Shown here: positions 1-64,000 of the stretch, one piece after another
Layout of the letters: every line of letters starts with the position of its first letter
How positions within the stretch are numbered: the first letter of the stretch is position 1
Notes under the pieces: model-generated
Told to the model about the DNA's origin: nothing
The model's database searches: none
The model's input: the letters and a program-made list of their open reading frames with translations, nothing else
NCBI RefSeq assembly: GCF_019599145.1
Contig: NZ_CP080647.1
Coordinates: forward strand, 7,998,001-8,062,000
DNA length: 64,000 nucleotides
Direction of reading: 5' to 3'
Source of the DNA: Streptomyces akebiae
Lineage (GTDB): Bacteria > Actinomycetota > Actinomycetes > Streptomycetales > Streptomycetaceae
Program-made: the position numbers and the translations under genes

Positions 1-33
1 GAGGTCGTCGACTGGTTCGACTCCGTCCTGTGA
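1..33 (+). CDS. 3' end of an upstream gene (partial)
   Basis: The first 33 bases read as an open frame ending EVVDWFDSVL and a TGA stop, with normal Streptomyces codon bias. This is probably the C-terminus of a gene that starts outside the window. Too little is visible to assign a family. It stops 35 bases before the next start codon, so the two genes could be co-transcribed. Confidence 0.4.
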   Translation, partial: EVVDWFDSVL

Positions 34-68
34 AGCACCCCACCCGCACGAGAAAGGAACCGCTCTCC

Positions 69-1181
69 ATGTCTCGTCGTACCGCTCTGGCCCTGGGCAC
101 CGCCCTGGCCCTCGGCACCGGTCTGGCCGTGCTCCCCACCCAGGCGCACGCCGCGACCGTGGTCGTCAGCAACTCCACCGACCTGGCCAACGCCATCAAG
201 AACGCCACCGCCGGCACCGTCATCCAGGTGCGCGGCGGCACGTACTACCCGACGGCGACCCTCCAGTCGACGGCCAACGGCACCTCCTCCAGCCGGATAC
301 ACCTCCAGCCGTACGGCTCGGAGACCGTGAAGATCGACGGCTCGAACCTCCCCGACGGCGACTGGATCTTCAAGCTGACCGCCGACTACTGGACCGTCTC
401 CGGGATCACCTTCCAGAACTCCCCGGACAGCGCGGTCGTCTGCCAGTCCTGCGCCTCCACGGTGTGGGACAACATCAAGACCATCAACGGCGGCGACTCC
501 GGCTTCACGCTCACCGGCGACAGCACCACCAACAACACCGTCCGCAACATCGACTCCTACGGCCACTACGACCCGGCCAACCACGGGGAGAACGCCGACG
601 GCATCGCCGTGAAGTACGGCTCAGGCAGCGGCAACCTCATCACCGGCGCCCGCCTCTACAACAACTCGGACGACGGCCTGGACTTCTGGTCCTTCTCCTC
701 GCCCGTCACCGTCGAGCACACCTGGGCGATGGGCAACGGCAAGAACCGCTGGGGGGACTCCGCGTTCGCCGGCGACGGCAACGGCTACAAGCTCGGCGGC
801 GACGGCGAGACCGTGGCCCACGTCATCAACAACTCGGCGGCCTGGGACAACGCGGGCAACGGCTTCACCGAGAACAGCAACAAGGGCGCCATCGTCATCA
901 ACCGCACCACCGCCTACGCCAACGCCAAGTGGGGCTACTACTTCGCCACCGGAGCGGCCCGCCTCGGCAAGAACCTGGCGGTGGGCAACGGCGGCGGCTC
1001 GGCCAACAAGGGTTCGTCCGTCGTGTCGTCCGGCAACAACTGGGACTCCGGCATCTCGACCCCGTCGTTCCGCTCCACCGACGCCTCCTCGACGTACAAC
1101 GCCCGTTCGTCGAGCGGCACCCTGCCCGCGACCACCTTCCTGACCACGGGCAGTACGACGATCGGCGCGACGATGAACTGA
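69..1181 (+). CDS. Secreted pectate lyase, PL9-like right-handed beta-helix
   Basis: Predicted secreted enzyme that cleaves polygalacturonate by beta-elimination with calcium. The start at 69 is preferred over the GTG at 30 because AGAAAGGA lies just upstream and it gives a clean signal peptide (about residues 1-28, ending AHA). The rest is a beta-helix of about 340 residues. PL9 hallmarks are visible: the acidic calcium-site cluster NADG (D177) and SDDGLDFW (D201, D202, D205), and GDGNGYKLGG with the likely catalytic lysine K241. Length (370 aa) fits a single-domain PL9 enzyme. It is closely related to the product of 5382-6536, so the two are paralogues flanking a lipase and a GH43 gene. Family is confident from motifs; substrate is inferred from the family. 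Confidence 0.85.
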   Translation: MSRRTALALGTALALGTGLAVLPTQAHAATVVVSNSTDLANAIKNATAGTVIQVRGGTYYPTATLQSTANGTSSSRIHLQPYGSETVKIDGSNLPDGDWIFKLTADYWTVSGITFQNSPDSAVVCQSCASTVWDNIKTINGGDSGFTLTGDSTTNNTVRNIDSYGHYDPANHGENADGIAVKYGSGSGNLITGARLYNNSDDGLDFWSFSSPVTVEHTWAMGNGKNRWGDSAFAGDGNGYKLGGDGETVAHVINNSAAWDNAGNGFTENSNKGAIVINRTTAYANAKWGYYFATGAARLGKNLAVGNGGGSANKGSSVVSSGNNWDSGISTPSFRSTDASSTYNARSSSGTLPATTFLTTGSTTIGATMN

Positions 1182-1289
1182 CCGGCGCGTGCTCGTCCGG
1201 CACGCCGGGCAAAACGATTCTGTCGACATGGAGCCGGTGCGACCCCACACAGTGTTGCGCGACGAACAGCGCATGCGCATCTGAGTGGA

Positions 1290-2918
1290 GTGGTCCTCGT
1301 GGTCGGTAGTCCTCGCCCGCTGATCCTGATTCGCGGATTCGGCGGCCCCGGTGTGTCGGACGAACGGCGCGACGCGTATCAGGGATTCAACAACGGCAGC
1401 GTCTACGCGGAGCGCTACGGCGAGAACTACATCTACGAGGGATTCGTCCTGCGCGCCCTCAAGTCGCGGCTCCACCCGTACCGGGACGCGACCAACGTCG
1501 TCGGCTACTACGAGAAGGAGCAGAAGCCCAGACCGGGCGAGCGCGACGGATGGCCCGAGCACCTGCTCACCGGCACCATGGTGGTGGACGTCCCCATGGC
1601 GCGCGAGGTGCTGGGCCAGGGCGCCCTCGGGACCCTGTGGATCTACCGCTACTACGACCTCCTTCCCCGGAAGATCGACCGCTTCGGGGAAGGACTGGTC
1701 AGGCTCATCGAGATCATCCGGCACGGCATGCGCCCGGACGAGGAGTTCACCGGTGTGGACATCGTCGCGCACAGCATGGGCGGCCTCGTCACCCGGGCCG
1801 CCCTGAGCCGGCTGGGGGACGGCAGCGCGGACGTCATCCACCGCATCGTCACCCTGGGCACACCGCACCGGGGGATCGCGTTCCAGTACCTGCCCGACGC
1901 GCTGGTCAAGTGCCTGCCCGACGCGGTCGCGGACGAGATCGCCGCCTTCGACCCGGACCGCACGGACATCCGGGCCATCCCGTTCCCCGTCAGGCGGATC
2001 CTCACGGTGGTCGGCACGGACCACCGCTCCTACAGCAACAAGTTCGCCACCCTGGGCAATCGCATCGCCGGCCTGATCGACGAGGGCACACTCACCTACA
2101 ACCGCAGCGACGGCCTGGTCAAGCAGGCCTCCGCCCAGATCCCGGGTGCTCCCCGGACCTTCGTCCACAAATGCCACGGCGGCGAGGACTCCCTGGTGAC
2201 ATCGCGCGAGGCCTACGAGGTAGCCATGCGCTTCTTCCACGGCACGCACCACGTGCGGCTGCGACTGGACAGGGCCGAGGTGACGCGTGGCCGGGACCTC
2301 TTCGGCCGCAGCGAGTTCTATTTCGGGGTGTCCGTCAAGCCTCGGTTCGTCGACTTCGACCTGTGCCACCAGAGCAGCGAGGCCGAGAACCACTACGGCC
2401 CCTTCCGCAAGGCCGACTTCACCGACGACCTGCCCGATCTCGCCGCGGAGTTGAGCAAGCCGCTCTCGGAACCGGGTGACGCCACCACCGGGTGGGCGGA
2501 CGAGAACCGGCTGATCTGGGAGGGCTGGGTCGACGCCGCCGCCAAACCCGAGGGGGCGGTGGACCGGAGCGTGGTGCTCCGCCTCGACGTCCAGGTGTAC
2601 GAGCGGGACAGCCTCGGCATCGGATTCTCCGACAACCTCGTCTTCCGCAAGCACTACTACGTCCAGGCGGTGCCCGATGGCGCGGGGGAGTGGTCGCTGT
2701 ACCTCCACACCGGCGAGCGCTTCCTGGCGCCGGGGGTGAGCACCGAGGAAGGGCACGCCGCCGCGGAGGACGAGCAGGTGTCGGAGGTGTGGCCGATGAG
2801 GCCCACCGACGAGGGTGGGCCCGGCAGCTGGACCTTCCAGGTCGGTGGGACCGGCTTCAAGGCGGACCTGCTGCTGACGGTGACCGACGAACGGACTACG
2901 GGCGCCGCACCGGCCTGA
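1290..2918 (+). CDS. Esterase/lipase-like alpha/beta hydrolase with C-terminal beta domain
   Basis: 542-residue protein whose N-terminal half looks like a PGAP1/triacylglycerol-lipase type alpha/beta hydrolase. An oxyanion-type stretch IRGFGG lies near residue 15, and the nucleophile elbow VAHSMGG puts the serine at S162, followed by a GTPHRG segment typical of lipases. Residues from about 320 onward form a separate beta-rich domain of unknown function. No signal peptide or membrane helix is visible, so it may be cytoplasmic despite its secreted-enzyme neighbours. Its GTG start follows GAGTGGA. The gene converges with the GH43 gene and their 3' ends overlap by 23 bp. The natural substrate is unknown. 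Confidence 0.65.
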   Translation: MVLVVGSPRPLILIRGFGGPGVSDERRDAYQGFNNGSVYAERYGENYIYEGFVLRALKSRLHPYRDATNVVGYYEKEQKPRPGERDGWPEHLLTGTMVVDVPMAREVLGQGALGTLWIYRYYDLLPRKIDRFGEGLVRLIEIIRHGMRPDEEFTGVDIVAHSMGGLVTRAALSRLGDGSADVIHRIVTLGTPHRGIAFQYLPDALVKCLPDAVADEIAAFDPDRTDIRAIPFPVRRILTVVGTDHRSYSNKFATLGNRIAGLIDEGTLTYNRSDGLVKQASAQIPGAPRTFVHKCHGGEDSLVTSREAYEVAMRFFHGTHHVRLRLDRAEVTRGRDLFGRSEFYFGVSVKPRFVDFDLCHQSSEAENHYGPFRKADFTDDLPDLAAELSKPLSEPGDATTGWADENRLIWEGWVDAAAKPEGAVDRSVVLRLDVQVYERDSLGIGFSDNLVFRKHYYVQAVPDGAGEWSLYLHTGERFLAPGVSTEEGHAAAEDEQVSEVWPMRPTDEGGPGSWTFQVGGTGFKADLLLTVTDERTTGAAPA

Positions 2919-5133
2919 TCGACTCCAGGGTCGGCACCACCGGCCGGATCGTGCCGTCGGCCGCGAACTCCATGCGGTCGACGGTCGTCTCGCGGTGGGT
3001 GCCGTCCCCGCCGGGCCTGCCGGGGCCGTTGAGGGCGAACCGGTGGTACACCATGTACCAGTCGTCCGTGCCCGGTGCGTTCACCACCGAGTGATGGCCG
3101 GTGGCGAGGATGCCGTACTCGGGACGCTTGGACAGGATCGTGCCCCGTTTGGTCCACGGGCCCAGCGGGGACGGTCCGGTCGCGTAGGCCACGTGGTAGT
3201 TCTCGCTGCGGGTGTCGTCCTCGGACCACATGAAGTAGTACGTGCCCTCACGCTCGATCACGAAGGAGCCCTCCCGGAAGTCGTCCGGGGTGATGTCCTT
3301 CACCTGACCCGGGTCGAACGACACCATGTCGTCGTTCAGCGGCACCACGTAGCCGTGTCCGTTGCCCCAGTACAGGTACGACCGCCCGTCGCCGTCGGTG
3401 AAGACCGACGGGTCGATCATCTGGCCCTTCAGCGACCCGCCCTTGGCGACCAGGGGCTTTCCGAGGGCGTCCTCGAACGGACCGGCGGGGGAGTCGGCCA
3501 CCGCCACACCGATCTGCTGCTCGGCGCAGAAGTAGAAGTAGTACTTGCCGTTCCGTTCGGCGATCGCCGGGGCCCAGGCGTTCTTGTCGGCCCAGGACAC
3601 GTCGGGTCCCAGGTCGAGGATGACGCCGTGGTCCTTCCAGTGGACGAGGTCCTTCGACGAGAACGCCTTGAACCGTGTGCCGCTCCAGCCGGGGAAGCCG
3701 TCCGTGGTCGGGTAGATCCAGTAGCGGCCGTCCATGTACGTGACATCGGGGTCGGCGTAGAGGCCGGGCAGGACCGGGCTGCGGGCCGGCACCGCCTCGA
3801 CCGTCCAGACGCGTTGCGTGCCGTCGGCGGCGGTGACCGTGTACTTCTGCGGCTTGCGGAAGTCGCGTCGGGTGCCCGACCGCGGGCTCACCGTCGCGCC
3901 CTCACCGAGCCGGAGCTCCGGCGCCAGCCGTCGCAGGGCTGCTTCGCCGGTGTCCGGCCCCATCGGCAGGACGACCTTGTTCGCGGCCTCCGTGACGATC
4001 GCGTACCCCTTCTGGCCCTTCACCGTCGCGTCCACGACCGAGGCGGGGCTCACCGGGTACGCGGCCAGCAGCCGGTCGTACTCCTCCTGCGTCACCGGCA
4101 TCACCGTGCCGTGGCGCGGGCTCGCGGGAAGCTGGTAGTTCTTCGACATGGTCCACTTGCCCGAGTCGAGGTCGGTGGTCTCGAAGGGGACGTAGCCGCG
4201 GCCGCCGTACTCGTCGATGAACAGGTACCACTTCTCCTCGGTGTTGGACTTGAACACCGTCGGGCCCTCACCGCGGTCGATGGAGCCGCTGCCGACGCAG
4301 TCCGAGACGAAGTCGTACGAGGTGTCGGTGAGCGACGTCGACTTCTCCGCGGTGATGAACTTCGAGCACGGGCTGGAGGAGGTGGGGTCCCGCTCGTCCT
4401 TGGTGTACCGGTAGTACGTGCCCTTGTGCTTGACCACCGTCGAGTCGATGACCGAGTAGCCGGGATCGTCCCAGACCTTCGGCTCGCTGAAGGTGCGGAA
4501 GTCCTTGGTCGTCGCGTACAGCATCTTGTTGTAGGTCGAGCCGGTGTGGTCCGGGTCGTCGTCGGCGTACAGCTTCGACGCCCAGAAGACGACGAACTCA
4601 CCCAGGCTGTCGTCCCAGTAGGCCTCCGGCGCCCAGGTGTTGCCCGCCTTGTCGGGCGAGACCTTCACCAGCCGCTGGTCGGTCCAGTGCACCAGGTCCG
4701 TGGACTCCCAGATCATGATCGACTTGCTGCCGTGTCTCTGGACCTGGTCCCAACTGCCGCTGCTGTTGCGGTACATCCGCAGATCGGTGGCGATCATGTA
4801 GAACTTGTCGCCGCCGGGGGCGCGGATCACGGACGGGTCGCGCAGCCCCTTCTCGCCGATCGTCGAGGTGAGGACCGGCTTCCCGGCGTTCAGCTCCCGC
4901 CAGTGCAGGGCGTCGTCGCCCCGGCTGAGGGCGTAGCGGATCTGCTCGCCGTCGGCGGTGCCCTCGCCGGTGAAGTAGGCGAAGAGATAACCGGCGTACT
5001 CCGGTTTCTTCTCGGAGCGTGCGGGCCGTGGGGAGGAGTCGGGCGCCGGTTGGGCGGCGCCCGGTGGGGCGGCCAGGAGGCCGAGGACGAGGGCCAGGAG
5101 GGGAAGCAGGAGCGTACGGGCGGTGGGGCGCAT
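2896..5133 (-). CDS. Secreted tandem GH43-like glycoside hydrolase
   Basis: 745-residue secreted protein (signal peptide about residues 1-28 with a long leucine-rich core). It appears to hold two five-bladed beta-propellers. The first (about 45-370) keeps GH43-like acidic positions in GLRDPSVI, VIDSTVV and RGEGPTVF. A small Ig-like/DUF5018-like linker follows (YTVTAADGTQRVWTVEA). The second (about 455-745) is a canonical GH43 domain with YADPDVT (base), MIDPSVF (pKa modulator) and REGSFVI (acid). GH43 enzymes act on arabinan, xylan or arabinoxylan, and nearby pectate lyases suggest a pectin side-chain substrate (inference). It is divergent from the second PL9 gene across 248 bp and overlaps the lipase 3' end. 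Confidence 0.8.
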   Translation of the reverse strand: MRPTARTLLLPLLALVLGLLAAPPGAAQPAPDSSPRPARSEKKPEYAGYLFAYFTGEGTADGEQIRYALSRGDDALHWRELNAGKPVLTSTIGEKGLRDPSVIRAPGGDKFYMIATDLRMYRNSSGSWDQVQRHGSKSIMIWESTDLVHWTDQRLVKVSPDKAGNTWAPEAYWDDSLGEFVVFWASKLYADDDPDHTGSTYNKMLYATTKDFRTFSEPKVWDDPGYSVIDSTVVKHKGTYYRYTKDERDPTSSSPCSKFITAEKSTSLTDTSYDFVSDCVGSGSIDRGEGPTVFKSNTEEKWYLFIDEYGGRGYVPFETTDLDSGKWTMSKNYQLPASPRHGTVMPVTQEEYDRLLAAYPVSPASVVDATVKGQKGYAIVTEAANKVVLPMGPDTGEAALRRLAPELRLGEGATVSPRSGTRRDFRKPQKYTVTAADGTQRVWTVEAVPARSPVLPGLYADPDVTYMDGRYWIYPTTDGFPGWSGTRFKAFSSKDLVHWKDHGVILDLGPDVSWADKNAWAPAIAERNGKYYFYFCAEQQIGVAVADSPAGPFEDALGKPLVAKGGSLKGQMIDPSVFTDGDGRSYLYWGNGHGYVVPLNDDMVSFDPGQVKDITPDDFREGSFVIEREGTYYFMWSEDDTRSENYHVAYATGPSPLGPWTKRGTILSKRPEYGILATGHHSVVNAPGTDDWYMVYHRFALNGPGRPGGDGTHRETTVDRMEFAADGTIRPVVPTLESIRPVRRP

Positions 5134-5238
5134 GACACATCCTGTGGAAGTCTGATGGATTCTGTTTGCCGTGTCGCCCTCGGAGTCTCATCAGTGGCGC
5201 TCCAGGGCGTCAATCGGTGTGCGTGTGAAGACTCCCAG

Positions 5239-5249
5239 CGAAACTTTCG
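5239..5249. promoter_or_regulatory. LacI-type operator-like palindrome
   Basis: CGAAACTTTCG is an 11-bp palindrome in the spacer between the divergent GH43 and PL9 genes. CGAAA-N-TTTCG sites are typical LacI-family operators in Streptomyces polysaccharide-use genes. It lies about 130 bp upstream of the PL9 start and 105 bp upstream of the GH43 start, so it could serve either. The cognate regulator is not known from this window. Confidence 0.4.
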
Positions 5250-5261
5250 AGCGATTTCGCG

Positions 5262-5337
5262 GGGCGCGGCAACCCTTTCCCGGCGGGCGGCGACCAGTGA
5301 TCAGAAGCGGGCCGGGGCGGCCCCTCCGGCCCGCTTC
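5262..5337 (+). promoter_or_regulatory. Candidate structured 5' leader of the second PL9 gene
   Basis: Two adjacent parts. At 5262-5299 the block GGGCGCGGCAACCCTTTC, a short variable GC segment, then GGCGACCAGT; the same two conserved blocks occur in the same orientation upstream of the PL3 gene (7784-7820, minus strand). At 5304-5337 a 12-bp perfect hairpin (GAAGCGGGCCGG with its complement, 10-base loop) precedes the ribosome-binding site. Together they look like a transcribed leader with a terminator- or sequester-like hairpin. The function is inferred only. Confidence 0.4.
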
Positions 5338-5381
5338 GTTCCTCGTCTCCCGAAGACGCGTCCCCTGCGAAAGGAACACCC

Positions 5382-6536
5382 GTGCGTCAGACCTCTGGAC
5401 GCCACCGAAGAACCCGGACCCTGTCGATCGCCGCCGCCGTGTCCGTCGCCGCGGGGGCCGGCGGCGTCCACCTCGGCCTCACGCACGACGGTGCCCAGGC
5501 CGCCGCCACCACCGTCACCGTCTCCAGCACCGCGTCGCTGGAGGCGGCCGTGGCCGGCGCCCGAGCGGGTACGACGATCCAGGTCCGCGCCGGCACCTAC
5601 CGGCCGACGCGGACCCTGAAGTCCACCGCGAACGGCACCCCCTCCGCCCGGATCACGCTCACCGCTCTCCGCGGCGAGAAGGTCAGGATCGACGGGTCCG
5701 CGCTGCCCGCCGGCTCCTGGCTCGCCGGGATCTACGGCGACCACTGGACGGTCTCCGGCATCACCTTCCAGAACTCCCCGGCCCAGGGCCTGGTCGTCAC
5801 GTCCTCGGTCGGCGGGATCTTCGAGAACCTCGTGACCGCGAACAACGGCGACTCCGGCTTCACGCTGCGCGGTGACGGCACGACGGACAACCTCGTACGG
5901 AACCTGGACAGTCACGGCAACTACGACGCCGCGACCCACGGCCAGAACGCCGACGGCATCGCCGTGAAGTTCGGCTCCGGCACCGGCAACAGGATCACCG
6001 GAGCGCGCCTCTACGGCAACGCGGACGACGGCCTCGACCTCTGGCAGTTCTCCTCGTCCGTCACCATCGACCACTCCTGGGCCTTCGGCAACGGCAGGAA
6101 CCGCTGGAAGGACTCCGCGTTCGAGGGCAACGGCAACGGGTTCAAGCTGGGCGGCGGCGGGGCCTCGGTCGCGCACTCGGTCAACAACAACGCGGCCTGG
6201 GACAACACGCTGCACGGGTTCACCGAGAACTCCAACACCGGCGCGATCCTGCTGAACCGGAACACGGCGTACGGCAACAAGGCGACCGGGTTCTACTTCT
6301 CCACCGGCAAGGCCCGGCTGGCGCGGAACCTCGCGGTGGGCAACGGGACGGGGAAGGCGAAGCAGGGCTCCGCCACGGTCTCGGCAGCCAACAACTGGGA
6401 CAGCGGCATCACCACGCCGGCCTTCCGCTCGACGGACGCGGCCACCGCGTACGCCGCCCGGCGCACGGACGGGTCCCTGCCGATCACGACGTTCCTCACC
6501 ACGGGCTCCAAGGCCATCGGCGCGACGATGAACTGA
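5382..6536 (+). CDS. Secreted pectate lyase, PL9-like (second copy)
   Basis: 384-residue paralogue of the enzyme at 69-1181 with the same layout: a signal peptide (Arg-rich start, cleaved near residue 35-40), then a right-handed parallel beta-helix. The PL9 motifs recur: NADGIAVK, ADDGLDLW for calcium and GNGNGFKLGG with the catalytic lysine. The CQSCAS cysteine pair seen in the first copy is missing. The GTG start sits 8 bases after GAAAGGA. It has its own promoter region with a LacI-like palindrome and a structured leader, and a strong terminator follows. The two copies differ in codon choice, so the duplication is not recent. Confidence 0.85.
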   Translation: MRQTSGRHRRTRTLSIAAAVSVAAGAGGVHLGLTHDGAQAAATTVTVSSTASLEAAVAGARAGTTIQVRAGTYRPTRTLKSTANGTPSARITLTALRGEKVRIDGSALPAGSWLAGIYGDHWTVSGITFQNSPAQGLVVTSSVGGIFENLVTANNGDSGFTLRGDGTTDNLVRNLDSHGNYDAATHGQNADGIAVKFGSGTGNRITGARLYGNADDGLDLWQFSSSVTIDHSWAFGNGRNRWKDSAFEGNGNGFKLGGGGASVAHSVNNNAAWDNTLHGFTENSNTGAILLNRNTAYGNKATGFYFSTGKARLARNLAVGNGTGKAKQGSATVSAANNWDSGITTPAFRSTDAATAYAARRTDGSLPITTFLTTGSKAIGATMN

Positions 6537-6577
6537 CCCGCCGCGCGAGGCGGGAACGCGCAGGGGTGAGAAGAAGG

Positions 6578-6614
6578 CGCCCCCCGCCGGTCGTCACCGG
6601 CGGGGGGCGTTTTT
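6578..6614 (+). terminator. Rho-independent terminator after the second PL9 gene
   Basis: A 13-bp perfect GC stem (6578-6590 with 6597-6609) with loop TCGTCA is followed by TTTTT. It lies 41 bp after the PL9 stop codon. Confidence 0.85.
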
Positions 6615-6916
6615 CGTGCCGACCCCGAGGGGGGCTCCGGTCGGCACCGACTGCCGGCCGAGGGGGGCTCGGGCCGGCAGGTCCACGCAGTCGAACGAGG
6701 TGCCCGGACCGAGGAGGCCCGTGCCGCTCGAACCACTGACCATGTCGAGTGTCAGTACGTCGTACTCACTGGTGTTCGACTTCCACGCACTTGCAGGGAC
6801 GCCGTGGAGGAAGGTGGGGTTGTCCGCCCGGTACCGGCGAGACCCGGTTGTTGATGGATACCCGCGCCCGCCCTCCCGCGAACGCGCACGCTCCCCTCCC
6901 CTTCTTGGCGAGGGGC

Positions 6917-7747
6917 TCACTTGTAGGTGATGGCGGATGACGAGAACTTGCAGGTGGTCCCGTCCGCGCCGACGCCGATCCGGGTCGGCTCCTTGCCCGA
7001 GCTGTTGCCCTTGAAGCGCACGCAGGTCTTGACCTTCTTCTTCGGGTCGCCGTGGATGCGGATCTTCGACAGCGTCGCGGTGTCGCGGTAGTTGGCGTTC
7101 ACGCCGACGATCGCCTGCAGGGGCGCCACGACGTCGATGTCGCTCAGCACGATCGTGCGCTTGTACTGCTTCTTGCAGTTGCCGCAGGAGCGCACCAGCT
7201 TGCCGGAGTCCCGCACCCGGAAGCCGGTGATGCTGAGCCTGCCGGCGCCGTTGAACTGGAACACCTTGTCCGAGGCCTTCTTCGCGCCCCCGCCGATGAC
7301 CTTGTACACGGCCTTCGACGACGTGCCCTTGAAGCTGGCCGCGTCCTCGCCGACATCCAGCCACCACACGTTCTTCAGGGTGCAACTGCCCTTGCAGTGC
7401 ACCCCGTCCGCCCCCGGAAGACCGATGATCACGTTCTTGAGGACGGCACCGTCGGCCAGCTCGAAGACCGGGTCCTGCCCCTCGTCCTGGCCGCCGCCGC
7501 CGAGCGCGCCCTTGCCGAAGAACTTCCTCAGCTTGCCGTCGTAGGTGCCCTTCACCTCGATCGTCGAGGAGACGGCCTTGCTGCCCTTGGCCGTCGGCCA
7601 GGTGGCGGCGGCGTCGGCGGGGGACAGCAGCGACGTCGTGAAGAGCGCCCCGCCGGTGAGGGCGAGGGCGGCCACCGAGCCGATCACGGCCCTCCGGCCC
7701 GTGACCCGACGGCGGTGCCGGACGCGCTGCTCTGCAGGTGCGGTCAT
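6917..7747 (-). CDS. Secreted pectate lyase, PL3 family
   Basis: 276 residues from the ATG at 7747, chosen because GAGGGA precedes it; a longer frame upstream lacks coding character. An Arg-rich n-region (RVRHRRRVTGRRAVIG) and hydrophobic core give a Tat- or Sec-type signal peptide of about 47 residues. The mature part shows PL3 features: VFELADGAVLKNVIIG, DGVHCKGSCTLKNVWW, and GEDAASFKG with basic residues, with many cysteines as usual for the family. PL3 enzymes are calcium-dependent pectate lyases, complementing the two PL9 enzymes. Its upstream region carries the same leader blocks as the second PL9 gene. Confidence 0.85.
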   Translation of the reverse strand: MTAPAEQRVRHRRRVTGRRAVIGSVAALALTGGALFTTSLLSPADAAATWPTAKGSKAVSSTIEVKGTYDGKLRKFFGKGALGGGGQDEGQDPVFELADGAVLKNVIIGLPGADGVHCKGSCTLKNVWWLDVGEDAASFKGTSSKAVYKVIGGGAKKASDKVFQFNGAGRLSITGFRVRDSGKLVRSCGNCKKQYKRTIVLSDIDVVAPLQAIVGVNANYRDTATLSKIRIHGDPKKKVKTCVRFKGNSSGKEPTRIGVGADGTTCKFSSSAITYK

Positions 7748-7783
7748 GTACCCGATCCCTCGCTGGTGGTGACTCTTGCGCCT

Positions 7784-7820
7784 ACTGGTCGCCACCGGTG
7801 GAGAAAGGGTTGCCGCGCCC
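7784..7820 (-). promoter_or_regulatory. Leader motif shared with the second PL9 gene
   Basis: On the minus strand this reads GGGCGCGGCAACCCTTTC, then TCCACCGGTG, then GGCGACCAGT. The first 18 and last 10 bases are identical to 5262-5299 upstream of the PL9 gene. The middle differs in sequence but can pair (CCACCGGTGG is self-complementary). It starts 37 bp before the PL3 start codon. This looks like a conserved cis element, most likely in the RNA; the ligand or factor is unknown. Confidence 0.4.
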
Positions 7821-7922
7821 ACAGATCTTTTTCACGGGAACTTCTTCACGGACCCCTCCTGTGACCTCCCGTGAACGTGACCTCCCGTGCCCTCCTTTGA
7901 GGGTCTCCGCCACGAATCTCCG

Positions 7923-8804
7923 CTACGAATCGCCCTCGTCCGAGGAGTCGTTGTCGTCGTTGTCGTCGTCGTGGCCCTCGAAGTCGCCGCCCACCGTGAG
8001 GTCCTCGCCGCCCGCCCTGGCGGTCATCGTGTAGCGGTCGTCGCCCGCGTCACGGCCACCGCGCTCGTGGTTGTACTGCCCGGCGAAGACGAACTCGCCC
8101 TTCGGGACCGTGCGTCCGTCCTTGAGCACCCAGGTGTAGACCAGGAACCCGTCGTCGGACGTGACCGTGAGGTCGAAGTCCTGCTCCGGCAGCGACCGCC
8201 AGGCGCCGGCCGAGGAGACCCCGCCGGTCTGGGCGATCGTCAGCTGGACGGTCAGCTCGGTGAGCTGCTCACTCGTCTTCAGGGTGAGGTTGCTCTGCGC
8301 CCAGAAGTCGTTGCTGTGCGGGTCGACGGAGCCGTCCGACCAGAGCGGGCCGTCCTCCTCGTTCTTCGAAGTGGGCAGCTTCGGCACCGTCGTGCCCTTG
8401 GGCGACGGGCTCTTCGACGGCGTCGAGCCGGGCTTCTCCTCCTGCTTCCCGCCGACGCCGGGGCTCGGGCGGTCCGGCCGGACCGGGGCCCGGCTCGTGG
8501 CGGCGGGGGAGTCGACCGGAGTCGGGGAGACCACGACCGTCTGATCGGCCGGCGGGGTCGCCTCGCCCTTCACCGCGGAGGCGACCGCGTAGCCGCCGAC
8601 CGCGAGCACGCCCGCGACCCCGGCGGTGGCGGTGACCACCCGCACCCAGCCCCACAGCGGCGGCCGGGTCGCCTTGCGGCTCCGGCGCTCCTCGGGGGCG
8701 GCCATACCGCGCTCGATCCGGGCCAGGATGCGGGCGCGGTCGGGCTCGTGCGCCTCGGCCGACTCGCGCAGCCGGGCGCGCAGCTCCTCGTGCACGTCCC
8801 TCAT
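7923..8804 (-). CDS. Single-pass membrane protein, putative partner of the adjacent ECF sigma factor
   Basis: 293 residues: a cytoplasmic N-terminus of about 50 residues (RDVHEELRARLRESAEAHEPDRARI), one membrane helix (about 53-75), a Pro/Ser/Lys-rich spacer, then an extracytoplasmic beta-rich domain and a strongly acidic tail rich in D and N. No zinc-finger motif is present. Its ATG overlaps the stop of the sigma factor gene by 4 bp (ATGA), so it is translationally coupled. The topology and coupling suggest an anti-sigma or sensor role, but no named anti-sigma domain is recognised. The extracellular domain resembles secreted Streptomyces proteins of unknown function. Confidence 0.55.
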   Translation of the reverse strand: MRDVHEELRARLRESAEAHEPDRARILARIERGMAAPEERRSRKATRPPLWGWVRVVTATAGVAGVLAVGGYAVASAVKGEATPPADQTVVVSPTPVDSPAATSRAPVRPDRPSPGVGGKQEEKPGSTPSKSPSPKGTTVPKLPTSKNEEDGPLWSDGSVDPHSNDFWAQSNLTLKTSEQLTELTVQLTIAQTGGVSSAGAWRSLPEQDFDLTVTSDDGFLVYTWVLKDGRTVPKGEFVFAGQYNHERGGRDAGDDRYTMTARAGGEDLTVGGDFEGHDDDNDDNDSSDEGDS

Positions 8805-9403
8805 CGGTCCCTTCCTCCGGTGCCGGTCACGCCCGCGCGGGTCACGCGCGGTTTCGTGACGCCCCCGCCCGCGATGCCCGCGTGCATCCGCTGCGGCGCG
8901 TCCTCGGTGCCGAGCAGCTTCTGCAACTCGGCCATCCCCTTGGACGTCTGGCTCTTCACCGTACCGACCGAGACGCCGAGGGCGAGCGCCGTGTCCTTCT
9001 CCGAGAGGTCGAAGGCATGACGCAGGACCACACAGGCCCGCTTGCGGAACGGCAGCCTGCGCAGCGCCGACTGGACGTCGACCACGCCGGGCACATCGGG
9101 ATTCTCGGTCTTCTCCTCGCGCTGCGACCAGAACAGCGTGATCCTGCGGCGCTCACGGACCGCGCTGCGGATCCGGGTGCGGGCCAGGTTGGCGACGACG
9201 CCACGGGCGTACGCCACCGGATGGTCCGCCGCTCGGACCCGGTCCCAACGGTGCCACATCGCGAGCAACGCGTCCGCGGCCAGGTCGTCGGCGGCGTCCG
9301 CCTCACCCGTCAACAGGTGTGCCAGACGCGAGAGTTCGGCATAGTGCCGTTCGAAGAAGGCGTGGAACTCCACGGAGGCTGCGTCGTCGACGACTGTGCC
9401 CAC
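8801..9403 (-). CDS. ECF RNA polymerase sigma factor, SigE-type
   Basis: 200 residues. Region 2 is at about 12-80 (FHAFFERHYAELSRLAHLLTGEADAADDLAADALLAMWHRW in outline) and region 4 at about 105-170, with SEKDTALALGVSVGTVKSQTSKGMAEL as the helix-turn-helix. This matches the actinobacterial SigE-family ECF group. The C-terminal tail of about 30 residues is Gly/Thr-rich. The gene overlaps the downstream membrane-protein gene by 4 bp. A palindrome at 9457-9472, 54 bp upstream, could be a control site. The stimulus is unknown. Confidence 0.85.
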   Translation of the reverse strand: MGTVVDDAASVEFHAFFERHYAELSRLAHLLTGEADAADDLAADALLAMWHRWDRVRAADHPVAYARGVVANLARTRIRSAVRERRRITLFWSQREEKTENPDVPGVVDVQSALRRLPFRKRACVVLRHAFDLSEKDTALALGVSVGTVKSQTSKGMAELQKLLGTEDAPQRMHAGIAGGGVTKPRVTRAGVTGTGGRDR

Positions 9404-9456
9404 GGGGACCTCTCTTCTCGCTGCGGCCCACAGCGGCCGAGCCGGCTCACTGTGCG

Positions 9457-9472
9457 TGTCATGTGAATGACA
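9457..9472. promoter_or_regulatory. Inverted repeat upstream of the ECF sigma gene
   Basis: TGTCAT-GTGA-ATGACA is a perfect 6-bp inverted repeat in the 270-bp spacer between the sigma gene (minus) and the permease gene (plus). It is closer to the sigma start (54 bp). It looks like an operator; the binding protein is not known. Confidence 0.3.
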
Positions 9473-9673
9473 TGTGGTCGTCCGGGGTCGCCCCCCGACG
9501 AGATCCGGAAGAGTAGCAGTGATCGTGAAGGGGGTTCGTACGCGGCTTCGAACGCCGTCTTGCAGGGAGAACTCCGATTCCGTAACACGGTGAAAACCTG
9601 AATCGGGTTCAACAGGGGAACAATCCAGCCAGCATCCGCGCGTAGTCCACGCATGTCACTAGGAGCACCGTTC

Positions 9674-11125
9674 ATGTCCGACGCACAGAAGGTGGCCGAC
9701 CGGCCCGCAGCCGAGCCACCCGGGGCGAACAGCGTCGATCGCTTCTTCAAGATCAGCGCCCGGGGGTCCACCTTCGCCCGTGAGATACGCGGCGGCTTCG
9801 CCACGTTCTTCACGATGGCGTACATCCTTGTCCTGAATCCCATCATCCTCGGCAGCGCGAAGGACAAGTACGGCCACACCCTCGACGGCGCCGAACTCGT
9901 CACCGCGACCGCCCTCGTGGCCGCCGTGATGACGATCATCATGGGTGTCGGAGGAAACCTTCCGCTGGCGCTCGCCGCGGGCCTCGGTCTCAACGCGGTC
10001 GTCGCCTTCCAGATAGCCCCGCTGATGAGCTGGTCCGACGCGATGGGCCTGGTCGTCCTCGAAGGCCTGCTGATCTGCGTCCTGGTGGTGACCGGCCTGC
10101 GTGAGGCCGTCATGCACGCCATTCCGCAGGCGCTGAAGCAGGCGATCAGCGTCGGCATCGGCCTGTTCATCGCCTTCATCGGCTTCGTCGACGCCGGGTT
10201 CGTCACCCGTATCCCGGACATCGCGAACACCACCGTGCCGGTCCAGCTCGGCGCCGGCGGCGCACTGTCCGGCTGGCCCATCCTGGTCTTCTGCGCCGGC
10301 GTCCTGCTGACCGTCGCGCTGCTCGCCCGCAAGGTGAAGGGCGCGATCCTGATCAGCATCCTGACGATGACGGTCGTTGCGATCGTGATCAATTCGGTGG
10401 CCGACATCAAGAGCTGGGGCCTGACCACCCCGAAGGTCCCCGACGACATCGTCGCCGCCCCCGAGTTCGGACTGATCGGCGACTTCAGCCTCTTCGGCTC
10501 GTTCGGCGAGACCACCGTCATCACGGTCGTCCTGCTGATCTTCACCCTGCTGCTCTCGGACTTCTTCGACACCATGGGCACGGTCGTCGGTATCACCGCC
10601 GAGGCGGGCCTGCTCGACGAGGAGGGCAAGGTCCCGAACCTCGGCCGGGTCCTCCTCATCGACGGCGCCGCCGCCGTCGCGGGCGGCGCGGCCTCCTCGT
10701 CCTCCGCGACCTCCTACATCGAGTCCGCGGCCGGCGTCGGCGAGGGCGCACGCACCGGGTTCTCCAACCTGATCACCGGCGGCCTCTTCGCGGTGGCGCT
10801 CTTCCTCACCCCGCTGCTGACCATCGTCCCCATGCAGGCCGCCGCGCCGGCGCTCGTCGCCGTCGGCTTCCTGATGATGACCCAGGTCAAGAACATCGAC
10901 TGGGACAGGTACGAGATCGCGATCCCGGCGTTCCTCACCATCGCGGTGATGCCGTTCACGTACTCCATCACCAACGGCATCGGCGCGGGCTTCCTCGCCT
11001 TCGTCCTCATCAAGACGGTCCTCGGCAAGGCGAAGGAGATCCACTGGCTGCTGTGGGCGACCTCGGCGCTGTTCCTGGTGTACTTCGCGATCAACCCGAT
11101 CCAGCAGCTGTTCGGCGTGAAGTAG
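9674..11125 (+). CDS. NCS2-family xanthine/uracil/hypoxanthine permease (AzgA-like)
   Basis: 483 residues from the ATG at 9674; AGGAG at 9661-9665 supports this start over the ATG at 9653. The protein has about 12-14 hydrophobic helices. AzgA-type features are visible: TFFTMAYILVLNPIIL early, GLGLNAVVAFQI, the SDFFDTMGTVVG motif and an AASSSSATSYIESAAGV segment. AzgA-type NCS2 carriers are proton symporters for adenine, guanine or hypoxanthine. It stands alone with its own terminator and converges with the PBP gene. The exact purine cannot be read from sequence. Confidence 0.85.
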   Translation: MSDAQKVADRPAAEPPGANSVDRFFKISARGSTFAREIRGGFATFFTMAYILVLNPIILGSAKDKYGHTLDGAELVTATALVAAVMTIIMGVGGNLPLALAAGLGLNAVVAFQIAPLMSWSDAMGLVVLEGLLICVLVVTGLREAVMHAIPQALKQAISVGIGLFIAFIGFVDAGFVTRIPDIANTTVPVQLGAGGALSGWPILVFCAGVLLTVALLARKVKGAILISILTMTVVAIVINSVADIKSWGLTTPKVPDDIVAAPEFGLIGDFSLFGSFGETTVITVVLLIFTLLLSDFFDTMGTVVGITAEAGLLDEEGKVPNLGRVLLIDGAAAVAGGAASSSSATSYIESAAGVGEGARTGFSNLITGGLFAVALFLTPLLTIVPMQAAAPALVAVGFLMMTQVKNIDWDRYEIAIPAFLTIAVMPFTYSITNGIGAGFLAFVLIKTVLGKAKEIHWLLWATSALFLVYFAINPIQQLFGVK

Positions 11126-11134
11126 TCGATGACG

Positions 11135-11170
11135 AAGGGCCGCCCTCCGGGGGGAGTGAGGGCGGCCCTT
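11135..11170. terminator. Bidirectional terminator between permease and PBP genes
   Basis: AAGGGCCGCCCTC at 11135-11147 pairs perfectly with 11158-11170 around a 10-base loop, and A/T runs flank both sides. It lies between two convergent stop codons (11125 and 11207). Confidence 0.8.
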
Positions 11171-11206
11171 CCTATTCAGGTGGTCTCAGAGGGATCCCGT
11201 GGTCCC

Positions 11207-12658
11207 TCAGCCCTTCAACGCCGCCTCCATCACGGCCTTCGCGACCGGCGCCGCCAGCCCGTTGCCGCTGACCTCCGACCGCGCCGCGTTCGACTGCTCG
11301 ACGACGACCGCGACGGCGACCTCCTTGCCGTCGGCCTTCGCGTACGAGGTGAACCAGGCGTACGGCGTCTTGCTGTTGTTCTCGCCGTGCTGGGCCGTAC
11401 CGGTCTTGCCGCCCACCGTCGCCCCGCTGATCCGCGCGTTGGTGCCGGTGCCGTCCTCGACGACCGTCCGCATCGCCGACTGCAACTGCTCGGCGGTGTC
11501 GGAGCTCATGATCTCCTTCGTGTCCGCCTCGGAGTCGTAGTCCTCCAGGACGTCCCCACCGCCGTTGGTGATCTGCGCCACCATGTGCGGCGCGACGAGC
11601 TTGCCGCCGTTGGCTATCGCCGCCGACACCATCGCCATCTGGAGCGGCGTCGCGGTGACGTCGTACTGGCCGATGCCCGTCAGAGCCGTGGAGGGCTTGT
11701 TCATGTCCGACGGATAGACGCTCTCGTACGCCCGCACCGGCACGTCCTGCGTCTTGTCGTCGAAGCCGAACTTCTCGGCCGTCGCCCGCACCTTGTCCTG
11801 CCCGAGGTCGACGGCCATCTTCGCGAAGACGTTGTTGCACGAGTACTGCAGCGCCGTACGGATCGTGGCGTTCTCGCAGGGCGCGCTCGGATTCTCGTTG
11901 GACAGCTCCGTCTCGGTCTCCGGCAGCGTGTACGGGTCCGGGCTGACCGTCTTCTCGTCCACCGACGAGTACAGCCCGTCCTCCAGCGCGGCCGCCGCCA
12001 CGACCAGCTTGAACGTCGACCCCGGCGGCAGCGGCTGGCGCAGTGCCCGGTTGGTCAGCGGCTTGTCCTCGTCCGCGTTGAGCTTCTTCCAGGCCGTACC
12101 GGCGGTGCCGGCGTCGGTGAGGGAGGACGGGTCGTACGACGGAGTCGACACCACCGCGAGGATCTTCCCCGTCGTCGGGTCGATCGCGACGGCCGCGCCC
12201 TTCTTGTCGCCGAGCGCGTCGTACGCCGCCTTCTGCACGGCCGGATCGATGGTGGTGATCACATTGCCCGGTTCGGCGCGCTGCCCGGTGACCGTGTCCA
12301 TGACGGTCTTCAGCCGCAGGTCGGTGCCGTCGAGCAGGTCCTGGTAGACACCCTCCAGCTGGGTGGGCGCGTAGGCCTGCGAGGCGTAGCCCGTGACCGC
12401 CGCGTACAGCTCGCCGTCCTTGTACGTGCGCTTGTAGGCGAGGTCGCTGTTCTCGGTACGGGCCGAGCCGGTGATCGAGTCGCCCGCCACGATGATGTTC
12501 CCGAGCGGGTCGGCGTACGTCCGGATCGCGTTGCGCCGGTTGTTCTGGTCGTCCGCGAGCGCCGTCCCTTCGTAGAACTGCACCCACGTCGCCCTGACCA
12601 GCAGGGCGAGCACGAGCAGCAGGGAGAAGACGGCGGAGCGCCTGATCGTCTTGTTCAT
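11207..12658 (-). CDS. Penicillin-binding protein, transpeptidase class (PbpA-like)
   Basis: 483-residue membrane-anchored peptidoglycan transpeptidase. One N-terminal helix (about 8-24) anchors it outside the membrane. An N-terminal PBP dimer-like domain spans about 40-125, and the transpeptidase domain about 150-480 has all three motifs: STFK (S214), SCN (S273) and KTG (K418-G420) followed by TAQ. It lacks PASTA repeats and a glycosyltransferase domain, so it is a class B enzyme like mycobacterial PbpA. No FtsW/RodA partner gene is adjacent. No good Shine-Dalgarno is visible before the ATG. Confidence 0.9.
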   Translation of the reverse strand: MNKTIRRSAVFSLLLVLALLVRATWVQFYEGTALADDQNNRRNAIRTYADPLGNIIVAGDSITGSARTENSDLAYKRTYKDGELYAAVTGYASQAYAPTQLEGVYQDLLDGTDLRLKTVMDTVTGQRAEPGNVITTIDPAVQKAAYDALGDKKGAAVAIDPTTGKILAVVSTPSYDPSSLTDAGTAGTAWKKLNADEDKPLTNRALRQPLPPGSTFKLVVAAAALEDGLYSSVDEKTVSPDPYTLPETETELSNENPSAPCENATIRTALQYSCNNVFAKMAVDLGQDKVRATAEKFGFDDKTQDVPVRAYESVYPSDMNKPSTALTGIGQYDVTATPLQMAMVSAAIANGGKLVAPHMVAQITNGGGDVLEDYDSEADTKEIMSSDTAEQLQSAMRTVVEDGTGTNARISGATVGGKTGTAQHGENNSKTPYAWFTSYAKADGKEVAVAVVVEQSNAARSEVSGNGLAAPVAKAVMEAALKG

Positions 12659-12755
12659 CGCACCCGGAAGGACGAGCGGGATGCGATCAATCGTTCCATC
12701 GGCCCGGCTTTCTCATGCGGTCCTCATGAAGCCGGGGTTGCCACGAGGCGGCGGA

Positions 12756-13529
12756 TCAGAGTCTGCGGGTCGCCAGCGTCAGCCGGTCGCGGGCGTCGAA
12801 GAGGGCGTCCTTGACCAGCTGCTCGTGGGCCGGGGTCAGCCGGGCCACCGGGACGGAGCAGCTGATCGCGTCGCGGGCAGGTGTGCGGTAGGGGATCGCC
12901 ACCCCGAAGCAGCGCAGCCCGAGCGTGTTCTCCTCGCGGTCCACCGAGAACCCCTGCTCGCGGATCTGGCGCAGCTCCTCGATGAGCCGCTCCCGGTCGG
13001 TGATGGTGTGCTCGGTCAGCGCCGGCAGCGTCTCCGGGAGCATCTTGCGGACCTGCTCGTCGGTGTGGGTGGCCAGCAGCGCCTTGCCGAGCGAGGTGGA
13101 GTGGGCGGGCAGCCGGCGGCCGACCCGGGTGAAGGGGCGTAGATAGTGCTGCGACTGGCGGGTGGCGAGATAAACGACGTTGGTGCCGTCGAGCCGGGCC
13201 AGGTGGATCGTCTCGGTGGTGTCGTCCGACAGCCGGTCCAGCGTCGGCCGGGCCAGCGCCACCACCTCGTCGCCGTCGATGTACGACGTGCCCACGAGCA
13301 GGGCCCGCACGCCGATGCCGTACCGGGTGCCGGTCGCGTCGGTCTCCACCCAGCCGAGCTCCACGAGGGTGCGCAGCAACATGTACAGACTCGACTTGGG
13401 ATATCCGACGGCTTCCTGGACCGCCGCCAGGGAATGCATACCGGGGCGTCCGGCGAAGTATTCGAGCAGCTCAACGGTCCTTACCGCCGATTTGACCTGT
13501 GCTCCGCCGCCCGTCTCCACTGCCGTCAT
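12756..13529 (-). CDS. IclR-family transcriptional regulator
   Basis: 257 residues from the ATG at 13529 (a longer frame starts at 13592, but its first 21 residues look non-coding). The N-terminal winged helix is at about 12-75 (VKSAVRTVELLEYFAG and an AVGYPKSSLYMLLRTL recognition helix). The IclR effector-binding domain follows at about 85-250, with HLARLDGTNVVYLATRQSQHYLRPF and GFSVDREENTLGLRCFGVAI. It is divergently transcribed from the aldehyde dehydrogenase gene across 154 bp of AT-richer DNA, so it most likely controls that gene in response to a sugar-acid metabolite (inference). Confidence 0.9.
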   Translation of the reverse strand: MTAVETGGGAQVKSAVRTVELLEYFAGRPGMHSLAAVQEAVGYPKSSLYMLLRTLVELGWVETDATGTRYGIGVRALLVGTSYIDGDEVVALARPTLDRLSDDTTETIHLARLDGTNVVYLATRQSQHYLRPFTRVGRRLPAHSTSLGKALLATHTDEQVRKMLPETLPALTEHTITDRERLIEELRQIREQGFSVDREENTLGLRCFGVAIPYRTPARDAISCSVPVARLTPAHEQLVKDALFDARDRLTLATRRL

Positions 13530-13683
13530 CGCCCTTGACCCCTTCGTTCGGCGAGAAGCTGAAGATATAGTCTCCGACAGAATATTCATCATCAGAGACG
13601 GCGTTCAGCATATCGAACGACGCTGGTGAATGACCCAGATATACCCCTGGGAATCGATCCAGAAATACGTGGAGGAACCCGCG

Positions 13684-15213
13684 GTGGCAGCAGCACCAGT
13701 CTGGAGTGTCGACCCCCGTACCGGGAAGCAGCGCGAGCAGGTTGCGGTGGAGGCCACAGCCCAGGAGGTGGACGCCGCCGTCCGCGCGGCGCACGCCGCC
13801 CGCGCCTCCCTGGCCGACCGCACGGTCCGCGCGGCCTTCCTGCGCACCGCCGCCGAACAGCTCCAGGCGGCCAAGGACCAGCTCGTCGAGGTCGCCGACG
13901 CCGAGACGGCGCTCGGCCCGGTCCGGCTCACCGGCGAACTCGCCCGCACCTGTTACCAGCTGCGGGCCTTCGCCGACATCGTCGACGAGGGCGCCTTCCT
14001 CGACGTGGTGATCAACCACCCCGACGACACCGCCACCCCGCCCATCCCGGACCTGCGCCGCTACAAGGTCCCCCTCGGCGTCGTGGCCGTCTACTCGGCC
14101 TCCAACTTCCCCTTCGCCTTCTCCGTCCCCGGCGGTGACACGGCGAGCGCGCTGGCCGCAGGCTGCCCGGTCGTCGTCAAGGCCCACCCCGACCACCCGG
14201 CCCTGTCCGAGCTGGTCGCGATCGTGCTGCGCCGGGCCGCCGCCGAGCACGGCATCCCCGAGGGCGTCCTCGGTCTCGTGCACGGCTTCGAGGCGGGCGT
14301 CGAGCTGGTCAAGCACCCGCTCGTCACCGCCGCCGGCTTCACCGGTTCGGTACGCGGCGGCCGTGCCCTCTTCGACGCGGCGGCCGCGCGCCCCGTGCCG
14401 ATCCCGTTCCACGGCGAGCTGGGCTCCCTGAACCCCGTCCTCATCACCGAGGCCGCCGCCGCCGAGCGCGCCGAGACGATCGGCGCCGGGCTCGCCGGGT
14501 CGATGACGCTCGGTGTCGGCCAGTTCTGCGTGAAGCCGGGCCTGGTGCTGGCGCCCGCCGGTGACGCCGGTGACCGGCTGCTCAAGTCGCTCACCGACGC
14601 GGTCAGCGACGTCGACTCCGGGGTCCTGCTGGACCACCGGATGCGTGACAACTTCCTCGCCGGGGTCGCCGAGCGTGCCGAGCTGCCGGACGTGGAGTCG
14701 CCGGTGACCGCCGGCGCGGGCGGCGAGCACACGGTCAGCCCCGGGTTCCTGACCGTCCCCGCGGGCAAGCTGGCGGTCGAGGGCGAGCACGATCTGCTCC
14801 TGGAGGAGTGCTTCGGGCCGCTCACGGTCGTGGCCCGCTACGAGGACGAGGACGAGGCCAAGTCGGTGCTCTCCCGGCTGCCGGGCAACCTCACCGCGAC
14901 GGTGCACGTGTCGGGCGAGGAGGCGGCCGAGGGAGGGCGCGGACCGGAGCTGCTGGCCGAGCTGACGCCGCTCGCCGGGCGTGTCCTCGTCAACGGCTGG
15001 CCGACGGGCGTGGCCGTTGCGGCGGCCCAGCACCACGGTGGGCCGTACCCGGCGACGACCTCCACGTCCACCTCGGTGGGCGGTACGGCGATCGAGCGGT
15101 GGCTGCGGCCGGTGGCGTACCAGGGGGCGCCCGAGGCGCTGCTTCCTCCGGAGCTGCGGGACGACAACCCGCTGGGGCTGCCGCGGCGGTTCAACGGGGT
15201 GCTGGAGCGCTAG
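13684..15213 (+). CDS. Aldehyde dehydrogenase, alpha-ketoglutaric semialdehyde dehydrogenase type
   Basis: 509 residues from the GTG at 13684, which has GGAGG 8 bases upstream; an ATG at 13630 would add 18 residues. Aldehyde dehydrogenase superfamily: SASNFPFAFSVPGGD for cofactor binding, HGELGSLNPV with the general base (E245) and GVGQFCVKPG with the catalytic cysteine (C282). The N-terminus and the VINHPDD...IPDLRRYKVPLG segment match ketoglutarate-semialdehyde dehydrogenases, which end the oxidative L-arabinose, D-galacturonate or D-glucarate pathways and also hydroxyproline use. Divergence from an IclR regulator fits an inducible catabolic step; the other pathway enzymes are not in this window. 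Confidence 0.85.
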   Translation: MAAAPVWSVDPRTGKQREQVAVEATAQEVDAAVRAAHAARASLADRTVRAAFLRTAAEQLQAAKDQLVEVADAETALGPVRLTGELARTCYQLRAFADIVDEGAFLDVVINHPDDTATPPIPDLRRYKVPLGVVAVYSASNFPFAFSVPGGDTASALAAGCPVVVKAHPDHPALSELVAIVLRRAAAEHGIPEGVLGLVHGFEAGVELVKHPLVTAAGFTGSVRGGRALFDAAAARPVPIPFHGELGSLNPVLITEAAAAERAETIGAGLAGSMTLGVGQFCVKPGLVLAPAGDAGDRLLKSLTDAVSDVDSGVLLDHRMRDNFLAGVAERAELPDVESPVTAGAGGEHTVSPGFLTVPAGKLAVEGEHDLLLEECFGPLTVVARYEDEDEAKSVLSRLPGNLTATVHVSGEEAAEGGRGPELLAELTPLAGRVLVNGWPTGVAVAAAQHHGGPYPATTSTSTSVGGTAIERWLRPVAYQGAPEALLPPELRDDNPLGLPRRFNGVLER

Positions 15214-15267
15214 CCCTCCGCGGGAGCGCCGTGGGCAGGGGCGCGGATCGGGTCCGGGCTGCGCGAG

Positions 15268-15300
15268 CGTCGTGGTTGCTCGCGCAGTTCCCGGCGCCCC
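15268..15300 (+). repeat. Dispersed intergenic repeat, copy 1 (degenerate)
   Basis: CGTCGTGGTTGCTCGCGCAG followed by TTCCCGGCGCCCC. The same consensus occurs at 41400-41446 and, inverted, at 46347-46394. This copy lacks the 3' palindromic GC arm. It sits 44 bp before a start codon, as does the copy at 41400. Confidence 0.65.
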
Positions 15301-15343
15301 CAAAAGCCTGCTGATGGGGGCCGGGAGCTGCGAGAATCCCCCG

Positions 15344-15952
15344 ATGGACGTCGAAATTCCCGAACTCCCCTTCCCCCTTCGCACCTATGGCCCCGACGGG
15401 CACTGGTCCTACGAGGACGGCGTGCTCACCGGGTGGGCCGGTGCCCGGCAGGACCGTTTCGTGCCGCCCACGGACGAAGGGCTCGACCCGAAGTCGGACG
15501 CGCCCCGGCTGTTGGGGTCGCCGGAAGGGGACTTCCAGCTGATAGCCCGCGTCACCGTCGGCTTCGCCGCCGGGTTCGACGCGGGCGTGCTGTATGTGCA
15601 CGTGGGGGAGCGGGCCTGGGCCAAGCTCTGCCTGGAGAACTCACCCGACGTGCCGACCGTGTGCACGGTGGTCACCCGTGGGCATTCGGACGACGCCAAC
15701 TCCTTCACCGTCGAGGGCAGTTCGGTCTGGCTCAGGGTCAGCCGCACCGGCCGTGCCTTCGCCTTCCACGCCTCCCGCGACGGCAAGCGGTGGACCTTCG
15801 TCCGTCTCTTCACCCTGGCCGGCGAGCGGGAGAGCGGCGCCGCCCTGGTCGGCTTCATGACGCAGTCCCCGATGGGCGAGGGCTGCGTCGTCACCTACGA
15901 CGAGATCGAGTTCCGCCCGAACTGGCCGGAGGACCTGCGCAACGGCAGCTGA
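15344..15952 (+). CDS. DUF1349 family protein
   Basis: 202 residues forming a concanavalin-like beta-sandwich typical of DUF1349 (also called regulation of enolase protein 1 family). Visible features are WSYEDGVLTGWAGARQDRFVPP, DFQLIARVTVGFAAGFDAGVLYV, AWAKLCLENSP and FVRLFTLAG. No signal peptide. An in-frame ATG at 15314 would add 10 residues; neither start has a strong Shine-Dalgarno. A sugar- or metabolite-binding role has been suggested for the family, but no reaction can be assigned here. Confidence 0.75.
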   Translation: MDVEIPELPFPLRTYGPDGHWSYEDGVLTGWAGARQDRFVPPTDEGLDPKSDAPRLLGSPEGDFQLIARVTVGFAAGFDAGVLYVHVGERAWAKLCLENSPDVPTVCTVVTRGHSDDANSFTVEGSSVWLRVSRTGRAFAFHASRDGKRWTFVRLFTLAGERESGAALVGFMTQSPMGEGCVVTYDEIEFRPNWPEDLRNGS

Positions 15953-16042
15953 CCGGGGAATGAGCCGCGCTGCTTGAACGTTCATCCACCGTAGAAGCGG
16001 AGGCCGTCTCCGTACCCGTACGACCTGGAGAGAGCTGACACC

Positions 16043-16759
16043 ATGCGCGTCGAGATCTGGAGCGACATCGCCTGCCCCTGGTGCTACGTGGGCAAGGCCC
16101 GCTTCGAGAAGGCACTCGCGGCCTTCCCGCACCGCGACGGTGTCGAGGTGGTACACCGCTCCTTCGAGCTCGACCCGGGACGCGCCAAGGACGACGTGCA
16201 GCCCGTGCTCACCATGCTGACCAAGAAGTACGGGATGAGCATGGCGCAGGCCCAGGCCGGTGAGCACAACCTCCGGGAGCAGGCGGCGGCCGAGGGGCTC
16301 GCCTACCGGGCCGAGGGCCGTGACCACGGCAGCACCTTCGACATGCACCGCCTGATCCACTTCGCCAAGGACCAGGGACGGCAGAGTGAACTGCTCCAGG
16401 CCTTCTACCGGGCGAACTTCGCGGAGGAGCGGTCCGTGTACGTCGACGCGGACGAGTACCTGGTCGAGCTGGCCGTCGAGGCGGGGCTCGACGAGCAGGC
16501 CGCGCGCAAGGTACTGGCCGACCCCGACGCGTACGCGGACGCCGTCCGCGCGGACGAGCGCGAGGCGGCGGAGCTGGGGGCGAACGGGGTGCCGTTCTTC
16601 GTGCTCGACCGGAAGTACGGGGTCTCCGGGGCCCAGCCCGCGGAGGTCTTCGAGAAGGCGCTCGCCCAGGCGTGGGGGGAGCGGCCCGCGCCGCTGAGGG
16701 TCGTGGCGGCGGCCGGCGCGGAGGCCTGCGGGCCGGACGGATGCGCGGTGCCGCGGTAA
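16043..16759 (+). CDS. DsbA-family oxidoreductase, FrnE-like
   Basis: 238 residues with a thioredoxin fold and the redox motif CPWC at 11-14 (WSDIACPWCYVGK), which is the FrnE/2-hydroxychromene isomerase-like variant of DsbA. No signal peptide, so it acts in the cytoplasm. A helical insert (about 60-160) and a C-terminal GVPFFVLDRKYGVSGAQ cis-proline segment are typical of FrnE. Four cysteines are present, including a terminal ACGPDGC pair. GAGAGAG precedes the ATG. FrnE proteins are linked to thiol redox and stress tolerance; the partner is unknown. Confidence 0.85.
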   Translation: MRVEIWSDIACPWCYVGKARFEKALAAFPHRDGVEVVHRSFELDPGRAKDDVQPVLTMLTKKYGMSMAQAQAGEHNLREQAAAEGLAYRAEGRDHGSTFDMHRLIHFAKDQGRQSELLQAFYRANFAEERSVYVDADEYLVELAVEAGLDEQAARKVLADPDAYADAVRADEREAAELGANGVPFFVLDRKYGVSGAQPAEVFEKALAQAWGERPAPLRVVAAAGAEACGPDGCAVPR

Positions 16760-16865
16760 CGGGGGCGCTGCGGCGCAGGTCAGACGCCATGCATAAGCGT
16801 TGCTTGGGGACAGGGCGCAGAACATCTCAATGGACGTGGGGTGCGCCCGGCCCCACAGTGGTCCC

Positions 16866-17915
16866 ATGGAAACCTTCGAGAGCCTCGTTCGTGCCGAGTT
16901 CGTCCCGAAGAACACCTATCTGAACACCGCCAGTACCGGCCTGCTGCCCGCCCGGGCGGTCGACGCGATGAAGGCCGCCGTGGAGTCCGTGGCGGCCGGG
17001 CGGCCCCAGGACATGTTCGCCGACGTGGAGGCCGCGCGGGCGGCGTTCGGCCGGATCACCGGGGTGCCGGACCGCCGCGTGGCGGCCGGTGCCTCGGTCG
17101 CCGTCTACAGCGGGCTGATCGCCGCCGCGCTGCCCGCGGGCGCCGAGGTGCTGACCGCCGAGGGCGAATTCGCCTCCCTCGTGAACCCCTTCCATGTGCG
17201 CGGCGACCTCAAGGTGCGTCAGGTGCCGCTGGAGCGCGTCGCCGAGTCGGTGCGGCCCGGCACGGCACTCGTCGCGGTGAGCGCCGCGCAGTCCGCCGAC
17301 GGCCGCCTCGCCGACCTGGACGCGATCCGCGAGGCGGCCCGGGAGCGGGGAGCGCGTACGTTCGTCGACGCGTCACAGTCCGCCGGCTGGCTGCCGATCG
17401 ACGCGGACACGTACGACTACGTCGTCGCCGTCGCCTTCAAATGGCTCGTCTGCCCGCGCGGAGTGACCTTCCTCGTCGTCCCGGAGGACCTCGGCGGTCT
17501 CACGCCCGTCTTCGCCGGCTGGGTCGCGGGGGAGGAGCCGTGGGACAGCTGCTACGGCCCGGTCGAGGAACTCGCCCGCTCCGCCCGCCGGTTCGACGAG
17601 AGCCCCAGTCTGTTCTCGTACGCCGGCGCCCGCCACTCCCTCGCGCTGATCGAGGAGCTGGGCGTGGCGAACGTACGGGAGCACGACCTCGCGCTGGCCG
17701 ACCGCTTCCGGGCCGGCCTCGCCCGCCTCGGCCACGAGCCGGTGCCCGCGCCCGGCTCGGCCATCGTGTCGGTGCCCGGACTCGGGCGGCGGCAGGCGGA
17801 ATTGAGCCGGGCGGGGGTGGAGGTCTCCGACCGTGCCGGGAATCTGCGTGCCGCCTTCCACCTGTACAACACGCGGACGGATGTCGACCGGCTTCTGGAT
17901 GTCCTGTCCGGCTGA
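16866..17915 (+). CDS. PLP-dependent aminotransferase class V / cysteine desulfurase-like
   Basis: 349 residues. Class V fold with an early YLNTASTGLLP motif, VDASQSAGWLPID for the PLP-ring aspartate, and VVAVAFKWLVCPRG with the Schiff-base lysine. The pattern is that of the isopenicillin-epimerase/EgtE-like branch, not the IscS branch; no mobile catalytic Cys loop is evident. The start at 16866 gives the usual N-terminus; a longer frame begins at 16800. Substrate unknown. It precedes a sigma factor gene by 54 bp, so co-transcription is possible. Confidence 0.75.
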   Translation: METFESLVRAEFVPKNTYLNTASTGLLPARAVDAMKAAVESVAAGRPQDMFADVEAARAAFGRITGVPDRRVAAGASVAVYSGLIAAALPAGAEVLTAEGEFASLVNPFHVRGDLKVRQVPLERVAESVRPGTALVAVSAAQSADGRLADLDAIREAARERGARTFVDASQSAGWLPIDADTYDYVVAVAFKWLVCPRGVTFLVVPEDLGGLTPVFAGWVAGEEPWDSCYGPVEELARSARRFDESPSLFSYAGARHSLALIEELGVANVREHDLALADRFRAGLARLGHEPVPAPGSAIVSVPGLGRRQAELSRAGVEVSDRAGNLRAAFHLYNTRTDVDRLLDVLSG

Positions 17916-17969
17916 CTTTCCCGACCCACTGGCGCGGACCGCGCCAGGACGCTAGGAAGGCAGCACGAG

Positions 17970-18578
17970 GTGGTGGTGCCGGTGGAGCCGACGCTCGAAC
18001 AGCCGTCCATCGATGTGGAGTTGCATCGGCGGCTGGTGTACGGGGACGAGTCCGCGCTGCGTGAGGCGTACGCGGCGTACGGGGGACTCGTCCGACGGGT
18101 GGCCGTCCGGGTCACCCGGAGCCCGGCGGCCGCCGAGGACGTGGCGCAGGAGGTCTTCGCGCAGCTGTGGAGCAGGCCGTACGGCTTCGACGCGCGCCGG
18201 GGCTCACTGCGCACCTGGCTGTCCATGGTCGCCCACCGGCGGGCCGTGGACTGGGTGCGCGGCGAGGCCCGGCACCGCAAGGACGTCCGCGCGGACGACT
18301 CGGCGCTGCACGCCATCCCCGACCCGGCCCCCGACCCGGCCGAGGCGGTCGTCGACCGCGAGCGCTCCCTCCTGCTGCACAGCGCCCTCGCCGAACTCCC
18401 CCGCCCCCAGCGGGAGGTGGTCCACCTCGCCTACTTCGCGGGCCGCACCTACCGCCAGGCCGCCGTCGAGCTGGGCATCCCCGAGGGCACCGCGAAGAGC
18501 CGCCTCCGATCGGCGCTGCGCACACTGGCGGAGTCCCTCGCGGACCCACCGGACCCCGCAGCGGCAAGGGGCGCGTGA
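17970..18578 (+). CDS. ECF RNA polymerase sigma factor
   Basis: 202 residues. Region 2 (about 20-90) contains AAEDVAQEVFAQLWSRPYGFDARRGSLRTWL and the DNA-contacting AHRRAVDWVRGE helix. Region 4 (about 135-190) contains LPRPQREVVHLAYFAGRTYRQAAVELGIPEGTAKSRLRSAL. It resembles SigK/SigL-like ECF groups that pair with zinc-binding anti-sigma factors. The gene for exactly such an anti-sigma begins 76 bp downstream on the same strand. Confidence 0.88.
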   Translation: MVVPVEPTLEQPSIDVELHRRLVYGDESALREAYAAYGGLVRRVAVRVTRSPAAAEDVAQEVFAQLWSRPYGFDARRGSLRTWLSMVAHRRAVDWVRGEARHRKDVRADDSALHAIPDPAPDPAEAVVDRERSLLLHSALAELPRPQREVVHLAYFAGRTYRQAAVELGIPEGTAKSRLRSALRTLAESLADPPDPAAARGA

Positions 18579-18654
18579 TGGGGGCGCACGGGACCGTCCG
18601 GAGCGCGCGGCACCTGCGTATCGTGGACGTGGCAGGGCGAAAGGGCGGCGCGCG

Positions 18655-19734
18655 ATGACCAACGACCACGACGGCGTACGGGAGCTGCTGGCTGCCTGGG
18701 CCGTCGGTGCCCTCCCGCCCGGCGACCGGCTCGGAGTCGTCCAGCACCTGGCCGCCTGCACGTCGTGCGCGGCGGAGGCGGAACGGCTCCGCGACACGGT
18801 ACGACTGCTGGACGGCACCCCGGAGCCGTCCCCGACGCCGTGGGCGGAGCCGGGGACGACCGCCCCGCCGGACGGCGCGGTGCACGGGCGCCCGGACGGC
18901 GCGGTGCACGCGAGCGCCGACGGCGTCCTCTCGCTCGCCCTCCGCTCCCGCCGCCCCCGCGCCGCCGAGATCGCCCACCACGCGGCGCCCTACGCCGCGG
19001 CCGTGGCCGGACTCCAGGCGCTGGTACCGGAGGTGGAGGGCCACTGGGGCACCCCCGTCGTGCACGACTGGGACGCGCACGCCACCGTCGCCCACCTCGT
19101 CGCCGCCGACGAACACCTCGCCGTACACCTGGGCGTCGACAGGCGGCTGCCCGTCTCGCCCATCCCGGAGGGGACGCCCGCCCAGGACGCCTGGGCCCGG
19201 CGCACCGCCGACGTCATCGCCCACGAGCACGGGCGCACGCCCGCGCAGACGGTCGCCACCTGGGCCGCGCAGGCCGCCGCGCTGCTCGCCACCCCCGAGG
19301 CCGCCGACCCCGAACTCGCCGCCCGGCCCGTCACGGTGATGGGCCTGCGGCTGCCGGTCGCCGACCACTTCGTGATCCGCGCCTTCGAGGCCTGGATCCA
19401 CACGGACGACATCGGCCGGGCCCTCGGTCTTCCCGTCCCGCCGCCCCCCGACGAACACCTGTGGTCCCTGGTCCGGTTGGCCGTCCGCATCCTCGGCCCG
19501 GCCCTCCACGGCGCGCCCCCCGTTCTCTTCGAGGTCACCGGGCCCACCGGCACCAGCTGGATCCTCGGCGACGACACCGATCCCGTGCACGCCGAACTCA
19601 GCCTGGATCCGGTCGACTTCTGCCTCCTGGTCGGCGGCCGCCACGCCCCGGAGGAGGTACCGAGCACCATCACGGGCGACGAGGACGCGGCACGGAACGT
19701 ACTGGAGAGGGCGGCGTCGTTGGCATGGCTCTGA
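18655..19734 (+). CDS. Zinc-finger anti-sigma factor fused to an MDMPI-type domain
   Basis: 359 residues from the ATG at 18655. Residues 1-45 form a zinc-binding anti-sigma domain with HLAACTSCAAEAERL (H-x3-C-x2-C). After a Pro/Gly-rich spacer, residues about 100-340 look like the mycothiol-dependent maleylpyruvate isomerase / DinB-like fold, including the conserved WDAHATVAHLVAADEHLAVHLG and AFEAWIHTDDIGRALG metal-site helices. The upstream gene encodes an ECF sigma factor, so this is its likely regulator. The fused domain may sense thiol state or a small molecule (inference from family only). No membrane helix. Confidence 0.75.
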   Translation: MTNDHDGVRELLAAWAVGALPPGDRLGVVQHLAACTSCAAEAERLRDTVRLLDGTPEPSPTPWAEPGTTAPPDGAVHGRPDGAVHASADGVLSLALRSRRPRAAEIAHHAAPYAAAVAGLQALVPEVEGHWGTPVVHDWDAHATVAHLVAADEHLAVHLGVDRRLPVSPIPEGTPAQDAWARRTADVIAHEHGRTPAQTVATWAAQAAALLATPEAADPELAARPVTVMGLRLPVADHFVIRAFEAWIHTDDIGRALGLPVPPPPDEHLWSLVRLAVRILGPALHGAPPVLFEVTGPTGTSWILGDDTDPVHAELSLDPVDFCLLVGGRHAPEEVPSTITGDEDAARNVLERAASLAWL

Positions 19735-19792
19735 GCGTTCGCCCGGCGCGCCAGGCGCGCACCCGGGCGGTCGCGCACGCAGGCGTGCGAAA

Positions 19793-19833
19793 GGGGCCGG
19801 GCGGTCGCTCAGGGGTGGCGACCGCCCGGCCCC
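19793..19833. terminator. Terminator between anti-sigma gene and ectD
   Basis: A 16-bp perfect GC stem (19793-19808 with 19818-19833) with a 9-base loop lies between the convergent stop codons of the anti-sigma gene and ectD. It can serve both strands. Confidence 0.8.
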
Positions 19834-19851
19834 CTCAGGGGGGCGGTGGGC

Positions 19852-20766
19852 TCACCGCACCGGGGTGAAGTCCCGGGCGCCGATGTACTCCGGCCGCCGT
19901 ACCGGCGCCGCGAACGGCTCCACGGCCGTGTTCTCCACGCTGTTGAAGACGATGAAGACGTTGCTGCGCGGGAACGGTGTGATGTTGTCGCCCGAACCGT
20001 GCATGCAGTTGCAGTCGAACCAGGTCGCCGAACCGGCCTTGCCGGTGAACAGCTTGATGCCGTACTCCGACGCCATGGCCGTCAGCGCCTCGTCGGACGG
20101 GGTGCCGGCGTCCTGCATCTGCAGCGACTTCTTGTAGTTGTCCTTCGGGGTGGCTCCCGCGCAGCCGAGGAACGTCCGGTGCGACCCCGGCATGATCATC
20201 AGACCGCCGTTGGTGTCGTAGTTCTCGGTCAGGGCGATCGAGACGGACACCGTCCGCATGTTCGGCAGTCCGTCCTCGGCGTGCCAGGTCTCGAAGTCGG
20301 AGTGCCAGTAGAAGCCGGACGCGCCGAAGCCCGGCTTCACGTTGATCCGCGACTGGTGGACGTAGACGTCCGAGCCGAGGATCTGCCGGGCCCGCCCGAC
20401 GACCCGCTCGTCCCGCACCAGCCGCGCGAACAGCTCACTGATCCGGTGCACCTCGAAGACCGACCGGATCTCCTGCGACTTCGGCTCGACGATCGAGCGC
20501 TCGTCGGCGCGGATCGCCGGATCGGCGACGAGCCGCTCCAGCTCCTGCCGGTACACGGCGACCTCGTCCGGCGCGATCAGCTGCTCGACGGGGAGGAAGC
20601 CGTCGCGCTCGTACGCCTGGAGTTCGGCGAGGGAGACGGGGCCGGGCGTGCCGGGGGAGCCCCAGACGACCGGGTCCTGACGCGGGACCGACACCTCGGT
20701 GGCCCCACGGCTGGGGTAGAGGTCGGGGACGGTGGTGGCAGTGTTCATCGTGGTGGTCGTGGTCAT
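19852..20766 (-). CDS. ectD: Ectoine hydroxylase
   Basis: 304-residue Fe(II)/2-oxoglutarate dioxygenase that converts ectoine to 5-hydroxyectoine. The EctD signature is clear at about 152-177, from FYWHSDFETWH onward, giving iron ligands H155 and D157; the distal ligand is H256 in CNCMHGSGDN. GCAGATPKDNYKKSL is also typical. The N-terminus has a run of threonines and a second possible start 18 bases in (20748). It is the last gene of ectABCD, starting 7 bp after ectC stops. Confidence 0.95.
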   Translation of the reverse strand: MTTTTTMNTATTVPDLYPSRGATEVSVPRQDPVVWGSPGTPGPVSLAELQAYERDGFLPVEQLIAPDEVAVYRQELERLVADPAIRADERSIVEPKSQEIRSVFEVHRISELFARLVRDERVVGRARQILGSDVYVHQSRINVKPGFGASGFYWHSDFETWHAEDGLPNMRTVSVSIALTENYDTNGGLMIMPGSHRTFLGCAGATPKDNYKKSLQMQDAGTPSDEALTAMASEYGIKLFTGKAGSATWFDCNCMHGSGDNITPFPRSNVFIVFNSVENTAVEPFAAPVRRPEYIGARDFTPVR

Positions 20767-20773
20767 GGTGATG

Positions 20774-21178
20774 TCACACCTCCTCGGGCTCGGTGAGCAG
20801 CGGGTAGACGCCGTTCTCGTCGTGGTCCTCCCGGCCGGTCACGGGCGGGTTGAAGACACAGACGCAGCGGAAGTCCTCCTTCACCCGCAGCGTGTGCCGC
20901 TCGTGCCCGTCGAGGAGGTACATGGTTCCGGGCGTGATCGTGTAACTCCGCCCGGTCTCCTGGTCGGTGAGCTCGGCCTCGCCCTCGACGCACACGACGG
21001 CCTCGACGTGGTTGGCGTACCACATCGACGTCTCCGTACCCGCGTACAGAGTCGTCTCGTGCAGGGAGAAGCCGACCCGCTCCCGGGCGAGCACGATGCG
21101 CTTGCTCTCCCAGGTGCCGGACGCCGACTTCACATGGCGGTCGGTTCCTTCGATGTCCTTGAACGAACGGACGATCAC
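20774..21178 (-). CDS. ectC: L-ectoine synthase
   Basis: 134-residue cupin that cyclises N-gamma-acetyl-diaminobutyrate to ectoine. Visible family features: [16 protein letters not shown] start, [17 protein letters not shown] with metal-binding E and H, and [20 protein letters not shown] start with AGGAGG upstream. Normal length for EctC (about 130). Third gene of the operon, 64 bp after ectB. Confidence 0.96.
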
Positions 21179-21242
21179 GGTGGTGCGATGCCTCCTAGTT
21201 AGATGGTTCGCCGTACGGCGCCGGACGGTCTCCCGTGCGGCG

Positions 21243-22514
21243 TCAGACGGTCTCCCGTACGGCGCGGGCGAGGACGCGCAGGCCCTCGTCCAGCTCGTCG
21301 GGGGTGATGGTGAGGGCCGGCAGCAGCTTGACGACCTCGCTCTCCGGGCCGGACGTCTCGATCAGCAGCCCGAGTTCGAAGGCCCGCTTGGCCACCCGTC
21401 CCGCGCGCTCCTTGTCGTGGAACTCCATGCCCCACACCAGGCCGCGGCCCCGGTACTCCTTCACGTCGGCGAGGTTCTCCTCCGTGATGGAGATGAACGC
21501 CTGCTCGACCTGCTCACCCCGCTTGCGGGTCTGCTTCTCCATGACGGAGCCGTCGGCCCAGTACGTCTCCAGGGTGGCCGTCGCCGTCACGAACGCCGGG
21601 TTGTTGCCGCGGAAGGTGCCGTTGTGCTCGCCCGGCTCCCAGATGTCCAGCTCCGGCTTGAACAGGCAGAGCGACATCGGCAGCCCGTAGCCGCTGATGG
21701 ACTTCGAGACGGTCACGATGTCGGGCGTGATACCGGCCTCCTCGAACGAGAAGAAGGCGCCCGTACGACCGCAGCCCATCTGGATGTCGTCGACGATGAG
21801 CAGCATGTCCTGCCGTGCGCACAGATCGGCGAGCGCGCGCAGCCACTCCGGGCGGGCGACGTTGATGCCGCCCTCGCCCTGCACGGTCTCCACGATCACC
21901 GCGGCGGGCTTGTTCAGCCCCGAGCCCTGGTCCTCCAGGAGCCGCTCGAACCACAGGAAGTCCTCGACCGTGCCGTCGAAGTAGTTGTCGAACGGCATCG
22001 GGGTGCCGTGCACCAGCGGGATCCCCGCCCCGGCCCGTTTGAAGGCGTTGCCGGTGACGGCGAGCGAGCCGAGCGACATGCCGTGGAAGGCGTTGGTGAA
22101 GGAGACGACCGACTCCCGGCCCTTCACCTTCCGTGCCAGCTTCAGCGCCGACTCCACCGCGTTGGTGCCGGTCGGCCCGGGGAACATGACCTTGTACGGC
22201 AGGTCGCGCGGCCGCAGCACCAGGTTCTGGAAGGACTCCAGGAACGCCCGCTTGGCGGTCGTCGACATGTCGAGCCCGTGGGTGACGCCGTCCCGTTCGA
22301 GATAGTCGATGAGGGCGCGTTTGAGCACGGGGTTGTTGTGGCCGTAGTTGAGTGAACCGGCGCCGGCGAAGAAGTCCAGGTACGTGTGGCCGTCCTCGTC
22401 GAACATCCGGCTGCCCTGCGCGCGGTCGAAGACGGTGGGCCAGCCGCGGCAGTAGCTGCGCACCTCGGACTCCAGGGTCTCGAAGACGCTCAGGTCGGGC
22501 TGGGTGATGGTCAC
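21243..22514 (-). CDS. ectB: Diaminobutyrate-2-oxoglutarate aminotransferase
   Basis: 423-residue class III PLP aminotransferase making L-2,4-diaminobutyrate from aspartate semialdehyde. Motifs: [17 protein letters not shown] (phosphate binding), [12 protein letters not shown] (PLP aspartate) and TVSKSISG with Schiff-base K271. GTG start. Second gene of the operon, separated from ectA by 136 bp containing three 18-bp G/C repeats, a wider gap than the others in the cluster. Confidence 0.96.
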
Positions 22515-22596
22515 GTCGAATCGCTCCTCGGTGCGTGGGGGGTGAGGGGAGGGAGGGGGAGTGGAGAAGGGGGCGGGTCCTCCGGCGGGCGGAGAC

Positions 22597-22645
22597 CCCG
22601 GGCGGGCGGGACATCCCGGGCGGGCGGGAGGTCCCGGGCGGGCGG
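22597..22645. repeat. Tandem 18-bp GC repeats in the ectA-ectB spacer
   Basis: CCCGGGCGGGCGGGACAT, CCCGGGCGGGCGGGAGGT and a third partial unit follow one another in the non-coding gap between ectA and ectB. A CCCGGG core recurs every 18 bp. It could arise by slippage or serve as spacer RNA structure; no function is evident. Confidence 0.6.
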
Positions 22646-22650
22646 CGGCC

Positions 22651-23181
22651 TCAGGGGGACAGCGGGCCGATGCGGTGGAGCACCTCGGGCTGGTGCGGGC
22701 CGTCCGGGAAGTCCCCCGCCTCGAACAGGACCGTGCGCTCGACGCTCGCGCCGTGCCGTTCGGCGTACGCGGCGAACAGTCGCTCGGACGCGGTGTTGCC
22801 GGGCGTGATCGTCGTCTCGACGGTGGTCAGGGGGTGCCGTCGCGCGACCCGGGCGGTGAGCCCGTCCAGCAGCGCGCCCGCGAGCCCGAGCCCCCGGTGC
22901 GCCTCGTCGACGGCCACCTGCCACACCAGCAGGGTGTCCGGTCGCTCCGGCCGCACATACCCGGTCACGAACCCGACCGGCTCCCCGGACTCGTCCCGCG
23001 CCACCGCCGAGGTGTCCGCGAAGTCCCGGCACCACAGCAGATAGCTGTACGAGGAGTTCAGGTCCAGGGCTCCGGAGTCGCCGGCGATGCGCCACAGCGA
23101 CGCGCCGTCCGACACGTCCGGGCGGTCGATCCGAATCCCTTCCGCGATTTCTGTCAGTGGTTCTGCTTGTGCGGCAGTCAT
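22651..23181 (-). CDS. ectA: L-2,4-diaminobutyrate acetyltransferase
   Basis: 176-residue GNAT acetyltransferase making N-gamma-acetyl-L-2,4-diaminobutyrate, the first committed ectoine step. The start at 23181 gives the standard EctA N-terminus (IRIDRPDVSDGASLWRIAGDSG). Acetyl-CoA motif VDEAHRGLGLAGALLDGL and the family's LDLNSSYSYLLWCRDFADTS segment are visible. First gene of ectABCD. No good Shine-Dalgarno lies before this ATG, which follows an AT-rich palindromic block. Confidence 0.95.
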   Translation of the reverse strand: MTAAQAEPLTEIAEGIRIDRPDVSDGASLWRIAGDSGALDLNSSYSYLLWCRDFADTSAVARDESGEPVGFVTGYVRPERPDTLLVWQVAVDEAHRGLGLAGALLDGLTARVARRHPLTTVETTITPGNTASERLFAAYAERHGASVERTVLFEAGDFPDGPHQPEVLHRIGPLSP

Positions 23182-23523
23182 GGGGCTTGAATTTACCCAT
23201 GGGAAATTCGAATTGCATCGCCGCGCGGGGTTACGCATGGGCCGTTCACGTGTTATCACGCGGGCGTGAGGAACCTGCGGTTACCTGGTCAGTGTGGGCG
23301 GTTTCGCCCGTAAATTACCGCACAAAACGGGCGCATTGTGGAGTCGGTCACACGTACGTAACCCTCACGACTTCTGCCCGAATCGGCCCCGCCGGTGTTC
23401 GCGAAACCTTTGCGTTTAGGTGAGGGGAGAGCGGGCAGAAGAATACGGGATCCTGTTCTGGGAATTCCACTGTATTCCTGCCGGAAAAGCCGATCGCATT
23501 CCCCCGCCGGTGGAGCGGGTTTT
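23182..23523. promoter_or_regulatory. ectABCD upstream region
   Basis: 342 bp without a gene, clearly AT-richer than its surroundings. It holds AATTCGAATT (23205-23214, perfect palindrome) and a near-symmetric ATTTACCCATGGGAAAT block right at ectA, both of which could be operators. The promoter of the osmotically induced ect operon should lie here, but no convincing -35/-10 pair could be fixed by eye. Confidence 0.5.
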
Positions 23524-24624
23524 CTACGCCCAGGCCTCCGCCGCCGCTCGCCGGGCCCCTTCCGGGTCGACGGCGGCGCCGAACTCCGCCAGCGCCGCGC
23601 CCAGCCCCGCGAGAGCGCGGTGCACGACGTCCGAGGTCGCGTCGGGGCCGTAGTGGTTCACGCGGATCATCTCCGCGGCGAGCGCCCCGCCGCCGGCGGC
23701 CAGGGGGAGCTCCGGATCCGTGGCGAGCGTCTTGGCGACCAGCTCCGAGGCGTCGACCCCGGCGGGTGCCCGGAGGGTCGTGGCCACCGGCGCGGCGTCG
23801 GCCGCCTCACGCACGTACGGCTCCAGGCCCCCGCCCAGCGCGAGCGCCCCCGCCCGGGTCGCCGCGGCGGCGGACGCGTGCCGCGACATCACCGTGTCGA
23901 GCCCCTCCGCCTCGATGCGCTCCAGACAGGCCTCCAGGGCGAGCATCTCCAACTGGGCGGGCGCGTGCAGGAGAGCCCGCCGGCCGCCGTCGATCCACCT
24001 CTCCTTCCAGTCCAGGAGGGAGAGGTACGAGCGGCGCGGCGCCCGCGGGTTGGCCGCCATCCGCGCCCACGCCCGCTCGCTCACGGAGATCGCCGAGACC
24101 CCGGCCGGCCCGCCCATCGCCTTCTGCGCCCCGATGACGCACAGGTCGACACCCCACGCGTCCGGCAGGACCGGCTCGGCTCCGACGGAGGCCACCGCGT
24201 CCAGGTAGAACAGGGCGCCGTGCGCGCGGACGACCTCACCGATCTCCGCCACGGGGTTGGTGTTGCCGGTGGCCGCCTCCGCGTGCACCAGCGACACGAA
24301 GTCGATCGACGGGTGCTCGGCGAAGGCGTCGCGGATCTGCTCGGCCGTCACCGCCGTGTGGAACGGCACCGCCAGGTCGACGACCGTCGCCCCGCAGTCC
24401 CGCAGCCAGTTCCCGAAGGTCTGCCCGTACGGCCCGGTGATCACGTTCAGCGCGGTCGTGCCGGGCCCGGCGGCCCCGCGGATCGCGCCCTCCAGCGGCA
24501 GCAGCGCCTCGCCCTGGGTGATCACGACGTCCTGCTCGGTGGAGAGCAGCCGGGCCACCCGGTTCTCGATCGAGGCGAAGTGCGACGCGCTCAGCGGGGC
24601 CAGATCCAGAAACGGGTGTGTCAC
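23524..24624 (-). CDS. Class V aminotransferase (alanine-glyoxylate aminotransferase-like)
   Basis: 366-residue fold-type I PLP enzyme. VITGPYGQTFGNWLRDCGATV, VHAEAATGNTNPVAEIGEVVRAHGALFYLDAVASVGA (PLP aspartate in the DAVAS element) and IGAQKAMGGPAGVS (Schiff-base lysine) match the alanine-glyoxylate/serine-pyruvate/pyridoxamine-pyruvate branch. It is divergent from a polar amino-acid ABC importer across 173 bp, so it may act on the imported amino acid (inference). It is not part of the ect operon despite being upstream on the same strand. Confidence 0.75.
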   Translation of the reverse strand: MTHPFLDLAPLSASHFASIENRVARLLSTEQDVVITQGEALLPLEGAIRGAAGPGTTALNVITGPYGQTFGNWLRDCGATVVDLAVPFHTAVTAEQIRDAFAEHPSIDFVSLVHAEAATGNTNPVAEIGEVVRAHGALFYLDAVASVGAEPVLPDAWGVDLCVIGAQKAMGGPAGVSAISVSERAWARMAANPRAPRRSYLSLLDWKERWIDGGRRALLHAPAQLEMLALEACLERIEAEGLDTVMSRHASAAAATRAGALALGGGLEPYVREAADAAPVATTLRAPAGVDASELVAKTLATDPELPLAAGGGALAAEMIRVNHYGPDATSDVVHRALAGLGAALAEFGAAVDPEGARRAAAEAWA

Positions 24625-24797
24625 GGGGTGCTCTCTTCACAGACGGGGTAGATGGTGTCGAGGGTACCGACGGCACCCGCGCGCCCCTCGCCGGCGACAT
24701 CGGAGGTCAGACGGCCCGGTAGCCATCGGAATAGTTTGAGCAAGCCAAACATTTCCTTATCATCGGTTGTCTCAGTTCCCCCACAGGAGGTCTCCCC

Positions 24798-25658
24798 GTG
24801 AACTCGGTCCCCGGACGCCGGACCCGCATCCTGGCCGCCACCACCGCCGCGGCCGGACTGCTGCTCGTGGCCGGCTGTTCCTCGGACGACGGCGGCAGCG
24901 GCGGCACCAAGACCGCGGCCGGCGGGGTCGAGCTGGTGAAGGCCGGTCAGCTGACGACCTGCACCCACCTCCCGTACCCGCCGTTCCAGTCGGAGATCGA
25001 CGGCGAGGTGCAGGGCTTCGACGTGTCCCTGATCGACCTCGTCGCCGACGACCTGGGGGTGAAGCAGGAGATCCTCGACACCCCCTTCGAGAACTTCAAG
25101 ACGGGCGCCTTCCTGAACTCCGGCGAGTGCGACCTCGCCGCGGCCGGCATGACGATCACCGAGGAGCGCAAGAAGAACGTCGACTTCTCCGACCCGTACT
25201 TCGAGGCCACCCAGGCAGTACTCGCCGCCAAGAAGGCCGACATCGGCTCCTTCGCGGACCTCAAGGGCGACGGGGACTACAAGGTCGGCACCCAGGCGCA
25301 GACCACCGGCGAGGACTACGCCAAGAGCCAGGGCCTCGACCCGGTCTCCTTCGAGTCCTCCGACGCCGTCCTCAACGGCCTGCGCACCGGCCAGGTCGAC
25401 GCCGTCGTCATCGACTACCCGGTGGTCCAGGGCTGGCTGAAGAGCGCGGACCTCGCCGACGCCTACACGGTCGCCGAGCAGATCAACACCGGCGAGGAGT
25501 ACGGCTTCACGGTCAAGAAGGGCAACACCAAGCTCCTCGACGCCGTCAACAAGGCCCTCGCGGACGCCAAGTCCGACGGCACGTACAAGAAGCTGTACGA
25601 GCAGTGGATCGGCCCGTACGACGAGAGCGCCGCCTCCGCCTCCCCGTCCGCCTCATGA
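24798..25658 (+). CDS. Amino-acid ABC transporter, substrate-binding lipoprotein
   Basis: 286 residues with a lipoprotein signal (LLLVAGC, lipid-anchored C27) and an SBP family 3 fold: LTTCTHLPYPPFQSEIDGEVQGFDVSLIDLVADDLG and NSGECDLAAAGMTITEERKKNVDFSDPYFEA. This family binds polar amino acids such as glutamine, arginine, cystine or ectoine-type solutes. GGAGG precedes the GTG. It is the first gene of a three-gene operon with ATGA overlaps. The ligand cannot be read from sequence. Confidence 0.9.
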   Translation: MNSVPGRRTRILAATTAAAGLLLVAGCSSDDGGSGGTKTAAGGVELVKAGQLTTCTHLPYPPFQSEIDGEVQGFDVSLIDLVADDLGVKQEILDTPFENFKTGAFLNSGECDLAAAGMTITEERKKNVDFSDPYFEATQAVLAAKKADIGSFADLKGDGDYKVGTQAQTTGEDYAKSQGLDPVSFESSDAVLNGLRTGQVDAVVIDYPVVQGWLKSADLADAYTVAEQINTGEEYGFTVKKGNTKLLDAVNKALADAKSDGTYKKLYEQWIGPYDESAASASPSAS

Positions 25659-26494
25659 GTGCGACCGACCCCGACACACCGCTCCAGCCGAAGCGCAAGG
25701 GCCTCAGCCGGAGCCGCAGGCGCGCCCTCTCGCGGGGCGCGCAGTACGCGCTGTTCGTCGCGGCCGTCGTCGCCTTCGCGGTGTCGGCCGACTGGGACCG
25801 GCTCAAGAACCAGTTCGCCCAGTGGGACATCGCCGAGCAGATGTTCCCCGACGTCATCACGCTGGCGCTGAAGAACACCGTCCTCTACACGCTGTCCGGC
25901 TTCGTGTTCGGCCTCGTCCTCGGCATGGTCATCGCGCTGATGCGGCTGTCGTCGGTGGGCCCGTACCGCTGGTTCGCCGGCGTGTACATCGAGATCTTCC
26001 GGGGCCTGCCCGCGCTGCTGATCTTCATCTTCATCGGCGTCGCCGTGCCGCTGGCCTTCCCCGGCACGGAGATCCCCGGCGGCACGTACGGCAAGGTGGC
26101 GCTCGCGCTCGGTCTGGTGGCCGCCGCGTACATGGCGGAGACGATCCGCGCGGGCATCCAGGCGGTCCCCAAGGGCCAGCTGGAAGCGGCCCGTTCCCTG
26201 GGCTTCTCGCCCGCCAGGGCGATGGTCTCGATCATCATCCCGCAGGCGTTCCGGATCATCCTGCCGCCGCTCACCAACGAACTGGTCCTGCTGTTCAAGG
26301 ACTCCTCGCTCGTCCTCTTCCTCGGTGTCACGCTGGAGGAGCGCGAACTGTCCAAGTACGGCCGTGACCTGGCCAGCACCACCGCCAACTCCACGCCGAT
26401 CCTGGTCGCCGGCCTGTGCTACCTGCTGGTGACCATCCCGCTCGGCTTCGTCGTGCGCCGTATGGAGGCGAAGGCCCAGGAGGCCGTGAAATGA
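25655..26494 (+). CDS. Amino-acid ABC transporter, permease
   Basis: 279 residues from the ATG at 25655, which overlaps the previous stop by 4 bp. HisM/GlnP-type permease: about five helices from 30 onward, the [19 protein letters not shown] segment and the EAA loop [29 protein letters not shown]. It would form a homodimer with the downstream ATPase to import polar amino acids. Confidence 0.9.
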
Positions 26495-27279
26495 ACCGGC
26501 CCGAGATCCAAGTACGCGGTCTGCACAAGTCGTTCGGCGCCAACGAGGTGCTGAAGGGCATCGATCTGGAGATCGGGCGCGGCGAGGTGGTGTGCGTCAT
26601 CGGCCCGTCGGGCTCCGGCAAGTCGACCCTGCTGCGCTGTGTGAACCTCCTGGAGGAGCCGACGAAGGGCCAGGTCTTCGTCGGCGGTACGGAGTTGACG
26701 GACCCCGACGTCGACATCGACGCCGTACGCCGCCGCATCGGCATGGTCTTCCAGCAGTTCAACCTCTTCCCGCACCTCACGGTGACCGAGAACCTCACGC
26801 TGCCGCAGCGCAGGGTCCTCAAGCGGGACAAGGCGCAGGCGGCCCGGGTGGCCGCCGAGAACCTGGAACGTGTGGGTCTGTCCGAGAAGGCGACCGCCTA
26901 CCCGGCCTCCCTCTCCGGCGGCCAGCAGCAGCGCGTGGCCATCGCGCGCTCGCTGTCGATGGGCCCCGAGGTCATGCTCTTCGACGAGCCGACCTCGGCG
27001 CTCGACCCGGAACTCGTCGGCGACGTCCTCGCGGTCATGCGCATGCTCGCGAACGAGGGCATGACGATGATGGTGGTGACCCACGAGATGACGTTCGCCC
27101 GGGAGGTCGCCGACCGCGTCGTCTTCATGGACGACGGCGTGATCGTCGAGGACGGCACCCCGGCCCAGGTCATCGGCAGTCCCCGGCACGAGCGCACCCG
27201 CCACTTCCTCTCCCGCCTGCTCGACCCGGCGATGGCGGACGTGGAGGAGACGTCGGACCAGGTGGGCAAGAGCGACTAG
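26491..27279 (+). CDS. Amino-acid ABC transporter, ATPase
   Basis: 262 residues. Walker [10 protein letters not shown] (38-46), Q-loop in [14 protein letters not shown], signature LSGGQQQR (141-148), Walker [13 protein letters not shown] and H-loop VVTHEM are all present, typical of GlnQ/HisP-type subunits. ATG overlaps the permease stop by 4 bp, completing the operon. Confidence 0.93.
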
Positions 27280-27321
27280 CCGGATGACCGGGGAGCGGTC
27301 CGGGTGGCTAGGGTGCGGTTC

Positions 27322-28413
27322 ATGAGCGATGAGCCGGTGCTGCATGTGAAGGGCCGGGTCCTGGTCGGGCCCGACGACGTCCGGGACGAGCTGTGGGTGG
27401 TGGACGGTCGTGTCTCCTACGACCGTCCCGCCGCCGCCCGTGACATCCGCACGGTGGAGGGCTGGGCGCTGCCCGGCCTCGTCGACGCGCACTGCCACGT
27501 CGGCCTGGGCCCCGAGGGCCCGGTCGACGTCGACGAGGCGGAGAAACAGGCCCTCACCGACCGTGACGCGGGCACCCTCCTGATCCGCGACGCCGGCTCC
27601 CCCTCCGACACGCGCTGGACAGACGACCGCGACGACCTGCCGAACATCATCCGGGCCGGCCGCCACATCGCCCGCACGCGCCGCTACATCCGCAACTTCG
27701 CCCATGAGATCGAGCCGGACGAACTGGTCGCTTACGTCGCCCGGGAGGCCCGGCGCGGGGACGGCTGGGTGAAGCTGGTGGGGGACTGGATCGACCGGGG
27801 TCTGGGCGACCTGTCGCCGTGCTGGCCGCGGGAGGCGGTCGAGGCGGCGATCGCGGAGGCGCACCTGCTGGGCGCCCGCGTGACGGCCCACTGCTTCGCC
27901 GAGTCGTCCCTCCGCGACCTCGTCGAGGCGGGCATCGACTGCATCGAACACGCGACGGGCCTGACGGACGACCTGATCCCCCTCTTCGCCTCCCGAGGCG
28001 TCGCGATCGTCCCGACCCTGGTCAACATCGCCACCTTCCCGTCCATGGCGGCCGGCGGCGAGACCAAGTTCCCGACCTGGTCCGCCCACATGCGCCGCCT
28101 CCACGAACGCCGCTACGACACCGTGCGCAACGCCTATGACGCGGGCATCCCGGTCTACGTCGGCACGGACGCGGGCGGCTCCCTGGCCCACGGCCTGGTC
28201 GCCGCCGAGGTCGCCGAACTGGTCACCGCCGGTATCCCGCCGGTCGAGGCCCTCGCGGCGACCACCTGGCAAGCCCGCGAGTGGCTGGGCCGCCCCGGCC
28301 TGACCGAGGGCGCCCCGGCCGACCTGGTGCTGTACGAACGGGACCCCCGCACGGACGTACGCGTGCTCGGGGCCCCGTCGAGGGTGGTGCTCAACGGGCG
28401 GGTCGTGGGGTGA
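27322..28413 (+). CDS. Metal-dependent amidohydrolase
   Basis: 363 residues from the ATG at 27322 (a GTG at 27304 adds six). Amidohydrolase superfamily TIM barrel: HxH in DAHCHVG (H57, H59), VKLVGDW with a lysine that may be carbamylated (K151), TAHCF (H190), CIEHATG (H210) and GTDAGG (D283). Resembles imidazolonepropionase/prolidase-like members that cleave cyclic amides or dipeptides. It follows the amino-acid importer by 42 bp on the same strand, so it may process an imported compound (inference). Confidence 0.8.
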   Translation: MSDEPVLHVKGRVLVGPDDVRDELWVVDGRVSYDRPAAARDIRTVEGWALPGLVDAHCHVGLGPEGPVDVDEAEKQALTDRDAGTLLIRDAGSPSDTRWTDDRDDLPNIIRAGRHIARTRRYIRNFAHEIEPDELVAYVAREARRGDGWVKLVGDWIDRGLGDLSPCWPREAVEAAIAEAHLLGARVTAHCFAESSLRDLVEAGIDCIEHATGLTDDLIPLFASRGVAIVPTLVNIATFPSMAAGGETKFPTWSAHMRRLHERRYDTVRNAYDAGIPVYVGTDAGGSLAHGLVAAEVAELVTAGIPPVEALAATTWQAREWLGRPGLTEGAPADLVLYERDPRTDVRVLGAPSRVVLNGRVVG

Positions 28414-28503
28414 TCACGCTTGCGGCAGGCTTCTGACACGTGTGGATTCCCTTCGGGCCGGCCGGCCTCGAAGCCCAAGCCGCTCCCATGGGAGAATGAC
28501 CGC

Positions 28504-29130
28504 GTGATCGATCCCAAGAGTATTGATCTGACTGAATTCCTGGCCACTTGGTACGGCGCTCCTCGGCAGAGTGCGAAATCGCTACCAGATTCCTGTCATT
28601 GGCTCCCCAAGCCGCTCAAGGAATGGCATGAGTTGACCATGCGGTGGGACAGGAGAATCACGTACTCGACGTCGATGATTCCGCCGGAGCGAATCAACAT
28701 CGCCGACGACGGCAAGGCAATCTTCATGGTGGATGCAACGGGTGACTGGCGCTGGTGCATCGACCCGAACGACCCGGATGGCGTTTTTGATGCCGAGCTC
28801 TATGAGCCCTGGGAGAGAAATTCGGAAGGGCTTGCGGACTTTCTCGTGCATCATACCGTTCGAGAAGTTGTCTGCGGAGCTGCCGCCAGAGTGCGGGCGC
28901 TGTCTGTCGCTGACGACAAACTGGCAGAAATCCTTGCTTCACTGGAAGAAGTCGCGTTCGGAGCCTGGAAGTGGCCGGCGCCGGGTTACCGTATTTTCCT
29001 GGGTGGAACTGCGCTCGCGGAGATCGTCAAGGGCGGTTCCGGATCCGGCTGGGACGTAGAAGTGGTTTCACCGGACGTCGAAAATCTGTCCCGCTTCGAA
29101 GAAATTTCCGGAGTGCATTGGCGAACATGA
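28504..29130 (+). CDS. SMI1/KNR4 (SUKH)-like protein, candidate immunity protein
   Basis: 208 residues from the GTG at 28504 (GGGAG upstream). An N-terminal WLPKPLKEWHELTMRW helix, then NIADDGKAIFMVDATGDWRWCIDPNDPDGVFDAELYEPW, follow the pattern of SUKH-type proteins (leucine-proline helix, a W/E-rich beta core). A second helical-then-beta part (about 120-208) contains GLADFLVHHTVREVV. SUKH proteins are common immunity factors for polymorphic toxins, including deaminases. Base composition is visibly more AT-rich than the flanking amidohydrolase, suggesting acquisition. It is convergent with the Hint-deaminase reading frame, 74 bp apart, not downstream of it as immunity genes usually are. Immunity is therefore a hypothesis. 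Confidence 0.6.
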   Translation: MIDPKSIDLTEFLATWYGAPRQSAKSLPDSCHWLPKPLKEWHELTMRWDRRITYSTSMIPPERINIADDGKAIFMVDATGDWRWCIDPNDPDGVFDAELYEPWERNSEGLADFLVHHTVREVVCGAAARVRALSVADDKLAEILASLEEVAFGAWKWPAPGYRIFLGGTALAEIVKGGSGSGWDVEVVSPDVENLSRFEEISGVHWRT

Positions 29131-29155
29131 GGGCGTAGCAGGTTCGACGCAGAAA

Positions 29156-29188
29156 GAGGCCGGACCCGGGAAGTGCGGGTCCGGCCTC
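29156..29188. terminator. Bidirectional terminator between immunity candidate and toxin frame
   Basis: GAGGCCGGACCCG (29156-29168) pairs perfectly with 29176-29188 around a 7-base loop. T-rich DNA follows on the plus strand and AGAAA precedes it, giving Us on the minus transcript. It separates the convergent genes. Confidence 0.85.
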
Positions 29189-29204
29189 TTTTCTTTTCTT
29201 GCTG

Positions 29205-30029
29205 TCAGTTGGCGTTACCGATATATGGCCTTGACCGGAAGATGCTGCCGTCCAGCTGTCTGAACACAACGGTCAAGGAAGCGCCTGTCGGCAGCATGTC
29301 TTCCAATGTGCCGTTGCAGGCCCAGCAGACTTCTCGTGCGGCATTCGGGTCCCGGAAATTGATGTAGAGGGTTGAATTCCGCATCCCGGGATTCTGGCGC
29401 ATCAGCGCCGCTGCCTGAGCTTCCAGGTGATGTGCGTAGCCTGCCTTGGTTCCGGGCGCCGGATTTCCAGCGATGCCTGGATGGATGTTCCTGCCCCCTG
29501 AGGACAGCGGATCGGCAAACCATCCGAGCTCGTCCGAGCGGAGAGCGCCTGTGGCGCCTCCGGGGTAGGCGAAGTGATTGCCCGCCCGCTCGGCGGCCGC
29601 AAGCCCCGCCTCGTCGCAGTTGTGCGCGAGGACCGACGTGGCTCCAGCCAGCACATAGAACGTGTGCAGGCCCGCCACGGTCAGGTTGTGAACCGTCGCC
29701 TGCGCCTTGCGCGCCTTGACGGCCGTGATCTGGACCCAGCTGCCGCTGCCCGTGCTGAGCCACTGGCCACGCTTCAGGTCTCCGGCGTCCACCCAGCGGG
29801 CCAAGTCGGGGAGCCAGAACGGGTGGTTCTCCGTCGCCGTGATCGTGGACGTCTCGTCGCCCGCCCGGCCGTCCGTGTCGATCGTCAAGGTGACCAGATG
29901 CTTGGTGCCGTCGCCCTCGATCGTGCGTGTGACCGTCCGGGCCTGCGTGTCGTCCGTCTCCACGTCCGACGCTGTGACCTTGTCGCCGATCTCGATGTCC
30001 TCGATCGCCTTCGTGGAACCGTCGGCCAT
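29205..30029 (-). CDS. Hint domain plus DddA/SCP1.201-like cytosine deaminase toxin (C-terminal module of the RHS protein, other frame)
   Basis: 274 residues if read from the ATG at 30029, but the frame is open further and the true Hint domain starts at a cysteine at 30063-30065 (CKNSFVPGTKVLMADGS). The Hint part has TENHPFW (residues 66-72) and ends LAHNC (N137-C138), the self-cleavage site. The last 137 residues are a deaminase: AHHLEAQAAALMR (H201, E203) and CWACN (C235, C238) form the zinc site and general acid/base, followed by LEDMLPTGASLTVVF. This pattern is that of SCP1.201-like deaminases, the family of DddA, which deaminates cytosine in double-stranded DNA. Because an ATG start would lose the essential Hint cysteine, this is the C-terminus of the RHS protein, one base out of frame. 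Activity is inferred from motifs. Confidence 0.75.
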   Translation of the reverse strand: MADGSTKAIEDIEIGDKVTASDVETDDTQARTVTRTIEGDGTKHLVTLTIDTDGRAGDETSTITATENHPFWLPDLARWVDAGDLKRGQWLSTGSGSWVQITAVKARKAQATVHNLTVAGLHTFYVLAGATSVLAHNCDEAGLAAAERAGNHFAYPGGATGALRSDELGWFADPLSSGGRNIHPGIAGNPAPGTKAGYAHHLEAQAAALMRQNPGMRNSTLYINFRDPNAAREVCWACNGTLEDMLPTGASLTVVFRQLDGSIFRSRPYIGNAN

Positions 30030-33000
30030 CAGGACCTTGGTGCCGGGGACGAAGCTGTTCTTGCAGGGGGGCGGGGCGTCCGGGGGTTTCGGCGCGGCCG
30101 GGGCCGGGGCGTCGGCCGCCGGGGGGTTGGCGCCGCCTGTGGGGGTGCGTCCGCGGCGCCGGCCGGCGGGGGATCGGCGGCGCCGGCCGACGGCGGGTTC
30201 GCGCTGTTCGTCGGCGGTGTCGCCGCGCCGGACGGGACGTTGCGGCCGACGTCGCTCGCCGTGTCCAGCGCCTCCAGCGCCTCGTCCCCGTACTTGGCCA
30301 CCTTCGCCGCAGTCGCCCCGTACCCCGCGAACGGGATCGCCGAGGCGCAGGACAGGGCCGCGTCGACGTACTCGCCCTCGGCCGCGTACCAGCCGCAGTT
30401 GGCCAGGTCCGCCGCCTCGCCGACGACCGGGATCAGGCCGACCACGTCCAGGGCGGCGTGACCGATGTCGGACCAGGAAAGGCCGAACAGGTGGCCGTCG
30501 ATCTCGATGAAGGAGACCGGGTTGCCGCCGGCGAACGCGTAGCGGTTGCCGGTGTACGGGTCCATCGTCAGACCCATGTCGGCCAGGGCCCCGCCGTACA
30601 TGTCACGGGTCAGGAAGCGGTTCAGCCCGGGGTCGTACGTGCGGAAGCCCATGTCGTACGTGCCGGACGCCGTGTCGTAGCGCTTGGCGTTGAAGCGGTA
30701 CGAGTTGTAGGGCTCCGCGGCCTCGCCACCCGCCCCCGGCTTGTCCGCGCCCGTGAACTGAGCTGTGTCGTTCTTGCCGTACGCCGTGTAGCCGTAGGTG
30801 GTCTTGGTGTCGCCGTCCTTGTCGGTCAGCGCCTCCACGTCGCCGTGCGGGTGGTAGAGGTACTGCGTCGTCTCCGGGTCCGCGCCCGCATCGTCTTCCT
30901 CGTCCTTGATCTGGGTCAGCTTCTGGCCCCAGGAGGCGTACTGGAAGGACGTGACGCCTTCGTCGGTCACCTCCTCCTTCAGGGAGTTCGAGGTGATGCC
31001 CAGGTAGGTGAAGAGCGTGGTCTTCGCGTCGTCGCCGCTGCCGACCGTCTCCTTCACCGTGCGGTCGAACGCGTCGTACGTCAGACGGGTCGTCCGGGCC
31101 GCGTCACCGGCGCCCGAGGTGATCGACTCCGGGCGGTCGAAGCCGTCGTAGCGGTACTTCTGGATCGTCTCGCCGCCGAAGGAGACGGTGTCGAGGCGCC
31201 CGAGCGGGTCGTAGTTGTACGTGGACGACGCGCCGTCCTCCGTCGACGTCAGGAGACGGTTGCGGTCGTAGCGGTGGGTCGTCGTCGTGTCGTCGACCGT
31301 CTGCCGGACCACGTTGCCGGCCGCGTCGTGCCGGTACTCCTCCGTCTTCTCGTCGTCACCGGTCTTCGCGACCTTCGCGATGCGGTCCTGCGGGTCGTAC
31401 GTGTACGCGTACGTGTTGTCGATCGTGGAGCCGTGGTCGTCGGCGTCCATCAGCTTCAGGACGTCCTCGACCTTGTGGCCGTTGGCGTTGTACTTCAGGG
31501 CGTGCTCGGCGACGAGGGTGTCGTCGGACTGCCGCTCCGTGGTCCTCCTCGTCGCGCCGTCGAGGTAGTAGTCGACGGTCAGGACGTTGCCGTTCGGCTT
31601 CGTCTGCTTCGCCAGCTCGCCCCTGGCCGTGTACTCCACCGAGGTCACCTGGCGGTCGTCCGCCGTCGGCGACGCCGCGTTGGTGATGCGCTCGACCCGG
31701 TCCAGCTCGTCGTACTCCAGCTTGCTCCAGGTCAGGTCGTGGGTCGTCGTCAGCGTGTTGCCGTTGGCGTCGTACGTCAGCGCCGTCGTGTCGCGGACAC
31801 TGTCCCCGTCGCGCTCCACCACCTCGGTGAGCTGGTTGAGTTCGTCGTAGGCCAGGGTGTAGCGGTCGGTCTCGACGCCGGGGCTGTTGTCGACGATCTC
31901 GACCTGGTTGCCGTTGGCGTCGTAGCGGTAGGAGAAGTCCTTCTTCTCGTTGTCGGTGTCGCCCTCGTAGTCGCGCACCAGCCGCACCGCGTCCGCGACC
32001 ACCGTCCCGGTCGCCTTGTCGGTGAGGGTGATGGCCTGACCGGTGTCCTCGGCGAACGCGTACTTGCCCAGCGAGCGCCATTCACCGGGGAGTTCGCTCT
32101 GGTCGAGGGTCCTGGTCTCGGTGCCGTCCTTGTGCTTGATCTCGTACGCGGCGTCCTTCGCCGCCCCGTCGACCTTCGGGTGGCGGACGTAGACCGTGTA
32201 GTCGCCTGCCTGCGGGATCGTCAGCTGCCAGACGAAGCGGTCCTCGCCGGTACCCGGCGCGTGCGTCTGCGCGTCGTAGCCGTACGACCCCTCGGGGTCG
32301 ACCGCCGTCCACGTGCCCTGCTGCGCCGTGTTGTTGATGTCGCTGTTGTCGACTAGGGCGACCTGGAGGCCCACCGGTACCCCGTCGTCCGAACGGGACT
32401 TGAGGGCCCCACTCGGATAGAAGGAGGAGTTGAGGGTGCGGGAGAACGAACCGCCCGCGCTGCTCAGGGTGTTCTGGATCTGCTGGCCGAGGTCGTTGTA
32501 CCGGTAGGAGTTCCTGATGTCGAAGGCGTCGACCGACGTCCTGACCAAGCCGGTGTCGAAGTAGGTGTACTCCGTCTCGTTGCGGACGCTCTGTCCCTCG
32601 GACGGCGGGGCGCTGACCTTCTTCACCCGGCTCAGCGCGTCGTACTCGTACGTCGTGCGGTCGGGGGTGTTGTACCGGTCGTCGTCCGGGTCGAAGGGGC
32701 TCAGGGTCTCCTTGACGCGGTTCAGCTCGTCGTAGACGGTCTCGGAGGCGAAGTCCTTCGGGTCCTCGGTCTCCATACCGCGCGGGGTGACGGCCCGGGT
32801 CCGGTTGCCGACCTCGTCGTACTCGAAGCGGGTTCTGCGGATGACGCCGTCGTCGTGCGGGACCCGCGCCTCGGCCAGGGCGCCGCGGGCGTCGAGGACC
32901 AGGTCGGTGCGGTTGCCCTCGGCGTCGGTGGTGGCGGTGGTCAGACCGTCCCAGTCGTACGTGCTCGTCGTCGACTCGCCGATCGCGTCGGTCGTCTCCA

Positions 33001-36000
33001 GGAGCCGGTGGTCGAGGTCGTAGCGGAACCTGGTGGTGTAGTCGTCGGGGTCCTCGGTCTCGTTCTTGCGGGCGTCGACGACCTTCACCAGGTCACCGAC
33101 GTCGTTGTAGACGGCCGAGGCGCGCCTGCCCGCCGCGTTGACCGCCTCGATCGGCTGGTAGACCTCGTCGTACTTCGTGGTCGAGGTGAAGTCGCCGGGC
33201 GTGTCCGTCAGGTTGCCCTTCGGCTCCGTCGAGGTGAGCTGGTTGCCGACCTTGTCGTACGTGAAGGTCGACACCCGTGCCGGCGCACCCTCCTCGTCAC
33301 CGGGCTGGCTGGACTTCAGCAGCTGGTCGGCGGCGTCGAACTCGCTGGTGCTCGACACCCCGTTGGGGGCGGTGAAGACGAGCGTGTTGTCGTTCACGTC
33401 GTACTTCGGCGCGGGCGTGACGATGAACTCGCCCGCCTGCTGGTCCTTCGGCCTGCGGTTCTCCAGCGGACGCGCGAACACGTCGTACGTCTGCGTGGTC
33501 GTCGCCCCGTCGGCCTCCTCGACCTCGGTGACGTTGCCGCGTACGTCGTACGTCGTGGTCGTACGGTTGCCGAGGGCGTCGATGATCACCCGTGGATAGC
33601 CGGACGGGTCGTAGTCCTCGAACTTCGTCGTGTGTTCGTTGGGGTCGGTCGCCGAGACGAGCCGGCCCCGCGCGTCGTAGGCGTTGGTGGAGGTGTAGTC
33701 GTCCGCGGGCTCGCTCGCCACGCCGTTCGGGTCGGTGACCGAGGTCATGTTGCCGCGCGTGTCGTAGCCGAAGAGCCAGGTACGGCCCTCCGGGGAGACC
33801 CGGCGCACCAGGTCGGCGATGTAGCCGTTCTCACCGGTCGCGTAGGTGAGCGTGGCGGCGGGCCGGTCGTTCTTCACCGACTCCGCGTCCCGGCTCTCCA
33901 GCGGGTAGCCCGTCTTCGGGTCGTACTTCCAGGTGCGGGCGGCGCCGTTGTTCTCCTCCAGGCGCGTGACGTTGTTGTCGGCGTCCCAACCCAGCCTCGT
34001 GGTCCGCTTCTTGGCGTCGGTGAGCTTCACGGGACGGCCGTAGCCGTCCAGTCGCTGGGTGCTGGGGTTGCCCTCGGCGTCGGTGACGACCGTCTCGGTC
34101 CCCTTGCCGTCATGGCCGTCGGGGTCCTTGTAGCGGTACTTGGTCACACCGCCGAGCCGGTCCGTGACCGCCTTGGTGTACCCCAGGTAGTGCAGCTGGT
34201 CCTTGTCGTCGTGCGGGCCGACGTAGTCGACCTTCGAGGCGTTGCCCCGCGGGTCGGTGACCTCGACCAGTTTCACGCCGGGGTGGTCGAACTCCTTGCC
34301 GTACTCGAACGCGAAGACCTTGCGCAGCTTCTCCTCGGCATTCGCGCCGTCCGTCAGCCGTGCCAGCAGGCCCTTCTCGGTGAAGGTGAAATCGACACGC
34401 CGCCCCGAGACGTCGGTGACGGAGCGGACCTTGTCGACGATGAACGGGTTGAGGAGGTGCTTGCCCGTCTTGACCTCGCCGTCCTTGTCGACGTACGAGT
34501 ACGCCTCGCCCTTCTCCCAGTAGTCGATGCTGAGCGTGCGCCGGCCCTCGGCGTCGGTGACGTACTTCAGCAGCTTGGACGGGTGCCCGAGCAGTCGCTC
34601 CTCGTACGTGAACTCCATCCGGTTGCCGTTCTTGTCCACCTGGGCGCTCGGGTAGCCCTGGCAGTCGAAGAGGAACCGGGTGCGGTCCGGGCGCAGGAAC
34701 TCCCAGGCCTCGCGCTGGTGGGGGTGGAGCAGACAGTCCTTCTCCAGCTGCCTGACCCGGAAGTGGACGCCGGCGGGGGAGTCCCACTCGCCCTTCTTGT
34801 TCTTGCTGAAGACGTGGCTGGTGCCGTCGCCGTCGGTCAGCGTGATCTGCTTGGGCAGCAGCGCGGCCGGGTGGAAGTCCAGCGGCGTGCCCAGCCGGAC
34901 CGGCGAGGAGGCCTGCAGCGACCAGCCGAAACCGGCCGGAGTGCTGGACGCGTCCTGCGAGTTGTAGGCCAGCCGCAGGAAGGTCGAGAAGCCGAGCGAC
35001 GGGTTGGAGAAGGCGTTGTACGACCACACCGCGTTGCCCGCGTGAAGATTGCTCATCAGCGCCGAGCCCGCACCGGTGTTCTTGCCGGCGTACGAGTGGA
35101 AGTCCTCCAGACCGAGTTGGTCGGAGGTCGGGTACTCGGCGGTGACCTGGTGCTGGGAGGGCGGCACCCCGTCCGTCTCGGACAGCCAGTCGCCGGTGGC
35201 CTTCTCCCGCAGGTCCCACTCCAGGCCGAAGGTGAGCCGCTTGTCGAGCGGGTCGACCAGGACCGGGGCCTTGAGTTCCGCGTCGAAGGTCACCGTCTCG
35301 CCCGGCCGCACGTCCTCGGGCAGGGGTGTCGCGTCCTTGTTGAGAAGGTGGGTGACGTCCTTGCCGTCCAGCGTCCAGCGGTACGACAGGACGCGCTCGC
35401 CCTTCTTCCACACCGTGTCCGTGGTGTTGGTGAGGGCCGCCTCGACGGTGGCCTTCTCACCGGGGATCATCCGCGCCGGGGTGTACGGCAGGAAGTAGGT
35501 CTCCCCCTCGGGGGCGGCGAGCAGCTTCGCCCCTTCGGCGACCTGGCCCAGCGGCGGAAGTTCGACCGTGCGGGCGGGGCCGGCCAGCAGCCTGCCCTGC
35601 TGGGTGCGGACGACGATCCGGTAGTGGTAGGTCTTGCCCTTGGCCTTGCCCTTGCCCTTGGCCTGGCCCTTGCCGCCGCCGTCGAGCGCCGGGGGCGCCG
35701 TGCGGTCGGCGAAGGTCCGGGTGTCGCGGTCGACGGGGGCGAGCAGGGTCTCGTCGGTCGGGGTGAAGTCCTTCTTCGTGGCGCGGTGGACCTCGTACTC
35801 CCGCAGGTCCTTGCCCCGGTACGCGCTCCAGGCGAGGTCGGCGCCGGTGGCGTGCGTGGTACGGGGTGCGGCGATGCGGACGCTGTCGGCGTCGCCCGTG
35901 ACGCCGCGGTGGGTGAGGGAGGACGAGCCCCGTGAGCGGTCCAGGCCGATGCGGGGCGGCTTCGGGTCGTCGCCCCGGTCGATCTCCTCTCCGTCCTCGT

Positions 36001-36274
36001 CGTCGCCGAAGAGGCGCTCCAGGATGCCCGGGTCGTCCTCGTCCTCGTCCTCGGCGAGTTCGCTGGCGGGTCTCCAGCCCTCGCGGGGATCGCTGGTGTC
36101 GGGTTCGACCGCGGCCGCGGGTCTCTTCTCGCCGGTCGTGGCGGGGGTGGCGGGAGCGCCGCCGATGATCAGGGCCGTCGCCACGGTGCCGACCAGGGCG
36201 GCGCGGAGGCGGAATCGGCGCAGGCGGACGCGGCGGAGGCGGATACGGACGCGGGTGTGGTCTAAGGCTGCCAT
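30029..36274 (-). CDS. Secreted RHS/YD-repeat polymorphic toxin body (frameshifted before its Hint-toxin end)
   Basis: 2081 residues from the ATG at 36274 (AAGGAG 7 bases upstream). Layout: Arg-rich signal segment (1-45), acidic stretch (about 60-110), a fibronectin-III-like region with a KGQAKGKGKAKGK insert (about 140-250), then a shell-forming RHS part with dozens of YD repeats (Y-D-x2-G-N pattern) to about residue 1900. A golvesin/Xly-CBD-like domain sits inside the repeats (about 1300-1435; DYTVYVRHP to VVADAVRLV). The RHS core ends RTYDPGLNRFLTRDMYGG, followed by hydrophobic pre-toxin helices (LDVVGLIPVVGEAADLANC). The last ~45 residues (PTPRRPTPRPRPRR...) are out-of-frame Pro/Arg junk; shifting one base at the C5 tract 30141-30145 restores a Pro/Ala linker into the Hint-deaminase. 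Full fused length would be about 2356 residues. Confidence 0.85.
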   Translation of the reverse strand: MAALDHTRVRIRLRRVRLRRFRLRAALVGTVATALIIGGAPATPATTGEKRPAAAVEPDTSDPREGWRPASELAEDEDEDDPGILERLFGDDEDGEEIDRGDDPKPPRIGLDRSRGSSSLTHRGVTGDADSVRIAAPRTTHATGADLAWSAYRGKDLREYEVHRATKKDFTPTDETLLAPVDRDTRTFADRTAPPALDGGGKGQAKGKGKAKGKTYHYRIVVRTQQGRLLAGPARTVELPPLGQVAEGAKLLAAPEGETYFLPYTPARMIPGEKATVEAALTNTTDTVWKKGERVLSYRWTLDGKDVTHLLNKDATPLPEDVRPGETVTFDAELKAPVLVDPLDKRLTFGLEWDLREKATGDWLSETDGVPPSQHQVTAEYPTSDQLGLEDFHSYAGKNTGAGSALMSNLHAGNAVWSYNAFSNPSLGFSTFLRLAYNSQDASSTPAGFGWSLQASSPVRLGTPLDFHPAALLPKQITLTDGDGTSHVFSKNKKGEWDSPAGVHFRVRQLEKDCLLHPHQREAWEFLRPDRTRFLFDCQGYPSAQVDKNGNRMEFTYEERLLGHPSKLLKYVTDAEGRRTLSIDYWEKGEAYSYVDKDGEVKTGKHLLNPFIVDKVRSVTDVSGRRVDFTFTEKGLLARLTDGANAEEKLRKVFAFEYGKEFDHPGVKLVEVTDPRGNASKVDYVGPHDDKDQLHYLGYTKAVTDRLGGVTKYRYKDPDGHDGKGTETVVTDAEGNPSTQRLDGYGRPVKLTDAKKRTTRLGWDADNNVTRLEENNGAARTWKYDPKTGYPLESRDAESVKNDRPAATLTYATGENGYIADLVRRVSPEGRTWLFGYDTRGNMTSVTDPNGVASEPADDYTSTNAYDARGRLVSATDPNEHTTKFEDYDPSGYPRVIIDALGNRTTTTYDVRGNVTEVEEADGATTTQTYDVFARPLENRRPKDQQAGEFIVTPAPKYDVNDNTLVFTAPNGVSSTSEFDAADQLLKSSQPGDEEGAPARVSTFTYDKVGNQLTSTEPKGNLTDTPGDFTSTTKYDEVYQPIEAVNAAGRRASAVYNDVGDLVKVVDARKNETEDPDDYTTRFRYDLDHRLLETTDAIGESTTSTYDWDGLTTATTDAEGNRTDLVLDARGALAEARVPHDDGVIRRTRFEYDEVGNRTRAVTPRGMETEDPKDFASETVYDELNRVKETLSPFDPDDDRYNTPDRTTYEYDALSRVKKVSAPPSEGQSVRNETEYTYFDTGLVRTSVDAFDIRNSYRYNDLGQQIQNTLSSAGGSFSRTLNSSFYPSGALKSRSDDGVPVGLQVALVDNSDINNTAQQGTWTAVDPEGSYGYDAQTHAPGTGEDRFVWQLTIPQAGDYTVYVRHPKVDGAAKDAAYEIKHKDGTETRTLDQSELPGEWRSLGKYAFAEDTGQAITLTDKATGTVVADAVRLVRDYEGDTDNEKKDFSYRYDANGNQVEIVDNSPGVETDRYTLAYDELNQLTEVVERDGDSVRDTTALTYDANGNTLTTTHDLTWSKLEYDELDRVERITNAASPTADDRQVTSVEYTARGELAKQTKPNGNVLTVDYYLDGATRRTTERQSDDTLVAEHALKYNANGHKVEDVLKLMDADDHGSTIDNTYAYTYDPQDRIAKVAKTGDDEKTEEYRHDAAGNVVRQTVDDTTTTHRYDRNRLLTSTEDGASSTYNYDPLGRLDTVSFGGETIQKYRYDGFDRPESITSGAGDAARTTRLTYDAFDRTVKETVGSGDDAKTTLFTYLGITSNSLKEEVTDEGVTSFQYASWGQKLTQIKDEEDDAGADPETTQYLYHPHGDVEALTDKDGDTKTTYGYTAYGKNDTAQFTGADKPGAGGEAAEPYNSYRFNAKRYDTASGTYDMGFRTYDPGLNRFLTRDMYGGALADMGLTMDPYTGNRYAFAGGNPVSFIEIDGHLFGLSWSDIGHAALDVVGLIPVVGEAADLANCGWYAAEGEYVDAALSCASAIPFAGYGATAAKVAKYGDEALEALDTASDVGRNVPSGAATPPTNSANPPSAGAADPPPAGAADAPPQAAPTPRRPTPRPRPRRNPRTPRPPARTASSPAPRS

Positions 36275-36504
36275 GAAGGGCTCCTTGTTCCCCGTGAGCA
36301 CAGGGGTCGCACAGGAATCGCCGGGCGCAACTGTCTACCAAGGCCCCCCAAAGCCATGTCAACGACATGTCAAATGAAGGGGCGAGTTCCGGACTGCGAA
36401 CGTTGCGAAGAAGTCCTGTACGGACCGGTGGGGTGGTGTGAAGCCGCGTAAGCGGGTCGGCCGGATCCGGTCACCGGGTCAACGGCCTTTCTGTGTCAGG
36501 GCTG

Positions 36505-36533
36505 TTGACCGGTCATTGAAAACGTTTTAACTT
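36505..36533 (+). promoter_or_regulatory. Promoter with embedded LacI-type operator for the sugar ABC operon
   Basis: TTGACC (36505-36510) and TAACTT (36528-36533) are 17 bp apart. The palindrome AAAACGTTTT (36519-36528), in a TTGAAAACGTTTTAA context, lies between them with the central CG typical of LacI-family operators. A bound repressor would block the promoter. The operon ends with a LacI gene, so autoregulation is likely. Confidence 0.6.
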
Positions 36534-36568
36534 CCCCTCACTCCGACTTCGAGACGTGAGGGGGACCC

Positions 36569-37561
36569 GTGGCCGTTGTACTACGGGAACGCACAGGTAA
36601 AGAGGAGGTTGGACGGGATCGCCGTCGTGCGAACGGCGCACCGCCGGGACGAAAAGGTTTTCAGAGGCAGGGGCGAGACCGGAGTTCCCGGGCTCTGCTG
36701 CTGCTCATGCTCCCCGGTCTCGCCTACTTCCTCCTGTTCCACTACGGCGCGCTGGCCGGCAACCTCATCGCGTTCAAGGAATACGTCCCGTTCGACGGCA
36801 TCTGGGGCAGCCCCTGGGTCGGCGTGGACAACTTTCGGCGGATGTTCGACGACGGGGCGTTCTGGGCGGCCGTCCTCAACACCCTCTGGATCGCCGTCCT
36901 CCAGCTCGTCTTCTACTTCCCCGTGCCGCTCGGCCTCGCCCTGCTGCTGCACAGCCTCACCTTCAGCAGCGTCCGCCGCTTCGTGCAGTCGGTGGCGTAC
37001 CTGCCGCACTTCATCTCCTGGGTGATCGTCGTCGCCCTGTTCCAGCAGGTGCTCGGCGACACCGGACTGCTCAACTCCTCCCTCGACGGCATGGGGTTGA
37101 GCACCGTCGACATCATCGGCAACCCGGACGCCTTCCGGCCGCTCACCGTCGCCCAGGTCATCTGGAAGGACGCGGGCTGGGGCACGATCATCTTCCTCGC
37201 CGCCCTCGCCCAGGTCGACGAGCAGCAGTACGAGGCCGCCGCGATCGACGGGGCCGGCCCCTGGCGGCGGTTCTGGCACGTCACACTGCCCGCCATCCGC
37301 CCGGTGATCGTGCTGCTGCTCATCATGCGGCTCGGCGACATCCTCTCCGTCGGCTTCGAGCAGATGCTGCTCCAGCGCGACGCGGTAGGCCCCGAGGCCG
37401 CCGAGATCATCGACACCTTCGTCTACTACCAGGGCGTCGTCGGCGGCGACTACGGATTCGCCGCCGCCGCGGGCCTGTTCAAGGGCGTCATCGGCGCACT
37501 GCTCGTGTACGCCGCCAACAAGGTCGCCCACCGTCTCGGCGAACAGGGGGTCTACAAGTGA
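36569..37561 (+). CDS. Carbohydrate ABC transporter permease, LplB-type
   Basis: 330 residues with six predicted helices after an Arg-rich N-terminus. LMLPGLAYFLLFHYGALAGNLIAFKEYVPFDGIWGSPWVGVDNFRRMF is the usual LplB/YteP start, and the EAA loop reads YEAAAIDGAGPWRRFWHVTLPAIRPV. LplB/LplC-type importers carry complex oligosaccharides, including rhamnogalacturonan and unsaturated uronides in other bacteria. GTG start after GAGGGGG. First gene of a permease-permease-binding protein-regulator operon; its stop overlaps the next start (GTGA). Confidence 0.88.
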   Translation: MAVVLRERTGKEEVGRDRRRANGAPPGRKGFQRQGRDRSSRALLLLMLPGLAYFLLFHYGALAGNLIAFKEYVPFDGIWGSPWVGVDNFRRMFDDGAFWAAVLNTLWIAVLQLVFYFPVPLGLALLLHSLTFSSVRRFVQSVAYLPHFISWVIVVALFQQVLGDTGLLNSSLDGMGLSTVDIIGNPDAFRPLTVAQVIWKDAGWGTIIFLAALAQVDEQQYEAAAIDGAGPWRRFWHVTLPAIRPVIVLLLIMRLGDILSVGFEQMLLQRDAVGPEAAEIIDTFVYYQGVVGGDYGFAAAAGLFKGVIGALLVYAANKVAHRLGEQGVYK

Positions 37562-38499
37562 GCGCCCGCACCGGTGGCGCCGTCCGCGCCCGTCCCGCCG
37601 GGCGCGCCGGCTCCCGTACCGCCGTCCGGCCCGGCTGGCTGGAGAAGCCGAAGCCGCTGACCCAGGCCGCCAAGGCCGTCGCCCTCGCCGCCGTCGTCCT
37701 CCTGGTCTGCGTGCCGTTCCTCGTCATCGTCTCCACCTCCCTCGCCTCCACCGACGAGGTCGTGGCGAACGGCGGCTGGGTCCTCTGGCCGACCGAACCC
37801 AGCCTCGACGCCTACCGCGACATCCTCGACGGCGGCATCGTCACCCACGCCCTCGGCGTCAGCGCGGGCGTGACGGCCGTCGGCACCCTGCTCAGCCTGG
37901 CCTGCACCGTCACCCTCGCCTACGCGCTCTCCCGCCCCGGGGTCTTCGGAGGCCGGCCGGCCCTGCTGCTCATCCTGTTCACCTTCCTCTTCCCGCCCGG
38001 CATGATCCCGAGCTTCCTGCTGGTCAAGGAGCTGGGCCTGCTGGACAGCTACGCCTCCCTGGTACTGCCCGTCCTCGTCAACGTCTTCAACCTCGTCGTG
38101 CTGCGCGGCTTCTTCCAGGGCATCCCGGAGGAGCTGTACGAGGCCGCCCGGCTCGACGGGGCGGGGGACTGGCGGGTGCTGTTCTCCGTCGTCCTGCCGC
38201 TGTCCAAGGCCGCGCTCGCCGTCGTCGGGCTGTTCTACGCGGTGGCGTACTGGAACTCCTGGTTCTACGCCTCGCTCTACCTGGAGAGCGACCACTGGCC
38301 CCTCCAACAGGTCCTGCGCACCTATGTGGTGGCCGGTTCCGGGCTCACCGACGCGACGACCGGCGAGGGCACGGTCACCGCGCCGCAGACCGTCCAGATG
38401 GCGGTGCTGGTGATCGCCACCGTACCGATCCTGCTCGTCTACCCCTTCCTCCAGAAGTACTTCACCAAGGGCGTGCTCACCGGCGCCATCAAGAGCTGA
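37558..38499 (+). CDS. Carbohydrate ABC transporter permease, LplC/YtcP-type
   Basis: 313 residues, six helices. FLVIVSTSLASTDEVVANGGWVLWPTEPSLDAYRDIL and the EAA loop LYEAARLDGAGDWRVLFSVVLPLSKAALAV identify the second membrane subunit. Starts with GTG overlapping the upstream stop by 4 bp. No ATPase gene is present in the operon; as in other Streptomyces sugar systems, a shared ATPase such as MsiK encoded elsewhere may serve it (inference). Confidence 0.88.
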   Translation: MSARTGGAVRARPAGRAGSRTAVRPGWLEKPKPLTQAAKAVALAAVVLLVCVPFLVIVSTSLASTDEVVANGGWVLWPTEPSLDAYRDILDGGIVTHALGVSAGVTAVGTLLSLACTVTLAYALSRPGVFGGRPALLLILFTFLFPPGMIPSFLLVKELGLLDSYASLVLPVLVNVFNLVVLRGFFQGIPEELYEAARLDGAGDWRVLFSVVLPLSKAALAVVGLFYAVAYWNSWFYASLYLESDHWPLQQVLRTYVVAGSGLTDATTGEGTVTAPQTVQMAVLVIATVPILLVYPFLQKYFTKGVLTGAIKS

Positions 38500-38534
38500 C
38501 CCCGCCGATTCCAGCCGACACGAGGGATTCACCC

Positions 38535-40181
38535 ATGCCCCGCATGTCCCGACGTACTCTGCTCGGTTCCGTGGCCGCCGCGGTCGCCGCCCCCGGCGTA
38601 CTGACCGCCTGCTCCTCTTCCGGCAGCCGTGACAGCGACGTCTCCAACGCCGGTAAGAAGCTGGCCCCCTGGCCCACCCACCGGCCCACCGCCAAGGCCC
38701 CCAAGCCGGACCTCGCCGCCACCGCGGAAGGGGTCCAGGCCGGATACACGTCCTACCCGGCCGAGCTGACGCAGTCCGTGTCCCGCACCCCGGGCGACGG
38801 ATCCACGATCAAGGTCATGACGGTGTCCTTCGGCACACCACCCAAACCGGCCTCGTCCAACCGGTTCTGGGCGGCTGTCGAAAAGGCACTCGGTGTCAAG
38901 ATCGACTACACGATCATCTCCCAGGCCGACTACCAGAAGAAGATGGCCACGGTCATGGCGGGCGACGCCGACAGCCTTCCCGACATCATCAACATGTTCA
39001 CCGGGCTGACCGTGCCCCGCGAGGCCCAGTTCGTGCGGACCCGCGGCGAGGACCTCACCCCGTACCTGTCCGGCGACGCCGTCACCGACTACCCCAACCT
39101 CGCCAACATCCCCACCCACGCCTGGCGGGACATGGGCCGTATCGGCGGCCGGATCTACGGCGTCCCCCTGGAACGCCCGCTGCCCGGCTCCACGCTCTGG
39201 CTCAACCAGGCCATGTTCACGGGCGCGGGCATGGAGGAGGGCTGGACCTCCGACGACTTCGCCGCCGTCGCCCGGCAGGCCACCCGCGGCAGGACGTACG
39301 CCCTCGGCGCCGCCCAGGGCTCCGGGTTCGGCAACGGCTACCACTCCGCCGCCCACAACGCGCCCCAGGACTGGTCCGTCACCAAGGACGGCGTCTTCGT
39401 GCCGGGGTACGCGGACGAGCGCTACAAGGCGTCGATCGCCTTCCGCGCCCGGCTGCGCGAGAGCGGCTCCTACTACCCGGACGCGACCTCGGTCTCCCAG
39501 ATCGACCTGAGCAGCCTCTTCCTCAACGGCACCGTCGGCTCCATGCAGGACGGCTTCGGCGCCTATCTGCCCAAGTACCTCGACTCCGAAGGCAAGTTCA
39601 CCCCGGCCGCCGCGCTGCCGTACAGCGTCGACGGCACGCCCGGCGGGGTCGTCGCCGCCCGTCGCTCCTTCGGCTACACCATCCTGAAGAAGGCGAAGAA
39701 GGAACGCATCGAGCTGATGCTGCGCATCCTCGACTTCCTCGCCGCGCCCTTCGGCACCAAGGAGTGGGAACTCGTCCACTACGGCGTCGAGGGCGTCCAC
39801 TTCACCCGGGGCAGGGACGGCTCGCCCGAGGCCACGAAGCTCGGAGAAGTCGAGAACAACACCAACCTGCCCCTGAAATACCTCGCCGAAGGCCCCCAGG
39901 TGCTCTTCGTACCGGGCATGCCGGACGCCGTACGTGCCCTCCACGCCTGGCAGCGGAAGGTCGTGCCGCACGCCATTCGCAACGCCTCCTACGGGTTGCA
40001 GTCCGCCACCTCCAACTCCCAGGGCGCCACTCTCAAGGCCCTCGTCGACGACACGATCACCGGCATCGTCGCCGGGCGGCTCCCGCTCTCGGAATGGGAC
40101 GCGACCGTGAAGAAGTGGCGGCAGCGGGGCGGCGACAGAATGGCCGAGGAGTTCGCGAAGGACTACGCGGCCAACACATGA
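38535..40181 (+). CDS. Extracellular sugar-binding lipoprotein
   Basis: 548 residues with a twin-arginine-like SRRTLLG start and lipobox LTAC (C26), so exported then lipid-anchored. It is larger than typical SBP family 1 proteins and fits the LplA/YtcQ type that partners LplB/LplC permeases. KVMTVSFGTPPKPASSNRFWAAVEKALGVKIDYTIISQADYQKKMATVMAGDADSLPDIINMF is the first lobe. Its 3' end overlaps the LacI gene start by 4 bp (ATGA). The ligand is probably an oligosaccharide. Confidence 0.85.
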   Translation: MPRMSRRTLLGSVAAAVAAPGVLTACSSSGSRDSDVSNAGKKLAPWPTHRPTAKAPKPDLAATAEGVQAGYTSYPAELTQSVSRTPGDGSTIKVMTVSFGTPPKPASSNRFWAAVEKALGVKIDYTIISQADYQKKMATVMAGDADSLPDIINMFTGLTVPREAQFVRTRGEDLTPYLSGDAVTDYPNLANIPTHAWRDMGRIGGRIYGVPLERPLPGSTLWLNQAMFTGAGMEEGWTSDDFAAVARQATRGRTYALGAAQGSGFGNGYHSAAHNAPQDWSVTKDGVFVPGYADERYKASIAFRARLRESGSYYPDATSVSQIDLSSLFLNGTVGSMQDGFGAYLPKYLDSEGKFTPAAALPYSVDGTPGGVVAARRSFGYTILKKAKKERIELMLRILDFLAAPFGTKEWELVHYGVEGVHFTRGRDGSPEATKLGEVENNTNLPLKYLAEGPQVLFVPGMPDAVRALHAWQRKVVPHAIRNASYGLQSATSNSQGATLKALVDDTITGIVAGRLPLSEWDATVKKWRQRGGDRMAEEFAKDYAANT

Positions 40182-41386
40182 GCGACGGCCTGCGGCCGAC
40201 GGCGGCGGAACAGGAGACGCGGGGGATGGGGAACGACATGGCGTCCGAGGAGACGGAACTCAAGGCCCCGGCGCGGAAGGAGCCGCTCTCCGGGGCGCCG
40301 GGCCCCGGGGAGACGGAGCCCAAGGACCCGGCTGCCAGGGGCCGGGTCACGATCCGGGAGGTGGCCGTGCGGGCGGGCGTGTCGACGGCCACCGCCTCCC
40401 GCGCGCTCAGCGGCAACCATCCGGTGCCCGCCGCCACCCGGGCCCGCGTCCTGCGCGCCGCCCGCGAACTCGACTACGTCGCCAACGCGCACGCCCGTGC
40501 CCTGGTCGGCGGCGGCCGCAAGATGGCCGCCGTCGTCGTCCGCCAGGTCACCAGCCCCTTCTACGCCCAGGTCGCCGAGGGCGTGGAGGCGGAGGCCGCC
40601 GACCGCGGCTGGCTGTGCGTGGTCGGCGCGACCGGGGGAGACCCGCAGCGCGAGATGGACTTCGTACGGCTGATGCGGGAGGAGGGGGCGCGGCTGGTGA
40701 TCCTGGTCGGCGGGGTCGTCGAGGACGACGCGTACCGCTCGCGCGTGGCCCAGTACGCGCAGGCCCTGGACGCCTCCGGGGCCCGGCTCGTGCTGTGCGG
40801 GCGGCCGGCCCCCGATCCCGCGATCCCGGCGCTGGTCGTCGAGTTCGACAACGAGGCGGGGGCGCGGGCGATCACCGGGCACCTGCTGTCCGCCGGACAC
40901 CGCCGGATCGTCTTCCTCGGCGGGCTGCCCGGGAACACGGCGCTCGACGCCCGCGTCGCGGGCTACCGGGCAGCACTGGCGGAGCACGGGCTGCCGCCCG
41001 AGGCCGCGCGGGTCGTGAACTGCGGCCTCGGCCGCCCGGCGGGGCTCCGCGCGATGACCGAACTGCTCAAGGAGACACGGGAGTTCACGGCCGTCTTCGC
41101 GGGGGACGACATGGTCGCGGCGGGGGCGCTCCGCGCGATCGCCGAAGCCGGGCTCAGGGTTCCCGACGACATCTCGGTGGTCGGGTACAACGACATCCCG
41201 CTGGCCGAGGACTTCGATCCGCCGCTCACGACGGTGCGTACGCCGGCCGAGGAGCTGGGGCGGGCGGCGGTGCGGATCGCTCTGCGGGATCCGGAGCGGG
41301 GGGTGGGGGGCCGGCATGTGCTGGGCACGCACATCGTCGTGCGGCGCAGCGTGGCTCCGCCGATGGCGCCGCCGGTCCGGCCGTAG
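40178..41386 (+). CDS. LacI-family transcriptional regulator
   Basis: 402 residues from the ATG overlapping the previous stop. An unusual N-terminal tail of about 55 Glu/Pro/Lys-rich residues precedes the helix-turn-helix (VTIREVAVRAGVSTATASRALSG and the hinge LDYVANAHARALVGG). The periplasmic-binding-like effector domain follows (about 115-395; SVVGYNDIPLAEDFDPPLTTVRTP). A later in-frame ATG (40226) would shorten the tail. It is likely the local repressor, acting at the palindrome at 36519-36528. Confidence 0.9.
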   Translation: MSDGLRPTAAEQETRGMGNDMASEETELKAPARKEPLSGAPGPGETEPKDPAARGRVTIREVAVRAGVSTATASRALSGNHPVPAATRARVLRAARELDYVANAHARALVGGGRKMAAVVVRQVTSPFYAQVAEGVEAEAADRGWLCVVGATGGDPQREMDFVRLMREEGARLVILVGGVVEDDAYRSRVAQYAQALDASGARLVLCGRPAPDPAIPALVVEFDNEAGARAITGHLLSAGHRRIVFLGGLPGNTALDARVAGYRAALAEHGLPPEAARVVNCGLGRPAGLRAMTELLKETREFTAVFAGDDMVAAGALRAIAEAGLRVPDDISVVGYNDIPLAEDFDPPLTTVRTPAEELGRAAVRIALRDPERGVGGRHVLGTHIVVRRSVAPPMAPPVRP

Positions 41387-41399
41387 GTCGCGTGCGGGT

Positions 41400-41446
41400 C
41401 CGTCGTGGCTGGTCGCGCAGTTCCCCGCGCCCCTGAAGGGGCGCGC
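41400..41446 (+). repeat. Dispersed intergenic repeat, copy 2 (complete)
   Basis: TCGTGGCTGGTCGCGCAG, TTCCCCGCGCCCC, then TGAAGGGGCGCG. The last part folds as GCGCCCC-TGAA-GGGGCGC. It lies between the LacI gene and the DUF2264 gene, 44 bp before the latter's start. Matches 15268-15300 and the inverted copy at 46347-46394. Confidence 0.75.
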
Positions 41447-41490
41447 TGCCCTGCTCTCTGTCCACAACTCACCGGAGGTTTCGACCCCGT

Positions 41491-43416
41491 ATGACCGCGC
41501 CGCACATGTCACCCGCCGACAGCTCGACGCTTGCGCCCTCCGACTCTCTTCTCTCCCCCCTCACCGGCTGGACCCGAGCCCACTGGGAGGCCATGGCCGA
41601 CCGGCTGCTCGACGGGATCGAGCCGTTCGCCTCGCCGGGCCTCGCGCAGTACCGGCTGCCGGGGCGGGCCAGCCACTCGGGGGCGTTGTCCGACGGGCTC
41701 GAAGGGTTCGCACGGTCCTTCCTGCTCGCCGCCTTCCGGATCGCGGGCTCGCGGGGGCGGGTCGGGCCCGCGCTCATCGAGCGGTACGCGGCCGGGCTCG
41801 CCGCCGGGACCGACCCCGCAGGCGGTGACGAGCGGTGGCCGGCGATCACGGACCGGGCGCAGCCCATGGTGGAGGCCGCGTCGATCGCGATCGCCCTGCA
41901 CGAGACCCGCCCGTGGCTGTGGGACCGGCTCGACGACGGGGTGCGCGGCCGGGTCGCCCACTGGCTGGGCGGGTTCGTCGGCGCGGACGTCAACGACTCC
42001 AACTGGCGGCTCTTCCAGGTGATCACCGAGGAGTTCCTCGCCTCGGTGGGCGCCCCGCACAGCCGCGCCGAGATCGACGCGGGCCTCGCCCGACTGGAGG
42101 ACTGGTACCGGGGCGGCGGCTGGTACACCGACGGCGACGGGCGGAAGTTCGACTACTACAACGGCTGGGCGCTGCACCTGTATCCGGTGCTGTGGGCGCG
42201 GATCGCGGGTCCACGGGCGGACGCGGCGGCGGTGGCCCGGCACCGCGGGAGGCTGCGCGAGTTCCTCGCCGCCCACCAGCACTTCTTCGGCGCCGACGGG
42301 GCCCCGGTCCACCAGGGCCGTTCCCTCACCTACCGTTTCGCGACCACCGCCCCGCTGTGGGCGGGCGTCCTCGCCGACGCCACGCCGCTGCCGCCGGGCC
42401 GGACCCGCCGGCTCGCCTCCGGGGCCCTGAGGCACTTCGCGGAGCGGGGGGTGCCCGACGAGCGGGGCCTGCTCACCCTGGGCTGGTACCGGCCCTTCCT
42501 CCCCGTCACCCAGCGCTACTCGGGCCCCGCCTCCCCGTACTGGGCGAGCAAGGCCTTCCTCGGCCTGCTCCTGCCCGAGAGCCACCCCGTGTGGACCGCG
42601 CAGGAGGAGCCCGCGCCGATCGACACCGCCGACACCACGCTCGCCCTGCCCGGCCCCGGCTGGCTGCTGCACACCACGGCCGCCGACGGCCTCGTACGGC
42701 TCGTCAACCACGGCAGCGACCGGCTGCCGCCCCCGCCCGCCACCGCCGACGACAGCCCGCACTACGCCCGGCTCGCCTACTCCAGCGCCACGGCACCGGA
42801 GACCCCGACGAGCCCCGGGGCGGGCCCCGACAACCACCTCGCCCTGCTCGCACCCGACGGCACCCCCTCGCCACGAGGCCGTATCCGTCCCCTGGGCACC
42901 GAGGGCCGCCGCGCAGCGTCCCGGTACGGCGGCGAGGACGGCGACGGGATCGAGACGGTCAGCGTGGTGCACGGCCCCTGGGAGGTGCGGGTGCACCGTG
43001 TCCACGCGCCGGCCGGCACGCCCGTACGCGAAGGGGGCTGGGCCGTGGCCGACGACGACGGGCCGCCGGAGGGGACGTCCGGCCCGGGCTGGGCGCTGGC
43101 CCGCCGCGCGGACGGCCTGACCAGCGCGCTGGTGGGCCTGCACGGCTGGGGCGACGGCCCCGGAAGAGTCGTGGGGGCCGTCGGGTCGAACGCCTACGGG
43201 CACCACTCGGCGACGCCCGTCCTCGAAGGACGGACGGCGCCCGGCGGGAGGGAATCGCTCCTGGTCACCCTCGTCCAGCTCAGCGGCGACCCGCACACCC
43301 CTCACACCGGAGCGAGCGCGAGGGTCGACGCCGACGGAGACGTGGACATCCGCTTCCCGGACGGCACCCGTGAGTCGGTCCGCAGGACCGAGACGCCGTA
43401 CGGGCGGCCCTACTGA
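41491..43416 (+). CDS. DUF2264 domain protein
   Basis: 641 residues, soluble, no signal peptide. The N-terminal two thirds match DUF2264: LTGWTRAHWEAMADRLLDGIEPFASPGLAQYRLPG, DSNWRLFQVITEEFL, LARLEDWYRGGGWYTDGDGRKFDYYNGWALHLYPVLW, an (alpha/alpha) barrel-like helical fold. The rest is beta-rich. As I recall, related proteins include a carbohydrate-active group with beta-glucuronidase activity, so it may hydrolyse an imported uronide (inference). GGAGG is 12 bases before the ATG. Position right after the sugar importer and LacI regulator supports a sugar-use role. Confidence 0.75.
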   Translation: MTAPHMSPADSSTLAPSDSLLSPLTGWTRAHWEAMADRLLDGIEPFASPGLAQYRLPGRASHSGALSDGLEGFARSFLLAAFRIAGSRGRVGPALIERYAAGLAAGTDPAGGDERWPAITDRAQPMVEAASIAIALHETRPWLWDRLDDGVRGRVAHWLGGFVGADVNDSNWRLFQVITEEFLASVGAPHSRAEIDAGLARLEDWYRGGGWYTDGDGRKFDYYNGWALHLYPVLWARIAGPRADAAAVARHRGRLREFLAAHQHFFGADGAPVHQGRSLTYRFATTAPLWAGVLADATPLPPGRTRRLASGALRHFAERGVPDERGLLTLGWYRPFLPVTQRYSGPASPYWASKAFLGLLLPESHPVWTAQEEPAPIDTADTTLALPGPGWLLHTTAADGLVRLVNHGSDRLPPPPATADDSPHYARLAYSSATAPETPTSPGAGPDNHLALLAPDGTPSPRGRIRPLGTEGRRAASRYGGEDGDGIETVSVVHGPWEVRVHRVHAPAGTPVREGGWAVADDDGPPEGTSGPGWALARRADGLTSALVGLHGWGDGPGRVVGAVGSNAYGHHSATPVLEGRTAPGGRESLLVTLVQLSGDPHTPHTGASARVDADGDVDIRFPDGTRESVRRTETPYGRPY

Positions 43417-43462
43417 CACTCCCTCAGGGGCACTGGCCGAAGTGACATTGTCGGGGGAACCC

Positions 43463-43666
43463 GTGAACTCCCTGGCGCGGCGGCGCACCGCACGTCCGTC
43501 CCGCACGTCCGTCCCGCACGTCCGTCCGAAGAAGTACCCCGGGGAGGGCCAGCTGATCAAGCCGAAGGCCGGTGCGGCCGGGTCCTTCGGCTGCCGGAAC
43601 GCGCCGGTGAAGTTCTGCACGAAGGGCACCCGAACCACCCGGCTCGTTCCGCCGACGGACCGCTGA
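43463..43666 (+). CDS. Small hypothetical ORF
   Basis: 67 residues from the GTG at 43463 with GGGGGA just upstream. The first third is basic and partly encoded by three 13-bp tandem repeats; the second part (PGEGQLIKPKAGAAGSFGCRNAPVKFCTKGT) has two cysteines and looks less random. No family recognised. It could be a real small protein or the remnant of a longer gene. Confidence 0.3.
   Translation: MNSLARRRTARPSRTSVPHVRPKKYPGEGQLIKPKAGAAGSFGCRNAPVKFCTKGTRTTRLVPPTDR
43488..43526 (+). repeat. Three 13-bp tandem repeats
   Basis: CCGCACGTCCGTC occurs three times without interruption inside the small ORF at 43463-43666. Thirteen is not a multiple of three, so each copy is read in a different frame. 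Confidence 0.8.
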
Positions 43667-43676
43667 GCCCCTCCGC

Positions 43677-44816
43677 TCAGCGGTCCGCCAGCGTCATCGC
43701 CCGGTCCAGCGCCTGGAGGAAGCCGTTGACCGTGGTCCGGTCACGGACCGCCAGGCGCAGCCACGCGTCGTCCAGCCCCGGGAAGGTGTCACCGCGGCGG
43801 ACGGCGAAGCCGAGACTGCGCAGATGCCGTCGTACGGCGGTCGCGCGGGGCAGGCGGATCAGCACGAACGGGCCGTCGGCCGGCTCGGCCACGACCAGGC
43901 CGTCGGGGGCGAACTCCTGGAGCCCGGCGACCAGATGGGCCCGGTCGGCGACGATGCGACCGGCCGCCTCGGCCGCCTCCGCCAGCGCCCGGTCCGAGAC
44001 GCACGCCTCGGCCGCCGCGAGGGCGGGCGTCGACACCGGCCACAGCGGCTGGGCCCGCTCCAGCTCGGCGATCGTCCCGGGCGCGGCGAGGACGTAACCG
44101 ATCCGCAGCCCGGCGAGCCCCCAGGTCTTGGTGAGGCTGCGCAGGACGACGAGGCCGGGCACGTCCGTCCGGCCGGCCAGCGCCTCGCGCTCACCCGGCA
44201 CCGCGTCCATGAACGCCTCGTCGACGACCAGCGTCCGACCCGGGCGGGCGAGTCGGGCGAGGGACTCCGCCGGGTGCAGCACCGACGTCGGATTGGTCGG
44301 GTTGCCCACGACCACCAGGTCCGCGTCCTCCGGTACGGCCGCCGGGTCCAGCCGGAAGCCGTCCGACTCCCGCAGCAGCACCCGGTCCACGGTGTGCCCG
44401 GCGTCCCGCAGCGCGGCCTCGGGTTCGGTGAACTGCGGGTGCACGACCACCGGGTGACGAACCTTCAGGGCGCGGGCGAGCAGCACGAACGCCTCGGCGG
44501 CGCCCGCCGTGAGCAGGACCCGCTCGACCGGCAGCCCGTGCCGGGCCGCCACCGCCGCCCGCGCGGCCCGTCCGTCGGGGTAGGCGGCCAGCCCGGTCAG
44601 CGACCCGGCTATCCGCTCACGCAGCCAGGCGGGCGGTGTGTCGGCCCGGACGTTCACGGCGAGGTCGATGAGCCTCGCCCCGTCGTCCCGCACCTCGGCG
44701 TCACCGTGATGGCGCAGGTCATGACCCGCGTTCGACGGGGCGTCACCCGTGTGCGACGGGCCATGACCGGTGTTCCGCAGGTCGTGCCTGCTCCCGGAGT
44801 CGGATTCAGTGTGCAT
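43677..44816 (-). CDS. cobC: CobC-like PLP-dependent aminotransferase/decarboxylase of cobalamin synthesis
   Basis: 379 residues. A histidine-rich lead (about 1-40; HDLRNTGHGPSHTGDAPSN...) precedes a class I aminotransferase fold: VVVGNPTNPTSVLHP, LVVDEAFMDAVPGE and LRSLTKTWGLAGLRIGYVL with the Schiff-base lysine in SLTKTWGL. The family (Rv2231c/CobD-type threonine-phosphate decarboxylase) supplies the aminopropanol arm of cobalamin. Overlaps the upstream cbiX gene by 11 bp, so it is co-translated with cobE-cbiX. Confidence 0.8.
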   Translation of the reverse strand: MHTESDSGSRHDLRNTGHGPSHTGDAPSNAGHDLRHHGDAEVRDDGARLIDLAVNVRADTPPAWLRERIAGSLTGLAAYPDGRAARAAVAARHGLPVERVLLTAGAAEAFVLLARALKVRHPVVVHPQFTEPEAALRDAGHTVDRVLLRESDGFRLDPAAVPEDADLVVVGNPTNPTSVLHPAESLARLARPGRTLVVDEAFMDAVPGEREALAGRTDVPGLVVLRSLTKTWGLAGLRIGYVLAAPGTIAELERAQPLWPVSTPALAAAEACVSDRALAEAAEAAGRIVADRAHLVAGLQEFAPDGLVVAEPADGPFVLIRLPRATAVRRHLRSLGFAVRRGDTFPGLDDAWLRLAVRDRTTVNGFLQALDRAMTLADR

Positions 44817-45747
44817 GGGAGTGCGTGTGTCCCCAGTGGTGTCGATCGTGACCGTGGTGCCCGTCGTCGTCCGGACGGGCGTGTGGCTGTCGCGGCAGCC
44901 CCGGGCTGTTCCCGCCGCCGGGCGGGGTGCCGCCGGGTACGGAGGCGTCGTGGGAATCGCGGTTCATGTACGGGTCGCCCTCCAGCGCCTCCCGGTACCG
45001 CTCCACGATGAGATCGAGCAGCTCCGGCTCCGGGCCGATGACATCGGCCGACCGTACCGCGATCTCCGGACGTGCGGCAGCCCAGCCCTCGGTCTGCTGC
45101 CGCACCCGGTCGGCCGGCCCGCCGTCGAGCGGGAAGTACGGCAGGACGACGATCCGCCGCGCACCCAGCCGCACACACCGGTCGAGGCCGCTCGGCACGT
45201 CCGGCGCGGCCATCGAGACGAACGCCGTCTCCACACCCGCGTACCCGCGCCCCTCCCACAACAACCGGGCAGCCCGGTGCACCTCGGCGTTGGCCCCGGG
45301 GTCCGTGGACCCGTACCCGACGAGCAGGACGGTCACATCGGCCCGGTCGCCCGGAGTCCTCGGCGAGGGCGACCCCAGAGCCTCCTCCACCCGTCGCTCC
45401 AGCAGGCTCAGCAGCGCGGGGTGCGGGCCCGGGGGGCGGCCGCGTCCGTGCGACACCTCCGGGTGCCGCTCCCGCACGCGGTCCAGCGCCGCCCTGACGT
45501 CCGACTCGGCACGCCCGGCGGGCTCCCACGCCAGCGGGACCACGACGAACCGCCGTGCCCCGTGCTCCACGAGCGCGCTCACGGCCTCACCCAGCGGCGG
45601 CCGGAACGGCTCGACGAAGCCGCCCCCGACGGGCAGCCCGGGGTGGCGGCGCCCCAGCTCGCGCAGTAAGTCGCGGAACACCTCGGCCCCGGCATCGTCC
45701 CGGGTTCCATGACCGGCGATGAGCAGGGCGGGCGGCGGGGTGGTCAC
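44806..45747 (-). CDS. cbiX: Sirohydrochlorin cobaltochelatase, CbiX type
   Basis: 313 residues: two CbiX/SirB-like halves. The first opens LLIAGHGTRDDAGAEVFRDLL with the metal-site histidine; the second has VTVLLVGYGSTDPGANAEVHRAARLL. Both carry the expected beta-alpha chelatase pattern. The C-terminus is a histidine-rich tail (DDDGHHGHDRHHWGHTHSHAH), likely a cobalt or nickel store/binding tail. Inserts Co2+ into sirohydrochlorin early in corrin synthesis. Second gene of the cobE-cbiX-cobC operon, GTG start. Confidence 0.88.
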   Translation of the reverse strand: MTTPPPALLIAGHGTRDDAGAEVFRDLLRELGRRHPGLPVGGGFVEPFRPPLGEAVSALVEHGARRFVVVPLAWEPAGRAESDVRAALDRVRERHPEVSHGRGRPPGPHPALLSLLERRVEEALGSPSPRTPGDRADVTVLLVGYGSTDPGANAEVHRAARLLWEGRGYAGVETAFVSMAAPDVPSGLDRCVRLGARRIVVLPYFPLDGGPADRVRQQTEGWAAARPEIAVRSADVIGPEPELLDLIVERYREALEGDPYMNRDSHDASVPGGTPPGGGNSPGLPRQPHARPDDDGHHGHDRHHWGHTHSHAH

Positions 45748-45822
45748 GATGTCTCCTCAGAGGCGGAAGGGGTGATGCGGGAGCGGGAGCGGGCAGGGCA
45801 GGGCAGTCGGCGGCGGTCACCG

Positions 45823-46344
45823 TCATGGTGTCTCTCGACGACCACGGTCGTGGTCACGGCCACGGTCGTGGTCACGGCCACGGTCGTGGTCACCGCCACG
45901 ACGATCATCATGCCGACTGGCGCCGGGTACGGCGAAGCCAGGGTTCGCCGTCGCGACGGCACAGGTCACCCGCCCGGGCCGCCCGTTCACCGGCTCCGAC
46001 TTCCGCTTCGGCACGAGGAGTTCACCCCCGCCGACCAGCGCGGCGGCCTCCGCGACGGACGGGGTGCCGACGGAGGTGAGGGCCACACCGGAGGGGTTCG
46101 GCACCGCCACGCCGGCCAACTCCGCGGCGGAGTGGGTGACCAGGGGGACGCCGAGCCGTTCGGCGGCCCGGACGAGCCCGGGTTCGCCTGCCTTGGCCTC
46201 GACGGTGACGAGCGCGACGACCGCCTCCGGGGAGAGCCCCGCATCCCGCAGAGCCCTCTCGACCAGGTCGAGGACCTCCGTCACCGACGCACCCGTGGAG
46301 GCGCCCACACCCACGACGAGCGCTTCGAAAACACGATCAGCCAC
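45823..46344 (-). CDS. cobE: Cobalamin biosynthesis protein, CobE / CbiG C-terminal type
   Basis: 173 residues. Residues 1-125 match the CbiG C-terminal/CobE domain: LVVGVGASTGASVTEVLDLVERAL, VALVTVEAKAGEPGLVRAAERLGVPLVTHSAAELAGV and SVAEAAALVGGGELLVPKRKS. The last 30 residues are an Asp/His/Arg repeat (GRDHDRGRDHDRG) from an 18-bp DNA repeat. GTG start that abuts an intergenic repeat, with no Shine-Dalgarno in front. First gene of the cobE-cbiX-cobC operon. Confidence 0.8.
   Translation of the reverse strand: MADRVFEALVVGVGASTGASVTEVLDLVERALRDAGLSPEAVVALVTVEAKAGEPGLVRAAERLGVPLVTHSAAELAGVAVPNPSGVALTSVGTPSVAEAAALVGGGELLVPKRKSEPVNGRPGRVTCAVATANPGFAVPGASRHDDRRGGDHDRGRDHDRGRDHDRGRRETP
45845..45898 (+). 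repeat. 18-bp tandem repeats inside cobE
   Basis: CGGTCGTGGTCACGGCCA occurs three times in a row, the last with one change. On the minus strand it encodes the repeated Asp-His-Asp-Arg-Gly-Arg motif of the CobE tail. Slippage-prone, so length may vary between strains. Confidence 0.85.
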
Positions 46345-46346
46345 AG

Positions 46347-46394
46347 CCGCGCCCCGTCAGGGGCGCGGGGAACTGCGCGACAAGCCACAACGAA
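46347..46394 (-). repeat. Dispersed intergenic repeat, copy 3 (complete, inverted)
   Basis: On the minus strand: GTTGTGGCTTGTCGCGCAG, TTCCCCGCGCCCC, TGACGGGGCGCGGC. Same element as at 15268-15300 and 41400-41446. Its palindromic GC arm ends three bases before the cobE start codon, so it occupies the place of the ribosome-binding site. Confidence 0.75.
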
Positions 46395-46498
46395 CCCGTA
46401 GCCGAAACCCGACCTCCCGCTCCACCTGCTCCACCCTCTCCACCCTCGTCCCGGGGCGCCGCAGCCAAGAGGCCCGCCTCTTCCGGTAGCAAGGACGC

Positions 46499-47227
46499 AT
46501 GGCGGTCTTCGTGGCACTCGGCGCGTTCCTGATGACGCTGCTCGGCGGCTGGACGGCGCAACGCGTGACGGACCGCCGTCACCTGGTGCTGGGCCTGGCC
46601 GGCGGCCTGATGCTGGGTGTGGTCGGCCTCGATCTGCTCCCCGAGGCGCTGGAGGCCGCCGGCGACGAGATCTTCGGCGTACCGGCCGCGCTGCTGCTGT
46701 TCGTCGCCGGGTTCCTCCTGGCCCACCTGGTGGAACGCCTGCTGGCCGTCCGCCAGGCGGCGCACGGCGCGGAGGAGAACAACGGCCGTACGCCCCAGGT
46801 GGGTCTGACGGCCGCGGCCGCGATGGTCGGACACAGCGCCATGGACGGTGTCGCCATCGGCGCGGCCTTCCAGATCGGCGAGGGCATGGGCATCGCGGTC
46901 GCGCTCGCGGTGATCGCCCATGACTTCGCGGACGGTTTCAACACGTACACGCTCACCAGCGTCTACGGCAACGCCCGCCGCCGTGCGCTGGCGATGCTGT
47001 TCGCGGACGCGGCGGCCCCGGTGGTGGGAGCCGCCTCCACGCTGCTGTTCACGATCCCGGAGGGACCGCTCGGCTGTTATCTCGGCTTCTTCGGAGGCGC
47101 CCTGCTCTATCTCGCCGCCGCGGAGATCCTCCCCGAGGCCCACCACGAACATCCGGCCCACTCCACGCTGCTGTGCACGATCGGCGGGGCGGCCTTCATC
47201 TGGCTGGTGGTGGGCGTGGCGGAGTGA
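46499..47227 (+). CDS. ZIP-family metal transporter
   Basis: 242 residues with about seven to eight helices. Characteristic ZIP helix motifs: MVGHSAMDGVAIGAAFQIGEG (helix IV, HxxxDG) and AVIAHDFADGFNTYTL (helix V, HDFADG), the binuclear metal site. It lies divergently between cobalamin genes, suggesting Co2+ or Zn2+ supply (inference). ATG after AGCAAGGACGC. The family usually imports divalent metal ions. Confidence 0.85.
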   Translation: MAVFVALGAFLMTLLGGWTAQRVTDRRHLVLGLAGGLMLGVVGLDLLPEALEAAGDEIFGVPAALLLFVAGFLLAHLVERLLAVRQAAHGAEENNGRTPQVGLTAAAAMVGHSAMDGVAIGAAFQIGEGMGIAVALAVIAHDFADGFNTYTLTSVYGNARRRALAMLFADAAAPVVGAASTLLFTIPEGPLGCYLGFFGGALLYLAAAEILPEAHHEHPAHSTLLCTIGGAAFIWLVVGVAE

Positions 47228-47298
47228 GCGGGCAGGCCGACCGGCCGACCGGCCGCTCGCGACGCCCCGCGGACTGCTCGTGAGGCCCCGCGGACCGC

Positions 47299-48669
47299 TC
47301 ATGACGCCCGGCATCTCTCCACGAACCGCCGTGCGACACCGGGCTCCGAGGCCCAGTGGGTGTGCAGATAGCTCGCGTGCACCCCTCCCCGCACGAATCC
47401 CTCGACCCGGGGCCGAGGGGACCGTATCCCCCAGGCGGGGGCGGGCCCGGCCCCCGGCTCGACGACCGTCCGGTGGAATTCGTGGGCCCGCATCCGGGTC
47501 CCGGCCGGCGCGAGCACGCTGTTGCCCACCGCCACCGCGTCCCGGTACCCGAGGGTCAGCCGCTCGTCCATCCGCGCCGTCGCGTCGAGCACGCCGCACA
47601 TGGGCCGCCCCTCCAGCTCCCGGCACAGGTAGAGCAGACCGGCGCACTCGGCGGCCACCGGAGCCCCGCCGAACGCCAGCTCGGCCACGGCCTTGCGCAG
47701 CGGCTCGTTGGCGGACAGCTCGGCGGCGTACATCTCGGGGAACCCGCCGCCGATCACCAACCCGCGCGTCCCGTCGGGCAGTTGCTCGTCACGCAGCGGA
47801 TCGAAGACGACCACCTCGGCACCCGCGGCGGTCAACAGCTCGGCGTGCTCGGCGTAGGAGAAGGTGAACGCGGGCCCCCCGGCCACGGCGACCACCTCCC
47901 GCCTCCCCGTGGCCGTGGCCGCGACGGGGGGCTCCCACACGGCCCCCGACAGCGCCCCGGCGCTGCGGGCGAGCGCGACCAGCGCCTCCAGATCGCACCC
48001 GGCCCGCACCTGCGCGGCCATCGCCGCCACGGCCTCCAGCGCGGCGGTCTGCCGCTCGGCGACGGGGACCAGTCCCAGATGCCGGGACGGGGTGTCCACC
48101 TGCGGAGCCCGCCGCAGCACCCCCAGCACGGGCACCCCGGTCGACTCCAGGGCGTCCCGCAACAGTTCCTCGTGCCGGTCCGAGGCGACCTTGTTGAGGA
48201 TCACGCCCCCGATCCGCACCTCGGGATCCCAGGAGGCGAACCCGTGCACCAGCGCGGCCACCGACCGCGACTGCGACGACGCGTCCACGACCAGCACCAC
48301 CGGCGCCCGCAGCAGCTTCGCCACGTGCGCCGTGGACGCCAGCTCCCCCTGCCCCGAGGCGCCGTCGAACATCCCCATCACACCCTCGACGACGGCGATG
48401 TCGCACCCGCGCGCCCCGTGCGCGAAGAGCGGCGCGACCAGCTCCGGCCCGCACAGGTACGCGTCGAGGTTCCGCCCCACCCGCCCGCTGGCGAGCGCGT
48501 GGTAGCCGGGGTCGATGTAGTCCGGCCCCACCTTGTGCGGGGACACGGCGAGCCCCCGCTCGGTCAGCGCGGCCATCAGACCCGTGGCCACGGTGGTCTT
48601 GCCGCTGCGCGACGAGGGCGCGGCGATCACCAGCCGGGGCACGGAGGCCACTGAGGCGTAAGGCGTCAC
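47299..48669 (-). CDS. cobB: Cobyrinate a,c-diamide synthase
   Basis: 456 residues. N-terminal P-loop-like dethiobiotin-synthetase fold (APSSRSGKTTVATGLMAALTERGLAVSPHKVGPDYIDPGYH) and a C-terminal class I glutamine amidotransferase with the cysteine in VAAECAGLLYL. Uses ATP and glutamine to amidate side chains a and c of (hydrogeno)byrinate. GTG start, 4 bp after the cobO stop. Last gene of the cobD-cobQ-chelatase-cobO-cobB operon. Confidence 0.95.
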   Translation of the reverse strand: MTPYASVASVPRLVIAAPSSRSGKTTVATGLMAALTERGLAVSPHKVGPDYIDPGYHALASGRVGRNLDAYLCGPELVAPLFAHGARGCDIAVVEGVMGMFDGASGQGELASTAHVAKLLRAPVVLVVDASSQSRSVAALVHGFASWDPEVRIGGVILNKVASDRHEELLRDALESTGVPVLGVLRRAPQVDTPSRHLGLVPVAERQTAALEAVAAMAAQVRAGCDLEALVALARSAGALSGAVWEPPVAATATGRREVVAVAGGPAFTFSYAEHAELLTAAGAEVVVFDPLRDEQLPDGTRGLVIGGGFPEMYAAELSANEPLRKAVAELAFGGAPVAAECAGLLYLCRELEGRPMCGVLDATARMDERLTLGYRDAVAVGNSVLAPAGTRMRAHEFHRTVVEPGAGPAPAWGIRSPRPRVEGFVRGGVHASYLHTHWASEPGVARRFVERCRAS

Positions 48670-48673
48670 GATG

Positions 48674-49273
48674 TCACCACTCGATGCCCCGCTGGCCCTT
48701 CTGGCCCGCGTCCATGGGGTGCTTGACCTTCGACATGTCGGTCACGAGGTCCGCGAAGTCGACGAGCTTCTCGGGCGCGTTCCGCCCGGTGATCACCACG
48801 TGCTGGGTCCCGGGCCGGTTCCGCAGCACGTCGATCACCTCGTCGGTGTCGATCCACCCCCAGTGCAGCGGGTACGCGAACTCGTCCAGCACGTACAGCT
48901 TGTACGTCTCGGCCGCGAGGTCCCGCTTGACCTGCTGCCAGCCCTCGCGGGCCTTGTCCTCGTTGTCCATCTGCCCGTCGCGCTGGACCCACGACCAGCC
49001 CTCGCCCATCTTGTGCCAGTCGACGGACCCGCCCTCACCGGACGCCCCGAGCACACGCAGCGCGTTCTCCTCGCCGACCTTCCACTTCGCCGACTTGACG
49101 AACTGGAACACCCCGATCGGCCACCCCTGGTTCCAGGCCCGCAGCGCGAGCCCGAAGGCGGCGGTGGACTTCCCCTTGCCGATGCCCGTGTGCACGAAGA
49201 CCAGTGGACGATTCCTGCGCTGACGAGTCGTCAGCCCGTCGTCCGGTACGACACTCGGCTGTCCCTGAGGCAT
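48674..49273 (-). CDS. cobO: Cob(I)yrinic acid a,c-diamide adenosyltransferase
   Basis: 199 residues of the CobA/CobO/BtuR family: P-loop VHTGIGKGKSTAAFGLALRAW, then FVKSAKWKVGEENAL, KMGEGWSW and YVLDEFAYPLHWGWIDTDEV (Walker B). Adds the adenosyl group to the cobalt of cob(I)yrinate diamide. Its ATG directly abuts the chelatase TAG, so the two are translationally coupled. Confidence 0.95.
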   Translation of the reverse strand: MPQGQPSVVPDDGLTTRQRRNRPLVFVHTGIGKGKSTAAFGLALRAWNQGWPIGVFQFVKSAKWKVGEENALRVLGASGEGGSVDWHKMGEGWSWVQRDGQMDNEDKAREGWQQVKRDLAAETYKLYVLDEFAYPLHWGWIDTDEVIDVLRNRPGTQHVVITGRNAPEKLVDFADLVTDMSKVKHPMDAGQKGQRGIEW

Positions 49274-51310
49274 CTACGCCGCCCTCCCAGAAGTCCTCTG
49301 CGTTCCCTGCACATCCCGTACCAGCCCGGCGATGGAGTCCGCCCGCAGCTCGTCCAACGTCACCGCCGTACCGCCGAGTTCACCCGCCAGCTGCCCGGCG
49401 AGCCCCAGTCGGACATGGCCCGACTCGCAGTCGATCACCACGGACGCGTGGCCCTCGGCCGCGAACAGCCGTGCCGCCCGCCCGGCGAGCGCGACGGGCT
49501 CCGGCCCACCCGTCGCCCGGCCGTCGGTGACCACCACGACCAGCGGTCGCCGCGCGGGGTCCCGCAGCCGCTCCACCCGCAGCACGTCGTGCGCCTTGAG
49601 CAACCCGGCCGCCAGCGGCGTCCGCCCGCCCGTCGGCAGCGACTCCAGCCGGGCCGCCGCCGCGTCCACCGACGAGGTCGGCGGCAACGCCACCTCGGCG
49701 GCCGCCCCGCGGAACGTCACCAGGCCCACCTTGTCCCGCCGCTGATAGGCGTCGAGCAGCAGCGACAGCACCGCGCCCTTCACGGCGCCCATCCGCTGCC
49801 GCGCCGCCATCGAGCCGGAGGCGTCGACCACGAACAGCACGAGGTTGCCCTCCCGCCCCTCCCGGGTCGCCTGCCGCAGATCGTCACGCCGTACCACCAG
49901 CCCCGGCCCGGACCGCCCCCGCGTCCGCTGATGCGGCGCGGCGGCCCGCACCGTCGCCGCCAGATGCAGCTTGGTCAGCGTGCCACGCGGCCTGCGCGCC
50001 CCGGTCGTGCGCCCGTGCTCGGTCCGCGCGCGCGAACGCCGCCCGGCGGCACCCTCCCCGAGCCCCGGCACGCTGAGCACCCTCGTACGGAACGGCTCGG
50101 CGGCCCGTACGGCGGACTGCTCCCCGGCGGCGGGCGCCTGGGCCGGCACACCCTCGCCGGACTCGGGCTGCGCGCCCCCGTCGCCGCCCTGCGGTCCGTC
50201 GGACTCGGGAGCCGGCGGCCGCCCACCCCCACCGGGCCCGTCGGGACCGGGATCGGGATCGTCGTCCTGCGAGTCCTGCGGGTCCTGTGGGCCCTGCGGC
50301 GGCTCCGCGAACTCCTCCAGCGTCTCGTCGAGCTTGTCCTCGTCGAGCCCCGGCGCGTCGAACGGGTTCCGGCGGCGCCGGTGCGGCAGCGCGAGCAGCG
50401 CCGCCCGGCGCACATCCTCCGCGAGCACCTCGGTCCGGCCGTTCCACGCCGCCAGCGCGGTCGCGGTCCGGGCCATCACGATGTCGGCCCGCATCCCGTC
50501 CACCTCGAAGGCCGCGCAGGTCGCCGCGATCTGCCGCAGCGCGCCGTCGCCCAGCACCACGGACGACAGCAACTCCCGTGCCGCGACGACCCGTTGCCGT
50601 ACGTCGGCCTCCTCGTCCGCCCAACGGGCCGCGAAACCGGCCGGGTCGTCGTCGTAGGCGAGCCGCCGCCGGACGACCTCCACCCGCTGGTCCGGCTCCC
50701 GCGAGGCCGCGACCTCCACGGTCAGCCCGAACCGGTCGAGCAACTGCGGCCGCAGCTCGCCCTCCTCGGGGTTCATCGTCCCGACCAGCAGGAACCGCGC
50801 GGCATGCCGTACGGAGACGCCCTCGCGCTCCACGTACGAGGCGCCCATCGCGGCAGCGTCCAGCAGCAGGTCGACGAGGTGGTCGTGGAGCAGGTTCACC
50901 TCGTCGACGTAGAGGATGCCCCGGTGCGCGTCCGCGAGCAGCCCGGGCTCGAAGGCCTTCACGCCCTCGGACAGCGCCCGTTCGATGTCGAGGGCGCCGA
51001 CGAGCCGGTCCTCGGAGGCGCCGACGGGCAGTTCGACCATGCGTGACGGCCGGGTCTCGAACGCCGGCTCGTGCGGTCCGTCCGGACACGCCGGGTCCGG
51101 CTTCACGGGGTCGCAGGAGAACCGGCATCCGACGACGACCTCCACCTCCGGCAGCAGCGCCGCGAGCGCCCGCACGGCGGTGCTCTTCGCGGTGCCCTTC
51201 TCGCCGCGCACCAGCACACCGCCGACGGCCGGCGACACCGCGTTCAGCAGCAGCGCGAGGCGCAGGTCGTCCTGGCCCACGACGGCCGTGAACGGAAAAG
51301 GAACACTCAC
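49274..51310 (-). CDS. Cobaltochelatase, ChlI-ChlD fusion type
   Basis: 678 residues. An AAA+ domain (1-340) has Walker A GEKGTAKST and the GILYVDEVNLLHDHLVDLLLDAAA Walker B/helix 2 insert typical of magnesium-chelatase I subunits. A Pro/Gly/Asp-rich linker (about 345-430; QDPQDSQDDDPDPGPDGPGGG) joins a C-terminal VWA domain with the MIDAS motif DASGSMAARQR. In actinobacterial cob clusters such fusions act with CobN to insert cobalt; cobN is not in this window. GTG start overlaps the stop of a 27-codon ORF (GTGA). Confidence 0.88.
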   Translation of the reverse strand: MSVPFPFTAVVGQDDLRLALLLNAVSPAVGGVLVRGEKGTAKSTAVRALAALLPEVEVVVGCRFSCDPVKPDPACPDGPHEPAFETRPSRMVELPVGASEDRLVGALDIERALSEGVKAFEPGLLADAHRGILYVDEVNLLHDHLVDLLLDAAAMGASYVEREGVSVRHAARFLLVGTMNPEEGELRPQLLDRFGLTVEVAASREPDQRVEVVRRRLAYDDDPAGFAARWADEEADVRQRVVAARELLSSVVLGDGALRQIAATCAAFEVDGMRADIVMARTATALAAWNGRTEVLAEDVRRAALLALPHRRRRNPFDAPGLDEDKLDETLEEFAEPPQGPQDPQDSQDDDPDPGPDGPGGGGRPPAPESDGPQGGDGGAQPESGEGVPAQAPAAGEQSAVRAAEPFRTRVLSVPGLGEGAAGRRSRARTEHGRTTGARRPRGTLTKLHLAATVRAAAPHQRTRGRSGPGLVVRRDDLRQATREGREGNLVLFVVDASGSMAARQRMGAVKGAVLSLLLDAYQRRDKVGLVTFRGAAAEVALPPTSSVDAAAARLESLPTGGRTPLAAGLLKAHDVLRVERLRDPARRPLVVVVTDGRATGGPEPVALAGRAARLFAAEGHASVVIDCESGHVRLGLAGQLAGELGGTAVTLDELRADSIAGLVRDVQGTQRTSGRAA

Positions 51311-51390
51311 TTTGCGTCGCCCTCCAAGTCACCCTCCGGCAGCGGGCGGTTGACCCGCGGCCGGTCGTTCAGCAGCGCGTCCGCGCTCAT
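51307..51390 (-). CDS. 27-residue ORF coupled between cobQ and chelatase genes
   Basis: An ATG at 51390 overlaps the cobQ stop (ATGA) and its TGA overlaps the chelatase GTG start (GTGA). The peptide starts MSADALLNDRPRVNRPLPEG and ends DLEGDAK; it is soluble and charged. Overlap on both sides with 4 bp each strongly suggests translation, at least as a coupler that carries ribosomes from cobQ to the chelatase. AGGG/GGAGG-like sequence inside it (GACTTGGAGGGC) is a good ribosome-binding site for the chelatase start. No family recognised. Confidence 0.5.
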   Translation of the reverse strand: MSADALLNDRPRVNRPLPEGDLEGDAK

Positions 51391-52913
51391 CCGGACGCTC
51401 CCGGTGTTCCCGGTGCTCCGGGCGGCACGAACGGCAGCCCCGTCGGCGCGCCCGACTCGATGAGCCGCCACAGCGCGTCCGTGTCCGCGTGCTCCTCGAT
51501 CAGGTCGCCGAGCCGGTCGAGCTGCTCCTCGCGCAGCGCGGCGAACGACGTGTCGGGGGACGGCACGAACCGCCGCCCCGAGGCCGTCGCCACCTCGCGC
51601 AGGAAGGCCCGCCGGAACCCGTCCGACTCCAGCGACCCGTGCCAGTGCGTGCCCCAGGTCTGTCCGACCCGGCACCCGTCCAGGAAGGGTTCACCGCCCA
51701 GCACCTCGGCGACCCCGTGATGGATCTCGTACCCCTCGACCCGTTCCCCGAGAGCCTCCCCGACGGGCCGCGTGAGCGTCTTCTCCGGGGCGAACCGCAC
51801 CCGGACGGGAAGCACCCCGAGCCCCGGGACGTGTCCTCGACGGCTCTCGACGTCGTCCTCGACGTGCTCCCCGAGCATCTGGAACCCGCCGCACAGCCCG
51901 AGCACCGGCCGCCCTTCGGCGGCTCTGCGCACCAACGCCTCGGCGAGCCCCCGCTCCCGCAGCCACTCCAGTGCCCGGACCGTGCCCCGGGTCCCCGGGA
52001 CGACGACCAGGTCGGCGTCGGCCAGTTCCTCGGCGCGGTCCACGAACCGCACCACGACACCGGGTTCGGCGGCGAGCGCGTCCACGTCGGTGAAGTTGGA
52101 CATCAGCGGAACCGCGCACACGGCGACCCGCAGCACGTCCTCCCCGACGGGCGGCGCGACGTTCGACTCCCGGACCGTGCCCCGGAGCGAGATGCGCAGC
52201 CCGTCCTCCTCGTCGATCCCGAGCCCGTGCCGGAAGGGCAGCACCCCGTACGTCGGCCGCCCGGTGAGCCCGCGCAGCATGTCGAGCCCCGGCTCCAACA
52301 GGGAGACGTCTCCCCGGAACTTGTTGACGAGGAACCCGGCGACGAGGGCCTGGTCCTCGGGGGAGAGCAGCGCGACGGTCCCGAAGAACGACGCGAAGAC
52401 ACCGCCGCGGTCGATGTCGCCGACCACGAGCACGGGCAGCCCGGCGTTCCGGGCGATCCCCATGTTGACGATGTCGGTCCGCCGCAGATTGATCTCGGCC
52501 GGAGAGCCGGCCCCCTCGCAGATCACCGCGTCATACGTGCCCCGCAGCTCGGCGAGGCAGTCCAACACGACCCCGAGCAGCCGCTGTTGCCGCCCTCCGT
52601 GGTACCCGCGCGCACTCATCTCGCCCACGGGCTTGCCCAGCAGCACCACCTGACTGCTGCGTTCGCCCCCGGGCTTCAGCAGCACGGGGTTCATGAGCGC
52701 GGTGGGCTCCACCCGGCACGCCTGCGCCTGCATGGCCTGCGCCCGCCCGATCTCGGCGCCCTCCTTCGTCACGAAGGAGTTGAGCGACATGTTCTGCGCC
52801 TTGAACGGCGCGACCTTGACCCCCTGCCGCACCAGCCACCGGCAGATTCCGGCGGTGACCACGCTCTTCCCCGCGTCGGAGGTGGTCCCGGCGACCAACA
52901 GCCCGCCACTCAT
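51387..52913 (-). CDS. cobQ: Cobyric acid synthase
   Basis: 508 residues from the ATG at 52913, which overlaps the cobD stop (ATGA). N-terminal ATP-binding domain: LLVAGTTSDAGKSVVTAGICRWLVRQGVKVAPFKAQNMSLNSFVT. C-terminal glutamine amidotransferase has RPVLGLCGGFQMLGEH with the nucleophile cysteine and a matching GTHWHGSLE histidine. Amidates side chains b, d, e and g of adenosylcobyrinate a,c-diamide. Length is usual. Confidence 0.96.
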   Translation of the reverse strand: MSGGLLVAGTTSDAGKSVVTAGICRWLVRQGVKVAPFKAQNMSLNSFVTKEGAEIGRAQAMQAQACRVEPTALMNPVLLKPGGERSSQVVLLGKPVGEMSARGYHGGRQQRLLGVVLDCLAELRGTYDAVICEGAGSPAEINLRRTDIVNMGIARNAGLPVLVVGDIDRGGVFASFFGTVALLSPEDQALVAGFLVNKFRGDVSLLEPGLDMLRGLTGRPTYGVLPFRHGLGIDEEDGLRISLRGTVRESNVAPPVGEDVLRVAVCAVPLMSNFTDVDALAAEPGVVVRFVDRAEELADADLVVVPGTRGTVRALEWLRERGLAEALVRRAAEGRPVLGLCGGFQMLGEHVEDDVESRRGHVPGLGVLPVRVRFAPEKTLTRPVGEALGERVEGYEIHHGVAEVLGGEPFLDGCRVGQTWGTHWHGSLESDGFRRAFLREVATASGRRFVPSPDTSFAALREEQLDRLGDLIEEHADTDALWRLIESGAPTGLPFVPPGAPGTPGASG

Positions 52914-53851
52914 CCCTGCCTCCTCGACCGCAGCAGCGACACACCCGCACCGATCCCCAACGCCAGCCATCCGACCCGCCGGGACAACCGGACGGTCCGC
53001 TCGATGTCATCCACGACGACGGCGCGCCCCTCCCCATTCAGCACCGGCCGGTGCTCGACCCGCCCCCCGTACGACAGCGTGCCCCCCAACCGCACTCCGA
53101 GCGCCCCCGCGAACGACGCCTCCACGGGTCCCGCGTTGGGACTCGGGTGCCGGCCCGCGTCCGCGCGCCAGGCCCGTACCGCCCCGCGGGCATCCCCACC
53201 GCAGGCCGCGGCCAGCACCGCCGTCAGCCGGGCCCCCGGCCAGCCCACGATGTCGTCCAGCCGCGCGGAGGCCCATCCGAACCGCCGATACCGCTCCGAC
53301 CGGTGTCCGACCATGGCGTCCAACGTGTTGACGGCCCGAAACCCCACCAGCCCGGGCACACCCGCCACGGCTCCCCACACGAGCGCGCCCACCACGGCGT
53401 CGGAGGTGTTCTCGGCGACGGACTCCACGACCGCCCGCGCGATCCCGTCCGGGTCGAGCGCCTGGGGATCCCGCCCGCACAGATGGGGCAGCCGGGCCCG
53501 CGCGCCCTCGACGTCCCCCGCGTCGAGCGACCGTGCGATCGCGCGAGCCTCCCGCCCGAGCGAAGTCCCCCCGACGACGGCCCAGGTGGCGGCGGCGGTC
53601 AACGCGACGGAGGCCGCACGCGACGGGCGTACGGCGGACGAGGCCAAGGCCCCGAGCGCCACGGCGCCACCCGCGCACACGGCGGTGTGCAGCGCGCCCC
53701 ACCCCCGGTGGTCCCGCCACAGCACCTGCTCCACGGCGCCGGCGGCCCGCCCGAACGCGGCGACCGGATGCCCCCGGCGAGGATCGCCGAGCAGCAGATC
53801 ACCGAGAAGTCCGGCGGTGGCGCCGTACGCGAAGACGCGATCGGCACGCAC
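52910..53851 (-). CDS. cobD: Adenosylcobinamide-phosphate synthase (CbiB/CobD)
   Basis: 313-residue integral membrane protein, first gene of the operon. Early FAYGATAGLLGDLLLGDPRRGHPVAAFGRAAGAVEQVLW and VESVAENTSDAVVGALVWGAVAGVPGLVGFRAVNTLDAMVGHR are CbiB signatures; about four to five helices. Attaches the aminopropanol (phosphate) arm to adenosylcobyrate. The GTG start at 53851 sits in the loop of a 10-bp hairpin and lacks a clear Shine-Dalgarno. A cobalamin riboswitch lies upstream. Confidence 0.93.
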   Translation of the reverse strand: MRADRVFAYGATAGLLGDLLLGDPRRGHPVAAFGRAAGAVEQVLWRDHRGWGALHTAVCAGGAVALGALASSAVRPSRAASVALTAAATWAVVGGTSLGREARAIARSLDAGDVEGARARLPHLCGRDPQALDPDGIARAVVESVAENTSDAVVGALVWGAVAGVPGLVGFRAVNTLDAMVGHRSERYRRFGWASARLDDIVGWPGARLTAVLAAACGGDARGAVRAWRADAGRHPSPNAGPVEASFAGALGVRLGGTLSYGGRVEHRPVLNGEGRAVVVDDIERTVRLSRRVGWLALGIGAGVSLLRSRRQG

Positions 53852-53868
53852 CGGTTCAGCCGATCGCG
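53836..53868 (-). promoter_or_regulatory. Hairpin enclosing the cobD start codon
   Basis: CGCGATCGGC (53836-53845, plus strand) is a perfect complement of GCCGATCGCG (53859-53868), a 10-bp stem with a 13-base loop. The cobD GTG codon (53849-53851) is in the loop. It follows the cobalamin riboswitch and is the likely expression platform controlling translation start. Confidence 0.5.
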
Positions 53869-53969
53869 AGATGGGAGGAGGATCCGGTACCGGGACTCAA
53901 GCGGCAGCCGCACATGGCGATATGTCCTCACTCAGGGTGTCCACGCCCTGGTTCGACGAGACCGACGGC

Positions 53970-54085
53970 GAGAGTTCCTGGCTCCCGGGAGGTTCTTCCC
54001 CGGTGACAGTGGCGGGACCGCGCCGGACTCGCACCGGCTTCCTCTCCTGCCGTCGTACATGGCCCCGGCAGTCCACCACGCGCCC
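53970..54085 (-). ncRNA. Cobalamin riboswitch
   Basis: On the minus strand, GGAAGCCGGTG (54042-54032), GAGTCC, then CCCGCCACTGT (54016-54006, the B12 box) and AGCCAGGA (53983-53976) occur in the order and spacing of the cobalamin riboswitch core. It lies about 120 nt upstream of cobD and should repress the cobD-cobQ-chelatase-cobO-cobB operon when adenosylcobalamin binds. Exact 5' and 3' limits are approximate. Confidence 0.88.
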
Positions 54086-54094
54086 GGAAGACCC

Positions 54095-54111
54095 GTCAAC
54101 TTGCTGTTGAC
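54095..54111. promoter_or_regulatory. Short inverted repeat upstream of the cobalamin riboswitch
   Basis: GTCAAC-TTGCT-GTTGAC, a 6-bp perfect inverted repeat just upstream of the riboswitch region. The minus strand contains TTGACG here, which could be the -35 of the cob operon promoter. Operator role not established. Confidence 0.3.
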
Positions 54112-54328
54112 CTGCGGCGCAGCGGTGTGCTCAGCCCCACATCGCTGAAATATGGCCAGACGCCCGAATCGGCTCTTTCTGCGCTCATCTCCACAGCGCC
54201 GGGCGGGAACACTTGAGGGAACGACATTACGAGGACTGAGCGCCGACGAGCGGCAGCGGCTGGGCACGGCGCTCGGGTCGTCGCGGTGGACGCGTGTCGG
54301 CGCGCTGACTTGTGAGGTGGAGGTCAGG

Positions 54329-54535
54329 GTGTTCGACAGGGAGCCCTCGGCGCGGAGTTGGATCAGGAGCAGTTATTCGGGCGAAACCAGCCTGTGCGTG
54401 GAGGCGTCGTTCGAGGAGAGGCGGGTTCTGGTGCGTGACTCGAACTCGAAGAAGAACGCTGTGCTCTCCTTCCGTCACAGCGCGTGGTGTGGTTTTCTGG
54501 CGGGGCTTGTGGACCCGGGAGCGGACGGTTCTTGA
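54329..54535 (+). CDS. DUF397 domain protein
   Basis: 68 residues from the GTG at 54329, with GGAGG five bases upstream; a longer frame from 54152 adds a non-typical N-terminus. SWIRSSYSGETSLCVEASF, VLVRDSNSKKNAVLSFRHSAWCGFLAGL is the DUF397 pattern (WxxSSxSxxxxxCVEVA, RDSK, F). Such small proteins normally follow an XRE/DUF5753 regulator, often WhiJ/BldB-like developmental pairs. Here the nearest XRE gene (55361-56102) is broken and on the other strand. Confidence 0.75.
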   Translation: MFDREPSARSWIRSSYSGETSLCVEASFEERRVLVRDSNSKKNAVLSFRHSAWCGFLAGLVDPGADGS

Positions 54536-54566
54536 AGAACCGTTCGGGGGACGGGAGGTACACGCG

Positions 54567-54878
54567 ATGGAAGATCGGACCAAGGGAACCGCCTCGGCGC
54601 GTGAGCGGGCATCGAGGGGCCGGCGGACGCTGTTGTCCGCCGCCGCGCCGCTGGTGCTCTTCAGCACGGTCGCCGGGGTCCTCGCCGTGGGGGTGGGTGC
54701 TCTCGCCGCCCTGCTGGTGCCGGGGACGGAGGCGCGGGGTGTCGTCTGGCTGGCGGTGACCGCCCTCCTCGCCACGGGGGCGGGCCTGTGGTGGGGGCTC
54801 ACTCCGGTCACGGAGCGGCTGAGGGCCCTGGACCGGGCTCTGGTCGGGGCTCGCCCGCGGGGGCCGGAGGAGCGCTGA
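54567..54878 (+). CDS. Small two-helix membrane protein
   Basis: 103 residues from the ATG at 54567 (GGGAGG upstream). A basic N-terminus, then two hydrophobic helices (about 22-50 and 58-77), then a short basic tail. No family recognised. Its 3' end overlaps the convergent gene at 54808-55167 by 71 bp. Confidence 0.5.
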   Translation: MEDRTKGTASARERASRGRRTLLSAAAPLVLFSTVAGVLAVGVGALAALLVPGTEARGVVWLAVTALLATGAGLWWGLTPVTERLRALDRALVGARPRGPEER

Positions 54879-55167
54879 GGCCGACGGGCCGCGCGGCATC
54901 GGCGCGGGCGCGCAGCACCTTGCCGATGCCCGCCGCGAGCGAGGTGAGCAGAGCGGCGGCGATCGCCCCGGTGATCGCCGTGGTGAGCGGTGTCGTGGCG
55001 TCGAACCGGGTCGTGGGTACGACGCGACCGGCCACGGCGATGCTCAGCAGCAGGACGCTGGCGCAGAACGTGCCCAGTAACAGACGGGCGGACAGGAGCC
55101 GTATCTCGCCGTCGACCCGGGCACTCTCCACCCGGATGAGCGCCTCCGCCCACTCCGACTCCTGCAT
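54808..55167 (-). CDS. Small two-helix membrane protein
   Basis: 119 residues with N-terminal amphipathic stretch (ESEWAEALIRVESARVDGEIRLLSARL), two helices (about 28-50 and 62-80) and a Pro/Ala-rich tail. No family recognised. Convergent and overlapping with the membrane protein at 54567-54878. Confidence 0.5.
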   Translation of the reverse strand: MQESEWAEALIRVESARVDGEIRLLSARLLLGTFCASVLLLSIAVAGRVVPTTRFDATTPLTTAITGAIAAALLTSLAAGIGKVLRARADAARPVGLSAPPAPAGEPRPEPGPGPSAAP

Positions 55168-55360
55168 GGCTTAGGCCTTCAGCGTGCAGTCGTCCAGTGG
55201 GGCAGGACCGCCGGACCCCGGGGGGCCGGCCGGGGGAGGACCGTCCGGATCTCCGTCGCCCGGAACGGCGCGGCGCGCCGTCAGCCGCCTCCACCACTCT
55301 GCCAACCGAAGACCGCCATGGGCCCTCCCCCCGATTCCGCCGGGCGTCCCGGCCCGGTGC

Positions 55361-56102
55361 TCAGTCGTTGTCCAGGCTCTCCCGGACCGTGTCGAGGAAC
55401 TCGATCATCCGGTCGCCTTCGTGCGCGTTGTCGCTGATGTCCGCGAAGCACTCCTGGTGGCGGACGGTGAGATCGAGATCCTCGCGGTTCGACAGCCCGC
55501 CGTTGGGGCCCTCCAGGTAGAGCAGGTCGTCGTCGTCCCTGAACCCGAGCAGGATGAACGGGCTGAGGGTGCTGAAGTGCGCCCCCGCCGTGAACGGCAG
55601 CAGCCGGATGCCCATCCGGGGGCGCCCGGCCAGCGCCTTCACGTGGTCCAGCTGTTGACGCATGACGCGGGGGCCGCCGATCACCCGCCGTACGGCGGCC
55701 TCGTCCAGGACGACGTCGATGCGCGGGCCCGCGTCGGAGTCGATCAGGCGTTCCTGTCGGGCGAGGCGGAGCTCCACCGACCGGCGGACGTCGGTGGGTT
55801 CCGACGTGGGGGGAGAGGAGGGCGGTGGCGTAGTCCTCGGTGTGCAGGAGGCCGGGGAGCACGATGGGGTTGTGGACGCGGATGGAGGTCGCGGCCCCCT
55901 CGTAGCCCAGATACTGGGCGAAGGGCTGGGAGACCAGGTTTCCCCAGGGGGCCCACCACGACGGCCCCTTCGAGCCCCGTGCGGCCTCTTCCAACTCGCT
56001 CACCAGCGCCGGATCCGTGATCCCGTACTGCTGGATGAGCGCCCGGACGTCGGTGACGCTGACCCCGACCGTGCCGGCCTCGATGCGCAGGACAATAGAC
56101 AA
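55361..56102 (-). pseudogene. XRE-family regulator with DUF5753 domain, truncated and frameshifted
   Basis: The remaining protein starts inside the helix-turn-helix (LRIEAGTVGVSVTDVRALIQQYGITDP) with its first ~35 residues lost, then SWWAPWGNLVSQPFAQYLGYEGAATSIRVHNPIVLPGLLHTEDYATALL. A one-base insertion in the run of six G at 55808-55813 breaks the frame. The rest is readable from there: ELRLARQERLIDSDAGPRIDVVLDEAAVRRVIGG to the stop at 55361. The missing 5' end coincides with an 18-bp terminator hairpin. The DUF397 gene nearby may be its former partner. Confidence 0.75.
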
Positions 56103-56141
56103 ACCCCTCGTACCGGGTCAAACGGTACGAGGGGTTTGTCT
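56097..56141 (-). terminator. Terminator downstream of the pitH operon
   Basis: An 18-bp perfect inverted repeat (56097-56114 with 56124-56141; arms AGACAAACCCCTCGTACC) with a 9-base loop. It follows the stop of the small membrane protein gene at 56179 on the minus strand, so it most likely ends the pitH transcript. The broken XRE gene begins inside it. Confidence 0.7.
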
Positions 56142-56178
56142 GTGTGTGTCGTGCGAGGTGGGAGGGGTGAACGGGGCC

Positions 56179-56400
56179 TCAGGCCATGATCAGGTAGATC
56201 CCGTAACCCACCGCCGCCGTGCAGGCCGCGAAGCAGGCGTACGCCGCTGTCGTGGCGAGCGCGGGCGACGTGCCCGCGGTGGTCGCCGCCTCCCGCTTGG
56301 AGAGGCCGACGATCCCCAGGGTGAAGAGGCCGACGAGGGCCACGGTGACCACGAGGCTGACTCCGAAGACGGAGCCGAGGGCTGCCCAGTCGATGTGCAT
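56179..56400 (-). CDS. Small membrane protein downstream of pitH
   Basis: 73 residues, two hydrophobic helices (about 8-32 and 48-72). No catalytic motif. Starts 30 bp after pitH on the same strand and shares its terminator, so it is probably co-expressed with the phosphate transporter. Function unknown. Confidence 0.65.
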   Translation of the reverse strand: MHIDWAALGSVFGVSLVVTVALVGLFTLGIVGLSKREAATTAGTSPALATTAAYACFAACTAAVGYGIYLIMA

Positions 56401-56430
56401 GTGGTGATCTTCCTCAGGAGGTCGCGGGGC

Positions 56431-57699
56431 TCAGAGGGCGGGTGTCGGCGTGGACGAGTTCGCCGGGGACGTGGTCTCGGCGGCGGTCGCGGCCGCGGGG
56501 ACCGGGATGGTCGCCGAGAGGTCCTCGGTGACGGTGACGGTGCCGGCGGGCGGTGGCGTCACGGCGGCCATCGCCGTGGTCACCACGCCGGGCGGCTCCT
56601 CGGTGTCGTTGACGTTCGTGTGGTCGACGACCTCACGGCGGGAGACCACCCAGATCGCGGCGCTGGAGGCGACGAGGAAGACCGCGACGACGGCCGTGCC
56701 CCAGGCGCCGAAGGACGTCACCCACTCGGCGAGCGCGGCCACCAGCGCGGCGGCCGGCAGGGTCAGACCCCAGGCGACGAACATCCGGGTCGCGGTGGAC
56801 CAGCGGACCACCCCGCCCTTGCGGCCGAGGCCCGCGCCCATCACCGCACCGGAGACCGAGTGCGTGGTGGAGAGCGAGAAGCCGAGGTGCGAGGAGGCCA
56901 GGATGACCGTGGCCGCGCTGGTCTGGGCGGCGAAGCCCTGCTGCGGCTGGAGGTCGGTCAGACCCTTGCCCATCGTGCGGATGATGCGCCAGCCGCCCAG
57001 GTAGGTGCCGAGCGCGATGGCGAGACCGGCGGAGACGATGACCCACACGGGCGGGTCGGAGTCGGGCGCGAGGGCGCCGCCGGCCACCAGGGCGAGGGTG
57101 ATGATGCCCATCGTCTTCTGGGCGTCGTTCGTGCCGTGGGCCAGCGAGACCAGGCCCGCGGAGGCGATCTGACCGGCGCGGTAGCCCTTGCCGGAGGCCT
57201 TCTCGCTCGTGTGCTGTCCGAGCCTGTACGTCAGCCGGGTGGCGAGCATCGCCGCGATGCCGGCCACCAGCGGGGCCGCCACGGCGGGGATCAGCACCTT
57301 GGTGACGAGCACGTCGCCGTGCACACCACCGAGGCCGACCGAGGCGATGGTGGCGCCGACGAGGCCACCCATCAGGGCGTGCGAGGAACTGGAGGGGAGC
57401 CCCACCAGCCAGGTCAGCAGGTTCCAGAGGATGGCGCCGACGAGCGCCGCGAATATGACCTCTGGCTGTATCCCGGACTCGTCGACGAGTCCCTTGGAGA
57501 TGGTGTTGGCGACCTCGATGGACAGGAACGCGCCGACAAGGTTGAGCACGGCGGACATGGCCACCGCGACCTTGGGCTTCATTGCGCCGGTCGAGATGGT
57601 GGTGGCCATCGCGTTGGCGGTGTCGTGGAAACCGTTCGTAAAATCGAACGCGAGCGCGGTGATGACCACGATCGCGAGGATCAGCGAGAAGTTTTCCAT
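56431..57699 (-). CDS. pitH: Low-affinity inorganic phosphate transporter (PiT family)
   Basis: 422 residues, about ten helices in two homologous halves: ALAFDFTNGFHDTANAMATTI (first repeat signature) and ISAGLVSLAHGTNDAQKTMGII (second). PiT carriers import phosphate, often as metal-phosphate, with a cation. The C-terminus is a Thr/Pro/Ala-rich tail. A PHO box of tandem 11-bp units lies 37 bp upstream, so PhoP should regulate it. Confidence 0.93.
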   Translation of the reverse strand: MENFSLILAIVVITALAFDFTNGFHDTANAMATTISTGAMKPKVAVAMSAVLNLVGAFLSIEVANTISKGLVDESGIQPEVIFAALVGAILWNLLTWLVGLPSSSSHALMGGLVGATIASVGLGGVHGDVLVTKVLIPAVAAPLVAGIAAMLATRLTYRLGQHTSEKASGKGYRAGQIASAGLVSLAHGTNDAQKTMGIITLALVAGGALAPDSDPPVWVIVSAGLAIALGTYLGGWRIIRTMGKGLTDLQPQQGFAAQTSAATVILASSHLGFSLSTTHSVSGAVMGAGLGRKGGVVRWSTATRMFVAWGLTLPAAALVAALAEWVTSFGAWGTAVVAVFLVASSAAIWVVSRREVVDHTNVNDTEEPPGVVTTAMAAVTPPPAGTVTVTEDLSATIPVPAAATAAETTSPANSSTPTPAL

Positions 57700-57735
57700 T
57701 TACCCGGGCTTCTTTCGGACGTCAGTGGCATGTGG

Positions 57736-57768
57736 ACCGTAGGCAACCTGGGTGAACGGAAGATGAAC
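57736..57768 (-). promoter_or_regulatory. PHO box (PhoP site) upstream of pitH
   Basis: On the minus strand three 11-bp direct units: GTTCATCTTCC (57768-57758), GTTCACCCAGG (57757-57747) and a weaker TTGCCTACGGT (57746-57736). GTTCACC direct repeats are the Streptomyces PhoP binding pattern. Confidence 0.75.
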
Positions 57769-57889
57769 TGGGGCAGGCGCGCGGGTGTAATGAACGAGGT
57801 GCCGCCGCTCCGCTTGTGGGCCGGTGGGCGGCCAGGGCCTGGCGGAGCGGCGGTCCGGCCTTCGAACTCAGGCGGAATGGCGAGATCCG

Positions 57890-58636
57890 CTACCCCTTCG
57901 CGAACCTCTTCAGCCGGTTCGTCGACCCGTTGAAGAGGTTCTGGTCACCCGGCAGGCTCCCGCTGCCGTTGTCGTACTGCCAGATCGTCCAGTACTTCCA
58001 CCCCGCGGGCAGTTCCCCCGCGCCGCCGGCGTCGTAGCGGGCCAGCCACAGCGCGTGGTCGCCGAAGGCCGCGCTGTCGCCGGTGCAGGTCTTCCACCAG
58101 TGGGTGGTGGTGTAGATCACCGGGCGGCGGCCCGTGAGGCGCTTCACCTCGTCGCTGAACGACTTGATCCAGCCGACCATGGCGCTGTCGCTCAGGCCGT
58201 AGCACTTCCTCTTCCTGTCGTACGGGTTGTATTCGATGTCGAGCGCCGGCGGCAGCGTCCAGCCGTCCGCGCGCCAGCCGCCCCCGTTGTTCACGAAGTA
58301 GCGGGCCTGGGTCTTCCCGGACGACCGGTGGGGAAGTGCGAAGTGGTACGCGCCGCGGATCAGCCCCGCCTCGCGCGAGCCGTTGTACTGCTGGCCGAAG
58401 TACGGGTTGCGGTAGGTGGTGGACTCGGTCGCCTTGACGTAGACGAACCGGGCGCCCTTCGCCTTCGCGCTCGACCAGTTCACCTTCTTCTGGTGCGAGG
58501 AGACGTCGTGCCCCCTGGGCTTGGCGGCGGCCGAGACGGGGATCTCGGCAAGAGCGGTCCCCCCGAGGGCGAGCGCCGCGACGGAGGCGGCGAAGGCGCG
58601 GTTGCGGCGACGGGACGGCTTGGGAGCTGTGGCCAT
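57890..58636 (-). CDS. Secreted GH25 lysozyme (muramidase)
   Basis: 248 residues from the ATG at 58636 (the ATG at 58639 and a longer frame to 58672 are alternatives; GGGGGGA precedes). Signal peptide with basic SRRRNRAFAASVAALALGG (about 1-38). GH25 fold: GHDVSSHQ (catalytic D44) and ALDIEYNP (D133, E135), followed by YTTTHWWKTCTGDSAAFGDHALWLARYD. Cleaves the glycan strands of peptidoglycan. Monocistronic. Confidence 0.9.
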   Translation of the reverse strand: MATAPKPSRRRNRAFAASVAALALGGTALAEIPVSAAAKPRGHDVSSHQKKVNWSSAKAKGARFVYVKATESTTYRNPYFGQQYNGSREAGLIRGAYHFALPHRSSGKTQARYFVNNGGGWRADGWTLPPALDIEYNPYDRKRKCYGLSDSAMVGWIKSFSDEVKRLTGRRPVIYTTTHWWKTCTGDSAAFGDHALWLARYDAGGAGELPAGWKYWTIWQYDNGSGSLPGDQNLFNGSTNRLKRFAKG

Positions 58637-58831
58637 CATTCCCCCCGGAATGGCGATTGTGCGACAAAACATCCGGAGATTACTGGAAGATCACTGAATC
58701 TCGCTCGATCATCGGCCAATCGCCAACTCCGAGTGGGGTATGCGTATATGGCGCCTTCCGCGGGGCCGTGATACGCCCGCGGCGCCTCCGCCGGGTGCCC
58801 GTCACCGGCAGCCGCCTGGCAGGATCGCGGC

Positions 58832-59563
58832 ATGGTCGAGCAGCAGGGGAACGCCCGGGGCGAGCGGGGCGCGGTCGAGGTTCCGCGAGGCGCGCGGGGC
58901 GAGCGGCGGAGCGCTGTGCCGGACGACGTGGCGCACACGTGGGACGAGCTCGTCACGACGGCCCGCCGGACGGTGGCCGAGGGCCTGGTCGTGGGCACCT
59001 CGGGGAACGTGTCCGTGCGCGTCGGGGACACCGTCCTGGTCACACCGACGGGAGTGCCGTACGACCGTCTGACCCCGGACGACGTGACGGGTGTGGACCT
59101 CTCGGGCCGGCAGGTCCTCGGCACCCTCCGCCCGACGAGCGAACTCCCCATGCACCTGGCGATCCACGGCACCACCGACGCCCGCGCCGTCGTCCACACC
59201 CACGCGGTCCACGCGACGGCCGTCTCCACCCTCGTGAGCGAGCTGCCGCTGATCCACTACATGTCCGCCGCCCTCGGCGGACCGGTCCGGGTCGCTCCCT
59301 ACGCGACCTACGGCACCCCTGAGTTGGCCGAGAACATGCTCCGCGCTTTGACAGGGCGCACCGGGTGTCTCCTGCAGAACCACGGCACGATCACCTACGG
59401 AAGCACCCTCGCCGAGGCCTACGACCGCACGGCCCAGCTCGAATGGATGTCCAGAGTCTGGCTGACGGCGTCCTCCGTCCCGGGCCGCACCCCGCACCTC
59501 CTCACCCCCGACCAACTGGCGAAAGCCGGCGCCCGCCTCCGCGACTACGGCCAGCCGGGCTAG
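58832..59563 (+). CDS. Class II aldolase/adducin-family protein (fuculose-phosphate-aldolase-like)
   Basis: 243 residues with an Arg/Gly-rich lead (1-30). The aldolase core has GTSGNVSVRVGD, PTSELPMHLAIH (E104, general base), VVHTHAVHA (H122, H124) and LLQNHGT (H184), giving the zinc site of L-fuculose-1-phosphate/L-ribulose-5-phosphate aldolases and epimerases. The substrate is unclear. It stands alone. Confidence 0.85.
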   Translation: MVEQQGNARGERGAVEVPRGARGERRSAVPDDVAHTWDELVTTARRTVAEGLVVGTSGNVSVRVGDTVLVTPTGVPYDRLTPDDVTGVDLSGRQVLGTLRPTSELPMHLAIHGTTDARAVVHTHAVHATAVSTLVSELPLIHYMSAALGGPVRVAPYATYGTPELAENMLRALTGRTGCLLQNHGTITYGSTLAEAYDRTAQLEWMSRVWLTASSVPGRTPHLLTPDQLAKAGARLRDYGQPG

Positions 59564-59780
59564 GTCCTGTCGACCCTGCCGTCGCCGCCCGGCCGACGGA
59601 CCTCGTCGCGCTCGACCACCCCCTCTTCGGGAGCTCCCCTGGCCCCGGCGTTCTCCGCCGCGGCGCTGTCCGACCCCGTTCGGCCTCTCGGCGGTCGTCG
59701 GCTCACGGGGGCATGCGCGCATCAGGTCCGCGCACCCGCCGCTCCGGTCACTCCGGAGTGCCTGCCCACTGGCCGCAAGG

Positions 59781-60932
59781 GTGGTCGGCCAGGACACTGG
59801 AGGCGTGGGTGCAGTCAAAGCGGCGGTCGCCGCGGTCGGGGTCGCGTTCGCGGCCGGTGCGGCCAGTGTCGCAGCGGGCCGGCTGGCCAGCGACGTAGCG
59901 CTGAAGGCGCCGCCGGGCGAACCGCTGCCCACCGAACCCCGGCTGACCGTGCACGCCACCGCCGCCGGACGCATCGTCCTGACCCGCGCCTTCGCCTCCC
60001 AGCGCCCCGGTGTCTACGGCCTCACCGGCGACGACTCCCACGCGGTCGTCGGCGCCGTCCTCGACGGCGCCCCGCACGCCCCCGACACGGTCGTCCGCCG
60101 CCTGGAGCGCGTCACCCACGGCACCCTGGAGCCGGGCGACAAGGTGTGGCTCACCCCCGGCCTCCACCGCGGCGACCCGCGCACCGCGCTCGGCCTCGAC
60201 CACGACGACGTCGAGATCCCCGGCGAACTCGGCACCCTGCCCGCCTGGTTCGTACCCGGGCACCGGGACATCTGGGTGATCGCCGTGCACGGACTGGGCA
60301 CCACCCGCGAACACCCCATGAACGTCATGGAGTTCCTGCACCGCCACCACTTCCCGGTGCTCACCCTCGCCTACCGCGGCGACCCGGGCGCCCCCCGCTC
60401 CCCGGACGGCCTGAACCACCTCGGCGAGACCGAGTGGCGCGACGTGGACGCCGCCGTCCGCCACGCCGTCCGGTTCGGCGCCGAACGGGTCGTCCTGCTC
60501 GGCTGGTCCACCGGCGCCACCATGGCCCTGCGCGCCGCCACCCGCTCCCCGCTGCGCGACCGCGTCGCCGGACTCGTCCTGGACTCGCCGGTGCTCGACT
60601 GGGCGGCCACCCTGCGCGCCCTCGCCGCCGCCCGCCGCACCCCCGGTGCCCTGCTGCCGCTCGCGGTCCGCGCCGCCCAGGGCCGCACCGGACTGCGCGC
60701 CGCCCCCACCGGCGAGGACACCGACTCCTCGGGGCTCAGGACACCGACCCTGCTCTTCCACGGCCCCGACGACACCGTCGCGCCCTGGGGCCCCTCCCAG
60801 CGCCTCGCCGCCCGCCGCCCCGACCGGGTCACCCTCCGCACGGTCCGCCACGCCCCGCACGGCGCCATGTGGAACGCCGACCCCAAGGCCTACGAAGAGG
60901 CCCTCCGCCGCTTCCTCACCCCGCTGGTGTAG
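59781..60932 (+). CDS. Membrane-anchored alpha/beta hydrolase
   Basis: 383 residues. An N-terminal hydrophobic segment (about 10-33) may anchor it. After a beta-rich part, DIWVIAVHGLGTTREHPM is an oxyanion stretch, VVLLGWSTGATMALRAA the nucleophile elbow (GWSTG), and HGPDDTVAPWGPSQRLA and HAPHGAMWN carry the acid and histidine. Substrate unknown. The start is uncertain; a GTG at 59805 is an alternative. Confidence 0.75.
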   Translation: MVGQDTGGVGAVKAAVAAVGVAFAAGAASVAAGRLASDVALKAPPGEPLPTEPRLTVHATAAGRIVLTRAFASQRPGVYGLTGDDSHAVVGAVLDGAPHAPDTVVRRLERVTHGTLEPGDKVWLTPGLHRGDPRTALGLDHDDVEIPGELGTLPAWFVPGHRDIWVIAVHGLGTTREHPMNVMEFLHRHHFPVLTLAYRGDPGAPRSPDGLNHLGETEWRDVDAAVRHAVRFGAERVVLLGWSTGATMALRAATRSPLRDRVAGLVLDSPVLDWAATLRALAAARRTPGALLPLAVRAAQGRTGLRAAPTGEDTDSSGLRTPTLLFHGPDDTVAPWGPSQRLAARRPDRVTLRTVRHAPHGAMWNADPKAYEEALRRFLTPLV

Positions 60933-60998
60933 GGCCGCGCACGGCCGGCACAGGACGGGGAGGCGCCGCGGAATCGCCCCGCCAGAGAGAGGTACGCC

Positions 60999-61099
60999 AC
61001 ATTCCGTTTAGCGTCGGACCAAGGCGATCCTCCTCGGTGCGGACCCCTGGGAAGACCCGTGCGTTGGCCACCCCTGTCGCCCGCTGTGACATTCCGTTT
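60999..61099 (+). repeat. Direct repeat of ACATTCCGTTT
   Basis: The 11-mer ACATTCCGTTT occurs at 60999-61009 and again at 61089-61099 (90 bp apart), each followed a few bases on by a TCGGACC/TCCGACC-like block. Both are in the spacer before the gene at 61134. They look like two binding sites for one regulator. Confidence 0.35.
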
Positions 61100-61133
61100 G
61101 GGTTTTCCGACCGTCAACCGGAAGACTGCCCCC

Positions 61134-62579
61134 GTGACGTCCCGTAATCCGCGCGACTCCAGGCTCCGACTCGTCAGCCCGCGAACCCTGGCCGCCGCTC
61201 CCCGAGCAGCAGTGACCCAGCGCCGCCGACCGGCTCCCCGGCCCCCGGAGGGCACACCGCCGCCCGTGGAACTCGCCCGCATGGCCCGCGCCGTCCTGGC
61301 GGACGCGGCCCGCGTCGCCCGCTGGGCCGATGCCGCCCTGCGCCCCGGCCGCGAGGGCGCGAGCCCCGACGGCAAGGGCACCCTCTCCGCCGCGACCGCC
61401 GAACGGGCCGCCGCCGAGCTGGGGCTGACCCCGGCTCAGGTCCGCCACGACTGGGACACGGCACGTCTGGCCGGCCTGGTCGAGGTGCACGGCGACAGCG
61501 CGCGACCCGGCTGGCGTCTGCGTGCCTGGAACCGTGACGACAGCGCCGTACTGCGCGGCTGGGTCGCGTTCTTCGACGCCTGGTCCATCGCCTATCCGGA
61601 GCCCGAGGACCGGGAGCCGGCGGCGGTCGCCGAGGTCGTCTCGGCCATGCCCCAGGTCCTCTCCTTCCTCCAGCTCTCCGCCGGGCCCGTCCCCGTGGAG
61701 CAGCTCCTCGACCTCCTGGCACAGCGGGTCACCGAACTGCGCACCGAGCGCTGCGAAGTCCCCTACGTCCCACCCGTCGCCCACCACCCTTCTGACGAGG
61801 CGCTCCGCGCCGCCCCCGCCGATTCCGAGCCCGCCGCGGAGCCCACGGCCGAGGACACCCCCCTCGCCCCGCTCCTCGACTGGTCCCTGCGCGCCCTCGC
61901 CTCCGTCGGCGCCCTCACCTACGGCGACGGCCAGGCCACCCTCACCCCGCTCGGCAGCTGGGCGGTCTGGGTCAAGCTCGAACAGATCTGTGTCGCCGCG
62001 CAGAGCCCCGCCGGGAACATCGAGGTCTCCGCCGAGGACATGCTCAGAGGCTGCGCCCAGCTCCGGCCGAACGCGGCCCGCGCCGAGTACCGCGCCTGGC
62101 TCGCCGCCCGCCCCGTCGGCGGCGCCGTCACCGAACTCATCGACGCCGCCCGCGGCGAGGACGCCCTCATCCGGGGCCTGGCCTTCGAGGCCCTGCGGGT
62201 CGTCGGCGCCCCCGCCGAGCCCGACGTCCGCACGGTCGCCGACGAGACCCCGCTGCGCCCCTACGCCCTGCTGTGGCTCGCCGAGCACGAGGGCGCCGAC
62301 CCCGAGGACGCGCACGAGGTCCTCACCCGGGAGGAGTCCACCTGGCTCTGGGTCGACACGGCCGCCGCCGTCGCCGACCACGGCGAGGCACCCCTGCTCG
62401 TACGGCATCTGGAGTCCGCGGTGCAGCCCACGGTCCCCGCGCTGCTCGACGAGGTCCGCGCGGTCGGCCACCCCCGCACCGTCCAGGTCCTGGTCGCCCT
62501 CGCCGCGGCCCACCCCGATCCGGCCCTCGCCAAGGCCGTCCGCCGTGCCGCCTTCCAGGTGCACACCGGAGGCAGCTGA
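61134..62579 (+). CDS. Conserved hypothetical protein
   Basis: 481 residues from the GTG at 61134; a longer frame to 61059 would swallow the second ACATTCCGTTT repeat. A Pro/Arg-rich lead is followed by mostly helical sequence: VELARMARAVLADAARVARWADAAL, a winged-helix-like AATAERAAAELGLTPAQVRHDWDTARLAGLVEV and later LTPLGSWAVWVKLE. The end (GHPRTVQVLVALAAAHPDPALAKAVRRAAFQ) resembles HEAT-like repeats. No enzyme motif and no signal peptide. Similar proteins are common in Streptomyces but without an assigned role, as far as I recall. Confidence 0.6.
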   Translation: MTSRNPRDSRLRLVSPRTLAAAPRAAVTQRRRPAPRPPEGTPPPVELARMARAVLADAARVARWADAALRPGREGASPDGKGTLSAATAERAAAELGLTPAQVRHDWDTARLAGLVEVHGDSARPGWRLRAWNRDDSAVLRGWVAFFDAWSIAYPEPEDREPAAVAEVVSAMPQVLSFLQLSAGPVPVEQLLDLLAQRVTELRTERCEVPYVPPVAHHPSDEALRAAPADSEPAAEPTAEDTPLAPLLDWSLRALASVGALTYGDGQATLTPLGSWAVWVKLEQICVAAQSPAGNIEVSAEDMLRGCAQLRPNAARAEYRAWLAARPVGGAVTELIDAARGEDALIRGLAFEALRVVGAPAEPDVRTVADETPLRPYALLWLAEHEGADPEDAHEVLTREESTWLWVDTAAAVADHGEAPLLVRHLESAVQPTVPALLDEVRAVGHPRTVQVLVALAAAHPDPALAKAVRRAAFQVHTGGS

Positions 62580-62622
62580 CCCGGCCGACGGGGCCGCGTG
62601 CGCCCGACCGCCCGCGCGGGTG

Positions 62623-63036
62623 TCAGCCGCCCGTCTCGGGGGCGTACGTGCCGAAGCTCCACACATTGCCCTCGGCGTCCCGGGCCATGTAGTCCCGGGA
62701 GCCGTAGTCCTGGTCCGTCGGGGGCATCAGGATCTCCACGCCGTGCTCCACGGCCCGCCGGTGGTGGGCGTCCACGTCGTCCACGACGACGTACACCCCG
62801 GTGGGCCCCGCGCCCTTCATCGCGCCGTCGAAGACACTGCCGCTGCCCTTGGAACCGATCATCACCGCGCCGTTGCCCTGCGTCAGCTCCGCGTGCCGCA
62901 CGATGCCGTCCTCGCCCTCGTACACCGAGAGCTCGGCGAAGCCCAACGCCTCCGTGAGCTGCCTGACGGCGGCCTTGGCGTCCGCGTAGAGCAGCGTCGG
63001 ATAGATACTCGGGCGGCCGTCGCCCCTGCCTGCCAT
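62623..63036 (-). CDS. VOC-family (glyoxalase/bleomycin-resistance-like) protein
   Basis: 137 residues from the ATG at 63036. A single VOC-type module pair: YPTLLYADAKAAVRQLTEALGFAEL, then HAELTQGNGAVMIG, GVYVVVDDVDAHHRRAVEHGVEI and DYGSRDYMARDAEGNVWSFGTY. This is the PhnB/glyoxalase-like subgroup that often lacks a clear metal triad. Substrate unknown. It is divergent from the ABC-F gene. Confidence 0.8.
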   Translation of the reverse strand: MAGRGDGRPSIYPTLLYADAKAAVRQLTEALGFAELSVYEGEDGIVRHAELTQGNGAVMIGSKGSGSVFDGAMKGAGPTGVYVVVDDVDAHHRRAVEHGVEILMPPTDQDYGSRDYMARDAEGNVWSFGTYAPETGG

Positions 63037-63240
63037 ACCGATCACGACCTCTCCGTCGTCCTGAGCCGTCCGGACGACGACAGCCACCCGGAACACGACC
63101 CGCTGCCCAGTTTCGCACCGGAGACCGACAACGCCCCGTCGGAAGAAACGGGCCGATGGCGTCCGGTGGCCGGCGGACCCGGTGACCGAGACCACGTGAT
63201 CCCTTGTCACACGGGCGGAAAACCGCTTGCCGCCCCCAGT

Positions 63241-63252
63241 TAGAATCGGCCC
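63241..63252 (+). promoter_or_regulatory. -10 element for a leaderless leader ORF
   Basis: TAGAAT at 63241-63246 ends 6 bases before the ATG at 63253, the spacing expected when transcription starts at the ATG itself. No -35 with good spacing was found. Confidence 0.35.
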
Positions 63253-63276
63253 ATGGCCATTCTCCTCGCGCATTAG
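63253..63276 (+). CDS. Seven-codon leader ORF before the ABC-F gene
   Basis: ATG GCC ATT CTC CTC GCG CAT TAG encodes MAILLAH. It begins where transcription from the TAGAAT element would begin, so it would be read leaderless. The 60 bases after it contain G/C blocks that can pair (GGCGGG near 63280 with CCCGCC near 63305) before the ABC-F ribosome-binding site. Such an arrangement fits ribosome-mediated attenuation, known for antibiotic-resistance ABC-F genes. Role is inferred. Confidence 0.4.
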   Translation: MAILLAH

Positions 63277-63336
63277 ACGGCGGGAACGTCCTCAGCCGCC
63301 CACACCCGCCACCCCAATCCGCCCTGGAGTCTGTCC

Positions 63337-64000
63337 GTGATCTCCGCCTCCGGTATCGAGCTGCGCGCCGGTGCCCGCGTCCTCATCGAGTCCGCCACCT
63401 TCCGCATCGCCAAGGGCGACCGCATCGGCCTGGTCGGCCGCAACGGCGCGGGCAAGACCACCCTCACCAAGTGCCTGGCCGGCGAGGGCATCCCGGCCGG
63501 CGGGACCATCACCCGCTCCGGCGAGGTCGGCTACCTCCCGCAGGACCCCCGCACCGGCGACCTCGACGTCCTCGCCCGCGACCGCATCCTCTCCGCCCGC
63601 GGCCTCGACGTACTGATCCGCAAGATGCGGGAGAACGAACAGCGCATCGCCAACGGCCAGGGCGGCACCCGCGAGAAGGCGCTGAAGCAGTACGAGCGCC
63701 AGGAGACGGAGTTCCTCACCAAGGGCGGGTACTCGGCCGAGGCCGAGGCCGCCACCATCGCCGCCGCGCTCAACCTCCCCGACCGGGTGCTCGGCCAGCC
63801 GCTGCACACCCTCTCCGGCGGTCAGCGCCGCCGTATCGAGCTGGCCCGGATCCTGTTCTCCGACGCGGACACCCTGCTCCTGGACGAGCCGACGAACCAC
63901 CTCGACGCCGACTCGATCGTCTGGCTGCGCGACTACCTCAAGACCTACCGCGGCGGCTTCATCGTGATCTCCCACGACGTCGACCTGGTCGAGACGGTCG
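63337..64000 (+). CDS. ABC-F family ATPase (partial, runs off window)
   Basis: At least 221 residues; the 3' end is outside the window. The GTG at 63337 has GGAG eight bases upstream. First ABC domain: Walker A GLVGRNGAGKTTLTK, signature LHTLSGGQRRRIELARIL, Walker B DTLLLDEPTNHLD (the EPTNHLD form specific to ABC-F) and the switch VISHDVDLV. No membrane segment, as expected. ABC-F proteins act on ribosomes as translation factors or antibiotic protection factors. Confidence 0.9.
   Translation, partial: MISASGIELRAGARVLIESATFRIAKGDRIGLVGRNGAGKTTLTKCLAGEGIPAGGTITRSGEVGYLPQDPRTGDLDVLARDRILSARGLDVLIRKMRENEQRIANGQGGTREKALKQYERQETEFLTKGGYSAEAEAATIAAALNLPDRVLGQPLHTLSGGQRRRIELARILFSDADTLLLDEPTNHLDADSIVWLRDYLKTYRGGFIVISHDVDLVETV

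What the first reader, a model, noticed from the sequence alone, without database searches (positions are those of the whole stretch)
29205..30065. DddA/SCP1.201-like deaminase at the tip of an RHS-Hint toxin
After a Hint domain ending HNC, the last 137 residues carry AHHLEAQAAALMR and CWACN, matching the H-x-E ... C-x-x-C zinc/catalytic pattern and the GQ-AALFMR-like helix of DddA-type deaminases, followed by an LEDMLPTGASLTVV strand like DddA's ETLLPENAKMTVV. DddA deaminates cytosine in double-stranded DNA, a rare and technically important activity. This would be a Streptomyces member delivered by a giant secreted RHS shell. The motif match is seen; dsDNA activity is inference, since the family also contains ssDNA-active members.
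Basis: partly seen in the sequence, partly recalled or inferred. Interest (0 to 1): 0.85.

Follow-up and report, generated by a model that had tools for sequence, protein, structure and literature searches.

The report
DNA-deaminase tip of RHS toxin
A soil bacterium carries the tip of a modular anti-bacterial toxin that very probably mutates DNA like the base-editing enzyme DddA, next to what looks like a new kind of antidote gene, but the gene for the delivery shell has slipped out of frame with it.

Summary
Window 29208-29618(-) encodes a 137-aa Pfam DddA-like domain (PF14428; 43 bits, cut-off 25) with HxE and CxxC intact; its confident model ranks DddA/TOD structures first. It follows a Hint domain in an RHS polymorphic-toxin locus.

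(1) The 2,090-aa RHS frame and the Hint-deaminase frame differ, switching in a Pro/Ala linker; all 17 carrier homologues tested are in one frame, so this copy is frameshifted or mis-sequenced. (2) A convergent 208-aa gene (28504-29127,+) without Pfam or NCBIfam match is the likely immunity gene: homologues sit beside all 11 tips of its tree clade, and beside none of the other 19 DddA-like rows in 295 genus genomes. (3) In three syntenic relatives the 1.2-kb tip-plus-immunity segment is replaced as a block by other cassettes, one a different DddA-like tip with Imm1.

dsDNA activity is open: the position of DddA's intercalating Phe1375 is Ala and the SPKK-type tail is absent, yet the fold is nearest DddA. 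Verdict: a real DddA-family member in a new variant (HLE tip, uncurated immunity family) of a known toxin kind.

The parts
29208..29618 (-). Deaminase tip, 137 aa (stop codon 29205-29207), PF14428 DddA-like
29421..29429 (-). H64-L65-E66: zinc His and catalytic Glu (HLE, not HVE)
   Evidence: aligned to DddA H1345/E1347; residue table
29316..29327 (-). C98-W99-A100-C101: zinc CxxC; A100 aligns with DddA Phe1375
   Evidence: alignment; role of Phe1375 from PMC10442228
29619..30065 (-). PT-HINT domain, from Cys (30063-30065) to HN before the tip Cys
   Evidence: PF07591 E 2.2e-19; reading
30029..36301 (-). RHS carrier ORF, 2,090 aa: export-like hydrophobic N-terminus (by eye), RHS/YD repeats, Golvesin_C, RHS core; its TGA stop (30029-30031) overlaps the first ATG (30027-30029) of the Hint frame
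30068..30245 (-). Pro/Ala linker zone in which the reading frame switches between RHS and Hint (no single base named)
   Evidence: GC3 frame plot switch about 30120-30190; net frame change against 3 of 3 syntenic relatives; 17 of 17 carrier homologues tested in one frame
28504..29130 (+). Candidate immunity gene, 208 aa, GTG start, convergent with the toxin
   Evidence: homologues beside all 11 tips of the clade; no Pfam hit at E<=10 for 7 of 7 members, no NCBIfam hit at E<=1e-3 for this one; AF2 pLDDT 90.8
29152..29192 (.). 17-bp hairpin with T-run between the two convergent stop codons (74 bases apart): likely terminator
   Evidence: 1 found; 0.5 expected in shuffles; fold z-score -3.92, 0 of 200 shuffles as stable
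28414..29614 (.). Exchange cassette (immunity gene + tip): synteny with three relatives breaks and resumes at these borders; G+C 60%
   Evidence: alignments end at 28406/28413/28419 and resume at 29615/29615/29617; GC

Best explanation
This is a polymorphic-toxin locus of an RHS/Hint carrier whose current tip is a DddA-family zinc-dependent cytosine deaminase, paired with its own immunity gene on the opposite strand as one exchangeable cassette. Likely mechanism (inferred from the families): the RHS protein is exported, the Hint domain cuts at HN|C to free the 137-aa tip, and the tip enters competing cells and deaminates cytosine in DNA to uracil. Glu66 is the proton shuttle and His64, Cys98 and Cys101 hold zinc. 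The 208-aa convergent protein binds and blocks the tip in the producer. Shown here: domain identity, catalytic residues, fold, pairing with the neighbour gene, cassette swapping. In this genome the carrier frame does not continue into Hint + tip. So the weapon is probably disabled, or the tip is made only as an undelivered Hint-tip fragment by reinitiation at the TGATG overlap, which would lack the Hint start Cys. The immunity gene would remain useful. Inferred: export, cleavage, DNA target, inhibition.
For: Profiles; PDB sequence and fold matches to DddA/TOD; catalytic residues conserved; purifying selection on tip (dN/dS about 0.10) and neighbour gene (about 0.20) against CBMA29. All 11 tips of the tree clade have the immunity homologue next door, 9 convergent and 2 same-strand; one change on the tip tree, 0 of 500 shuffles as low. 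81%-identical tip on a very different RHS carrier in CBMA29, and other tips on the orthologous carrier in G248, G228 and G254. Frame switch. Family precedent in Streptomyces: the UmbC1 deaminase (PDB 8w20) causes C:G to T:A mutations and pairs with an Imm1 protein (PMC11062931, passages).
Confidence: 0.82

Rival explanations
1. The tip is a true dsDNA deaminase like DddA.
For: Nearest solved sequences and folds are DddA and TOD dsDNA deaminases. CxxC spacing like DddA, while other Streptomyces tips aligned have 5 or 8 residues between the Cys (one clade member, L027, also has 5). A Streptomyces homologue (sp. BK438, Q2L7) is active on dsDNA (PMC10587121). 8 of 10 proteins with DddA-like cores may edit dsDNA (Huang et al. 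as summarised in PMC10847098).
Against: DddA's intercalating Phe1375 is Ala100; wedge partners Ala1341/Met1379 are Gly60/Thr104 (alignment; PMC10442228). The tip ends level with DddA residue 1417, so no SPKK-type tail; 4 of 4 tested homologues without such motifs had little or no dsDNA activity (PMC9935910 section 7). HLE instead of HVE.
Confidence: 0.4
2. The tip is a ssDNA cytosine deaminase (Sdd type of the same Pfam family).
For: Loss of wedge and tail residues as above. 45 of 76 SCP1.201 proteins gave a signal in the ssDNA-type reporter, and many acted on ssDNA rather than dsDNA (Huang et al. as summarised in PMC10847098, passages).
Against: By sequence, fold and Cys spacing it lies nearer DddA than the other Streptomyces tips do.
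Confidence: 0.4
3. The frame switch is only a sequencing/assembly error and the toxin is one intact protein.
For: It lies in a linker of G/C homopolymers; 17 of 17 homologues tested are in frame.
Against: It is the only net frame change inside a gene against the nearest syntenic genome among 45 coding-like ORFs of the window; the assembly has 2 contigs.
Confidence: 0.35
4. The linker is a slippage-prone contingency site: the strain can switch delivery of the deaminase on and off (phase variation or slipped translation).
For: Runs of G/C in the linker; the Hint frame keeps coding-type GC3.
Against: No out-of-frame copy among 17 homologues tested; no population data.
Confidence: 0.07
5. Dead remnant: a silenced tip kept only with its immunity gene as an orphan cassette.
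For: Carrier out of frame; truncated or stop-bearing DddA-like tips occur repeatedly in the genus.
Against: Tip and catalytic residues intact, dN/dS about 0.10 against CBMA29, though that mostly reflects the time before the break.
Confidence: 0.4

Closest known systems
DddA of Burkholderia cenocepacia (PDB 6u08, 8e5d/e)
   Same: PF14428 deaminase fold, HxE and CxxC, LP-x-x-A-x-(L/M)-T-V-V strand; tip ends in GNAN level with DddA Asn1415/Asn1417 (residue numbers from PMC10442228)
   Different: About 27% identity; HLE; Ala in place of Phe1375; no SPKK-type tail; RHS/Hint carrier instead of a T6SS effector; neighbour gene with no Pfam family
UmbC1/UmbD1 of Streptomyces coelicolor (PDB 8w20; PMC11062931)
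   Same: Streptomyces polymorphic toxin with a DddA-like C-terminal deaminase and an adjacent immunity gene
   Different: ALF-repeat umbrella particle, not RHS; longer spacing between the two zinc Cys (alignment); immunity is Imm1, immediately downstream
DddA homologue Q2L7 of Streptomyces sp. BK438 (PMC10587121)
   Same: Streptomyces, HxE/CxxC, helix at the N-terminus of the model as here; none of the five matched DddIA proteins was for it (paper, sections 6 and 10)
RHS toxins with exchangeable tip/immunity pairs (e.g. Serratia Rhs NADase effectors, PMC10539506, search listing only)
   Same: RHS toxins and immunity proteins described there as exchangeable
   Different: Actinobacterial RHS with Hint; immunity gene convergent here

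Membership tests
PF14428 DddA-like (SCP1.201-like, BaDTF1) deaminases | Profile score above curated cut-off | tested here: met
   42.8 bits vs 25; 43.3 bits in the own genome
PF14428 DddA-like (SCP1.201-like, BaDTF1) deaminases | HxE plus CxxC zinc/catalytic residues | tested here: met
   H64, E66, C98, C101 aligned to DddA and conserved
PF14428 DddA-like (SCP1.201-like, BaDTF1) deaminases | Deaminase fold closest to DddA | tested here: met
PF14428 DddA-like (SCP1.201-like, BaDTF1) deaminases | The four residues in one zinc site | not testable with these tools
   Model coordinates not available to scripts
dsDNA-active DddA subgroup | Aromatic minor-groove wedge (Phe1375) | tested here: not met
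   Ala100 at that column; Tyr there in G070 and G130
[quoted passage not shown]
   Tip ends level with DddA residue 1417; no [ST]P in its last 20 residues
dsDNA-active DddA subgroup | dsDNA deamination | not testable with these tools
   needs an assay
RHS/Hint polymorphic toxin | RHS/YD repeats, RHS core, PT-HINT, variable tip | tested here: met
   tip swapped at the orthologous locus
RHS/Hint polymorphic toxin | One open frame from RHS to tip | tested here: not met
   frame switch in linker
RHS/Hint polymorphic toxin | Adjacent cognate immunity gene | tested here: met
   adjacency in 11 of 11 clade loci; that it confers immunity is untested
Imm1 (PF14430) immunity proteins | Pfam match of the neighbour gene | tested here: not met
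   0 Pfam families at E<=10 for 7 of 7 members; 0 NCBIfam at E<=1e-3 for the window's member; control: the G248 neighbour does hit Imm1, E 5.7e-9
SUKH (SMI1/KNR4) immunity superfamily | SUKH fold | tested here: inconclusive
Umbrella (Umb) toxin particles | ALF repeats in the carrier | tested here: not met
   Pfam scan of the carrier lists only RHS_repeat and Golvesin_C at E<=1e-3

The most novel reading that the evidence does not exclude
The HLE/CxxC Streptomyces lineage is a DNA cytosine deaminase that works on duplex DNA without DddA's Phe wedge and SPKK tail (perhaps with Trp99 doing that work), held in check by a new immunity fold encoded tail-to-tail. In this strain delivery is gated by a slippage-prone linker.
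Probability: 0.1. Interest if true: 0.75.

Novelty: new variant of a known kind. Interest (0 to 1): 0.5.

Why it matters
DddA-like enzymes drive CRISPR-free organelle base editing. The screen in PMC10587121 kept only homologues with HVE and CxxC (64 of 531), so HLE members like this one were outside it. A deaminase that keeps the catalytic site but lacks the known dsDNA wedge and tail would help separate what makes these enzymes act on duplex DNA. The paired neighbour family has no Pfam match (7 of 7 members) and no NCBIfam match (the member scanned) and could be a new inhibitor class. The four-genome comparison shows toxin tip and neighbour gene exchanged together with borders sharp to about 15 bases, and a weapon decoupled from its shell beside an intact immunity gene.

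Tried and rejected
Considered and dropped. (a) Plus-strand reading of the coordinates: stops. (b) Programmed frameshift as a family trait: 17 of 17 homologues tested in frame. (c) Imm1 as the immunity family: no profile hit (NCBIfam). (d) A known PDB fold for the immunity protein: no Foldseek hit at E 0.001 or below; VIA second look weak. (e) Plasmid carriage: no tblastn match for tip or immunity protein in PLSDB (records very near the own genome may be left out there). (f) PADLOC: no hits at E<=1. (g) The immunity family outside the genus: 2 of 396 genomes of the phylum sample at E<=1e-10, both of the own genus.

Rows left out. Tip tree: 20 tips of 30 found (29 rows plus CBMA29); left out were fragments, stop-bearing copies and one duplicate (L008-L011, L014, L021, L025, L026, L028, L029). 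L014 (G113) has a CxxC and looks like the clade by eye, but has no immunity homologue in its fetched 15 kb. The tree includes near-copies, the branch that separates the group has support 79/71, and the tool warns of long branches (L019/G130 among them). Strong immunity loci are those with E<=1e-40 (13 loci in 12 genomes); the other 29 of 41 genomes have only weaker matches, many inside longer ORFs, and were not counted. Frame test: the first 18 of the 30 loci (L066-L083; own copy excluded = 17), plus L030 and L006, which repeat two of them; CBMA29 could not be tested that way, but its ORF is open from carrier to tip. Genes were called by a GC3 rule, clusters within 60 bases of a gene end were not counted, the Hint-tip and immunity ORFs are not among the 45, some ORFs do not align in every relative, and at least one call (25885-26394) looks spurious.

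Full report

THE FRAME BREAK. The RHS ORF 30029-36301(-), 2,090 aa, carries RHS/YD repeats, an RHS core and a Golvesin_C domain. It does not read into Hint: it ends at a TGA (30029-30031) inside the Hint coding region, while the Hint-tip frame has its first ATG at 30027-30029. Third-position G+C is 90-98% in the RHS frame down to about 30180 and 90-97% in the Hint frame from about 30120 to 29670, so both pieces look like genuine coding sequence that switches frame in the Pro/Ala linker. Of the first 18 loci of the carrier search, the own copy is out of frame and 17 of 17 others are in one frame from RHS to Hint. Against the nearest syntenic genome (G248, about 91-95% identical DNA over most of the window), this linker is the only net frame change found inside any of 45 coding-like ORFs. 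The same zone shows up against G228 and G254, and G254 shows one further change in another gene. That speaks for a real mutation rather than a noisy assembly, but a G/C-rich linker is also where reads fail most easily. I do not say which change would restore the frame; intact copies exist in relatives.

CASSETTE EXCHANGE. Against G248, G228 and G254 the neighbourhood is syntenic, but alignment stops at 28419/28406/28413 and resumes at 29617/29615/29615: from the end of the neighbouring amidohydrolase gene to the last codons of Hint. In that slot G248 has a different PF14428 tip (5 residues between the Cys; 36% identical to ours over 78 residues) with an Imm1 gene (E 5.7e-9), G254 a GIY-YIG tip (E 7.7e-5), G228 a tip without Pfam match. 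Conversely CBMA29 carries our tip (81%) and immunity gene (70%) on an RHS carrier only about 23-24% identical to ours in the matched stretches. The slot is 60% G+C against 73% in the amidohydrolase gene, 67% in Hint and 69% in the RHS ORF. Tip and immunity gene therefore travel together.

DOES IT ACT ON dsDNA? DddA inserts Phe1375 into the duplex with Ala1341 and Met1379 beside it (PMC10442228). By the alignment these are Ala100, Gly60 and Thr104 here. A neighbouring Trp99 might substitute, which I could not test. The tip ends level with DddA residue 1417, without a tail; PMC9935910 reports that SPKK-related C-terminal motifs are needed by DddA, and that 4 of 4 tested homologues without them had little or no activity on dsDNA. 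Huang et al., as summarised in PMC10847098 (passages), found 45 of 76 SCP1.201 proteins positive in an ssDNA-type reporter, many acting on ssDNA rather than dsDNA, but also 8 of 10 proteins with DddA-like cores with likely dsDNA editing. In PMC10587121 only homologues with HVE and CxxC were tried, and 7 of 28 were active on dsDNA. So cytosine deamination of DNA is likely, and duplex against single-strand activity is about even, both by inference.

RELATION TO KNOWN SYSTEMS. SCP1.201 deaminase tips with Imm1 or Imm4, RHS and HINT carriers, and Imm-SUKH among deaminase partners are all in Zhang et al. 2012 (PMC3482391, passages). DddA is placed in the SCP1.201-like subfamily in PMC7901873 (passages). 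A Streptomyces deaminase toxin with measured C:G to T:A mutagenesis exists (UmbC1, PDB 8w20, PMC11062931, passages). Streptomyces sp. BK438 has a dsDNA-active homologue (PMC10587121, abstract, sections 6 and 10, passages). In that paper none of the five DddIA proteins matched was for the BK438 enzyme, and its model, like ours, starts with a helix; that it may use the immunity family described here is a lead, not a test. I noticed no paper on this tip or this immunity family in the listings of searches of the held open-access library, of which I opened eight papers in part.

ORGANISM.

Noticed in passing
window 30-1181 (+) and 5382-6536 (+): Two genes about 74% alike (each aligns to the other's place in the relatives) lie 4 kb apart at the window's start: paralogues.
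   Followed up: no
L048-L061 (e.g. L050:1483-2730 -): Longer open frames (239-899 codons, many 370-500) in other Streptomyces hold a domain weakly similar to the immunity protein (E about 1e-14 to 1e-22); the two scanned (L048, L050) have no Pfam match at E<=1.
   Followed up: partly
G113:C11:13057-22867 (L014, L026, L028): Three degenerate DddA-like tips, two with in-frame stops, within 10 kb: a graveyard of tips.
   Followed up: no
L114:7314-8072 and L115: Copies of the immunity family without a PF14428 tip beside them (L115's is split over two frames); in L114 an ORF that by eye resembles Imm1 lies next to it on the other strand.
   Followed up: partly
L035 (Streptomyces sp. CBMA29), Hint region about 6416-6997: The Hint domain of the very different carrier holds an inserted hydrophobic, Ala-rich segment.
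   Followed up: no
window 30029-36301 (-), residues 1316-1443 of the ORF: A Golvesin C-terminal domain sits inside the RHS carrier (PF25275 E 5.7e-35).
   Followed up: no
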